NCBI GenBank assembly: GCA_021839985.1
Contig: JAKBZO010000004.1
Span: 1-41,672 of the forward strand
Length of the DNA stretch: 41,672 nucleotides
Direction: 5' to 3'
DNA from: a bacterium
GTDB taxonomy: Bacteria > Patescibacteriota > Minisyncoccia > Phycocordibacterales > SBAW01
Part shown: piece by piece, positions 1 to 41,672 of the stretch
How the letters are laid out: each line of letters starts with the position of its first letter
Position numbering within the stretch: position 1 is the stretch's first letter
Notes under the pieces: model-generated
Told to the model about the DNA's origin: nothing
Database searches by the model: none
What the model saw: only the letters and a program-made list of their open reading frames with translations
Made by a program: the position numbers and the translations under genes

Positions 1-453
1 ATGCCGGTCGGTACCTTCGTCTACAATGTCGAGATCAAGCCGAAGAATGGCGCGAAGCTCGGGCGCTCTGCTGGTACGCACATCGAAATGATCGCGCGCG
101 ACGGCGGCTATGTCGATCTCAAGATGCCGTCGACCGAGATCCGCAAAGTGCCGGAGACCTGTTTTGCGACGGTCGGCGAAGTGTCGAATCCGGAAAATAA
201 GCTCGTGAAGATCGGCAAGGCAGGCCGTGCGCGCCACATGGGCATCCGCCCGACGGTTCGCGGTTCTGCGATGAACCCGGTCGACCACCCATACGGCGGC
301 GGTGAAGGACGCTCAGGACGCGGTTTGCGCCGCGCGAAGAGCAAGTGGGGCAAGCCGACCGGCAAAGGTCAGAAGACCCGTGCACCGAAGAAGTATTCGA
401 ACTACCTTATCGTTTCCCGCCGCCGTGTCGGTAAGAAACGAAAGGCCGCTTAG
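1..453 (+). CDS. rplB: 50S ribosomal protein L2 (uL2), C-terminal part, truncated by window start
   Basis: Protein ...GIRPTVRGSAMNPVDHPYGGGEGRSGRGLRRAKSKWGKPTGKGQKTR is the L2 C-terminal signature; first gene of an S10-type operon. Confidence 0.96.
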   Translation: MPVGTFVYNVEIKPKNGAKLGRSAGTHIEMIARDGGYVDLKMPSTEIRKVPETCFATVGEVSNPENKLVKIGKAGRARHMGIRPTVRGSAMNPVDHPYGGGEGRSGRGLRRAKSKWGKPTGKGQKTRAPKKYSNYLIVSRRRVGKKRKAA

Positions 454-524
454 TTACTTGCAATTACGTGTTTTTTCCGGTAGAGTGTTTGCACTCCCGC
501 ATGGCGGGTATTTAAATTGAAATC

Positions 525-872
525 ATGGCTCGATCACTTAAAAAAGGACCCTACGTTGATGAAAAACTCCTCAAGAAGATTGAGGGTAAAAAGCCGATCG
601 AAACCGGCATGATCAAGACGTGGGCGCGCCGCAGCCAGATCTCTCCGGAGATGGTCGGCTTCAAGTTCGGCGTCTACAATGGCAAGACACACATCGAGGT
701 GCTTGTCGGTGAGGACATGGTAGGTCATCGCCTCGGCGAATTCTCCCCGACCAAGAAGTTCTTGCGCCACGGCGGTAAGATGCAGAAGGAGCTCGAACAG
801 AAGAAGAAGGAATCCGAGATCGCCGCCGCACAGGCAGCTAAGGCAGCAACGACCGACACGAAGAAGAAATAA
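525..872 (+). CDS. rpsS: 30S ribosomal protein S19
   Basis: [19 protein letters not shown]...[13 protein letters not shown]; position after rplB. Confidence 0.97.
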
Positions 873-881
873 TGAACCCAG

Positions 882-940
882 GCATCAGGCTCTAGGCGCT
901 AGGAAATCCCTAAAGCCTAAAGCCTAAAGCCTAAAGCCTT
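882..940 (+). repeat. Heptad-grid element: GCATCAG GCTCTAG GCGCTAG / GAAATCC / (CTAAAGC)x4 CTT, ending at the rplV ATG
   Basis: Read directly; left arm is a degenerate inverted copy of the right arm; all units in 7-nt register. Confidence 0.85.
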
Positions 941-1351
941 ATGAAAACCGCAACCGCACAACTCTCGAACTATCGCCAATCACCGCGCAAGGTGGGGTTG
1001 GTCGTTGGTCTGGTCCGCGGCAAGCGCGTGAATGAAGCGCTCGTTGTTTTGGATGCGATGCCGAAACGTGCGGCGGAGCCGGTCGCCAAGCTCATCCGCT
1101 CCGCGGTCGCCAATGCGCGCACCAAGGGCATTTCGCAAGACGACCTCGTCGTGTCGAAGATGACCGTCGGCCAGGGCGTCGTATTCAAGCGCTCAATGCC
1201 GCGCGCACGCGGAAGCATGTCGATGCTCCAGAAAAAATCAAGCCACGTCACCGTAGAACTTTCGCATGTGGAACCGAAGGCGAAGACTATTAAAAAAGTT
1301 TCGACCAAGGCTAAAGCGCCGAAGGCGGTAGAGGCTGAAGCAACCGAATAA
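941..1351 (+). CDS. rplV: 50S ribosomal protein L22
   Basis: L22-like sequence LSNYRQSPRKVGLVVGLVRGK...; operon position. Confidence 0.95.
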   Translation: MKTATAQLSNYRQSPRKVGLVVGLVRGKRVNEALVVLDAMPKRAAEPVAKLIRSAVANARTKGISQDDLVVSKMTVGQGVVFKRSMPRARGSMSMLQKKSSHVTVELSHVEPKAKTIKKVSTKAKAPKAVEAEATE

Positions 1352-1355
1352 TCAT

Positions 1356-2045
1356 ATGTCTAAAGTCGTTAATCCATTTTCACATCGTTTGACCATTCTG
1401 CGCGACTGGCGTCATCGCTGGTTCGCGGAAGGCCGCGAGTATCAGCAGTTCCTTAAGGCTGACATTCTTTTGCGTGAAGAACTCCTCCGCACGCTCCGCG
1501 GCTCATATGTCGGCGCCATCGAATTCGAGCGCGGCGCCGGCACGCTTCGCATCATCATCAAGACCTCGCGCCCGGGTATGATCATCGGCCGCTCCGGCGA
1601 GGGTTCAACGAAGATCAAGAACCAGATCGTCGCGTTCTTGCAGAAGAAAGGCATCAAGGTGCCGGAGATCAAGCTCGACATCGAGGAGATCCGCACGCCG
1701 GAGGCGAATGCTGCGATCGTCGCATACATGGTCGCTGAAAGTCTTGAGAAGCGCATGCCGTTCCGCCGCGTGCTCAAGCAGACGATCGAGAAGGTCATGG
1801 CGAATCGCGAAGTTAAGGGTGTCCGTATCGCGGTTGCCGGTATGCTCGGCGGCGGTTCGATGTCACGCACCGAAGAACTCAAGCGCGGCCGCGTCCCGCT
1901 TCAGACCCTTCGCGCCGATGTTGACTTCGCACGCGAACGCGCGAATCTCCCGCTTGGTGTCATCGGTATCAAGGTGTGGATCTACAAGGGTGATGTGTTC
2001 GCCAAGGACGCTGCGAAAGAGGCGAAGACGTCAACCAATCGATAA
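1356..2045 (+). CDS. rpsC: 30S ribosomal protein S3
   Basis: KH-domain motif GMIIGRSGEGS and S3 C-terminus GVIGIKVWIYKGD. Confidence 0.97.
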   Translation: MSKVVNPFSHRLTILRDWRHRWFAEGREYQQFLKADILLREELLRTLRGSYVGAIEFERGAGTLRIIIKTSRPGMIIGRSGEGSTKIKNQIVAFLQKKGIKVPEIKLDIEEIRTPEANAAIVAYMVAESLEKRMPFRRVLKQTIEKVMANREVKGVRIAVAGMLGGGSMSRTEELKRGRVPLQTLRADVDFARERANLPLGVIGIKVWIYKGDVFAKDAAKEAKTSTNR

Positions 2046-2058
2046 TTGAGGATCACCT

Positions 2059-2478
2059 ATGCTTTTCCCTAAGAAAGTCAAACACCGAAAATGGCAGACG
2101 GCTCGCCGCAACCCGAAGCGCGCGCTGGTCGCCACGCGTGGTGCCACGATCGCCTTCGGTTCATTCGGCCTCAAGGCGCTGACACCGGCACGTCTTCGCT
2201 CGAACCAGATCGAAAGCGCCCGCAAGGTCATCTCTCGCACGGTCGGCAAGACCGGCAAGGTGTGGATCCGCGTGTTCCCTGACAAACCATTCACCAAGAA
2301 GCCGCCGGAAGTGAAACTCGGTAAGGGTAAGGGTGATCCGGTCGGCTATGAAGTCGAAATTTGGCCAGGCCGCGTTCTGTTCGAAGTCGACGGCGTCTCA
2401 GCGGACGTGGCAGAGAAGGCGCTTCGCAAGGCGAACATGAAACTGCCGCTCAAAGCTCGGGTAGTCGCTCGCGAATAA
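2059..2478 (+). CDS. rplP: 50S ribosomal protein L16
   Basis: MLFPKKVKHRKWQTARR...; L16 C-terminus KLPLKARVVAR. Confidence 0.96.
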   Translation: MLFPKKVKHRKWQTARRNPKRALVATRGATIAFGSFGLKALTPARLRSNQIESARKVISRTVGKTGKVWIRVFPDKPFTKKPPEVKLGKGKGDPVGYEVEIWPGRVLFEVDGVSADVAEKALRKANMKLPLKARVVARE

Positions 2479-2483
2479 ACACT

Positions 2484-2657
2484 ATGGACTTCAAAAAAGC
2501 AACAACTGAAGAGCTGAAGAAATTCGTGAATGAGAAGCGCGATGAAGTGCGCGACTTGCGTTTTTCTTCATCTGGGAGTAAAACACGCAATGTAAAGCAC
2601 GTGCGTGATCTGCGAAAGGATATCGCACGCGCGCTCACGGCAGCGAACCAGAAGTAG
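2484..2657 (+). CDS. rpmC: 50S ribosomal protein L29
   Basis: Short ORF MDFKKATTEELKKFVNEKRDEVRDLRF...RDLRKDIARALT between L16 and S17. Confidence 0.9.
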   Translation: MDFKKATTEELKKFVNEKRDEVRDLRFSSSGSKTRNVKHVRDLRKDIARALTAANQK

Positions 2658-2682
2658 GATAAGGGGCACAGCTAAAACAACT

Positions 2683-2928
2683 ATGGAACAGAAACCAAAG
2701 ATCAAGAAGACGCTCAGCGGCACCGTGGTGTCCGACAAGATGCAGGAAACTGCCGTCGTTGCCGTGTCTCGCTTCGTGAAGCACTCGAAGTACAAGAAGT
2801 ACATCAAGCGCACCAAGAACTACTCCGTGCACAACCCGGGCAACAAAGCGAAAGAAGGCGACACCGTCACGATCCGTTCATGCCGCCCGATCTCGAAGAC
2901 CAAGACGTTCGAAATAGTTTCCGAATAA
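2683..2928 (+). CDS. rpsQ: 30S ribosomal protein S17
   Basis: KTLSGTVVSDKMQETAVVAVSRFVKHSKYKKY; ORF-track start trimmed to the internal ATG at 2683. Confidence 0.95.
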   Translation: MEQKPKIKKTLSGTVVSDKMQETAVVAVSRFVKHSKYKKYIKRTKNYSVHNPGNKAKEGDTVTIRSCRPISKTKTFEIVSE

Positions 2929-2932
2929 TACT

Positions 2933-3313
2933 ATGATCCAAGATCGCTCAATCGTCGTTATCGCAGACAACACCGGTGCCAAGATCGGCCGCGTCTTCAA
3001 AGTGCTTGGCTCAAGCAAGAAGCGCTACGCCCGCATCGGCGAAGTGGTGGTGCTTTCTGTCCAGACCGCTGAGCCGCGCAAGACGATCAAGAAGAAGCAG
3101 GTGCTCAAGGCGGTTGTCGTGCGCCAGAAGCAGCCGTTCCGTCGCAAGGATGGTTCGTATGTCCGTTTCGACGAGAACGCCGTGGTGATCATCGAAGGAT
3201 CCGGCAAGAATGCGAAAGAGCCGAAAGCAGGCCGCATCTTCGGTCCGATCCCCCGTGAGCTCTCAGAACTCGGCTATCAGACGATCATTTCACGCGCGCC
3301 GGAAGTCGTATAA
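2933..3313 (+). CDS. rplN: 50S ribosomal protein L14
   Basis: MIQDRSIVVIADNTGAKIGRVFKVLG... L14 signature. Confidence 0.97.
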   Translation: MIQDRSIVVIADNTGAKIGRVFKVLGSSKKRYARIGEVVVLSVQTAEPRKTIKKKQVLKAVVVRQKQPFRRKDGSYVRFDENAVVIIEGSGKNAKEPKAGRIFGPIPRELSELGYQTIISRAPEVV

Positions 3314-3318
3314 CTACT

Positions 3319-3579
3319 ATGAATACTTTGCATATTAAAAAAGGTGATATGGTCGTCGTCCTTTCCGGCACTGACAAAGGAAAGAAAGGCGCAGTGACCG
3401 CATCGTATCCTTCGATCGGCAAGGTGGTCGTCGAAGGTGTCGGCATGCGCAAGAAGCATCAGAAGCCGCGCCGCGAAGGGCAGCACGGACAGATCGTCGA
3501 AAAGCAGCATGCGATCAACGCTTCGAAGGTCATGAAGGTTGAGGAACAGGAGCGAAAGGCGAAGAATAAGAAGAAATAA
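3319..3579 (+). CDS. rplX: 50S ribosomal protein L24
   Basis: KOW motif KGDMVVVLSGTDKGKKGAV; operon position. Confidence 0.95.
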   Translation: MNTLHIKKGDMVVVLSGTDKGKKGAVTASYPSIGKVVVEGVGMRKKHQKPRREGQHGQIVEKQHAINASKVMKVEEQERKAKNKKK

Positions 3580-3584
3580 TATAG

Positions 3585-3660
3585 GTTTTAGCTGGTAGCT
3601 TGTAGGTGTTAGGGAAACCAAAACTCCTAAAAGCTAAAAGCTAAAAGCTAAAAGCTAAAC
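3585..3660 (+). repeat. Heptad-grid element: GTTTTAG CTGGTAG CTTGTAG GTGTTAG / GGAAACCAAAACTC / (CTAAAAG)x4 CTAAAC, ending at the rplE ATG
   Basis: Read directly; 4 TAG-ending heptads, 14-nt spacer, 4 CTA-starting heptads, all on one 7-nt grid. Confidence 0.9.
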
Positions 3661-4197
3661 ATGGAACTCATTCAAGACAAACAGAAGACCGCATACAAAA
3701 CACTCAAGGATGAGTGCGGCTGGAGCAATGTCATGCAGACGCCGCGCATCGAGAAGGTGGTGGTGTCGGTCGGCACGGGCAAAATGATCAAGGACAAGCA
3801 CCGCATCGAGGTGGTGACGTCTCGCCTTGCGAAGATCACCGGCCAGAAGGCAGCAAGCCGCGGTGCCAAGAAGTCGATTGCGACGTTCAAGACCCGCGAG
3901 GGCGACACGATCGGTTATCAGGTGACGATTCGCGGCGCGCGCGCCAATGATTTCGTTAATCGCCTCATTCATATCGCACTTCCGCGCACCAAGGACTTCA
4001 AGGGTATTTCCGCAAACAGCATCGATGCTATGGGAAACTACACGCTTGGCATCAAGGAGCATGCGATCTTCCCTGAAGCGGCGGACGAAGACATCAAGGA
4101 TATGTTCGGTCTTGCGGTAACGATCGTGACATCTGCGAAGAACAAAAAGGATGCGAAGGCGTATCTCACGCACCTCGGTTTCCCGTTCAAGAAGTAG
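3661..4197 (+). CDS. rplE: 50S ribosomal protein L5
   Basis: L5 motifs IEKVVVSVGTGKMIKDK, ITGQKA, HAIFPE. Confidence 0.96.
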   Translation: MELIQDKQKTAYKTLKDECGWSNVMQTPRIEKVVVSVGTGKMIKDKHRIEVVTSRLAKITGQKAASRGAKKSIATFKTREGDTIGYQVTIRGARANDFVNRLIHIALPRTKDFKGISANSIDAMGNYTLGIKEHAIFPEAADEDIKDMFGLAVTIVTSAKNKKDAKAYLTHLGFPFKK

Positions 4198-4218
4198 ATA
4201 AAAACGTAACTACAAACA

Positions 4219-4247
4219 AAAAGCGCCGGCCATGCCGGCGCTTTTTC
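4219..4247 (+). terminator. Rho-independent terminator after rplE
   Basis: AAAAAGCGCCGGC CAT GCCGGCGCTTTTT perfect stem with T tract. Confidence 0.9.
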
Positions 4248-4330
4248 GACCTGGTTTTCGATCTGGCTTGCTCACCACGGGGTTTTATGGTTGCATATCC
4301 CGAGGTGCTCTTGTTCAGGGAGGTATAGAC

Positions 4331-4924
4331 ATGAACGGTATCATTTCTGGTTTTGCTCCACCCTCAGGCCAGTCGACCGGGACACTTGATCTTTCCGGTT
4401 TTGGCACCGTCCCATTGGTGCGGCCCTTGCCCGCTAAGTCACCATTCGATCCTTGGCTGGAGATAACCCTTGGCGTCCACAAGACAGCGAATGCATATAC
4501 CTCGTCTCTTTCCGCCGCTGGCTATAAAGTCAGCAAAGGTTCACGAGCGATCGCTCCTGTGATCCCGATCAGCCCCTGCAGAGCTAAGATCCGTTTTGCT
4601 TTGACGCTTGGGCACGACCTCGGCCTCAAATATGGTCGCATGGACTATCGTGAGGCATGCGAGATGGGCGCGGCGTGTGGTCTCGGTCTATGTCCGGCAG
4701 AGGTCGGCTTCATTCTTCGATCTTTGTATCGAAGACCGAGTCCTTCTGTCTCGCGATATCTTTTCTTGGCCATGCAGCCTATTCTCGATCCGGAAGGGCG
4801 GGGGAGGATCTTATTCTTGGAGCACCGTCGTGCTGGCCAGTGGCTGGTGGTTCTTACGTTCCCGGCCGACGCAGAGTTCCCATTCTTCGCCAGTTCGCAG
4901 TTCGTCTTCGCGCTTCCTGACTAG
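4331..4924 (+). CDS. Hypothetical protein interrupting the spc operon; resembles the ORF at 25440-26147
   Basis: ATG preceded by AGGGAGGT Shine-Dalgarno; flanked by terminators; C-terminal pattern (QPILDPEGRGRILFLEHRRAGQWL...FVFALPD) parallels that of 25440-26147. Confidence 0.75.
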   Translation: MNGIISGFAPPSGQSTGTLDLSGFGTVPLVRPLPAKSPFDPWLEITLGVHKTANAYTSSLSAAGYKVSKGSRAIAPVIPISPCRAKIRFALTLGHDLGLKYGRMDYREACEMGAACGLGLCPAEVGFILRSLYRRPSPSVSRYLFLAMQPILDPEGRGRILFLEHRRAGQWLVVLTFPADAEFPFFASSQFVFALPD

Positions 4925-4950
4925 CGCTGTTCCCTAGCCAGAAGGCCTCG

Positions 4951-4977
4951 AGCCTCGTGCCAATATGGCACGAGGCT
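4951..4977 (+). terminator. Terminator-like hairpin after the inserted ORF
   Basis: AGCCTCGTGCC AATAT GGCACGAGGCT followed by TTATTTTG. Confidence 0.8.
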
Positions 4978-5058
4978 TTATTTTGATCTTTGAGTGGTCT
5001 TGCTAGATAACGCTTAGCATGGCACTCTGTTCTTAGATACGTTCCTAAGGAGTATTTT

Positions 5059-5256
5059 ATGGATGACGCCAATAACACGGTCTGGCGGTTTTATGACAAA
5101 CCGCTCGCTGTTATGACGCTTTGCAATGACTCCCGGTTCCTGCATTTTTTCCAAGACTGGTGCTTATCTCGAGCGCTTAAGGAATCGTTGCATGGACCGT
5201 TGGCCACGGGCGATGCCGTCAAGCTGCCAGATGGCAGTGAACCACCACACGGTTAG
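5059..5256 (+). CDS. Small hypothetical protein (65 aa) within the spc insertion
   Basis: ATG preceded by AAGGAG; followed by a GC-rich hairpin at about 5262-5293; no recognisable family. Confidence 0.5.
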   Translation: MDDANNTVWRFYDKPLAVMTLCNDSRFLHFFQDWCLSRALKESLHGPLATGDAVKLPDGSEPPHG

Positions 5257-5341
5257 CTCAATCCCTCCCGCCGACAGCCTCGGCAGGAGGGATAACCTTT
5301 GCACCCATTTTCAGTCCACGAAGACAAAGAAGCCGATTTTG

Positions 5342-5370
5342 TTGCATCTGGCAAACACCTATGATAGTAT
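5342..5370 (+). promoter_or_regulatory. Candidate promoter re-initiating spc transcription before rpsN
   Basis: TTGCAT (5342-5347), 17-nt spacer, TAGTAT (5365-5370); then leader hairpin CAAGCC TCCGT GGCTTG at 5378-5394. Confidence 0.5.
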
Positions 5371-5409
5371 GTTGCAGCAAGCCTCCGTGGCTTGTTTTCG
5401 TTAATCTAC

Positions 5410-5595
5410 ATGGCAAAAACATCAACAGTCGTCCGCTCAAGCCGCACGCCGAAGTTCAAATCGCGTGTGGTACGCCGTTGTTTCCGTTGCGGCCGCAAGC
5501 GCGCCTATATGCGTGACTTCGGTATGTGCCGCACCTGTTTCCGCGAAGCGGCGAGCGAAGGACTCATTCCGGGCGTTCGCAAGTCATCCTGGTAA
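5410..5595 (+). CDS. rpsN: 30S ribosomal protein S14, zinc-binding type (type Z)
   Basis: 61 aa with CFRCG...CRTC zinc motif. Confidence 0.95.
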
Positions 5596-5606
5596 TCTCT
5601 CTGACT

Positions 5607-5643
5607 CTACGAACTACATTCTACGACCTACGTACTAAAATCT
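5607..5643 (+). repeat. CTA-heptad spacer CTACGAA CTACATT CTACGAC CTACGTA CTAAAAT CT ending at the rpsH ATG
   Basis: Read directly; exact 7-nt phasing. Confidence 0.85.
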
Positions 5644-6030
5644 ATGACCACTGATCCCATTGCCGATCTCATCAACCGTCTCAAGAACGCAAGCGCCGTG
5701 CGCCGCGAGCGTGTGGTCGTGCCGTTCTCGAAGATGAAAGAGGCGATCGCCGAGGTGCTCTCGAAGGCAGGCTATGTCGGAGAGGTGAGCCACACGGCCG
5801 CAGGTTCGCTCCAGATCGAGCTCTCGTATCGCGAGGATGGTCGTCCGACCATTTCTGACGCAGAGCGCATCTCAAAGCCGTCACGCCGTCTCTACACAGG
5901 CTCTCAGGATATCCATCCGGTCAAGCGCGGTCACGGTCTTTTGGTGCTTTCAACACCGGCTGGCATTCTCACTGGCGAGGAAGCGCGCAAGAAGCACGTT
6001 GGCGGCGAAACCCTGTTCAAGATCTGGTAA
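5644..6030 (+). CDS. rpsH: 30S ribosomal protein S8
   Basis: MTTDPIADLINRLKNAS...; HGLLVLSTPAGILTGEEARKKHVGGE. Confidence 0.97.
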   Translation: MTTDPIADLINRLKNASAVRRERVVVPFSKMKEAIAEVLSKAGYVGEVSHTAAGSLQIELSYREDGRPTISDAERISKPSRRLYTGSQDIHPVKRGHGLLVLSTPAGILTGEEARKKHVGGETLFKIW

Positions 6031-6039
6031 TTGATTTTT

Positions 6040-6579
6040 ATGAAACTCCCACGTCTCGCAAAAAAGCCGATAACGATCTCCGCAAAGACAGAAGTCGTTT
6101 CTGAGGCTGGTGTCGTGCGCGTGAAGGGTCCGAAGGGCGAGCTTACTCGCGCCATCCACCCGCTCGTGAGTGTCGAAGTTACGCCGGAGGGTGTGAAAGT
6201 GTCGCCGAAGAAAGAGAGCAACGAAACTCGCACGCTCACTGGCACCTATGTCTCGCATGTTAAGAATATGATCGGCGGCGTAAATGAGGGTTTCTCAAAG
6301 AAGCTTCTCGTCGAAGGCGTCGGCTTCAAGTGGAGCGTTGCCGGCAACAATGTCGACCTCTCCCTCGGCTTCTCGCACCCGGTGAAGGTAGCGATCCCGG
6401 CAGGCCTCACGGTGGTGGCAGAGAAGAACGCACTCACGATCTCCGGCATCGACAAAGAGATGGTCGGCCAGTTCGCCGCAGACATTCGCGCACTCAAGAA
6501 GCCGGAGCCGTACAAGGGCAAGGGTATTCGCTACGAGGGCGAAGTGATCCGCCGCAAGCAGGGTAAGAAAGCAGCATAA
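6040..6579 (+). CDS. rplF: 50S ribosomal protein L6
   Basis: L6-like; C-terminus KKPEPYKGKGIRYEGEVIRRKQGKKA; start trimmed to ATG at 6040. Confidence 0.96.
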   Translation: MKLPRLAKKPITISAKTEVVSEAGVVRVKGPKGELTRAIHPLVSVEVTPEGVKVSPKKESNETRTLTGTYVSHVKNMIGGVNEGFSKKLLVEGVGFKWSVAGNNVDLSLGFSHPVKVAIPAGLTVVAEKNALTISGIDKEMVGQFAADIRALKKPEPYKGKGIRYEGEVIRRKQGKKAA

Positions 6580-6581
6580 CC

Positions 6582-6932
6582 ATGAATAACGCACAGAAAA
6601 AACAAGAAGGACGACAGCGACGCCATGCGCGTGTTCGTGCGCGCATTGAGGGCACGACACAGCGCCCGCGGCTGGCGGTCTACAAGTCGAATCGTTATTT
6701 GCACGCGCAGATCATTGATGATACGGTAGGCAAGACGCTTATTGCCGGCTCAACCAAGGCTATCGCAAAGGAGACCAAGACGGCAGGCGCAGAGCTTCTC
6801 GGCAAGGATCTCGCAAAGCGCGCGCAAGCAGCTGGCATCAAGACGGTCGTATTCGATCGCGGCGGATTCCGCTACACTGGTCGTATTGCGGCACTGGCTG
6901 ACGCGGTACGCGAGGCAGGACTCACCATGTAA
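6582..6932 (+). CDS. rplR: 50S ribosomal protein L18
   Basis: RPRLAVYKSNRYLHAQIIDD...FDRGGFRYTGRIAALADAVREAGL. Confidence 0.96.
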   Translation: MNNAQKKQEGRQRRHARVRARIEGTTQRPRLAVYKSNRYLHAQIIDDTVGKTLIAGSTKAIAKETKTAGAELLGKDLAKRAQAAGIKTVVFDRGGFRYTGRIAALADAVREAGLTM

Positions 6933-6937
6933 TTTTT

Positions 6938-7516
6938 ATGGAAACAGAAACAACGACCACTGAGAATACCACGAACACAACGCCGGCAGCGGAAGTTGCT
7001 TCGACAGCAGCGCCTCGCGAGAGCGAGCGCCGTGGCGGCCGCATAAAGCGCGAACGCCGTCCGTCATCGCGCCCGCCGCGCGCCCGCTCCGAGTTCGATC
7101 AGCGCATCATCGCGATGCGCCGCGTGACTCGCGTCGTCTCCGGCGGCCGCCGCTTCTCATTCAGCGTCGCTATCGTAATCGGCAATAAGAAGGGCAAGGT
7201 CGGCGTCGGTATCGGCAAAGCGGGCGACACGTCGCTCGCGATCGACAAGGCCGTGCGAAGCGCCAAGAAGAATCTCATCACCGTTCCGCTCACGAAGGAC
7301 TCGTCGATCGCTCATGATGTGTCGGCAAAGTACTGCGCATCGGTCGTAGCGATCATGCCGGTCGCCGGCCGCGGTACGGTCGCCGGTTCGTCTATCCGCC
7401 CCGTGCTTGAATTGGGCGGCATCACCAACGTCATCGCCAAGATGCACTCCGGCAGCAAGAACACCCTCAACAACGCACGCGCCGCTATCGAAGCGCTCAA
7501 GACGCTCAAAGCGTAA
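6938..7516 (+). CDS. rpsE: 30S ribosomal protein S5
   Basis: RRVTRVVSGGRRFSFSVAIVIGNKKGKVGVGIGKAG; S5 motif. Confidence 0.97.
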   Translation: METETTTTENTTNTTPAAEVASTAAPRESERRGGRIKRERRPSSRPPRARSEFDQRIIAMRRVTRVVSGGRRFSFSVAIVIGNKKGKVGVGIGKAGDTSLAIDKAVRSAKKNLITVPLTKDSSIAHDVSAKYCASVVAIMPVAGRGTVAGSSIRPVLELGGITNVIAKMHSGSKNTLNNARAAIEALKTLKA

Positions 7517-7543
7517 CGTGATCGGTAATCAATTTCATTCACT

Positions 7544-7978
7544 ATGCAACTTCACGAACTAAAACGAGCAACGCCGAATAAGGATGAGAAACGCGTCGGA
7601 CGCGGGGGTATTCGCGGTAAGACGTCCGGTCGCGGTACCAAGGGTCAGAAGGCGCGCGCTGGTCATCGCATCCGCCCAGCTATCCGCGAACAGCTCAAGA
7701 AGCTCCCGAAGCTCCGCGGCTATGCTCAGAAGAGCATTCAGGAGAAGCCATTCGTCGTGAATGTCCGCGATCTCGACGCGGTATTCGCAAGCGGTGAGAC
7801 CATTACGCCGAAGGTGCTCGTCGAGCGCAATGTCGTTCGCGCGAAGCGCTCGCAAGCGCTCGTGGTGAAGGTGCTCGCGGTAGGGGAGATCTCGAAGAAA
7901 CTTACGATCTCCGGATGCTCGGTCTCGAAAGCCGCACAGGCAAAGATCGAAGCGGCGGGCGGCACTGTAAGTCATTAG
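7544..7978 (+). CDS. rplO: 50S ribosomal protein L15 (directly after rpsE; no rpmD between)
   Basis: MQLHELKRATPNKDEKRVGRGGIRGKTSGRGTKGQKARAG. Confidence 0.96.
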   Translation: MQLHELKRATPNKDEKRVGRGGIRGKTSGRGTKGQKARAGHRIRPAIREQLKKLPKLRGYAQKSIQEKPFVVNVRDLDAVFASGETITPKVLVERNVVRAKRSQALVVKVLAVGEISKKLTISGCSVSKAAQAKIEAAGGTVSH

Positions 7979-8019
7979 AACGCAGTCCGTAGAAGCTCAG
8001 GTACAAGATCAAATCATAA

Positions 8020-8053
8020 CTACGTTCTACCTTCTACGCACGACGAACTGATT
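8020..8053 (+). repeat. CTA-heptad spacer CTACGTT CTACCTT CTACGCA CGACGAA CTGATT ending at the secY ATG
   Basis: Read directly; CGTAGAAG (7988-7995) is inverted to CTTCTACG (8031-8038). Confidence 0.75.
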
Positions 8054-9328
8054 ATGAATTCTTTCTTCTCAAAACTTTCGATCCTCTTCACCGACAAAGC
8101 GTTGCGCAACCGCGTACTCTTTTTGTTCGGCGCACTCTTCGTGTTCCGTGTTCTTGCGGCGATCCCGATCCCGGGTGTGAATGCGGCAGAGCTCTCCGTG
8201 CTTTTCAATAACAGCCAGTTCCTCGGCCTGCTCAACCTTTTCTCTGGCGGCGGTCTTTCGAATCTTTCGATCGTGTTGCTCGGCGTCGGCCCATACATCA
8301 CCGCGAGCATCATCATGCAGCTTTTGACGCTCTTAGTGCCGCGCTTCAAGGAACTCTACCAGGAAGAAGGCGAAGCAGGCCGCCAGCGCTTCAGTCAGTA
8401 CTCGCGCCTCCTCGCGTTCCCGATCGCACTCGTGCAGGGAAGCGGCTTCTTGCTTCTTCTTGAGAAGCAGTCGATCGTGGCATCGCTTACGCCCTTCCAA
8501 TTCTTGACCAACCTGCTCGTGATCACGGCTGGTTCGATACTTCTTATGTGGCTCGGCGAACTCATCTCCGAGTTCGGCATCGGCAATGGCGTTTCGCTCA
8601 TCATATTCGCCGGCATTGTCGCTCGTTTGCCGCAGGCGGCCAATCAGGCGCTCTTTTCATTCGATGCCACGCAGCTTCCGGCGTACCTCGCGTTCCTTGC
8701 GGCAGCACTTCTGGTGGTCGCGGCGGTCGTCTTCGTGACGGAAGCGGAGCGCGCCGTGCCGGTCACCTATGCTAAGCGTGTGCGCGGCTTGAAGGTTTAT
8801 GGTGGCGCATCGACCTATCTGCCGCTTCGCCTCAATCAGGCGGGCGTCATCCCGATCATCTTCGCGCTCTCGCTGCTCCTCTTGCCGCAAATGCTGGCGA
8901 GCTTCTTCGCGGTGTCGACCACGCATCCGATGCTTCAGCATGTTGCGCAAGGAGTGCTCTCGTTCCTCCAAAATCTCGGCTTCTATGGTGCCGCATACTT
9001 CGTCCTGGTCTTCCTCTTCACATACTTCTACACGGCTGTGACGTTCGATCCGAATTCGATCGCAGAAAATCTTCAGCGCAACGGCGCGTTCATCCCAGGC
9101 GTGCGCCCCGGCGCATCGACGGTCGAATACCTCAGCAATGTGATCACGCGCATTACCTTCGTCGGTGCGCTCTTCCTCGGCGTCATCGCCGTGCTCCCGA
9201 TCGCCATGCAGGGCCTCACGGGCATTCAGTCGCTTACGATCGGCGGTACCGCGCTTCTCATTGTTGTCTCCGTGGTGCTTGATCTGGCTCAAAGAATAAA
9301 CGCGCAGCTCTCCATCCGCGAGTATTAG
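8054..9328 (+). CDS. secY: Preprotein translocase subunit SecY
   Basis: Multi-TM; FRVLAAIPIPGVN, GIGNGVSLIIFAGIV, RLNQAGVIPIIFA motifs; follows rplO. Confidence 0.97.
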   Translation: MNSFFSKLSILFTDKALRNRVLFLFGALFVFRVLAAIPIPGVNAAELSVLFNNSQFLGLLNLFSGGGLSNLSIVLLGVGPYITASIIMQLLTLLVPRFKELYQEEGEAGRQRFSQYSRLLAFPIALVQGSGFLLLLEKQSIVASLTPFQFLTNLLVITAGSILLMWLGELISEFGIGNGVSLIIFAGIVARLPQAANQALFSFDATQLPAYLAFLAAALLVVAAVVFVTEAERAVPVTYAKRVRGLKVYGGASTYLPLRLNQAGVIPIIFALSLLLLPQMLASFFAVSTTHPMLQHVAQGVLSFLQNLGFYGAAYFVLVFLFTYFYTAVTFDPNSIAENLQRNGAFIPGVRPGASTVEYLSNVITRITFVGALFLGVIAVLPIAMQGLTGIQSLTIGGTALLIVVSVVLDLAQRINAQLSIREY

Positions 9329-9329
9329 A

Positions 9330-9532
9330 ACTTCCATTTTTGGCGATCTGCTCGTCAAGATCTGCGATGCTCGCTCACCGTTTGTCTCTATACGCCTCGC
9401 TTCGCTTCTCGATCTTGACTTCGCGTCTCATAACCGGAGCGAGCGAGAGAAAAGAAAACTGTTCCCAGTATTCTTTTCCGAGCGAGCGATGGTTATACAA
9501 GAGCGAAGCTGCTTTTATCCAAAAATGGAAGT
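9330..9532. repeat. Nested palindromic intergenic element downstream of secY (outer arms ACTTCCATTTTTGG/CCAAAAATGGAAGT; inner arms GTCAAGATC 9354-9362/GATCTTGAC 9411-9419)
   Basis: Both arm pairs read directly as perfect inverted repeats; core ATGCTCGCTCACCG...CCTCGCTTCGCTTCTCG. Confidence 0.8.
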
Positions 9533-9646
9533 CCTTGCAGCTCATCGATTTTAACGACACTTTCCACTTTTGCGACGGTCGTCGGGAAAGTGGAAATTTT
9601 TTTAGAACATAGCAGTATTATCTTTTCATTCTATAATCATTCCTAT

Positions 9647-10225
9647 ATGAACACCGGAACTCTTGTCCTTTTCGTCGGACCTCCAGGAAGCGGGAAGGGA
9701 ACACTCAAAGCATTTGTGCGCACGCAATTTCCTGAGGCGGTGTTTCCGATGTCGTGGACGACGCGACCGCAGCGACCCAGCGAGGCCGATGGCGACACCT
9801 ATCATTTCGTTGATGAAGATACTTTCAGACACGCCGCCGAAGCGGGCGAATTCTTGGAATGGGTCTCGCTCGACGGCAGCCACCTCTACGGCACGCCGAA
9901 GAGCCAATACATCCCGCCTCTTGAAGCGGGGAAGCTCGTGATACGCGAAGTCGAGCCGCAGGGCGTGCATAGTTTACAGAAACTTTTGTCGGAGTACGCG
10001 ATCAAAACGATCTTCATCGATCCTGGCACATGGGATGATTTGGCGCGGCGCATCATTGCGCGCGCACCGATCAGCGCAGAGGAGTTGGAGAATCGCCGAT
10101 TGCGCTACGAGCGGGAGATGCCTTTCAAACAAGAAGCTGACTTCGTGATCGAGAACCCGGATGGCGGCTTAGAAGCGGCAAGGCGCTCTATTATGGAGGT
10201 CCTCAAGTCGCTTGTGCAACGTTAA
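9647..10225 (+). CDS. gmk: Guanylate kinase family protein
   Basis: P-loop FVGPPGSGKGTL, SWTTRPQRPSEADGDTYHFV, FLEWVSLDGSHLYGT; TATAAT 9 nt before ATG. Confidence 0.9.
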   Translation: MNTGTLVLFVGPPGSGKGTLKAFVRTQFPEAVFPMSWTTRPQRPSEADGDTYHFVDEDTFRHAAEAGEFLEWVSLDGSHLYGTPKSQYIPPLEAGKLVIREVEPQGVHSLQKLLSEYAIKTIFIDPGTWDDLARRIIARAPISAEELENRRLRYEREMPFKQEADFVIENPDGGLEAARRSIMEVLKSLVQR

Positions 10226-10260
10226 CTTGCGGGTTGCAGACATCGTGATACCCTGAGCAT

Positions 10261-10473
10261 ATGTACACCGCTCTCTATAAAAAGGTGCGAGGAGGATATG
10301 TCGCGTGGGTCGAAGAGATCTCTGGCGTGGTGACGCAGGGTACTACGAAACGCGAAGCGCAAGAAAACCTCAAAGATGCGTTGCGAGAAGTATTGTTGGC
10401 GCGCCGACAACTTGCAAAAAAGGAATTGCGCGGCGCTGACGTTGTGCGAGAACGGCTTGTTCTTGCTAAGTGA
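10261..10473 (+). CDS. hicB: HicB-like antitoxin
   Basis: MYTALYKKVRGGYVAWVEEISGVVTQGTTKREAQENLKDALREVLL is the HicB partial RNase H-like fold pattern; overlaps or abuts the HicA-like ORF. Confidence 0.75.
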   Translation: MYTALYKKVRGGYVAWVEEISGVVTQGTTKREAQENLKDALREVLLARRQLAKKELRGADVVRERLVLAK

Positions 10474-10481
10474 AAACCGGC

Positions 10482-10676
10482 ATGAAGCGTACCGATCTTG
10501 AACGCCATTTACGACTGCATGGCTGTGAATTATTGCGCGAAGGCTCTCGACATTCGGTGTTCTATAATTCCGACAACGATAAGACAGCAACTGTTCCTCG
10601 GCATGCTGAGCTACTGACGTTTTTGACGCGTAAGATCTGCAAGGATCTTGGTATACCTCCGACAAGCAAGAAATAG
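10482..10676 (+). CDS. hicA: HicA-like mRNA interferase toxin
   Basis: MKRTDLERHLRLHGCELLREGSRHSVFYN...VPRHAELLTFLTRKICKDLGI; dsRBD-like HicA with the catalytic-type His; alternative GTG start at 10470 overlaps the hicB stop. Confidence 0.75.
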   Translation: MKRTDLERHLRLHGCELLREGSRHSVFYNSDNDKTATVPRHAELLTFLTRKICKDLGIPPTSKK

Positions 10677-10683
10677 CCTTGCG

Positions 10684-10917
10684 CTACAGCTGTTTCCTAA
10701 AGAGCTTTTTGAGTTCGGCTTCATGTTCGCGCGCCGCTTCCATGGTCGCGGTCATCTGACTGGCACCAGCCTTCATCTTCGCCTGTGCTGACTCAGCGAT
10801 CTTTTGGAAGATCTCTGGGTTCTTTGTCACCGCTTCGATAATTTGATCCTGCTGATCTTTAGGTAATTGCTTGAGCTGTTTTGCGAGCATCTGCCGCATC
10901 ATGAATTCTTTGAACAT
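10684..10917 (-). CDS. Hypothetical small coiled protein
   Basis: 77-aa ORF convergent with hicA; coherent helical sequence; no family recognised. Confidence 0.5.
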   Translation of the reverse strand: MFKEFMMRQMLAKQLKQLPKDQQDQIIEAVTKNPEIFQKIAESAQAKMKAGASQMTATMEAAREHEAELKKLFRKQL

Positions 10918-10981
10918 GCGGAGAGTATACCAGACCGGAAGCTTTTTGCGCCAACGCGGCGGTGCGTGCTACGATGACGGA

Positions 10982-11575
10982 ATGGAACTACAAACGATCA
11001 TATTTTTAGGGCCGCAGGGAAGCGGCAAAGGGACGCAGGTAGAATTGCTGGCGCAGTTCTTGGAGAATAACGACTCGGCACATCCAACCTTTCACTTCAG
11101 CGTCGGCGAGTTGCTGCGCGAGTTCGGTCTGGAGACCGGCTACACGGAGGCGCGCGTGCACCAGTCGCTCCTCGGCGGCAACATGCAGCCGAGTTTCATC
11201 TCAAGCTATCTGGTCGCTCGTTTTTTCATTCGCCATCTCGAAGGGAAGGAGCACCTCATCATCGACGGATATCCGCGCAGTCCGGAGAATAATGTGAGCT
11301 TTGATTCGGCGATGGAGTTCTACGACCGAAAGACGCCGACCCTCATTTACCTCACTCTCTCCGATGAAGAGGCGGTCACACGCCTTCTTAAGCGTGGGCG
11401 TAACGACGACACGGAGGAGGGGATCCGCAAGCGCTTGGCGTGGACGAAAGAACAATTCTCGACGACCATCGAACATTTCCAGAACAACCCCGCATATCGG
11501 TTCATTGAGGTCGATGGTGTGGGCACGATCGAAGAGGTGCACGGCCGAGTGCTCAAGGCACTTGAACTCGCATAA
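10982..11575 (+). CDS. adk: Adenylate kinase
   Basis: IIFLGPQGSGKGTQVELLAQ, IIDGYPRS, RLLKRGRNDDTEEGIRKRL; TGcTACGAT ends 6 nt before ATG. Confidence 0.92.
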   Translation: MELQTIIFLGPQGSGKGTQVELLAQFLENNDSAHPTFHFSVGELLREFGLETGYTEARVHQSLLGGNMQPSFISSYLVARFFIRHLEGKEHLIIDGYPRSPENNVSFDSAMEFYDRKTPTLIYLTLSDEEAVTRLLKRGRNDDTEEGIRKRLAWTKEQFSTTIEHFQNNPAYRFIEVDGVGTIEEVHGRVLKALELA

Positions 11576-11577
11576 TC

Positions 11578-12342
11578 ATGATCATCAAAACCGACACAGA
11601 ACGGGAAGGCATACGGCAAGCAGGAAAACTGCTTGGTGAAGTGCTGCGCGATGTCGCGGCGCATGCCACAGTGGGCACCTCGACGCTCGAGCTCAATGAT
11701 CGCGCAGAGACGCTCATTCGCGCAGGCGGTGCTGAGCCGGTGTTCCTCAACTATGTCGCAGATGGTGCACGCACGCCGTATCCGGCGACGCTCTGCACTT
11801 CGGTGAACGATGAAGTTGTGCACGGCATCCCGCTGTCTAGAACGATCCTCAAGGATGGCGACCTGGTCTCACTCGACTGCGGGCTTTCGCTCGATGGTTT
11901 CATTGCCGACAGTGCGGTGTCGGTCATCGTCGGCAAAAGAGGAGACGAAGCCGACGCGGTGTTACTTGAAGGCACGAAGAAGGCGCTTGCGGCAGGCATT
12001 GCTGCGGCGCGCGCGGGCAACACGACCGGCGACATCGGTCACGCGATCGAAGAGGTGGCGAAGCGATATGAGCTTACCGTGGTGCGCGATCTCGGCGGCC
12101 ATGGCACCGGCAAGCTTTTACACGAAGCGCCATACATCGCGAACTTTGGCGCGAAAGGAAGCGGCGAGAGACTTGTCGATGGCATGGTGCTCGCGCTTGA
12201 ACCGATCTTCACGCACGGCAGCGGCGCGATCAAACTCAGCGGTGATGGCTGGACCTATCTTATGCGCGATCATGCACGTGCCGCGCATTTCGAACATACG
12301 ATCATCATTGGTGCGCACGGTGCTGAGATCGTGACGAAGTGA
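11578..12342 (+). CDS. map: Type I methionine aminopeptidase
   Basis: CTSVNDEVVHGIP, DGDLVSLDCGL, GHGTGKLLHE, VLALEPIF metal-ligand motifs. Confidence 0.96.
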   Translation: MIIKTDTEREGIRQAGKLLGEVLRDVAAHATVGTSTLELNDRAETLIRAGGAEPVFLNYVADGARTPYPATLCTSVNDEVVHGIPLSRTILKDGDLVSLDCGLSLDGFIADSAVSVIVGKRGDEADAVLLEGTKKALAAGIAAARAGNTTGDIGHAIEEVAKRYELTVVRDLGGHGTGKLLHEAPYIANFGAKGSGERLVDGMVLALEPIFTHGSGAIKLSGDGWTYLMRDHARAAHFEHTIIIGAHGAEIVTK

Positions 12343-12405
12343 CCCTTCCACAGTTTTCTTTTGCGAAGTGCGGGTAGACTGCATGTCTCTGTTATACTTT
12401 GAGAT

Positions 12406-15231
12406 ATGGAATCAGAGAACACGACAGAAATGTCGTCGGAACATGCTGCGGTGAAAGCCGAGCTCGAAGCGCTACGACGCCGTGCCGATGAACTCGAAGC
12501 GCGGTTATATGTGCGCTCTGCTGAACCGGCCGTGCCGGCAGCGCCTCTTGAGGTGGCGCAACCGACCGTAGAGACAGAACCAGCTCCACAAATGCAGGAG
12601 GAAGCCGTGCGCGAGCCAGAGGTCGCACCGATCACTCCGGTGATCGCGCCGAGCGCAGAATCATTCACGCCGCCGCCCGCACTTCACCACGAGACGGTGG
12701 TGCTCAACCTTACGCCGGAGGCGCATGATGATAAGATGGGAGAACTCATCGGCATTATCCAAGAAAAGGGTGTCGTGGCGGCGGTCGCAGCGGCTGATGC
12801 GACGAATGAACCCCATCTCATCGATGACTCGCAGCGCGTCATCAGCGAATATGTCAAAGAGGGGAACCCCGTGCAAAGTGCGCCTTCCGAGCGTAGTCCG
12901 CTGGGGCGCGCGCTCGGCCTCTCACTGTTTGAGGTGACGCTCGCAGAGCGCGGAGTGTCGTCGCAGGGCGGGGCGCAGCCGACCGATCCCGCTCGCGCTA
13001 TGCGCGATCATATTGCACTTATGGAGCAGTTCTACCGAAGCGTTCTCTCGCTCGGGAAAGAGACCTTTTTCGCCTTCGAGATCGCGAACTCAGCCGGCGC
13101 ATCAACGACCAGCGCTTACGTTGCGGTGCCGCATGCGCGACGCGAACTTTTCGAAAAGCAGATCACCGGACTCTTCCCGCACGCCCGCATCACCGAGTCG
13201 CCCGATGATTACAATGTTTTTGCGGAACATGCCGCGGTCGCTGCGTCTCGCGCCGCGCTCAAGGAGCAGCCGCTCTTCGCGCTTCGCGATGTCGCTGAGC
13301 TGCCGAACGATCCGCTTGAGACGCTGCTCGCGGCATTTTCAAAGCTCGACAAAATAGGCGAAGGCGCGGCGCTACAATGCGTCGTGTGGCTCTCCGATCG
13401 CGGGCTCGGCGAGAAGTATCGCGATGTGATGCGAAAGATCCACGAGGGCACGCCGCTGAAAGAGGCAACCAAGATGCGCGGCATGTTCGGCGGTTTTGCG
13501 CACGAGCTGTCGAGCGCGATGTTCGGCGAAGGACATCACGGTGCTCAGGAGTCCAAGCCCTCCGCCGCACCGAATGATCCGCGCGTGAAAGCGATCGAGC
13601 GCAAAGTATCGAGCCCGCTCCTGCACGTCGATGTGCGCCTCATCGCGAGCGCCGCCACGCCCGCTCGCGCGCAGGAGATCCTTATGAGTCTTGAAGCGCC
13701 GTTCCAGCAGCTTGCCGACACCTCGGGCGGCAATGCGCTTTCATTCAAGCGCCTCACTTCGAAGAACGACATCAAGAATATGGTCCACGCGTTCGCGTAC
13801 CGCACGTTCGATGAGAAGCGCTCGCTCCCGCTCTCGGCGCTTGAGCTGGCAACCTTCGCGCACCTTCCGCGCACGCAAAGCGCGGAGGTAGCGCCCGAGC
13901 TTCAGCGAGAGCTCAGCGCAGCGTCCGCCGCGCCGCTCGATCTTCCGCAAGAGGGCACGCAGCTTGGCACCAATCGCTTCCGCAATGTGGCGACCGGTGC
14001 CTACCTGCTTCCCGAAGATCGTCTGCGCCACCTCTACATCGTCGGTCAGACCGGCACCGGTAAATCGGCGCTTCTGAAGAACATCGTCATCCAAGATATC
14101 AAAGCGGGCAGCGGCGTGTGCTTCATCGACCCGCACGGCTCTGACGTGCAAGACATCCTCTCGGCGATACCGCCCGAGCGCGTGAAGGACGTCATCTATT
14201 TCGATCCGAGCGACACGAACCGCCCGATGGCTCTCAATATGCTCGAGTACGATCCCGCACATCCAGAGCAAAAGACGCTCGTGGTCGATGAATTGCTCGG
14301 CATCTTCAACAAGCTGTTCGACATGAAGACGGCGGGCGGGCCGGCGTTCGAGCAATACTTCCGCAACGCGGCGCTCCTCGTGATGGAAGATCCGGCGAGC
14401 GGCAACACGCTTCTCGACATCGCGCGCATCTTCTCCGATGAGAGCTTCCGCGCGATGAAGCTCATGCGCTGCAAGAACCCGATCGTGACGCGCTTCTGGC
14501 AGGATATCGCGTCTCAAGCGACCGGCGAGCAGGGCCTGCAGAACTACGCGCCGTATGTGACCAACAAGTTCGACGTCTTCACGAGCAATGAGATCATGCG
14601 CCCGATCATCGCGCAGCAGCGCTCCTCATTCAATTTCCGCGACATCATGGACGATCGTAAGATACTCTTGGTTAATCTCGCCAAAGGCAAGATCGGCGAT
14701 ATCAATGCCAATCTTCTGGGCCTCATCATCGTCGGCAAGTTCTTGCTCGCGGCACTTTCTCGCAGCGGGGAAGGAAGCGAGCTGCCGCCGTTCTATCTCA
14801 CGATCGACGAGTTCCAGAATGTGACGACGCCATCGATCGCCACCATTCTCTCTGAGGCGCGCAAGTACAAACTCTCGCTCACGGTCGCGCACCAATTCAT
14901 CAAGCAACTCACCGACGATATCAGCGGCGCGGTCTTCGGCAATGTCGGCTCACTCATCGCCTTCCGCGTCGGCGCCGACGATGCTGAGTTCCTCGAAAAG
15001 CAATTCGCGCCGACCTTCACCGCGAGCGACCTCATGCACACCGATAATTATCACGCGCTGGTGCGCCTGCTTGTCCGCGGTCGCCCGACGCAGCCGTTCA
15101 ATATCGAGACGTTGCCGTTTGAAAGCGGCAGCGCCGAGAACCTCCGAGATCTTAAAGAGCTTTCCGCGCTCACCTATGGTCGTCCGCGCGCCGATGTCGA
15201 GACAGAGATCATCCGCGGCCACGGGTACTGA
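12406..15231 (+). CDS. VirD4/TraG-like type IV secretion/conjugation ATPase
   Basis: Walker A GQTGTGKSALLKN, GVCFIDPHGSD, YFDPSDTNRPMALNMLEY, Walker B LTIDEFQN, TVAHQF; no relaxase or mating genes nearby. Confidence 0.8.
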   Translation: MESENTTEMSSEHAAVKAELEALRRRADELEARLYVRSAEPAVPAAPLEVAQPTVETEPAPQMQEEAVREPEVAPITPVIAPSAESFTPPPALHHETVVLNLTPEAHDDKMGELIGIIQEKGVVAAVAAADATNEPHLIDDSQRVISEYVKEGNPVQSAPSERSPLGRALGLSLFEVTLAERGVSSQGGAQPTDPARAMRDHIALMEQFYRSVLSLGKETFFAFEIANSAGASTTSAYVAVPHARRELFEKQITGLFPHARITESPDDYNVFAEHAAVAASRAALKEQPLFALRDVAELPNDPLETLLAAFSKLDKIGEGAALQCVVWLSDRGLGEKYRDVMRKIHEGTPLKEATKMRGMFGGFAHELSSAMFGEGHHGAQESKPSAAPNDPRVKAIERKVSSPLLHVDVRLIASAATPARAQEILMSLEAPFQQLADTSGGNALSFKRLTSKNDIKNMVHAFAYRTFDEKRSLPLSALELATFAHLPRTQSAEVAPELQRELSAASAAPLDLPQEGTQLGTNRFRNVATGAYLLPEDRLRHLYIVGQTGTGKSALLKNIVIQDIKAGSGVCFIDPHGSDVQDILSAIPPERVKDVIYFDPSDTNRPMALNMLEYDPAHPEQKTLVVDELLGIFNKLFDMKTAGGPAFEQYFRNAALLVMEDPASGNTLLDIARIFSDESFRAMKLMRCKNPIVTRFWQDIASQATGEQGLQNYAPYVTNKFDVFTSNEIMRPIIAQQRSSFNFRDIMDDRKILLVNLAKGKIGDINANLLGLIIVGKFLLAALSRSGEGSELPPFYLTIDEFQNVTTPSIATILSEARKYKLSLTVAHQFIKQLTDDISGAVFGNVGSLIAFRVGADDAEFLEKQFAPTFTASDLMHTDNYHALVRLLVRGRPTQPFNIETLPFESGSAENLRDLKELSALTYGRPRADVETEIIRGHGY

Positions 15232-15298
15232 GAAGAGCATTTGTGATTTCGTCCATTGTGCTTTATAGTGCACGCATATTCATCAGTTTTTAAGCATC

Positions 15299-15772
15299 AT
15301 GCATCCGAAAGAAGAAAAGACCCTTATTATCCTCAAACCGGACGCGCTCAACCGCGGTCTCGTCGGCGAGATCACCAAGCGATTCGAACAGAAAGGCCTC
15401 AAGATCGTCGGCATGAAGATGATGCAGCTCGATGATGCGATCCTCGAAGCGCATTACGCCCACATCGCGGACAAGCCGTTCTTCGCCGGCATCAAGAACT
15501 TCATGAAAGCATCGCCGGTCGTTATCATGGCGCTCTCCGGCATCAACGCAGTTGCGGCTGTGCGCCTGATTGTCGGTCCCACTAAAGCGTACGAAGCGAC
15601 GGCGGGAACCATCCGCGGCGACTTCTCGCTCTCCATGCAATCGAACATCGTCCACGCTTCCGACAGCATTGAGAACGGCCTCGCAGAAGTCGAGCGATTC
15701 TTTGAAGCAACAGAGATCTTCGAATACAAGCGCAACGACTTTGATTTCATCAACGCAGAAGAAACCTTCTAG
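15299..15772 (+). CDS. ndk: Nucleoside diphosphate kinase
   Basis: TLIILKPDALNRGLVGEI...; NIVHASDS active-site His. Confidence 0.93.
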   Translation: MHPKEEKTLIILKPDALNRGLVGEITKRFEQKGLKIVGMKMMQLDDAILEAHYAHIADKPFFAGIKNFMKASPVVIMALSGINAVAAVRLIVGPTKAYEATAGTIRGDFSLSMQSNIVHASDSIENGLAEVERFFEATEIFEYKRNDFDFINAEETF

Positions 15773-15781
15773 CTCTCTGCT

Positions 15782-15824
15782 GGTGCAACAAAAAACGCGG
15801 CTGTGCCGCGTTTTTTGTTGCACC
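15782..15824 (+). terminator. Strong terminator after ndk
   Basis: GGTGCAACAAAAAACGCGGC TGT GCCGCGTTTTTTGTTGCACC, perfect 20-bp stem. Confidence 0.92.
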
Positions 15825-15867
15825 CACCTCTTCCCTTGATTTCTTTTTTTGGAGTATTACACTTTAG

Positions 15868-16020
15868 AGAGGGCAGAGGAGGTAAATGTCCTTAAATCCA
15901 TTTTCAGGGAGCTCGGCGTTCTCCGACCATAAAGATCGAAGACAGGGCACCCACCTGGCATAAGCCAGACATTACCTCTGATGTCCTCGAAAGGATCGCT
16001 ACCAGTTGTAGCGATTTTTT
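15868..16020 (+). ncRNA. Candidate structured small RNA (about 150 nt), family unassigned; 6S-like or attenuator leader possible
   Basis: -35 TTGATT (15836-15841), 16-nt spacer, -10 TACACT (15858-15863); long-range stem GAGGGCA...TGTCCTC and GAGGTA(A)ATGTC...GACATTACCTC; side hairpin TGGC ATAA GCCA (15956-15967); terminator ATCGCTAC CAGTT GTAGCGAT TTTTT; no coding capacity. Confidence 0.65.
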
Positions 16021-16053
16021 CGTTCCATCACCCTCTTCTGCTATGATGTATCC

Positions 16054-17418
16054 ATGCCTACTACTATCACGTTCTGCGGCGGTGCCGGTTCAGTGACCGG
16101 TGCAAATTTTCTTCTTAAAACCGATCGTGCAGCGATCCTCGTCGACTGCGGTCTGCAACAGGGCGGCGAACTCACCGAAGGTATCAACTGGAAACCGTTT
16201 CCGTACGATCCGTCGATCATCGATGTCCTTTTTGTGACTCATTCGCATATCGACCATATCGGCCGCATACCGAAGCTGGTGCGCGATGGTTTTCGCGGCC
16301 GCATCATCTCGACCGAAGCGACGCGCGCGGTCGCTGGAGCGCTTCTGGAGGACAGCGCCATGCTTCTCGAGATCGTGGCGAAGCGCACCGAACACCCTAT
16401 TCTCTACGACGCGCATGATATCGAAGCGGCGATGAAATTGTGGGAAGGCGTGCCGTATCATACGCCGCAGAGTCTGCCGGATGGCCTCTCATTCGAATTC
16501 ATCGACGCCGGTCACATTCTCGGTTCAGCGATGGTAAAGATCTCGCGCGGCGGCCGCACGATCGTGTTCACCGGCGACTTGGGCGGTTCATCGGTGCTGC
16601 TGCCGCCGCGCGATTCCGCCGTGGGCGCGCAGTATGTGGTCATGGAGAGCGTCTATGGCGATCGCACGCATCCGTATGAAGATCCGAACACGCGCCGCGA
16701 CAATCTGCGCCGCGCGATCGTCGAGACCGCGCACCGGGGTGGAGTGCTGCTCATTCCCGCATTTGCGACCGAGCGCACGCAAGACCTCCTCTTTGAACTC
16801 CGCACTATCTACGCCGATGGCGGTATTCCCGAAGTGCCGGTCTACCTCGATGCGCCGCTTGCCGAAAAACTCACGGCATCGTTCCTCGCGCATCCGCAGT
16901 ACTTCAACGATGAAATGCATGCGCGCATCACGATGGGGGAGAACATCTTTTCATTTCCACAGCTGCATGTGGTCGCGGATACGGAAGCGTCGCATGCGCT
17001 TGACCAAGTACGCGGTCCCAAAGTGATCATCGCGGGGTCGGGTATGGCGCAGGGCGGCCGCGTTTTGCAGCATGAGAAGACCGTCCTGCAGGACCCTCAT
17101 TCAACGCTGCTCATCGTCGGCTACCAAGTGGCGGGCAGCCTCGGACGACGCCTCATCGACGGCGCAAAACAGGTGACCATCATGGGGGAGAAGATACCGG
17201 TGCACTGCCGTGTTGAACAGAATCTCGGTTACTCCGCGCACCTCGACGGTCCGCACCTCCTTGAGTTCATCGAAGAAGCGAAAGAGACGGTCGAGGAAGT
17301 ATTCGTGGTGATGGGCGAGCCGGTGTCGGCGGGATTTTTGGTGCAGCGCATGCGCGACCATCTCGGGATCAATGCGCGCGCGCCGGAGAACGGCAATTCA
17401 TTCCCGATCGAGTTGTAA
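16054..17418 (+). CDS. MBL-fold/beta-CASP metallo-hydrolase (RNase-like)
   Basis: GGAGSVTGANFLL, THSHIDHIGRIPKL, GHILGSAMV, GSGMAQGGRVLQH; beta-CASP motifs. Confidence 0.9.
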   Translation: MPTTITFCGGAGSVTGANFLLKTDRAAILVDCGLQQGGELTEGINWKPFPYDPSIIDVLFVTHSHIDHIGRIPKLVRDGFRGRIISTEATRAVAGALLEDSAMLLEIVAKRTEHPILYDAHDIEAAMKLWEGVPYHTPQSLPDGLSFEFIDAGHILGSAMVKISRGGRTIVFTGDLGGSSVLLPPRDSAVGAQYVVMESVYGDRTHPYEDPNTRRDNLRRAIVETAHRGGVLLIPAFATERTQDLLFELRTIYADGGIPEVPVYLDAPLAEKLTASFLAHPQYFNDEMHARITMGENIFSFPQLHVVADTEASHALDQVRGPKVIIAGSGMAQGGRVLQHEKTVLQDPHSTLLIVGYQVAGSLGRRLIDGAKQVTIMGEKIPVHCRVEQNLGYSAHLDGPHLLEFIEEAKETVEEVFVVMGEPVSAGFLVQRMRDHLGINARAPENGNSFPIEL

Positions 17419-17483
17419 AAAACGGTCTGAGATCTAATGGCTGCTCAAACAGTTTCCAATGCTTGTGATACACTAAAAGTACT

Positions 17484-18134
17484 ATGAACCCTCGTCGAGA
17501 ACAGAATCAGATAAAGTTGTGCGTGTCCGGAGCGGCGGAGACCGCGTACTGCGGCGTCAACGCATTTGAAAAGGGCAAAGCACTCGGACGCGAGATCGCG
17601 CTTCAAGGATGTATTCTCACGACCGGCGCGACGACCGGTTTTCCGATGTGGGCGGCGATCGGCGCCAAAGAGGCGGGAGGATTTTCACTCGGCTTCTCGC
17701 CGGGCTCGTCGGAGAAAGAGCATGTCGAAGTGTACAACCTTCCGACCGACTTCATGGATGTGATCGTGTACACCGGCTTCGGCTATCCGGGCCGCGATCT
17801 CATTCTCACGCGCTCGGCTGATGCGGTGCTCTTCGGTTGCGGTCGCATCGGCACGATCCACGAGTTCACGATCGCGTTCGAAGATGAGAAGCCGATCGGC
17901 ATCCTGCAGGCAGAGTGGCAGACCGACAAGGTCATCAAGACCATTCTTGAGAACGCGCATCGCGGCGGCGAGGACCGTATCGTGTTCGACAGCGATCCGC
18001 ACGAACTGGTGCGGAAGGTGATCGAGAAGGTGGAGCACGACCGCGTGCACCGCGCATCAAAATATCTCAAGAAGGCAGGGGAGTTGGAGACCGCTGCTGC
18101 GCCGTCGCCGCTCTCCGATCTGCAGACAAAGTAG
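17484..18134 (+). CDS. LOG/SLOG-type putative lysine decarboxylase-like protein
   Basis: GCILTTGATTGFPMWAAIGAKEAGG, GFGYPGRDLILTRSADAVLFGCGRIGTIHEFTIAFE. Confidence 0.75.
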   Translation: MNPRREQNQIKLCVSGAAETAYCGVNAFEKGKALGREIALQGCILTTGATTGFPMWAAIGAKEAGGFSLGFSPGSSEKEHVEVYNLPTDFMDVIVYTGFGYPGRDLILTRSADAVLFGCGRIGTIHEFTIAFEDEKPIGILQAEWQTDKVIKTILENAHRGGEDRIVFDSDPHELVRKVIEKVEHDRVHRASKYLKKAGELETAAAPSPLSDLQTK

Positions 18135-18136
18135 AT

Positions 18137-18192
18137 ATCCCCAAAACAAAAGCGGTCTGGCCAGAGGGCCAGACCGCTTTTGTTTTGGGGAT
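18137..18192. terminator. Bidirectional terminator between convergent genes
   Basis: ATCCCCAAAACAAAAGCGGTCTGGCC AGAG GGCCAGACCGCTTTTGTTTTGGGGAT, perfect 26-bp stem. Confidence 0.92.
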
Positions 18193-18202
18193 CCTTTTTG
18201 AT

Positions 18203-18556
18203 CTATGCACCCATCTTCTTTGCGATGCGGGCGAACGTCTCCGGATGCTCTGCCGCGAGCGTCGAGAGCATCTTGCGGTTGATCGCGACATTGTGCTTCT
18301 TGAGTGCTGCGATGAGGCGGCTGTAGGAGAACGTCTCGCTGATCATATCGAGACCAGCGTTGATGCGGACATTCCACAGCTTGCGGAAGTCGTTCTTCTT
18401 ATCTTTGCGGTGCGCGAATGCGTACTTGCCGGCGTGCACGATCGCTTCGTATGCAGCACGCTTCTTCTTCGAGCGTGCAAAACGATAGCCCTTGGTGCGT
18501 GCTAGCGTATTGCGGCGGCTTTTCGCTGCCATCGTACCTCCTTTTACTCTTGCCAT
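18203..18556 (-). CDS. rplT: 50S ribosomal protein L20
   Basis: MARVKGGTMAAKSRRNTLARTKGYRFARSKKKRAAYEA...; infC-rpmI-rplT order. Confidence 0.95.
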   Translation of the reverse strand: MARVKGGTMAAKSRRNTLARTKGYRFARSKKKRAAYEAIVHAGKYAFAHRKDKKNDFRKLWNVRINAGLDMISETFSYSRLIAALKKHNVAINRKMLSTLAAEHPETFARIAKKMGA

Positions 18557-18565
18557 ACGTTGATT

Positions 18566-18606
18566 ACTTTAAAAACTTTATGAACTTTATAAACTTTACG
18601 AACTTA
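18566..18606 (-). repeat. 9-bp period repeat upstream of rplT
   Basis: On + strand ACTTTA at 18566, 18575, 18584, 18593 and ACTTAT at 18602. Confidence 0.75.
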
Positions 18607-18801
18607 TTTTGATGCCGTCGTGATGTAGCGCTGCGAGACCTTCTTGCTGAGCGAGAGATTCTGGGAGCGGCGCTTATCCATCTGCGCTGAGCGATCCGCC
18701 TTCGCATTGAAGTGGTTCTGTCCCGCCTTGCGCGCCACGACCTTGCCCGTGCGGGTGATCTTTACGCGCTTCGTGAATGCCTTGTTCGTTTTGATGCTCA
18801 T
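18604..18801 (-). CDS. rpmI: 50S ribosomal protein L35
   Basis: KTNKAFTKRVKITRTGKVVARKAGQNHFNAKADR; operon position. Confidence 0.92.
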   Translation of the reverse strand: MSIKTNKAFTKRVKITRTGKVVARKAGQNHFNAKADRSAQMDKRRSQNLSLSKKVSQRYITTASK

Positions 18802-18817
18802 ATGATGTTAATTACTG

Positions 18818-19333
18818 CTATTTCTTGCTCTCTGATTCAAGAACGGTAGACAACCCCTTCGGGCTCTTTGTGATAGGATCCGCGATCTTGTAGTCCGCAG
18901 GAATGAGCTTGAGAAAACGTTCCAAGCGCTCCTTGAGGAAGCCGAACTCCATATATTTGTATCGGCCCCACAAAAAGAGGTCGACCTTCACGCGATGTCC
19001 TTCTTTGAGCCACCCAGCTGCCTTATTCGCTTTGATATTCAGATCGTTATCGCCCGTTCCGATCTTGACCTGAATGCTCTTGGTCTCGGTGGAATGCGAT
19101 TTCGCCTTTGCTTCTCGGCGTTTTTTCTGCTGCTCGTACTGAAATTTACCATAATCCATGATTTTTGCAACCGGCGGCACCGCGTTCGGCGAGATCTCGA
19201 TAAGGTCGAGTTCAAGGTCATGGGCGCGCTGGATCGCCTCCGACAACGCCAAAACACCCAGGTTTTCTCCTTCGGCGCCGACGACGCGCACTTCTTTGGC
19301 GCGGATCTGATGATTTACACGTGCAGTTTCCAA
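18818..19333 (-). CDS. infC: Translation initiation factor IF-3, probable TTG start
   Basis: NHQIRAKEVRVVGAEGENLGVL, LDLIEISPNAVPPVAKIMDYGKFQYEQQKK; a TATAGT -10 box lies inside the longer ORF call, favouring TTG at 19333. Confidence 0.9.
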   Translation of the reverse strand: METARVNHQIRAKEVRVVGAEGENLGVLALSEAIQRAHDLELDLIEISPNAVPPVAKIMDYGKFQYEQQKKRREAKAKSHSTETKSIQVKIGTGDNDLNIKANKAAGWLKEGHRVKVDLFLWGRYKYMEFGFLKERLERFLKLIPADYKIADPITKSPKGLSTVLESESKK

Positions 19334-19410
19334 GTACCTGCTACTATAACACACAAAAAGAACCGCACAACGGTGAGGTCGGGGGTTGGTTCTGGGCTAC
19401 TATGATAGCT

Positions 19411-20004
19411 ATGCCTCGCCGACATGTCTGGTACAGCCTTCTCGCGCTGAGTGTTTTAGTGGCGGCGATCTTCTCTCTTGGTCGCGCGGCGCCGGTGCCG
19501 CCGACTCCTCCGAGCTCTGACGCGGCCTCTGCCCGCGGAGCGCTCGGCACCAGCACGGCACCGGCGCCGCGCCCACAACCTGCCGCTCTCGCCGAACTCT
19601 ATCCGGTCGTGCGCGTTATCGACGGCGACACCATCAAGATCCTCTATAAGGGCGCGACCACGACCGTACGGCTTATCGGTGTCGATACGCCAGAGACCGT
19701 TAAGCCGAATACGCCGGTGCAGTGTTATGGTCCTGAATCGTCGGCTAAGATGCATGCGCTTTTGGATGGCGAGAAAGTGGCGATCGAAACTGATTCGACG
19801 CAAGACCTTCATGATATGTACGGCCGGCTGCTCGCGTATGTCTTTCTGCCGGACGGCACGTCGGTTGATGAGCTGCTCATCGAGCAAGGCTACGGCCGCG
19901 AATACACGTTCAAAGATCGAGCGTATGAATATCAGGCGCAATTCAAACAAGCAGAGCGCGATGCGCAAGCCGCCCTCCGCGGGCTGTGGGGTGTGTGTAA
20001 ATGA
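19411..20004 (+). CDS. Thermonuclease (SNase-like), membrane-anchored or secreted
   Basis: N-terminal hydrophobic segment; VVRVIDGDTIKI, RLIGVDTPET, YGRLLAYVFL, LIEQGYGREYTF. Confidence 0.92.
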   Translation: MPRRHVWYSLLALSVLVAAIFSLGRAAPVPPTPPSSDAASARGALGTSTAPAPRPQPAALAELYPVVRVIDGDTIKILYKGATTTVRLIGVDTPETVKPNTPVQCYGPESSAKMHALLDGEKVAIETDSTQDLHDMYGRLLAYVFLPDGTSVDELLIEQGYGREYTFKDRAYEYQAQFKQAERDAQAALRGLWGVCK

Positions 20005-20063
20005 ATCGCACGCCGCGCGTGTGTGTCATACTTAAGGCATTACGAGTAGCGACAAGAACCAGC

Positions 20064-20603
20064 ATGGCCAAGTATACGGTAGAGAGATCACCACTTATCA
20101 ATTTCTTCGTGGCGGATACGCGCAGCGCGTGGTTGTGGCTGGTGCTGCGTCTCTATCTCGGCTACGGGTGGCTCACGGTCGGATGGGAGAAGATACAAGA
20201 TCCGGCATGGGTGGGAAATAATGCGGGCGCAGCACTCGCCGGCTTCATGCAAGGCGCGCTCGCCAAAACGGGCGGCGCGCACCCTGATGTCCAAGGGTGG
20301 TACGCGTGGTTCTTGGAGCATGTGGTCATTCCGCATGCCGTCGTGTGGTCGTACCTGATCGCCTGCGGCGAAGTGCTCGTCGGCATTGCGCTTCTGCTCG
20401 GCTTCCTCACCGGCGTCGCGACCTTCTTCGGCATGTCCATGAACTTCAATTATTTGCTCGCGGGCTCGATAAGCGTTAACCCGATCTGGCTCATGCTCGG
20501 TCTGCTGCTGCTCCTTTCGTGGCGCGTGTCCGGCTACATCGGGCTTGATCGATGGGTCTTGCCGCGTTTGTTCGGCTCGACCGAAGTGAAGCGGGTGGGG
20601 TAG
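20064..20603 (+). CDS. DoxX-family membrane protein
   Basis: Four-TM pattern; VLRLYLGYGWLTVGWEKI, GEVLVGIALLLGFLTGVA. Confidence 0.75.
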   Translation: MAKYTVERSPLINFFVADTRSAWLWLVLRLYLGYGWLTVGWEKIQDPAWVGNNAGAALAGFMQGALAKTGGAHPDVQGWYAWFLEHVVIPHAVVWSYLIACGEVLVGIALLLGFLTGVATFFGMSMNFNYLLAGSISVNPIWLMLGLLLLLSWRVSGYIGLDRWVLPRLFGSTEVKRVG

Positions 20604-20643
20604 TGCACGTTTGCAAGCCCCCATTCTCTGGTATCATGATCAT

Positions 20644-20922
20644 ATGACCATTGCGATCATCAATCTCATCTTGGACGCGACCATTGTCGTGCTCTCCCTG
20701 TGGGTCCTTCAGATCCTGATCGGCTACGGCGGTTTGATCGGACGCGCGCTGACCTTGATCGGCTCGGGTACGGTCATCATCGGAGTGGCGCAGATCATCG
20801 AGACGATCATGAACCAGTGGCTTACGAGCGATCCGCTGGCGATCGAGCTCATACACCGCATCATTCTCGTCATCGGCTTCATCTACATCGTGTGGGGGTA
20901 TCGGGTGCTGATGAAAAAATAG
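20644..20922 (+). CDS. Hypothetical 3-TM membrane protein
   Basis: Hydrophobic 92-aa ORF; TGgTATCAT -10 ends 6 nt before ATG. Confidence 0.6.
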   Translation: MTIAIINLILDATIVVLSLWVLQILIGYGGLIGRALTLIGSGTVIIGVAQIIETIMNQWLTSDPLAIELIHRIILVIGFIYIVWGYRVLMKK

Positions 20923-20930
20923 CCGCTATA

Positions 20931-20974
20931 GACATCAAAAAAACCGCTCTCGTGAGAGCGGTTTTTTTGATGTC
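20931..20974. terminator. Bidirectional terminator
   Basis: GACATCAAAAAAACCGCTCTC GT GAGAGCGGTTTTTTTGATGTC, perfect arms. Confidence 0.9.
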
Positions 20975-21433
20975 CTACTTTTGCAAGAAGCGACGATATG
21001 CAGCGTGCCACGCCGCCGTGCCCGCAAGAGCGATGAGCATGCTGCCGACGACGTCGATCGTATGATGCACGCCGACATATACGCGCGCGACCGCGATGAT
21101 CGCGGCGATCGTCCACAAGCTGAGGCCGAGTCGTCTATTCCAATACATGCCGATGGCGGCAAGCGCGGAAGCGAGGAGCGTATGATCGGACGGGAAACCG
21201 TTGTCGGCTGCATGAGGGATGAGCGGAGTGAAATGCCCGACCACGAACGGGCGCGGATCGAAATAGAGGTGTCCGGCAATGAGGGCGAGCACATAGGCGA
21301 ACAGCGCCGCAGGAATCGCAAAGAGCATCATGTTCTTCTGCTCCCGCCACGGCTTCATAAGAAAATATACGCCGAGGATCAGCACCGGAAGAGCGATGAG
21401 ATATTTTGCCGCGAAGATGAAGAAGGTGGTCAT
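20975..21433 (-). CDS. PAP2-family phosphatase
   Basis: GFPSDHTLLASALA and RVYVGVHHTIDVVGS PAP2 motifs; TGcTACAAT ends 7 nt before ATG at 21433. Confidence 0.85.
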   Translation of the reverse strand: MTTFFIFAAKYLIALPVLILGVYFLMKPWREQKNMMLFAIPAALFAYVLALIAGHLYFDPRPFVVGHFTPLIPHAADNGFPSDHTLLASALAAIGMYWNRRLGLSLWTIAAIIAVARVYVGVHHTIDVVGSMLIALAGTAAWHAAYRRFLQK

Positions 21434-21481
21434 ATGGAGCATTGTAGCATTTCTCACGTCGGTAAAGCAGTTTACCTGCAT

Positions 21482-21524
21482 CAAACACCAAAACCCACCC
21501 GTCGAGGGTGGGTTTTGGTGTTTG
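21482..21524. repeat. Perfect hairpin upstream of the PAP2 gene
   Basis: CAAACACCAAAACCCACCC GTCGA GGGTGGGTTTTGGTGTTTG, 19-bp stem. Confidence 0.85.
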
Positions 21525-21637
21525 TGGCGCCGAAGCGCAGGGCCGCTTCGGCATCCTACAAAATTATAGTCGCCCCTCGCCATGCTCGGGGCTCGTTAAT
21601 TTTGTGGAGATGGGGAGAGTGAACCCCGCGATCGCAG

Positions 21638-21676
21638 CCACGAAACAGCCGACGCGTAGCGTCGGCTGTTTCGTGG
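21638..21676. repeat. Perfect hairpin in the ssrA-proximal palindrome cluster
   Basis: CCACGAAACAGCCGACGC GTA GCGTCGGCTGTTTCGTGG, 18-bp stem. Confidence 0.85.
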
Positions 21677-21786
21677 GCGTCGCTGGACGCGGCTCGCCTT
21701 TTTCCTCCCGGCAGGTCGGAAAAATATGCTCCGCCGAGTTTGATTCTCATGCAGGCAAAGCAGTTTGCCTGCTCCCATCTCCACCA

Positions 21787-21823
21787 GAAAAAGTTAAAGC
21801 CCCTTTCGGGGCTAAACTTTTTC
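21787..21823 (-). terminator. Terminator of tmRNA
   Basis: GAAAAAGTTTAGCCCC GAAA GGGGCTTTAACTTTTTC on minus strand directly after the tmRNA 3' end. Confidence 0.8.
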
Positions 21824-21825
21824 GG

Positions 21826-22205
21826 TGGAGATGGGGAGAATCGAACTCCCGTGCAGTGGGTTATGAGAGAAGTGTCTACGATGCGTAGTTCATGTTGAAT
21901 GCTCAATGCGGTAGGTAGAACACGAACGAAATCCTACCGAACCAGAGTCTCGAAGTTTCGCCCCGCCGGCGAGACGATCAGCAGGGCAGAGTCTGTATAT
22001 TACACCGCGATCACACTACAGACATGGTGTGGACGGTGTCGGTTGGCTGGGGCCTAAAGTTAGGCGCGAGCGAACGCGAATTCCTGTGCCGAGAAATACG
22101 GCGAGGTAACTGAGTTTGCAGTTATGGGTCGCAAGGTTTTAAGGAGACTTGCACTCCTGCATCGCAACTTCTGTCAAAGATCCATTGTCTAGGCCAAGCA
22201 TCCCC
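21826..22205 (-). ncRNA. ssrA: Transfer-messenger RNA (tmRNA)
   Basis: 5' GGGGATG pairs with 3' CATCTCC (G3-U70 wobble); T-arm GGGAGTTCGATTCTCCC; tag ORF complement(22060..22119) GCA AAC...GCC TAA = ANSVTSPYFSAQEFAFARA; smpB adjacent. Confidence 0.92.
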
Positions 22206-22215
22206 AGTGAACCAG

Positions 22216-22253
22216 CTGGTAGGTTGTAGGTGTGAGGTTGTAGGGAAACCAAA
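22216..22253 (-). repeat. Heptad-grid element between smpB and ssrA
   Basis: Minus strand CTACAAC CTCACAC CTACAAC CTACCAG; + strand AGCTGGTAGGTTGTAGGTGT...TAGGGAAACCAAA resembles 3590-3622. Confidence 0.8.
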
Positions 22254-22283
22254 CACCGAAACCAACTGACTCAGTGCGAATGC

Positions 22284-22730
22284 TTAGCGATTCTTAAGAG
22301 TACGTTGAATTTCGCGAGAAGTGTCTCGTTTTTTGAGCACCTCGCGCTTGTCGTACTTCTTACGGCCGCGCGCGATCGCGATCTTCAGCTTCAATTTTCT
22401 GTTTTTAGAATACATTGAAAGGGGCACTATTGTCAAGCCTTTCTGCTTTTCAATGCCGGCGAGGGTTTCGATCTCTTTCTTGGTAAGGAGCAGTTTGCGC
22501 GTGCGGGTCTGTTCGTACTCCTTGGGCATGTTCGCTGGTTGATAGGGGCTGATCGACATGCCGACCACATACGCTTCGCCGCCGCGCACGATCACATGCG
22601 AACCTTCAAGTTTGCCCGCCCCGGCGCGGACACTTTTGACCTCAAAGCCGAGCAGTTCAATACCCGCCTCGAATTCTTCGAGGGTTTCGTAGTTAAAGCG
22701 GGCCTTTCTGTTTTCTATGAGGGCATTCAT
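22284..22730 (-). CDS. smpB: SsrA-binding protein SmpB
   Basis: ENRKARFNYETLEEFEAGIELLGFEVKSVRAG, GMSISPYQPANM; next to tmRNA; start chosen at MNALIEN. Confidence 0.93.
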   Translation of the reverse strand: MNALIENRKARFNYETLEEFEAGIELLGFEVKSVRAGAGKLEGSHVIVRGGEAYVVGMSISPYQPANMPKEYEQTRTRKLLLTKKEIETLAGIEKQKGLTIVPLSMYSKNRKLKLKIAIARGRKKYDKREVLKKRDTSREIQRTLKNR

Positions 22731-22847
22731 GAAATTTTGGCGCATTGCGTTGTCGGGCGCTCCGGCGCTCACTCACCTTACGAATAAGTAAGGCTCGCTT
22801 CGCTCCTCGCGCTCTCCTAGCACTGCATCCAAAATTTCATGAATGCC
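22722..22847. repeat. Palindromic intergenic element overlapping the smpB start
   Basis: GGCATTCATGAAATTTTGG (22722-22740) perfectly inverted at 22829-22847; central hairpin CTTAC GAATAA GTAAG (22777-22792). Confidence 0.85.
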
Positions 22848-22881
22848 GTGCCACGCTGAGCGTATGGTTCTACTATTACAT

Positions 22882-23196
22882 AAAAAACCGCCAGACACAT
22901 GGTCCGGCGGTGAGTGGGGGATCGAACGGCTTAGCCTTGGATGCTGGTCGAGCCTCTGCGGTTTCCCCCGAAGGTTAATCCGCAAATTGGATCCGGGCTC
23001 GTTGAGGTCTTCACCGCAACGACATATCCCGGATCGTTGGCAGCCACCCGTCTTCGACTTAGGACTCTCACCATCGGTCTACTCTAGAAGAGCGTGAGCG
23101 TAGTTCTTTCGAACAGGCCTTGGGCATCTCCTTTGGGCTGATCCCGTCCGCACGGCCTTTGCGGGGGAGTCTCTATTGATTTCCTCCATTCAATCC
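22882..23196 (-). ncRNA. Candidate large structured RNA (about 315 nt), family unassigned
   Basis: Minus-strand promoter TTGACA (23227-23232) - 18 nt - TGaTACATT; multiple stems including GATCCGGG...CCCGGATC enclosing CGTTG...CAACG, TGCGG...CCGCA, GTTC GAAA GAAC; terminator CCGCCGGAC CATGT GTCTGGCGG TTTTTT; no long minus-strand ORF across the locus. Confidence 0.65.
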
Positions 23197-23250
23197 ATCG
23201 CAAATGTATCACAAGTAGAACACGCGTGTCAAAAGTGGTATAGTCGTTGC

Positions 23251-25194
<1,944 letters not shown>

Positions 25195-25204
25195 ATGAAA
25201 TACA

Positions 25205-25235
25205 AAAAAGCGCCGACCCCTGGTCGGCGCTTTTT
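25205..25235 (+). terminator. Terminator after ftsH
   Basis: AAAAAGCGCCGACC CCT GGTCGGCGCTTTTT. Confidence 0.88.
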
Positions 25236-25342
25236 ACGATCTGACTTCATTTCTGGCCGCGCCCATTTTTTGCTGGAGCGTTGACAGAAGTATAAACTTA
25301 AGGCACTCTGGTTGCTAGTTAGGCAGCTCTTTGAGACCAGCG

Positions 25343-25395
25343 TTCGCCACAGCAGAAAGTCGCCTAGAGAATAGGCCGTTCTCTGCTGTGGCGAA
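25343..25395 (+). promoter_or_regulatory. Nested leader hairpin upstream of the 25440 ORF
   Basis: Perfect 14-bp outer stem TTCGCCACAGCAGA/TCTGCTGTGGCGAA; inner stem GCCTA GAGAA TAGGC. Confidence 0.8.
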
Positions 25396-25439
25396 ACCTG
25401 TCGGGTTGAGTCGTACAGCATGCTCCTGAGGAGAAAATA

Positions 25440-26147
25440 ATGTCGAAAGATATGTTGGGTTCAGTCGTCCGCGCCGCAGTCGGCGTCCCGCAAGATCGGA
25501 TGAATGCGCTCGCGAAGCTTGCGAGCGCGATGGCGGCAAGCGCCTCGGAGGGGAGGGCGTGGCACGCGCATCTCAAGACCTTGCTCCAGCAAGGTCTGCC
25601 CTCATCCGAAGGTATCGCGCCTACCACGTTCGAGCGCAACGAGTACGGCCACATCGTCTTCACGATCACCGGCCTTGACCTCACGGGCGCCGAAGAGATC
25701 GAGCGGCTCGAAACTGCCGATTATCGCATTGGCGGCTACGCGCGGCAAATGCTCACCAGCACGAAGGGCGATAGTTATGATGCCAATCATCGGCTCATTG
25801 CTGGGCGGCAGTACAGGATCGCCCTCCTGCCGGGTAAGCACATCGTTCGCGACTCGGATCGCACGACGAACAACTTGCGTGCGGAGGGTATGAAGCTCGG
25901 CTACGGCAAGCCGCTCGCCGGCGTCGCGCCTCGCATTCGCGAGGTCGTATCTGACAAGCGGATGGGAGAAATGGGGTTCGAGTACATAGCCACCCTCCAT
26001 GATTCGATCACCGATGCAGACGGCTTCCCGGGCGTCCTCGGTGCGAGCCGCCGCGATAGCGGACGACGGCTGGGCGGCGCTTGGGGTCGTCCCGGCGAAC
26101 TGTGGAATGACATCGGCGCCTTCCCCTTCCTGCTTCCCGCAAGTTAG
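25440..26147 (+). CDS. Hypothetical protein; apparent paralogue of 4331-4924
   Basis: ATG preceded by TGAGGAGAAAATA (strong SD); C-terminal pattern MGFEYIATLHDSITDADGFPGVLGASRRDSGRRLGG...FPFLLP. Confidence 0.75.
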   Translation: MSKDMLGSVVRAAVGVPQDRMNALAKLASAMAASASEGRAWHAHLKTLLQQGLPSSEGIAPTTFERNEYGHIVFTITGLDLTGAEEIERLETADYRIGGYARQMLTSTKGDSYDANHRLIAGRQYRIALLPGKHIVRDSDRTTNNLRAEGMKLGYGKPLAGVAPRIREVVSDKRMGEMGFEYIATLHDSITDADGFPGVLGASRRDSGRRLGGAWGRPGELWNDIGAFPFLLPAS

Positions 26148-26181
26148 CGTTCTGGACTCAGTCGCTCGTGAACGTTTCAGC

Positions 26182-26213
26182 CCCGCATCACGCAAGCGAT
26201 GCGGGACTTTCTT
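26182..26213 (+). terminator. Terminator
   Basis: CCCGCATC ACGCAAGC GATGCGGG followed by a T-rich tract. Confidence 0.7.
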
Positions 26214-26229
26214 TTATTATGTTTTGGCA

Positions 26230-26640
26230 CTAATTCACTACCTGCGTGCAGTAGGCGCAGCGGTGCGCGGTGAGGGGAATGTCGCTGAGGCACTCCGGAC
26301 ATTTCTTCGTGGTCGGATCGGCGGGCGGCTCGGTTCGCATGCGCGAGATGAGCGTGTTGATCGGCGTCACGACGAAGAAGTACACCGCGATCGCCGTGAG
26401 GAGAAAGGATATGAGCGTGTTGATCAGCTCGCCGTACATGAACTGGCTGCCGTTGATCGTGAAATAGAGACCGGCGAAATTCGGCGCGGCGAACACTGCG
26501 GCGATGGAGGGCGTGAGCAGATCTTTCACGAGCGCGGTGACGACCAGGTTGAATGACGCGCCCATGATAACGCCGACCGCCAGGTCGACGACGTTTCCGC
26601 GCAGGATGAATTGTTTGAAACCGGCGAGGATCTTTCTCAT
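26230..26640 (-). CDS. mscL: Large-conductance mechanosensitive channel MscL with C-terminal zinc-ribbon
   Basis: FILRGNVVDLAVGVIMGASFNLVVTALVKDLLTP; C-terminal CPECLSDIPLTAHRCAYC. Confidence 0.92.
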   Translation of the reverse strand: MRKILAGFKQFILRGNVVDLAVGVIMGASFNLVVTALVKDLLTPSIAAVFAAPNFAGLYFTINGSQFMYGELINTLISFLLTAIAVYFFVVTPINTLISRMRTEPPADPTTKKCPECLSDIPLTAHRCAYCTQVVN

Positions 26641-26779
26641 ATATCGGTACTATATCACTATTGTCACCAGCGTCCGTGGCGAGTAGAGTGTACTCCATGG
26701 GCGTATAGCTCATCCGCCATTGGGCAGAGGCAGAGCCATCGGCTTATAATGACGAAGGAGTGAGATTGAAAATAAACGT

Positions 26780-26853
26780 GGGTGCGTAGCTCAGTTGGTT
26801 AGAGCACGGAGCTTATACCTCCGCGGTCCCTGGTTCGAGTCCAGGCGCACCCA
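26780..26853 (+). tRNA. tRNA-Ile, anticodon TAT (reads AUA)
   Basis: GGGTGCG/CGCACCC acceptor, D-arm GCTC..GAGC, anticodon arm CGGAG CTTATAC CTCCG, T-arm CCTGG TTCGAGT CCAGG; CCA not encoded; TATAAT at 26745-26750. Confidence 0.93.
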
Positions 26854-26945
26854 CGTTTGTTTTTAGATCGAGCGAGCGACGATGTTGTGCGAGCTGTTCA
26901 CAACTGCAAGCGGCTTCTCGGGGCGGTGCTATCCTTGAATCAAGG

Positions 26946-29900
26946 ATGGGCAATTTCTTTCAAAGGTTAACTCGTAAATATTCTCCGATCCCGGAGCTTA
27001 GCGTCACCCTCGTCTTGTCGCTGTTCTTGTTCGTCGTCGTCGAGATGTTCCGCGATCGACTGTACTTTGTCGTAGGCGCGCCACTCTACCTCGATTTTCA
27101 TAACATCGTCGAGTTCGGAAGCGTCGTCGTTTCGCTATCGATATTCAGTTTCGGGTGGTTTACCTACAAGCAGTCCAAGAACGACTTCGCTCTTTTCTTG
27201 GGAGTGATGTTCCTCGGCGTCGCGATACTCGACTTCATGCATGCGCTGAGTTTCCCCGGCATGCCGGCGTTCGTCACGCCGAGCTCGACCGATAAGGGTA
27301 TTCAGTTCTGGATCGCCGCTCGCGTGCTTGCCGCGGTCGCGTTCCTTGTGGTCGCGTTCATTCCATCGAAGTCGAAGACAACGTCGTTCCCGAAAAAAAG
27401 CCTGCTCGTGATCGCCCTTCTCTTCGTATGCGCCGAGTTCATGTGGGTGACGCTCGCTCCGGCTACGCTACCAGCTATGTTCGTTGCGGGTATTGGGCTT
27501 ACGCCGCTGAAGATAGCGATGGAATATGTGATCATTGCGCTCTGCGTGCTTGCGCTCGTGGCGTTCTATGCCCGTTTCCGAAAGACGCGGGATCAGATCT
27601 TAGTGTGGTTCATGTGTGCGCTGGTCATCAGCGTGTTCAGCGAGTTGGCATTCACGCTCTACACGAGTGCGTATGACACCTACAACATGCTCGGGCACGT
27701 GTATAAATTGGCGGCGTACCTGCTCATTTATCGAGCGATATTTACCACTTCTGCGCGCCGTCCCTATGAAAAGCTTGCTGAAAGTGAGCAGGCGCTTGAA
27801 GCGTCTGTTCGTACGCTCAAGATGCTCAGCGCGTGCAACCAAGCGCTGGTGCGAGCGCAAAACGAACAAGAACTATTCCAGCAGGTCTGTGATGATATCG
27901 TTCACATTGGGAAATATCGCTTGGCTTGGGTCGGCTTTGTCGATGGGGAAGAACAAAAAGGAGTGCGACTCGTCGCTGAAGCAGGATTCGATACTGAAGA
28001 TCCAACCGGATGGGCACGTTCCTTTTGGGCAGACACTGAAGGAGAGGACGGACCGGTGAGCGCTGCGGTCAGCACGAAGACGCCGGTCATCATGCACGGT
28101 ATCGGAAGCGGTGCGGGGTCTCCGAAGATGCGCGAAGCTGCGGCGAAATACGGCTTCTCATCGGTGATGGCGTTCCCGCTCATATACGACGGCACGATAG
28201 GAGCGCTGAGTGTCTATTCGACCGACCCGAGCGCGTTCACCAAGAGTGAGGTGGCGACGCTCTCGGAATTGGCAAGCGACCTGTCGTATGGAGTGCGATC
28301 GCTGCAGATGTATGCACACGAGAGACAAGGCGAGGAGCGACTGCGCCAGTCGGAAGAGAAATTCAAAGCGATCTTCAATAATGCGATGGACGGCGTGATC
28401 TTAGCCGATGTTGAGACAAAAAAGTTTTTTGACGCGAACGCTACGATGAGCCGCATGCTCGGGTATGATCTTAATGAGATCAAGGAGCTGGGAATAGCCG
28501 ACATCCACCCGGAAGAAAGCCTGCCGTACGTGCTTGACAAAGTTGAGCAACAGCTCAAGGGGGAGACAACGCTGGCAGAAAACATTCCCGTGAAAAGGAA
28601 GGACGGCGGAGTGTTTTATGCGGACGTCAACTCAAGCCAAGTCATCATCGGCGGGAAAAAGTATCTTCTCGGCGTCTTTAGAGATATATCGAAGCGCAAA
28701 CAGGCGCAGGAGGCTGTCAAGGAGAGTGAAGAAAAATTCTCCAAAGCTTTTTTTATCTCTCCTAACCTAATGGCTATCACCGTACCAGAGACCGGAGAGA
28801 TCATTGAGATCAATGATGCATTCTGTAGATTTTTCGGATATGCTCGCGAAGAGGTCATTGGTCACAGCACGATCGGGCTGCGTATGTGGGCTGATCTGAA
28901 CCAAAGAGATCAAATGCTCGAAGAACTGAATCGGTCTGGAAGCGTTCGCGATCAAGAGGTTGGTCTGCGGATGAAGTCAGGTGGGATACGATCCGTCCTC
29001 GATTCGTTCGACTTTATCTTGATCGGCGGCAAGAAATATCTATTGAACGTTGCCGTGGACATCACGGAGCGTAAACAGTCTGAGGCGGCATTACGTAAGA
29101 GCGAAGCCGACCTGGAGGAAGCCCAGGCCCTGGCGCGTCTGGGCAGTTGGAGCTGGGACATACCGACCGACACCATTTCTTGGTCTGCGGAGTACCGTCA
29201 GATCTATCATATCGGCCCTAACGATCCGACGCCGAATTATGAAGAACACCTCAAGGCCTATACGGCGGAAAGTGCCGCAGCGCTTGATGCGGCGGTCAAG
29301 AAAACTATAGAGACCGGCGAATCATATGCATTGGAACTTCAGTATGCGAAGCCTGATATTGCTGGCATGTGGGTACTTGCGCGCGGCGTTGCGGTGCGCG
29401 ATGCACAGGGTAAGGTTACGGGTCTCCATGGGACCGTGCAGGATATAACCGAGACGAAAGTGCTAGAGAAGATGCGCACCGACTTCTTGTCGCTTGCGTC
29501 TCATCAGCTGCGCACGCCGCTCTCTGGCACGAAGTGGCTCATTGAGACGCTTATTGCAGGCCGAAAGGGGCCGCTGACTCCGGAGCAGAAAGATTATTTG
29601 AACAACATCTATGCCGTAAATGAGCGCATGATAAAGCTGGTGTTCGATATGCTTGCCGTGTTGCGTTTCGAGAGTGGCGTGCTCACCGTGGAGAGAAAGA
29701 GCGTCGATGCGGGGCAGGTCTTCTCGAATATCCTATCGACTATGGGTCCTGCCGCAGCCAGCAAGCACGTGACGGTCACCGATCTTTCTGCCGCAAGAAG
29801 TCTCCCAACCATTGAGGCCGACCCGATTCTTCTGAATACCATTCTTGAATCCTTGGTGTCCAACGCTATCGAGTACTCGCTTCCGGGCGGGGAGGTGGTC

Positions 29901-30170
29901 CTCGATGTAACGGTTCTCGGTGATCGCGCGGCCTTTTCGGTGAAAGATTCCGGGATCGGCATACCAAAAGATGAACAAGACAAGATATTCGACCGTTTCT
30001 ATCGGGCGTCGAATGCCAAGAAGCTTAAACCGGGTGGAAGCGGTTTGGGGCTGTATCTCGCCGCCCTTCTCGCTAAAGCATTGGATGGCGCCATCACGTT
30101 CGAATCGGAGGAAGGGAAGGGCTCGATCTTTTTGCTGGCTATCCCCACTACGACGCCGAACCGACCTTGA
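26946..30170 (+). CDS. Membrane sensor histidine kinase (MASE3-like N-terminus, GAF, several PAS, HisKA, HATPase)
   Basis: LDFHNIVEFGSVVVSLSIFSFGWFTY...LDFMHALSFPGMP; H-box SLASHQLRTPLSG; ATPase motifs VSNAIEYS, DSGIGIPKDEQDKIFDRFYRA, GSGLGLYLA. Confidence 0.9.
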   Translation: MGNFFQRLTRKYSPIPELSVTLVLSLFLFVVVEMFRDRLYFVVGAPLYLDFHNIVEFGSVVVSLSIFSFGWFTYKQSKNDFALFLGVMFLGVAILDFMHALSFPGMPAFVTPSSTDKGIQFWIAARVLAAVAFLVVAFIPSKSKTTSFPKKSLLVIALLFVCAEFMWVTLAPATLPAMFVAGIGLTPLKIAMEYVIIALCVLALVAFYARFRKTRDQILVWFMCALVISVFSELAFTLYTSAYDTYNMLGHVYKLAAYLLIYRAIFTTSARRPYEKLAESEQALEASVRTLKMLSACNQALVRAQNEQELFQQVCDDIVHIGKYRLAWVGFVDGEEQKGVRLVAEAGFDTEDPTGWARSFWADTEGEDGPVSAAVSTKTPVIMHGIGSGAGSPKMREAAAKYGFSSVMAFPLIYDGTIGALSVYSTDPSAFTKSEVATLSELASDLSYGVRSLQMYAHERQGEERLRQSEEKFKAIFNNAMDGVILADVETKKFFDANATMSRMLGYDLNEIKELGIADIHPEESLPYVLDKVEQQLKGETTLAENIPVKRKDGGVFYADVNSSQVIIGGKKYLLGVFRDISKRKQAQEAVKESEEKFSKAFFISPNLMAITVPETGEIIEINDAFCRFFGYAREEVIGHSTIGLRMWADLNQRDQMLEELNRSGSVRDQEVGLRMKSGGIRSVLDSFDFILIGGKKYLLNVAVDITERKQSEAALRKSEADLEEAQALARLGSWSWDIPTDTISWSAEYRQIYHIGPNDPTPNYEEHLKAYTAESAAALDAAVKKTIETGESYALELQYAKPDIAGMWVLARGVAVRDAQGKVTGLHGTVQDITETKVLEKMRTDFLSLASHQLRTPLSGTKWLIETLIAGRKGPLTPEQKDYLNNIYAVNERMIKLVFDMLAVLRFESGVLTVERKSVDAGQVFSNILSTMGPAAASKHVTVTDLSAARSLPTIEADPILLNTILESLVSNAIEYSLPGGEVVLDVTVLGDRAAFSVKDSGIGIPKDEQDKIFDRFYRASNAKKLKPGGSGLGLYLAALLAKALDGAITFESEEGKGSIFLLAIPTTTPNRP

Positions 30171-30188
30171 GAGTGATATCATTTGAAT

Positions 30189-30575
30189 ATGAGTAAAAGC
30201 AATACCATTCTGGTCGTCGAAGATGAAGATTTCTTGGGGCGAGTACTTATCGACAATCTCTCAGCCGAAGGATTCCAGACCGACCTTGCGGTCGACGGCG
30301 AAGAAGCTGTCGAAAAGATGCGCAAAGAGAAGCCGGCGCTCATCTTGCTCGACCTCTTGCTCCCGAAAAAAGACGGGTTTTTTGTCTTGGAGGAGGTGAG
30401 GAGTAATCCTGAACTCAAACTAGTGCCCGTTATCGTGCTCTCCAATCTCGGGGGCGATGAAGACATCAAGCGCGCGCTTGCGCTTGGTGCGAATGACTAT
30501 TTCGTTAAATCGCAGCATCCGATCGTTGAAGTGATCGAAAAAGTGAAGAACATCATGGAGGGCAAGAGGTCCTGA
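30189..30575 (+). CDS. Single-domain response regulator
   Basis: ILVVEDEDFLGRVLIDNL, ALILLDLLLPKKDG; TGaTATCAT ends 6 nt before ATG 30189. Confidence 0.93.
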   Translation: MSKSNTILVVEDEDFLGRVLIDNLSAEGFQTDLAVDGEEAVEKMRKEKPALILLDLLLPKKDGFFVLEEVRSNPELKLVPVIVLSNLGGDEDIKRALALGANDYFVKSQHPIVEVIEKVKNIMEGKRS

Positions 30576-30634
30576 CGCAAGCTTCGGCCGGAGAGCCCCG
30601 AGAGTCATTACCAGGCAGCGTAATCGTACTTTAT

Positions 30635-33600
30635 ATGTACCGCACTCTTCGGACATACTCCTCATCGGTAGGACACCAGATCGCGCTCGGGAGGGAAAGT
30701 AAGAAGTCTCTCGCACGATTCGTCATGCAGCTTCTTATTGCGGGAAGCGCGTTCGGTCTGCTTGCTCCCGTCGCATTTGCGGCGACGGTCACGAGTACCG
30801 CCACCGGCGGCAATTGGAATACGGGTTCGACATGGGTCGGCGGCACCGCTCCTGCAGCTGGCGACACCGCTGTCATCGCAACGACTGGCGGAAACAGCGT
30901 GACCATTACGGCAAACGCAACGATCGCGAACCTTACGGTGAACTCGGGCAGCACCCTCGCGTTCTCTGGCTCGCAGACGCTTACCTTCGGCACGGCGGGC
31001 GGCGGCGCGACGGTGAACGGAACCGTCAACGGAAGCGGCACTTTGGTGATGAACAAAAATCCGAACGTGCTCGCCGGTGTGGGTACGATCAATAGTTTGA
31101 TTAGCGCCGCGCAGCCGACCTCTGTTTCCGCATCGTCCAACCTGACGGTGAATGGCACCATCGCGGTCGGGAATACGTTCACCATCAATGCGGGCGCGAT
31201 GCTGAATGCGAGCACCATCAACTCGAACGGAAAGACCGTTGCGAATAACGGCACGGTGAATCTCAGTGGCAATTATGCGCGAACCGGCGGGACCGCGATC
31301 TGGACGCAGGGCACCAGTGCCGTATTGAATATAGGAGGCATATTCACTCCTTCTGCCAACGTGACACTGACTGCCACGGGAAGCGGTAACACTGTGAATT
31401 ACAACGGATCGGCACAAGCGATCAAGCCTGCCAGCTATGTCAATCTGACGCTCTCGGGAAGCGGCATCGCGACACTCGTTACCGGCACCTCCGTGAGCGG
31501 CACCATGAATATCGCGCAGACCGGCTCCGCGACGGCGAGTATCGGCGCAGGACTCACGCTCACGGTCGCAAATCTGACGCTCGGCGGACTCGGTCGCATC
31601 AACGGCACCTGGGGTTCCACGAGCTCGACCGCGACGTATCAGAACAATACGTACTTTGCGGCGACGACGGGCAAACTGTCGGTCACGAATGATACGCGCG
31701 CGACACCGACGATCTCCGTTTCTAATTCTCCGGTGACCTATAGCGGGGCCGCGCAGGCGGCCGTGGTCACGGGTTCCGTTTCCGGTACGGCCTCCAGTAT
31801 TCTTTATGGCGGTTCAGGCACGACGCCGACGAACGCCGGCACCTATGCGGTGACGGCGAACTTCACGCCGACCGATGGGACGAGCTACAAGAGTTTGACT
31901 GGCGCTTCGGCAGGGAACTTCATCATCAATCAAGCGACAACGACGACGTCCGTGGCGACGTCGGGCACGCCGACGGTCTACGGTACCACCGTGACATTCA
32001 CGGCGACGGTTGCTCCACAAAATGGCGGCGCGCCTTCTGGGACCGTTACCTTTAAAGATGGCGCGACGATCATCGGCACCGGCACCCTCGGCGGCGGTAG
32101 CCCGGACACCGCTACGTATGCGACGGCGGCACTCTCGGCGAGAGCTCATTCGATCACTGCGGTGTACGCCGGCGATAGCAACTACGTCACGAGCACATCG
32201 GGTCCGATCTCACAGTCGGTCACGCAAAAGACCCTCACCATCTCCGGCATCACGGCGAATGACAAGCCATATGATGGAGGCACCACCGCCGTGCTCGCGG
32301 GCACGCCGGGCACCCTCGTCGGCGTCATTTCCGGCGATGCAGTCTCGCTGAGCGGCACTGCCGTGGGCACCTTCGCTTCACCGAACGTTGGCACCGGCAT
32401 CACGGTCACCGTCTCCGGTCAGTCGCTCACGGGTGCGCAAGCAGGGAACTACTCGCTCACGGAGCCGACCACGATGGCCAACATCACCGGCAAGACCCTC
32501 ACCATCTCCGGCCTCACGGCAAACAACAAGACCTACGACCAGGGCAATACCGCAACGATCTCCGGTACTCCCGTGCTCGTCGGCGTTCAATCAGGTGACT
32601 CCGTCTCCCTCGTGGGCACCGCGGTCGGCACGTTCGCATCTGTGAATGTCGGCACCGGCATCTCTGTCTCGGTGAGCGGCCTGTCACTCACCGGGGCACA
32701 GGCAGGCAACTACTCACTGACGCAGCCGACCCTGTCAGCCAATATCACGCAAAAGAACCTCACCATCTCCGGCATCACGGCGAATGACAAGCCATATGAT
32801 GGAGGCACCACCGCCGTGCTCGCGGGCACGCCGGGCACCCTCGTCGGCGTCATTTCCGGCGATGCAGTCTCGCTGAGCGGCACTGCCGTGGGCACCTTCG
32901 CTTCACCGAACGTTGGCACCGGCATCACGGTCACCGTCTCCGGTCAGTCGCTCACGGGTGCGCAAGCAGGGAACTACTCGCTCACGGAGCCGACGCTTTC
33001 GGCGGACATCCTTAACGCCGGCCCCACGGTCACATCGATCTCGCCGTCGTCGAAGAATGTCGGTGACGCAGGCTTCACTCTCACGGTGACGGGCTCGAAC
33101 TTCGTCGCCAGCTCCACGGTCAATTTCAATGGCTCGCCGCGCACCACCACGTTCGCTTCATCGACAGAGCTCACGGCGTCGATCCTTTCATCCGACCTCA
33201 CGACCGCCACTACCTCAGCGCTCATCACTGTCACCAATCCCGCTCCAGGCGGCGGCACTTCGAGCGCGGCGGTGTTCAGCGTCATAGCTCTCAATACGGC
33301 ACCGACCATTTCCTCGATCACGCCGAGCTCGGTCTCGGTAGGGTCGCCGGATACGGTCGTGACGATCATCGGCACGGACTTCCTCGCATCGTCGACCGTC
33401 CAGTTCAATAGTGCGGATCTCGCGACGACGACCTTCGCGTCTTCCACGCAGATGACCGCGACCATTCCTGCCGCACATTTGACCGCCACCTCCACCAATA
33501 GCATCACCGTCACCAATCCTGCCCCCGGCGGCGGTACCTCGAGCACGCAGACATTTTCTGTGGTCACTGCAGCTGACACGACCGCGCCGACCGTGACCTC

Positions 33601-35080
33601 GTTCTCTCTTCTGGCGACCTCTTCTGCCCTCACCATCTCGATCTCATCGTTGTCAGCTACCGACAATGTCGGCGTCACGGGCTACCTGGTGACGGAATCT
33701 TCAACGACGCCAGCGGTGAGCAACTCGGCGTGGTCGGCGACCGCACCCTCGAGCTACACCTTCGCGCTTCAGGGCGACAAGACATTGTATGCTTGGGCAA
33801 AAGATGCCGCTGGCAATATCTCCACCGGCGTGAGCGCGACGACCACGATCACCTATGTGCAGGTGAGTCCGGGGGGAGAGCAGACACTTCTTACCAACGG
33901 GACGATGAGTCCCAACAACACCGCGGCGTCTTCAAGCAACGTCACTTTCAAACAAGCGGTGCATGTGGTGTTCGGAAACGGATCGACCATCGTCGTCCCG
34001 TTGAGCACTGTCATGACGGCCTCGACGACCTCTGATTGGACGACGCTCCTCTCGACTAACAGCGTCTCGACGACGGACATTCCATCGAGCGTGACATCGG
34101 CGGGCGCGCTGCAGTGGGGGCTTCCGAGCACTGCGATCACTGCCAGCCAGCCGGTCACGATCGAGATCTACGTCGGCGCCGCATTCAATGGCCGTTCGCT
34201 CTCGTACTATCGGAAAGAGGCAGGAGGGACTGCATGGACGCAAGCGGGCACCTGCACGATAAGCTCCGGCCTGTGTCAGTTCACAACCTCGACATTCTGC
34301 TCATTCTTCGTGGGAGTGCCGGTCACGGCTCCCGCGTCATCGGCGGGTGGAGGTTCGACCGTACCGCCAACGACCGTGACCATCGACGGCGTTGCATTCC
34401 CGGGCGCATCGGTCTCCGTGATCGACAAAGACTCACCGTACCAGACGATCTTCACCAAGGATGTGACGACCGGCTCTGACGGCACGTTCCATATAAGTTT
34501 CGTCGGCGTTCTCATGAGTCAGCACAGCTACGGTCTTATCGTTCGTGATAGCCAAGGTCGCCTCTCCCAATCGAAATTCTTTAACATCGACACGGTGACC
34601 AATTCGCTGACCGTCAAAGATGTCGTGGTGTCTCCGACCATCGGTTTCCTCCAGACGGCGGTGACTCGCGGCAACCCGGTCACGATCGTCGGCTTCTCAA
34701 CGCCGGGCAGCACCGTTCATGTGTCCCTCGATGGTACAATGCAGAAAGATGTGACGGCAGGAAGCGACGGATCGTACCGACTCTCCGCGGATACGGGAGC
34801 GCTTGATTTCGGCGGACACCAGGCACGAGCGAGCCAGACCACTAAGGCGGGTGTCACGAGCGACTTCTCACCGACGCAGATGTTCACGGTCGCTCAGACG
34901 TCCAACGTATCGACCGACCTCAACGGAGACGGCGTGACCGATATCAAAGACCTGAGTATCTTCCTCTCGCGCTGGCAGTCGACCGACCCGGCGGTCCTTA
35001 AGACGATCGATTTCGACGGCGATGGCAGGGTAGACCTTACCGACTTCAGCATTCTCCTCCGAGCTATTAGAAAGCAGTAG
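30635..35080 (+). CDS. Large secreted repeat protein (MBG/YDG-like, Ig-like, IPT/TIG-like domains) with C-terminal type I dockerin
   Basis: Signal-like MQLLIAGSAFGLLAPVAFA; YDG repeats (TISGITANDKPYDGGTTAVLAG); C-terminal Ca-loops DLNGDGVTDIKDL and DFDGDGRVDLTDF. Confidence 0.88.
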   Translation: MYRTLRTYSSSVGHQIALGRESKKSLARFVMQLLIAGSAFGLLAPVAFAATVTSTATGGNWNTGSTWVGGTAPAAGDTAVIATTGGNSVTITANATIANLTVNSGSTLAFSGSQTLTFGTAGGGATVNGTVNGSGTLVMNKNPNVLAGVGTINSLISAAQPTSVSASSNLTVNGTIAVGNTFTINAGAMLNASTINSNGKTVANNGTVNLSGNYARTGGTAIWTQGTSAVLNIGGIFTPSANVTLTATGSGNTVNYNGSAQAIKPASYVNLTLSGSGIATLVTGTSVSGTMNIAQTGSATASIGAGLTLTVANLTLGGLGRINGTWGSTSSTATYQNNTYFAATTGKLSVTNDTRATPTISVSNSPVTYSGAAQAAVVTGSVSGTASSILYGGSGTTPTNAGTYAVTANFTPTDGTSYKSLTGASAGNFIINQATTTTSVATSGTPTVYGTTVTFTATVAPQNGGAPSGTVTFKDGATIIGTGTLGGGSPDTATYATAALSARAHSITAVYAGDSNYVTSTSGPISQSVTQKTLTISGITANDKPYDGGTTAVLAGTPGTLVGVISGDAVSLSGTAVGTFASPNVGTGITVTVSGQSLTGAQAGNYSLTEPTTMANITGKTLTISGLTANNKTYDQGNTATISGTPVLVGVQSGDSVSLVGTAVGTFASVNVGTGISVSVSGLSLTGAQAGNYSLTQPTLSANITQKNLTISGITANDKPYDGGTTAVLAGTPGTLVGVISGDAVSLSGTAVGTFASPNVGTGITVTVSGQSLTGAQAGNYSLTEPTLSADILNAGPTVTSISPSSKNVGDAGFTLTVTGSNFVASSTVNFNGSPRTTTFASSTELTASILSSDLTTATTSALITVTNPAPGGGTSSAAVFSVIALNTAPTISSITPSSVSVGSPDTVVTIIGTDFLASSTVQFNSADLATTTFASSTQMTATIPAAHLTATSTNSITVTNPAPGGGTSSTQTFSVVTAADTTAPTVTSFSLLATSSALTISISSLSATDNVGVTGYLVTESSTTPAVSNSAWSATAPSSYTFALQGDKTLYAWAKDAAGNISTGVSATTTITYVQVSPGGEQTLLTNGTMSPNNTAASSSNVTFKQAVHVVFGNGSTIVVPLSTVMTASTTSDWTTLLSTNSVSTTDIPSSVTSAGALQWGLPSTAITASQPVTIEIYVGAAFNGRSLSYYRKEAGGTAWTQAGTCTISSGLCQFTTSTFCSFFVGVPVTAPASSAGGGSTVPPTTVTIDGVAFPGASVSVIDKDSPYQTIFTKDVTTGSDGTFHISFVGVLMSQHSYGLIVRDSQGRLSQSKFFNIDTVTNSLTVKDVVVSPTIGFLQTAVTRGNPVTIVGFSTPGSTVHVSLDGTMQKDVTAGSDGSYRLSADTGALDFGGHQARASQTTKAGVTSDFSPTQMFTVAQTSNVSTDLNGDGVTDIKDLSIFLSRWQSTDPAVLKTIDFDGDGRVDLTDFSILLRAIRKQ
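32233..32469 (+). repeat. 237-bp direct repeat, copy 1
   Basis: Identical by eye to 32758-32994 (offset 525 bp). Confidence 0.93.
32758..32994 (+). repeat. 237-bp direct repeat, copy 2
   Basis: Identical by eye to 32233-32469. Confidence 0.93.
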
Positions 35081-35103
35081 AGCTTATTATTTACAAAGCC
35101 ACT

Positions 35104-36819
35104 ATGAAAAAATTCGATCGAGCTCTTTTTGGTCTTGCTGCAGGAATGCTGTTCTTCGGCATGGCGTCGAGCGCGTCTGCCGCCACCCTTTTTCTCTCGC
35201 CGCCGACCGTCGTGATAGGTCCCTCGCAGAACTTCAGCGTTGACATAAAGGTGGACGGCGCCGGTGTTGGGTTCAACGCAGCGCAAGCGACCATCCGATT
35301 CCCAACGGATCTGCTCCAGGTCAGCTCGATCGATAAAACGAATTCAGCTTTCAGTTTCTGGCTTGAGGACCCAGTCTTCTCGAACGATCAAGGAGCCATT
35401 TCGTTCATCGGCGGCTCTCCATTCGGAGTTTCCGGGGCGGCTATTCAAGTGCTTCGCGTGAACTTCGTACCAAAGGGGACCGGTACCGGCACTATTTCAG
35501 TTGCGAGCGCCGCGATCACCGCCTCTGATGGCAGTGGTACGAACATCCTCTCGACGACCACCAGCGCGTCCATCACCGTCTCTCCGACGAACGTGACATC
35601 TTCAAGCGCGGTAACAGCGCCGCAGCAGATAACGCGCACACCTGCTCCGGCGACCGGCGTGCCGGCGGCGCCGTCTCTCAACGTGTCGCTCTATCCTGAC
35701 CCTACGCAGTGGTACGACCAAGTGAGTCCGTTCTCGGTGAGTTGGAACCTTCCTGCTGATGTCTCCGCCATTGCGACCGCGATCAACAAGCAGCCGAATT
35801 TCGATCCGACCACCTCGGAGGGTCTGTTCGACAACAAGACCTTCGACGCGCTTTCAGACGGGATCTGGTATCTGCATGTGCGGTTCAAGGATAGCGTCGG
35901 TTGGAGCGCGACCGCGCACAGCCGCATCGCCATCGACACACAACCGCCGCTCGGCTTCAAGATAACGACGCAAGGCGGGGACACGGCAAATGATCCGGCG
36001 CCGACGCTTCAGTTCAAGACCGACGATGCGCTTTCCGGTATGAAGGAGTATGACGTGATCGTAGATAACCACGACCCCCTCGTTGTGCCTGCGAAGGGTT
36101 TTACGGGTAGCTTCACCCTGCCGCTTCAGGTGCCTGGTGATCATCACGTCCAGGTGAGGGCGGTCGATAATGCAGGCAACAGCGTTGAAGATTTCATCAC
36201 CCTTCATATCCTGCCGATCGCGTCCCCGACGATCTCCTTCACAACGCCGCAGCTCTTCTCTGGCGAGCCGACCGGTTTGACCGTACAAGGTTCCGCCTTG
36301 CCGAATATCGAGGTCGTCCTCAATGTCCATCAAGCCGATGCTGTCATCGCGAGCTCGACCGTTCAGACGGACGCCCAAGGTAATTGGGAATATACGTTCA
36401 GCGAACCGCTCCACAATGGCACCTACAACGTGAGTGCGGTGAGCCGCGATGCTCGGGGAGCACTCAGTCTGACGGTCGAATCACCCTCTGTCGTAGTAAC
36501 GAACCGGCCTATTCTTGAGATCGGCTCATTCCAGCTCGGTTCCGGCGGCGCCGCAGTTCTTCTCTTGATCATCCTGCTCGGTGGTTTTGGGAGCGGGGTG
36601 TGGTTCTATCGCAAGCGCACGGCACTCTTCGCACAACGTCTCGTCGCTGCTTCAAGAGATCTGTCCACCGTGTTCGACCTCATTCGCAAAGACGTTGAGC
36701 GGATAGACGCGGAAATACCAGCAAACTCGGAACACAAGTCGGTCGTTAAACATTTGAGGGAAAATGTGCAAAAGATGGAGGTGCTCCTGAAGAAAGAGAT
36801 CGAGCGTATCGACAAATAG
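35104..36819 (+). CDS. Cell-surface protein with N-terminal cohesin-like domain, Ig-like domains and C-terminal TM anchor
   Basis: Signal peptide; LFLSPPTVVIGPSQNFSVDIKVDGAGVGFNAAQATIRFPTDLLQVSSIDKTNSAFSFW...AISFIGGSP...QVLRVNFVPKGTGTGTISV; C-terminal AAVLLLIILLGGFGSGVWFYRKR. Confidence 0.75.
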   Translation: MKKFDRALFGLAAGMLFFGMASSASAATLFLSPPTVVIGPSQNFSVDIKVDGAGVGFNAAQATIRFPTDLLQVSSIDKTNSAFSFWLEDPVFSNDQGAISFIGGSPFGVSGAAIQVLRVNFVPKGTGTGTISVASAAITASDGSGTNILSTTTSASITVSPTNVTSSSAVTAPQQITRTPAPATGVPAAPSLNVSLYPDPTQWYDQVSPFSVSWNLPADVSAIATAINKQPNFDPTTSEGLFDNKTFDALSDGIWYLHVRFKDSVGWSATAHSRIAIDTQPPLGFKITTQGGDTANDPAPTLQFKTDDALSGMKEYDVIVDNHDPLVVPAKGFTGSFTLPLQVPGDHHVQVRAVDNAGNSVEDFITLHILPIASPTISFTTPQLFSGEPTGLTVQGSALPNIEVVLNVHQADAVIASSTVQTDAQGNWEYTFSEPLHNGTYNVSAVSRDARGALSLTVESPSVVVTNRPILEIGSFQLGSGGAAVLLLIILLGGFGSGVWFYRKRTALFAQRLVAASRDLSTVFDLIRKDVERIDAEIPANSEHKSVVKHLRENVQKMEVLLKKEIERIDK

Positions 36820-36836
36820 CTCACCCACTAGCCATA

Positions 36837-37229
36837 ATGAACCTATCAATGGAAAATTCTCAGAAAAAGATCCTGATCGTAGAAGATGAAGATGTTATTG
36901 CACTTCCGCTTGCCGACACACTGCGGGCTGAGGGATTTGCCGTGCTTACGGCCGTTGATGGCTCAGAAGGTCTTGATATTTCACTTCGTGAAAAGCCGGA
37001 TCTGATCGTGCTTGATATCCTCATGCCGAAGATGGACGGAACTGAGATGCTCAAGCGCTTGCGTGCGGACGAATGGGGGAAGGATGCGCGCGTGGTCGTT
37101 CTCACGAACGTCGCTGAAATGACAAAGATGGCGGATGTGATCGATGAGCGAGTGACCGACTACTTGCTGAAGGTTGATTGGGATCTGGAGAGTGTTGTTT
37201 CCCTCATCAAAGAGCACCTCGGGGTGTGA
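36837..37229 (+). CDS. Single-domain response regulator (start may be ATG 36849)
   Basis: KILIVEDEDVIALPLADTLRAEGF, DLIVLDILMPKMDGTEML. Confidence 0.9.
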   Translation: MNLSMENSQKKILIVEDEDVIALPLADTLRAEGFAVLTAVDGSEGLDISLREKPDLIVLDILMPKMDGTEMLKRLRADEWGKDARVVVLTNVAEMTKMADVIDERVTDYLLKVDWDLESVVSLIKEHLGV

Positions 37230-37348
37230 ACCGCTTTAAATCGCGAGCTACGTCGTTGCGAGCTCAGGTACTCCCTCACAATACCAATTCAGTATTGCTC
37301 GGTTCATTCCTCGCTCGCGCCTAGTATCTCACTGATTTTAAGCGGTTC
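37228..37348. repeat. Palindromic intergenic element overlapping the receiver gene stop
   Basis: GAACCGCTTTAAATC (37228-37242) inverted with 1 mismatch at 37334-37348; central hairpin CAATAC CAATTCA GTATTG (37279-37297). Confidence 0.8.
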
Positions 37349-37390
37349 ATAAGCTACCGCTCGCATTGGCACATCACTGCGTTGTGCTTC

Positions 37391-37437
37391 GAAAAATACC
37401 GCTCACTGTATGTTGAATACGACTCGCGGTATTTTTC
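37391..37437. repeat. Short palindromic element of the same type
   Basis: GAAAAATACCGC...GCGGTATTTTTC with inner GTAT GTTGA ATAC and GCTCACT/CTCGC boxes. Confidence 0.8.
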
Positions 37438-37476
37438 TTGCACGCCTTGTGCTGCTCTGAAATTATGCGGAGACAG

Positions 37477-37515
37477 TACGGTGCGGTGAGGCCGCTTCGC
37501 CTGCGCCGCACCGTA
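37477..37515. repeat. Inverted repeat TACGGTGCGG...CCGCACCGTA
   Basis: Perfect 10-bp arms. Confidence 0.8.
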
Positions 37516-37573
37516 GCTTCAGCGAAGGCACGCCCAGCATTTCATCGATCTCCAGTGGGTTAAGGGCTTACGC

Positions 37574-39748
37574 TCATTCGAAGTGGAAAGAGGCGGCGCG
37601 CCGCGAGAGCGCGAGGGCAAGCGCGGGCGATGACGAGAGCGACTCGTCCTTCTTTATGATGGCGATCGCCTCGCGGCGCGCCGCCTCGACCAGCTTGAGA
37701 TTTTCGAGCGCTTCCATGCCGATATCGGAGATGCCCCATTGGCGTCCGCCGCGCAGTTCACCCGCGCCGCGCTCGCGCAGGTCGAGTTCGGCGAGTTCAA
37801 AGCCGTTCTTCGCGGTCGTGAGCGCTTTGAGTCGCGCGCGCGTTCGCTCGCCGCGGCTCTCCGCCACCACGAAGCAATACGCTTGGTGCGAGCTTCGCAC
37901 GATGCGCCCGCGCAGTTGATGCAGCTGTGCGAGGCCGAAGCGCTCCGCGCCCTCGATCATCATGACGGTCGCGTTCGGTACGTTCACGCCGACCTCCACC
38001 ACCGACGTGGCGACGAGTATGTCGATCTCATGCTCCGCAAATCGCTTCATGACCGCATCTTTTTCGGTAGGCGTCATCTTGCTGTGCACGATATCGATCC
38101 GAAACTCCGGGAAGACATCTTTCTTGAGCCGCTTCGCCTCTTCCTTCACTGACTTCGCCTGGATCGCGAACGCCTTTTCAGGATCGGGTTCATCGATGCG
38201 CGGACAGATGACGTATGCTTGGCGGCCAGCCTGCAGCTCCTGCCGCATGCGCGCGTACGCCGCTTCACGCTTCTTCGGCTCGACGACCTCCGTGATGATC
38301 GGCTTGCGCCCGCGCGGCATCTCATCAAGGACCGTGAGATCGAGATCGCCGTATACCGTGAGCGCAAGTGTGCGCGGGATCGGCGTCGCGGTCATCGAAA
38401 GCAAGTGGGGAAGGCGAGTCTCTTTGCGCGCCAGCATGCGGCGCTGGGCGGTCCCGAAGCGATGTTGTTCGTCGATGATGACGAGTGCGAGATGTTTGAA
38501 TTGCACGCTCTCTTGAATGAGCGCGTGCGTGCCGATCACGATGCCGATCTCGCCGTTTGCGACCCACTTCAGGAGCTGGGCGCGGGAAATTTTTGTCGCT
38601 TTGTCGCGTGCGATCTTGGACGGAAATCTGTAGCAACCACTGCCAGTGATGAGCCCGATCGGCATCGGATGATCGCTAAAGAGATGAATGAATGATTCAA
38701 AATGCTGCTTGGCGAGGATCTCGGTCGGCGCCATGTAAGCGACTTGCAAGGCCCCGCTCCTTTGTCCCTCAGGCCGCTGCGACACGATGGCAAATGCAGC
38801 ACTTGCCGCGACCGCGGTCTTGCCGGATCCTACATCGCCCTCAAGCAGCCGCGACATGGGAGCGCCTTTCTTGAAGTCGCTCAGAATAGTGTCGATCGCG
38901 CGGCCCTGAGCGCTCGTCAGCGGGAAATCGAACGTGCCAATGAAATCGCCGACATCTTCGCGCGGCGTATCGATGGCAAAACTTTTTTCGCGCGCCTCGA
39001 GCGCGCGCGTACGCTGGCGCTCAAGCTGAATGAAAAATACTTCTTCGAATGCGAAGCGTTTGCGTGCGGCGAGTGCATCTTTGTGGGAGTGCGGCGTATG
39101 CGCATAGATGAGTGCGTCGTGAATGTTCGGCAGATGATAGGTGCTGAGAATATGTGCGGGAATCGGATCTTCGATGCTGGAGAGCGTGTCAGGTGCCAAC
39201 AGTTTCGCGATCGCGTGCCGCATCCACAGCGACGTGACGCCTGCCGATTCGGGGTACACAGCAAAAAGCTGCTGCCCGAGGAGATCAGACTTCCGCAAGC
39301 TTGCGGAGGTCTGATCTCCCCCAAACAATCCGTCCTCGATGTTTGCCGCGCGCTCAAGCTGCGGGTTGGCGAGGTAGAGTTTGCCTTCGCTTCCGGTGAC
39401 TTTGCCGGTCGCCTTCACCCGCGTGCCGTCTTGCCACATCTTCGCGATGTATGGCTGGTTGAACCACATGCACTTAACGCGGCCGGTTTGGTCGCGCACG
39501 TATCCTTCGGAGACCGGCACGCGCCGCTTCCATGATTTCTTCGTCTCCAACTTCTCAAGCGTGCCGATGATGGTCGCGTCCATGCCAAGGGAGAGCGCCG
39601 AGACGCTCGTCTCCGAGCCGCCTTCGTCATAGCGCGTGGGGAAGTGCCACAGCAGATCGCGCACGGTCGCGATGCCGAGTTTTTTGAGCGCGGCCTTCTG
39701 CTGCGCCGTGAGGCGGAAGAGATCGGTGATCGACGTATGAGCATCCAT
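37574..39748 (-). CDS. recG: ATP-dependent DNA helicase RecG
   Basis: LLEGDVGSGKTAVA, MAPTEILAKQHF, IDEQHRFG, MTATPIPRTLALT, QLRGRIVRS; start taken at MDAHTSITDLF. Confidence 0.94.
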   Translation of the reverse strand: MDAHTSITDLFRLTAQQKAALKKLGIATVRDLLWHFPTRYDEGGSETSVSALSLGMDATIIGTLEKLETKKSWKRRVPVSEGYVRDQTGRVKCMWFNQPYIAKMWQDGTRVKATGKVTGSEGKLYLANPQLERAANIEDGLFGGDQTSASLRKSDLLGQQLFAVYPESAGVTSLWMRHAIAKLLAPDTLSSIEDPIPAHILSTYHLPNIHDALIYAHTPHSHKDALAARKRFAFEEVFFIQLERQRTRALEAREKSFAIDTPREDVGDFIGTFDFPLTSAQGRAIDTILSDFKKGAPMSRLLEGDVGSGKTAVAASAAFAIVSQRPEGQRSGALQVAYMAPTEILAKQHFESFIHLFSDHPMPIGLITGSGCYRFPSKIARDKATKISRAQLLKWVANGEIGIVIGTHALIQESVQFKHLALVIIDEQHRFGTAQRRMLARKETRLPHLLSMTATPIPRTLALTVYGDLDLTVLDEMPRGRKPIITEVVEPKKREAAYARMRQELQAGRQAYVICPRIDEPDPEKAFAIQAKSVKEEAKRLKKDVFPEFRIDIVHSKMTPTEKDAVMKRFAEHEIDILVATSVVEVGVNVPNATVMMIEGAERFGLAQLHQLRGRIVRSSHQAYCFVVAESRGERTRARLKALTTAKNGFELAELDLRERGAGELRGGRQWGISDIGMEALENLKLVEAARREAIAIIKKDESLSSSPALALALSRRAASFHFE
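39280..39319. repeat. 40-bp palindrome inside recG, in frame
   Basis: GGAGATCAGACTTCCGCAAG|CTTGCGGAGGTCTGATCTCC; one mismatched pair, no spacer; encodes GDQTSASLRKSDLL on the recG strand. Confidence 0.93.
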
Positions 39749-39754
39749 CCTCCA

Positions 39755-39764
39755 ATGATATACT
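39755..39764. promoter_or_regulatory. Overlapping divergent -10 elements of recG (-) and malic enzyme (+)
   Basis: + strand TGaTATACT (39756-39764) ends 7 nt before ATG 39772; minus strand TATCAT (39755-39760) ends 6 nt before ATG 39748. Confidence 0.6.
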
Positions 39765-39771
39765 GGTGCGT

Positions 39772-40932
39772 ATGACAACAAAAGGCACAAAAAAAGTATC
39801 GAATATCGGCAAGGAATCGCTCGCGCTCCACAAAAAATTGAAAGGCAAGATCCGCATCGCGCCCGCGATGAAGGTGAAGGATCGCGCAGCGCTCTCGCTC
39901 GTGTACACGCCGGGTGTGGCTGCGGTGTCGACCTTTGTCGCACAGCATCCGGAGCGAGCGCGCGAGTATACGATCAAGAACAACATGGTCGCGGTCATCT
40001 CTGACGGCTCTGCAGTGCTCGGGCTTGGCAACATCGGTCCCTATGGCGCGCTGCCGGTCATGGAGGGGAAGGCCGTGCTCTTTAAAGAACTCGGCGGCGT
40101 GGATGCTTTTCCGATCGTCTTGAGTACGCAGGACACTGATGCGATCGTGGAGACCGTGTGCGCGATCGCGCCGGTGTTCGGCGGTATCAATCTCGAAGAT
40201 TTTTCCGCGCCGCGCTGTTTTGAAATAGAGGAACGTCTCAAGGAGCGCCTCGATATTCCGGTGATGCATGACGATCAGCATGGCACGGCGATCGTGGTCG
40301 TCGCAGCGCTCATGAATGCAGCGAAAGTGGTGAAGAAAAAGTTCGCATCGCTTAAGGTGGTGGTATCTGGCGCCGGTGCCGCAGGCACGGCGATCACGAA
40401 ACTCCTCTTGCTCGCTGGCGTTCGCGATGTGATCGTGCTCGACACGAAGGGTACTATCGTCGCAAGCCGCAGTGATCTGACGCCGCACAAAAAAGAATTG
40501 GCGAAGATCACGAATCCGCGCAAGGTCGCAGGCGATCTCTCCGCGGCACTTAAGGGCGCCGATGCCATCATTGGCGTTTCCGGCCCAGGACTCATGGACG
40601 CGTCGCAGGTAAAGCTCATGGCGGGGGACGCGATCGTCTTCGCGATGGCGAATCCGACGCCGGAGATCATGCCCGAGGAAGCGAAGCGTGGAGGTGCTGC
40701 GGTCATTGCGACCGGCCGCTCTGATTTCCCGAATCAGGTCAACAACGCTCTCGTATTCCCGGGCGTCTTCCGCGGCGCGCTTGATCACAAGGTACGGAAG
40801 ATAACCGACGCAATGAAACTGAAGGCGGCGAAGAATCTCGCAGCGCTCGTGAAGCGCCCGACGGCTGAAAAAATAATCCCAAGTCCGTTCGACAGATCTG
40901 TCGTGCCGGCGGTGGCGAAGGCGATCAAGTAG
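39772..40932 (+). CDS. NAD(P)-dependent malic enzyme (short form)
   Basis: VYTPGVAAVS, SDGSAVLGLGNIGPYGALPVMEGKAVLFKELGGVDAFPI, DDQHGTAIV, ANPTPEI. Confidence 0.94.
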   Translation: MTTKGTKKVSNIGKESLALHKKLKGKIRIAPAMKVKDRAALSLVYTPGVAAVSTFVAQHPERAREYTIKNNMVAVISDGSAVLGLGNIGPYGALPVMEGKAVLFKELGGVDAFPIVLSTQDTDAIVETVCAIAPVFGGINLEDFSAPRCFEIEERLKERLDIPVMHDDQHGTAIVVVAALMNAAKVVKKKFASLKVVVSGAGAAGTAITKLLLLAGVRDVIVLDTKGTIVASRSDLTPHKKELAKITNPRKVAGDLSAALKGADAIIGVSGPGLMDASQVKLMAGDAIVFAMANPTPEIMPEEAKRGGAAVIATGRSDFPNQVNNALVFPGVFRGALDHKVRKITDAMKLKAAKNLAALVKRPTAEKIIPSPFDRSVVPAVAKAIK

Positions 40933-40940
40933 GAGAGAAG

Positions 40941-41053
40941 GGTTTAGTTGTTAGCCAATAGCCCTTAGTACAAATCAGAACCAAAAAGTGCGCGGCGTTG
41001 CCGCGCACTTTTTGGTCGGTTGTCCCTAGTGGCTAAACCCTCGTGGCTAGTGC
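40941..41053. repeat. Heptad-grid element: GGTTTAG TTGTTAG CCAATAG CCCTTAG (40941-40968) and CTAGTGG CTAAACC CTCGTGG CTAGTGC (41026-41053) around a terminator
   Basis: Read directly; right arm supplies the stop codon (41047-41049) of the minus-strand gene. Confidence 0.85.
40980..41016. terminator. Bidirectional terminator
   Basis: ACCAAAAAGTGCGCGGC GTT GCCGCGCACTTTTTGGT, perfect 17-bp stem. Confidence 0.9.
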
Positions 41054-41451
41054 TGCCTCCTCGCGAACAGCGACAACACGAATATCATAATGAATACGAT
41101 GAAGCCATACACGCAGGAGGGGAGAATGAGCGCGTAGGACTGGCCCGACGCGAGCCAGGTCATGACATCGCCGTATATGAAACTTCCGGAGAAGATCACG
41201 CCGGTCAATGAGACGACAGGGATCCCGTAGCGGCAGGTAGGGAAGCGGAGCGTGAGCGCTATGATCGATTGGATCGTGAGGATCACGAACAGCGCGAGGC
41301 CATACCAGCATGCTGGATGACCGAGGAAGAATGGGCACGGCTCATTGAGCGCGCAGTTGCCCGTGAGTAATTTAAAGAAACTGAGATATCCTGCGAATAA
41401 GGTGCCCGCGATCGACAGACCGAGAATGATCTTGGTATATGCCTGGTTCAT
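41047..41451 (-). CDS. Small multi-TM protein, possibly VKOR/DsbB-like disulfide-forming
   Basis: About 4 TMs with periplasm-type Cys pattern TGNCALNEPCPFFLGHPACWYG; TATACT ends 7 nt before ATG 41451. Confidence 0.45.
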   Translation of the reverse strand: MNQAYTKIILGLSIAGTLFAGYLSFFKLLTGNCALNEPCPFFLGHPACWYGLALFVILTIQSIIALTLRFPTCRYGIPVVSLTGVIFSGSFIYGDVMTWLASGQSYALILPSCVYGFIVFIMIFVLSLFARRQH

Positions 41452-41672
41452 ACGAAATAGTATAGCGTATGAGGGAGTGTTGGCGAGAGTTGGGGGCGCA
41501 AGGCAGCAGAAAGGAGATAATCTATGCTTTCGTCTTCGCTGCAGTAAATGAACTACCTCGCAGCAAGCTGACGAGGTATCAAAACAACACCAGCTGGTCG
41601 GTGTGGAGTGTGGCGTATTCCTTTTCCCTGCCTTGTGATTTAACGTATGCAAGCACGGCTTGTTCAGAGTTA

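Follow-up and report, generated by a model that had tools for sequence, protein, structure and literature searches.

In this study we asked what is encoded between a nucleoside diphosphate kinase gene (ndk) and a gene for a beta-CASP RNase in a bacterium of the Patescibacteria (CPR). The window, by which we mean the whole stretch of DNA analysed (41,672 nucleotides), is contig C4 of a genome of 736 kb that is 95% complete. A first-pass annotation had described a compact unit of promoter, RNA and terminator at this place; it likened the rod with its central bubble to 6S RNA, the global brake on transcription, and favoured an independent small RNA over an attenuator. Could the unit be a 6S RNA gene in spite of its small size, or does it belong to the gene that follows it? 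From the comparisons reported here we consider it very probable that this is where the bacterium carries its 6S RNA gene (ssrS), in a compact form. The unit and its neighbours have the following parts:

15299-15772, plus strand: ndk, nucleoside diphosphate kinase, the upstream neighbour (Pfam NDK, 1.3e-47)
15782-15824, unstranded: long near-perfect inverted repeat with A- and T-run flanks at the end of ndk, like a bidirectional terminator (sequence)
15836-15863, plus strand: predicted sigma70-type promoter, with -35 TTGATT at 15836-15841, a 16-nt spacer and -10 TACACT at 15858-15863
about 15869-15871, plus strand: predicted transcription start
15869-15988, plus strand: putative 6S RNA rod, 120 nt (fold z; covariance models R1, R2 and R3)
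15869-15875 and 15982-15988, plus strand: outer closing stem, GAGGGCA / TGTCCTC (fold; helix 1 covariation in both alignments)
15878-15890 and 15968-15978, plus strand: inner closing stem P2, GGAGGTAA/TGTC with GACATTACCTC (fold, covariation)
15891-15906, plus strand: 5' side of the central bubble, 16 nt, CUUAAAUCCAUUUUCA (fold; family alignment)
15907-15952, plus strand: apical arm closed by GGGAGC / GCACCC (invariance, covariation)
15945-15958, plus strand: 6S core GGGCACCCACCTGG (aligns with the RF00013 consensus; motif scan with Rfam confirmation)
15953-15967, plus strand: 3' side of the central bubble, with the hairpin UGGC-AUAA-GCCA at 15956-15967 (fold, alignments)
15968-15988, plus strand: 3' strands of the inner and outer closing stems (fold)
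15994-16020, plus strand: intrinsic terminator GATCGCTAC/GTAGCGATTTTTT, a 9-bp stem followed by T6 (sequence, fold)
16042-16047, plus strand: -10 box TATGAT of the downstream gene, extended (TGCTATGAT), 6 nt 5' of the ATG
16054-17418, plus strand: beta-CASP metallo-beta-lactamase RNase, the downstream neighbour (Pfam Beta-Casp 5e-33, RMMBL 3e-9)

By sequence and fold, the promoter, the 120-nt rod with its central bubble and the intrinsic terminator together occupy 15836-16020. The primary transcript including the terminator is predicted to be about 150 nt long. The promoter (TTGATT-16-TACACT), closing stem, inner stem, 3'-side hairpin and U-tract terminator of the first-pass annotation were all found where it had placed them, while its 3x3 internal loop between the closing stems came out as about 2x3 in the minimum-free-energy structure. 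Its description of the promoter as consensus-like stood as far as the presence and position of the boxes go, but the -10 box agrees with TATAAT at just 4 of 6 positions, and this promoter was absent from the output of the automatic promoter scan. With the terminator included, RNAfold gave -64.4 kcal/mol compared with -40.7 +/- 4.0 for shuffled sequences (z -5.97, 0 of 200 shuffles as good), and the rod without the terminator also folded better than its shuffles (z -3.9). The minimum-free-energy and centroid structures concur on a closing stem, a large central bubble and an apical arm.

The RNA is conserved well beyond its own genome. Of 147 relatives searched with BLASTN, 31 gave a homolog (E <=0.1), a few of the weakest being chance matches within genes; the genuine ones are located between ndk and the beta-CASP gene. 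One member of the family (G021) was matched by BLASTN at 7419-7442, and in Ca. Adlerbacteria RIFCSPHIGHO2_02_FULL_54_18 (MEWV01000021.1) the core motif scan and model R1 gave a match at 7398-7517. In an alignment of 23 sequences the GGGAG, CACCCAC-like and CUUAA-like positions were invariant, CUUAA on the 5' bubble side being nearly so across the family, and the consensus fold showed two-sided changes in 14 of 22 pairs. R1, the covariance model built from these 23 family homologs, matched 234 of the 397 order genomes scanned (129 of 180 genera). A broader model, R2, was built from 38 sequences including that of the window. Weak R1 matches on the reverse strand, which occur at some loci because the rod is nearly palindromic, were excluded in building it. 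R2 matched 143 of 178 genomes of the order (109 of 135 genera) and 124 of 379 genomes in the phylum. About one fifth of the 178 order genomes scanned had no R2 match, and some nearly complete genomes of four families (f6, f25, f42 and f61) were matched by neither R1 nor R2. The GGG/CCC pairs of the apical arm are invariant in all sequences of both alignments (23/23 and 38/38), and its outer C-G, U-A and C-G pairs covary in both.

Covariation in related genomes, proposed at the outset as a check, proved to be strong. In the R2 alignment, 16 of 22 pairs showed two-sided changes, and the covariation score was 0.639 compared with 0.219 +/- 0.014 after shuffling (0 of 500), for an alignment that had been fitted to the structure; sliding it by 1-3 columns lowered the score to at most 0.105. 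An alignment made with MAFFT scored 0.402 compared with 0.215 for shuffles. A second R2 copy was seen in only 3 of the order genomes. Two tandem 6S copies lie at one locus (L250, G099:C10; 4001-4135 and 4201-4334, minus strand), and two copies are also present in G077 (C47, 2384-2515 and 2840-2968) and in G169. Bacillus likewise has two 6S RNAs, 6S-1 and 6S-2.

Is this conserved RNA related to 6S RNA by descent? At the gathering level, Rfam reported only a tmRNA and a tRNA in the whole window. The tmRNA (21824-22205, minus strand) encodes an unusual tag, ANSVTSPYFSAQEFAFARA, and the tRNA-Ile (26780-26854) has the anticodon TAT, which in bacteria is rarer than the modified CAT form. The window RNA was not reported by RF00013, the Rfam 6S model, even at E values up to 10, and a permissive regional scan gave chance matches only, mostly on the ndk terminator. 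The link to 6S runs through the relatives and through a further model, R3. The same core is present in the Rfam 6S consensus (GGGagc ... gggcaCCCACCUgg, in alignments of relatives). In the window the full core, GGGAGC...GGGCACCCACCUGG, spans 15907-15958; this is the diagnostic sequence that the first-pass annotation had failed to recognise. A scan with all 4227 Rfam families over 61 kb placed RF00013 exactly on the RNA and on the same strand at four loci (L053, L049, L048 and L046), with scores of 23-26 bits, under the gathering threshold of 46.4. The best E value among them was 0.053 when corrected for all families and about 1e-5 for one family named beforehand. Among 50 relatives RF00013 gave no match over the cut-off, and the sole weak match (G059) coincided with the R1 locus; no tested member of the order attained the gathering score. 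In the phylum, RF00013 matched 23 of 286 genomes, 3 of them over the threshold. One of the genomes over the threshold, G597, was matched by R2 at the same place, and R1 matched 15 of the 23 loci.

Further evidence came from an exact scan of GTDB genomes for the core (GGGAGC N25-55 GGGCACCCACCTGG). It returned many CPR loci and some chance matches in coding sequence, besides loci in Omnitrophota, Halanaerobiaceae, Firmicutes, Chloroflexota, Actinobacteria and others. Of the loci tested outside Patescibacteria, nine scored 50-106 bits with RF00013 and so exceeded its gathering score, and R1 matched 8 of the 9; for loci chosen by the motif, RF00013 is a test independent of the motif and R1 is not. 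The least circular test of 6S homology is R3, a model for which all 18 training 6S RNAs came from beyond the class; 12 of them exceed the Rfam threshold and 6 are below it but strong. Its top match in the source genome was 15858-15998 of the window, a weak one of 16.3 bits (E 0.35 for the genome and 0.02 for the window), and a second, chance-like match scored 16.1 bits. In the relatives R3 found matches in 32 of 40, with up to 40.6 bits, and nearly all of the best ones that could be checked lay at the R1/R2 locus. A phage collection gave no match. Since the covariance models agree in both directions and the core sequence is shared, we regard the RNA as homologous to 6S, as its shape had suggested at first sight. 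It has the rod, bubble and apical arm, a conserved core at the junction of bubble and apical arm, and the character of an independent, widespread and mostly single-copy gene.

Could it instead be an RNA of the Ms1 type, with 6S ancestry and shape but bound by core RNA polymerase in place of the holoenzyme? The Ms1 shape is related to that of 6S, and it took immunoprecipitation to tell Ms1 apart from 6S (PMC9130861); sequence does not reveal which form of the enzyme is bound. At about 300 nt, however, Ms1 RNAs are longer, and both ends carry additional hairpins (PMC9130861); the rod in the window is 120 nt long and its sole end hairpin is the terminator. The candidate also contains the 6S core, and its matches include 6S RNAs from many phyla; we find an RNA of the Ms1 type improbable.

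More improbable still is that the RNA acts in cis on the beta-CASP gene, as its leader or attenuator, for example to provide feedback on RNase synthesis. The RNA does lie just 5' of this gene on the same strand, and the order ndk-RNA-beta-CASP is maintained across much of the order. However, evidence from 77 homologs supports an independent gene with its own predicted sigma70 promoter and its own terminator. A -10 box with at least 5 of 6 matches was present no more than 18 nt before the body in 54 of them, compared with 8.8% at random positions, mostly 5-7 nt before the start of the model, and a terminator was found no more than 60 nt downstream in 55 of them, compared with 4.0% at random positions. 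Between two homologs that are 93% identical the terminator sequence has been replaced completely, so that it has no pairing partner in the body. In most relatives a separate -10 box precedes the start codon of the beta-CASP gene by about 6-8 nt, so near that the mRNA of this gene is probably leaderless. Instead of lying directly upstream and being co-transcribed, as a leader would, the RNA is separated from this gene by a gene-sized gap in most families: of 20 further families in the order, 19 have ndk directly upstream and 16 have beta-CASP downstream, almost always 449-760 nt off. Outside the class the beta-CASP gene was not found near the RNA, and ndk was found there rarely and at a greater distance. 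No cis-regulatory Rfam family was matched. The preference of the first-pass annotation for an independent small RNA is borne out by these observations. The ndk gene itself differs between genera. In the genus of the window it encodes 157 aa, about 70% identical to the ndk products of some other families, and in the sister genus (L005-L030) the same syntenic spot holds an ndk of about 190 aa with insertions and about 34% identity; such divergent forms at one spot suggest that ndk was replaced in place.

The least probable explanation, that an unrelated rod-shaped RNA resembles 6S by chance, could appeal to the low R3 score of the window RNA and its absence from the RF00013 reports, and is contradicted by the common core and bubble layout and by reciprocal models that match the same places across phyla. 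SRP RNA was set aside, the GGAA-capped SRP domain being absent, and RNase P on account of its size.

How might a 6S RNA of this kind work? According to studies in E. coli and B. subtilis, the 6S rod mimics an open promoter and blocks the holoenzyme, the -35-like region residing in the apical arm and a -10-like one in the 3' bubble (PMC8876501). At high NTP the polymerase starts a pRNA in the 5' bubble and runs on into P2; the refolding frees the RNA. In gamma-proteobacteria release is driven by a hairpin in the 3' bubble; in B. subtilis and A. aeolicus it is aided by pairing of the two bubble sides with each other, the collapse helix (PMC8876501). From this biology we infer polymerase binding and pRNA synthesis by the window RNA. 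Its rod would imitate an open promoter and occupy the active site of the sigma70 holoenzyme, with the apical arm taking the place of the -35 DNA upstream and the closing stem that of the downstream duplex. A rise in NTP would lead to transcription of a short pRNA from the 5' bubble side into P2. By comparison with B. subtilis and E. coli 6S, the template region is predicted at 15878-15890 (the 5' strand of P2), and our guess for the pRNA is 5'-AAGGACAUUUACC..., its first nucleotide lying opposite U15893 or U15892. The pRNA would open P2, and the RNA would refold and leave the polymerase.

The two bubble designs found in one family resemble the two known release switches. In the window form release would proceed through the 3'-side hairpin, UGGC-AUAA-GCCA, and no collapse helix is predicted. 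In sister-genus forms it would apparently proceed through a collapse helix between the bubble sides: the 5' side, AAGUG-aa-UCUACC, can pair with GGUAGACACUU, the end of which is the 3' strand of P2. With the P2 5' strand masked, 10-12 collapse pairs are predicted in 7 sister-genus sequences compared with about 2-5 in shuffled bubbles. The covariation score of the helix was 0.151 compared with 0.075 (0 of 500), with two-sided change in 2 pairs only, and measures based on pair counts did not go beyond shuffles. We consider a collapse helix likely in the sister-genus forms. We hypothesize that a minimal 6S RNA, one of the shortest in nature, is retained broadly in Patescibacteria, and that one family has switched between release by a 3'-bubble hairpin (the window genus) and by a collapse helix that competes with P2 (the sister genus); the chances of this hypothesis seem to us about even. 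If it is true, the change of design within one family shows how the pRNA-release switch evolves. The two bubble designs in one family also open the release mechanism to comparative testing.

What is new here is the 120-nt rod, the near blindness of Rfam to this RNA across the order, and the two alternative bubble designs in one family. As judged by our models, the compact 6S variant is order-wide, extends across the phylum and is almost unseen by the standard model; these genomes are consequently annotated as lacking 6S, and the models built here repair the missing annotation. A literature search returned no relevant paper on 6S in Patescibacteria or CPR, and an earlier mention may occur in the survey 'Dissemination of 6S RNA among bacteria'. 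That 6S is present in genomes which are very small and often host-dependent suggests that RNA-based pausing of the polymerase is worth keeping even there. Natural short forms also reveal what a working 6S RNA can dispense with.

Lastly, how does the RNA compare with known systems? The usual size of 6S RNA, about 160-200 nt, is a trait rather than a definition. The window rod, at 120 nt (about 150 nt with terminator), falls below it. The 6S RNA of A. aeolicus, of about 160 nt, is cited among the shortest known (PMC9130861), and an engineered 6S-1 truncated to 78 nt still completes its cycle in vitro (PMC8876501). The latter means that size does not define the family, and together the two make a natural compact 6S plausible. 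The RNA shares with the 6S RNAs of RF00013 the closing stem, central bubble, apical arm and core (GGGAGC...GGGCACCCACCU), its own predicted promoter and terminator, a mostly single copy per genome and reciprocal covariance-model matches. It differs from them in its 120-nt rod, set against a model of 187 positions, in scores below gathering throughout the order as tested, and in its neighbours, ndk and the beta-CASP RNase. B. subtilis 6S-1 likewise has a small 3'-bubble hairpin already in the free RNA (PMC8876501). It is about 190 nt long (PMC8876501). A helix similar to its collapse helix is possible in the sister-genus forms, whereas in the window form the hairpin is present and a collapse helix is not predicted. 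The Ms1 RNAs of Actinobacteria are also polymerase-binding, with a 6S-related shape and conserved synteny, but they stand apart in their length of about 300 nt, or about 230 nt in Streptomyces, in the additional hairpins at their ends and in binding the core enzyme (PMC9130861). In the truncated 78-nt 6S-1 a bubble between two short arms suffices for binding, pRNA synthesis and release, although this engineered molecule lacks the -35-like region and binds about 10x more weakly (PMC8876501). The window RNA, in contrast, is natural and retains a full apical arm.

Follow-up and report, generated by a model that had tools for sequence, protein, structure and literature searches.

The window, the whole 41,672-nucleotide stretch of DNA analysed here (contig C4), belongs to a 736-kb genome that is 95% complete and whose nearest named relatives belong to the Parcubacteria group of Patescibacteria; a kinship label places an Adlerbacteria MAG in the same family. 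At positions 26946-37229, five genes on the forward strand encode a kinase, a receiver, a dockerin protein, a cohesin protein and a second receiver, separated by gaps of 12, 59, 23 and 17 bp. An ORF check and Pfam domain assignments bear out this order, which a sequence-only reading of the window had proposed from kinase to second receiver. The first gene (26946..30170, +) encodes a membrane histidine kinase of 1074 aa with a MASE3 sensor, GAF, three PAS, HisKA and HATPase_c domains, and is followed by a receiver-only response regulator of 130 aa without an output domain (30183..30575, +; Pfam Response_reg only). A second regulator, likewise matching Response_reg, closes the block (36837..37229, +) and holds the same position in many relatives. 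Both regulators are receiver-only and 130 aa long, and the block does not contain a two-component system with DNA-binding output. Promoter and terminator scans gave results near shuffle expectation.

The third gene (30635..35080, +) encodes a secreted, dockerin-terminated repeat protein of 1481 aa, and its same-strand place upstream of the cohesin gene is conserved. Pfam resolves Big_3_5, three stretches of YDG, TIG and, at the C-terminus, Dockerin_1. A probable signal peptide, with a hydrophobic segment at residue 26, would be cut after AFA at about residue 49 (30635..30781, +), and no membrane helix was found in the protein beyond it. The two Ig-like modules immediately N-terminal to the dockerin (34346..34906, +) are kept in relatives (alignments A3 and A6), and Big_6 is present in 18/53 homologues. 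The N-termini of this protein and its closest relative align well, so the difference in length between them apparently reflects repeat number. Residues 1427-1478 (34913..35068, +) match Dockerin_1 (PF00404) with 28.8 bits in the protein and 34.7 bits in a genome search, against a cut-off of 22.9, and a C-terminal profile built from relatives matches dockerins in the PDB (E 1.8e-11). The domain contains two duplicated predicted calcium-binding loops, each with acidic residues or Asn at positions 1, 3, 5 and 12 and each followed by a helix: DLNGDGVTDIKD (residues 1428-1439; 34916..34951, +), in which D1428 and D1439 are invariant in 53 homologues, and DFDGDGRVDLTD (residues 1459-1470; 35009..35044, +), in which D1470 is invariant and D1459 almost invariant. 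The predicted model of the homologue from a close relative (L043) shows a helix after each loop. Judged by these sequence features, the C-terminal domain of the protein is a true type I dockerin, as the sequence-only reading had held.

The fourth gene (35104..36819, +) encodes a membrane-anchored cohesin protein of 571 aa, an assignment supported by Pfam, alignment, AlphaFold2 and Foldseek. A probable signal peptide, cut after ASA at about residue 26 (35104..35181, +; A26/A27 invariant in alignment A1), precedes a cohesin domain of about residues 27-161 (35182..35586, +). An Ig-like spacer of approximate limits (36001..36513, +; Big_13 and related, Big_13 E 7.8e-12) leads to a transmembrane helix at residues 483-503, followed by RKR (36550..36612, +), where hydropathy and conservation agree with the anchor that had been suggested. 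The 68-aa tail (36613..36816, +) is conserved in tail alignments and, being charged and C-terminal to the helix and RKR, is probably cytoplasmic. Pfam recognizes the dockerin but not, at threshold, the cohesin: the full-length protein gave only Ig-like matches and no match to Cohesin, and the isolated domain reached 22.2 bits (PF00963, E 1.7e-4) against a cut-off of 24.1. A single-sequence PDB search likewise returned no cohesin match. Pfam Cohesin is matched by 48 of 87 homologous domains at E <= 0.1, the best at 1.2e-9. AlphaFold2 predicts the domain with a pLDDT of 94.9 and a pTM of 0.88 with 11 strand segments, in keeping with the nine-stranded beta-sandwich of jelly-roll topology that marks cohesins, and in a Foldseek search of the PDB the top 50 matches listed are all cohesins, both cellulosomal and non-cellulosomal (prob 1.00, TM 0.52-0.75). 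By its predicted structure, the domain that had been called cohesin-like is a cohesin.

The adjacency of the two genes, proposed as a feature that relatives should share, recurs across Patescibacteria. The cohesin protein has 404 relatives in one scan of the GTDB species genomes, the best 80 of them almost all from Patescibacteria, and a dockerin-ending gene lies directly upstream on the same strand in nearly all relatives with upstream sequence (median gap 9 bp, 85 pairs), so the arrangement is not due to chance. Guarding against circularity, we ran a cohesin profile and a dockerin profile independently on 60 related genomes: 17 contain both, 1 only a cohesin, 2 only a dockerin and 40 neither (Fisher p 8e-12), the single cohesin-only genome having a weak 36-residue match. 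A same-strand cohesin lies within 80 bp downstream of 22 of the 26 dockerins in these genomes. We also replaced a hand-picked list of cohesin/dockerin coordinates, which was biased by selection, with a phylum sample of 40 dockerin genes selected on their Pfam dockerin score and nothing else. Among the 36 re-found by profile, 24 have a same-strand cohesin within five genes (21 directly adjacent, 3 nearby) and 12 have none. By Pfam alone, 118 of 389 Patescibacteria genomes have a cohesin and 155 a dockerin.

The window genome itself contains exactly two dockerin genes, each with a cohesin-TM neighbour. The second pair (contig C11, L124:2269-3690) consists of a divergent dockerin protein of 208 aa and a cohesin-TM protein of 260 aa, and directly follows a large ORF that combines a Peptidase_S74 tail-fibre chaperone domain with an Ig domain. 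Loci in relatives mostly contain one or two single-cohesin genes. Elsewhere, arrays of several dockerins accompany a long ORF with two cohesin matches in two genomes, G128 (contig C27) and G156 (contigs C33, C36 and C1), with a dockerin in the same frame as the two-cohesin ORF in G128; these could be genuine Patescibacteria scaffoldins. The contig Loki_b32 (L111:5134-8938), which carries a Lokiarchaeota label, has a typical Patescibacteria locus of a dockerin and two cohesins and is probably misbinned.

Loci in relatives fall into two types: type A, to which the window belongs, has a single long cohesin gene, whereas the other has a short one, either in addition or alone. Histidine kinase or response regulator genes occur within four genes of 56/73 type A loci and 0/23 short-cohesin loci, and a receiver is directly adjacent in 44/73 type A loci; the two-component setting that had been noted around the pair is thus conserved among loci of the window's type. 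The regulators beside type A loci are of receiver-only size (71/73 <=170 aa). The types also differ at cohesin Q61 in strand 3 (type A 65/68, short-cohesin type 0/19) and at a dockerin W at loop-1 position 13 (type A 50/62, short-cohesin type 0/20), where the window's own dockerin has L rather than W; the significance of these residue and two-component contrasts is overstated, because the tests take sequences to be independent and the types form two lineages. The Q61/W13 pattern is what matched interfaces would give, and it separates two lineages rather than independent events. The tail signature IAxRDv is found in type A, and the tail of short-cohesin loci differs. In short-cohesin loci, the gene immediately upstream of the dockerin gene often encodes a protein with weak similarity to a WxL-interacting peptidoglycan-binding domain (E 0.009), as at L027:12307-13227, L114 and five others.

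Structure prediction and covariation bear on whether the two proteins bind each other. The dockerin and cohesin genes of L043 share a reading frame; with the stop codon read as glycine, a single chain of dockerin, linker, signal peptide and cohesin could therefore be modelled. AlphaFold2, given paired and unpaired rows, predicts this linked fusion with a pLDDT of 87.9 and a pTM of 0.76, only the linker being disordered. The fusion forces proximity, and we judged the cognate pair only, on pLDDT and pTM; because we estimate that a model with the cohesin placed and the dockerin unplaced would give a pTM of ~0.6, placement of the dockerin seems defined. In a mirror-tree analysis the partial correlation between dockerin and cohesin is 0.15, a value reached in 8/500 permutations, and it is unspecific, as it is lower than the correlation between the Ig modules and the cohesin. 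None of the three contrary outcomes named by the sequence-only reading (no cohesin fold, no predicted interface, no conserved adjacency) was seen, the interface being judged indirectly through the linked fusion. We infer that dockerin and cohesin of the pair bind each other, probably with calcium.

Type IV pilus genes occur near some of these loci. The window genome encodes a type IV pilus operon on contig C24 (L123:881-13403) with pilins, PilC, PilT, PilB, PilO, PilN and PilM assigned by resemblance and order, a receiver-only regulator encoded between PilB and PilT, and a kinase and two receivers upstream. Four loci (L046:7692-20208, L049, L038 and L107) have a type IV pilus operon, complete or nearly so, downstream of the dockerin-cohesin pair and on its strand. 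We do not rely on this linkage, which at 5 loci is suggestive against an estimated ~2 expected by chance.

We consider it probable that the pair forms a non-cellulosomal cohesin-dockerin tether, two-part and non-covalent, that under two-component control displays large proteins of adhesin-like type on the surface of Patescibacteria. The protein of 35104-36819 would be exported, held in the membrane by its C-terminal helix, and would present its N-terminal cohesin on an Ig-like stalk. Because the protein of 30635-35080 has no anchor of its own, it would be fully secreted and then captured on the cohesin through its C-terminal calcium-loop dockerin, its Ig/YDG/TIG repeats projecting outward; an adhesin is the most likely role of these repeats. 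Control of the display system would probably fall to the kinase and receiver-only regulators on either side. Since these regulators have no output domains, their targets may be proteins, with the cohesin tail or pilus motors as conjectural candidates. A bolder proposal, which we regard as doubtful, makes the cohesin protein a transmembrane receptor for the dockerin adhesin, with receivers docking on its cytoplasmic tail (IAxRDv) to switch retention, clustering or signalling; this would be an integrin-like inside-out/outside-in device built from cellulosome parts and common to Patescibacteria.

The most conventional alternative is a cellulosome-like tether that holds dockerin enzymes on the surface for breakdown of polysaccharides or host glycans. 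The classical setting of the cohesin and dockerin families is the cellulosome, and a few dockerin partners carry CBM96, laminin-G-like or G8 domains. Complete dockerin proteins in relatives range from 191 to 2737 aa, and besides these domains Pfam finds fn3, Ig-like, InlB B-repeat-like, YDG and BNR domains in 53 such proteins. Yet no glycoside hydrolase, lyase or other catalytic family appears among the 25 families listed for the 53 partners (7 rarer families occur besides), and matches to Pur_ac_phosph_N and PhoD_N are to what we take to be N-terminal Ig/fn3-like modules, non-catalytic. The window protein, moreover, has one cohesin domain per anchor rather than the multi-cohesin scaffoldin with a CBM of a cellulosome. 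An enzyme tether is on these grounds improbable, and the earlier view that cellulose degradation is an unlikely role agrees with the families listed. The partner domains are instead of adhesin-like types, which by domain type suggests adhesion.

A structural role, in which the dockerin protein would form an S-layer-like or envelope coat attached to the cohesin in the membrane rather than serve as an adhesin for other cells, fits the long Ig/YDG repeats and their large variation in length, and patchy presence is compatible with alternative coats. Absence of the pair from 40/60 relatives would be odd for an essential coat, however, and the domain types resemble those of adhesins, making a coat possible but unlikely. 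It could also be that the proteins do not bind each other, their adjacency arising from co-transfer of two surface-protein genes whose products bind third parties. The weak mirror-tree coevolution speaks for this, but co-occurrence and tight gene order recur in several locus types and in the second pair of the same genome, mutual binding is the one well-established function of the two matching families, and the linked model gives the dockerin a defined placement; we think independent binding very improbable. The pair, often with signalling genes, recurs across ultra-small Patescibacteria, where the tether we favour probably holds exchangeable attachment proteins on the surface.

The pair may bear on how Patescibacteria attach to hosts or surfaces. 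Southlakia epibionticum SEML1_0315 is an essential dockerin-domain envelope protein reported without a known partner, for which the authors speculate on adhesion to or degradation of host glycans (PMC10633639); it is a Patescibacteria dockerin protein like that of the window, and the text of the paper names no cohesin (PMC10633639). If the tether is real, the partner class of such dockerin proteins would be a TM-anchored cohesin, usually encoded by the next gene; small recombinant domains should bind with calcium, giving a handle for removing surface stalks. Surface display would then be tied to receiver-only signalling, which the window genome also has at its type IV pilus locus, and the phylum would offer a clear case of cohesin-dockerin locking used for surface display and not for cellulose degradation. 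A full-text literature search for cohesin or dockerin in Patescibacteria/CPR, with subscription papers mostly outside it, found no description of this module, and an earlier mention is possible.

The closest known counterparts are anchoring scaffoldins of cellulosomes (Clostridium thermocellum OlpA, OlpC and SdbA; Ruminococcus flavefaciens ScaE), which likewise offer a surface-anchored cohesin to a secreted dockerin protein, and the window cohesin fold matches the structures of OlpA, OlpC and ScaE in Foldseek. Those scaffoldins are anchored by SLH domains or sortase, whereas the window protein has a C-terminal TM helix and a conserved tail that is probably cytoplasmic. The cargo differs too, being a repeat protein and not an enzyme. 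Each anchor has a single cargo gene, the two form an operon-like pair, and two-component genes are attached to it. Non-cellulosomal cohesins of Archaeoglobus fulgidus (2xdh) and Clostridium perfringens (2vo8, 2jh2) also match the window fold and lie outside cellulose degradation. The C. perfringens cohesin and dockerin modules are part of secreted enzymes, unlike the window cargo, and compared with the modules of both organisms the type found here is a phylum-wide pair with a membrane anchor and adhesin-like cargo.
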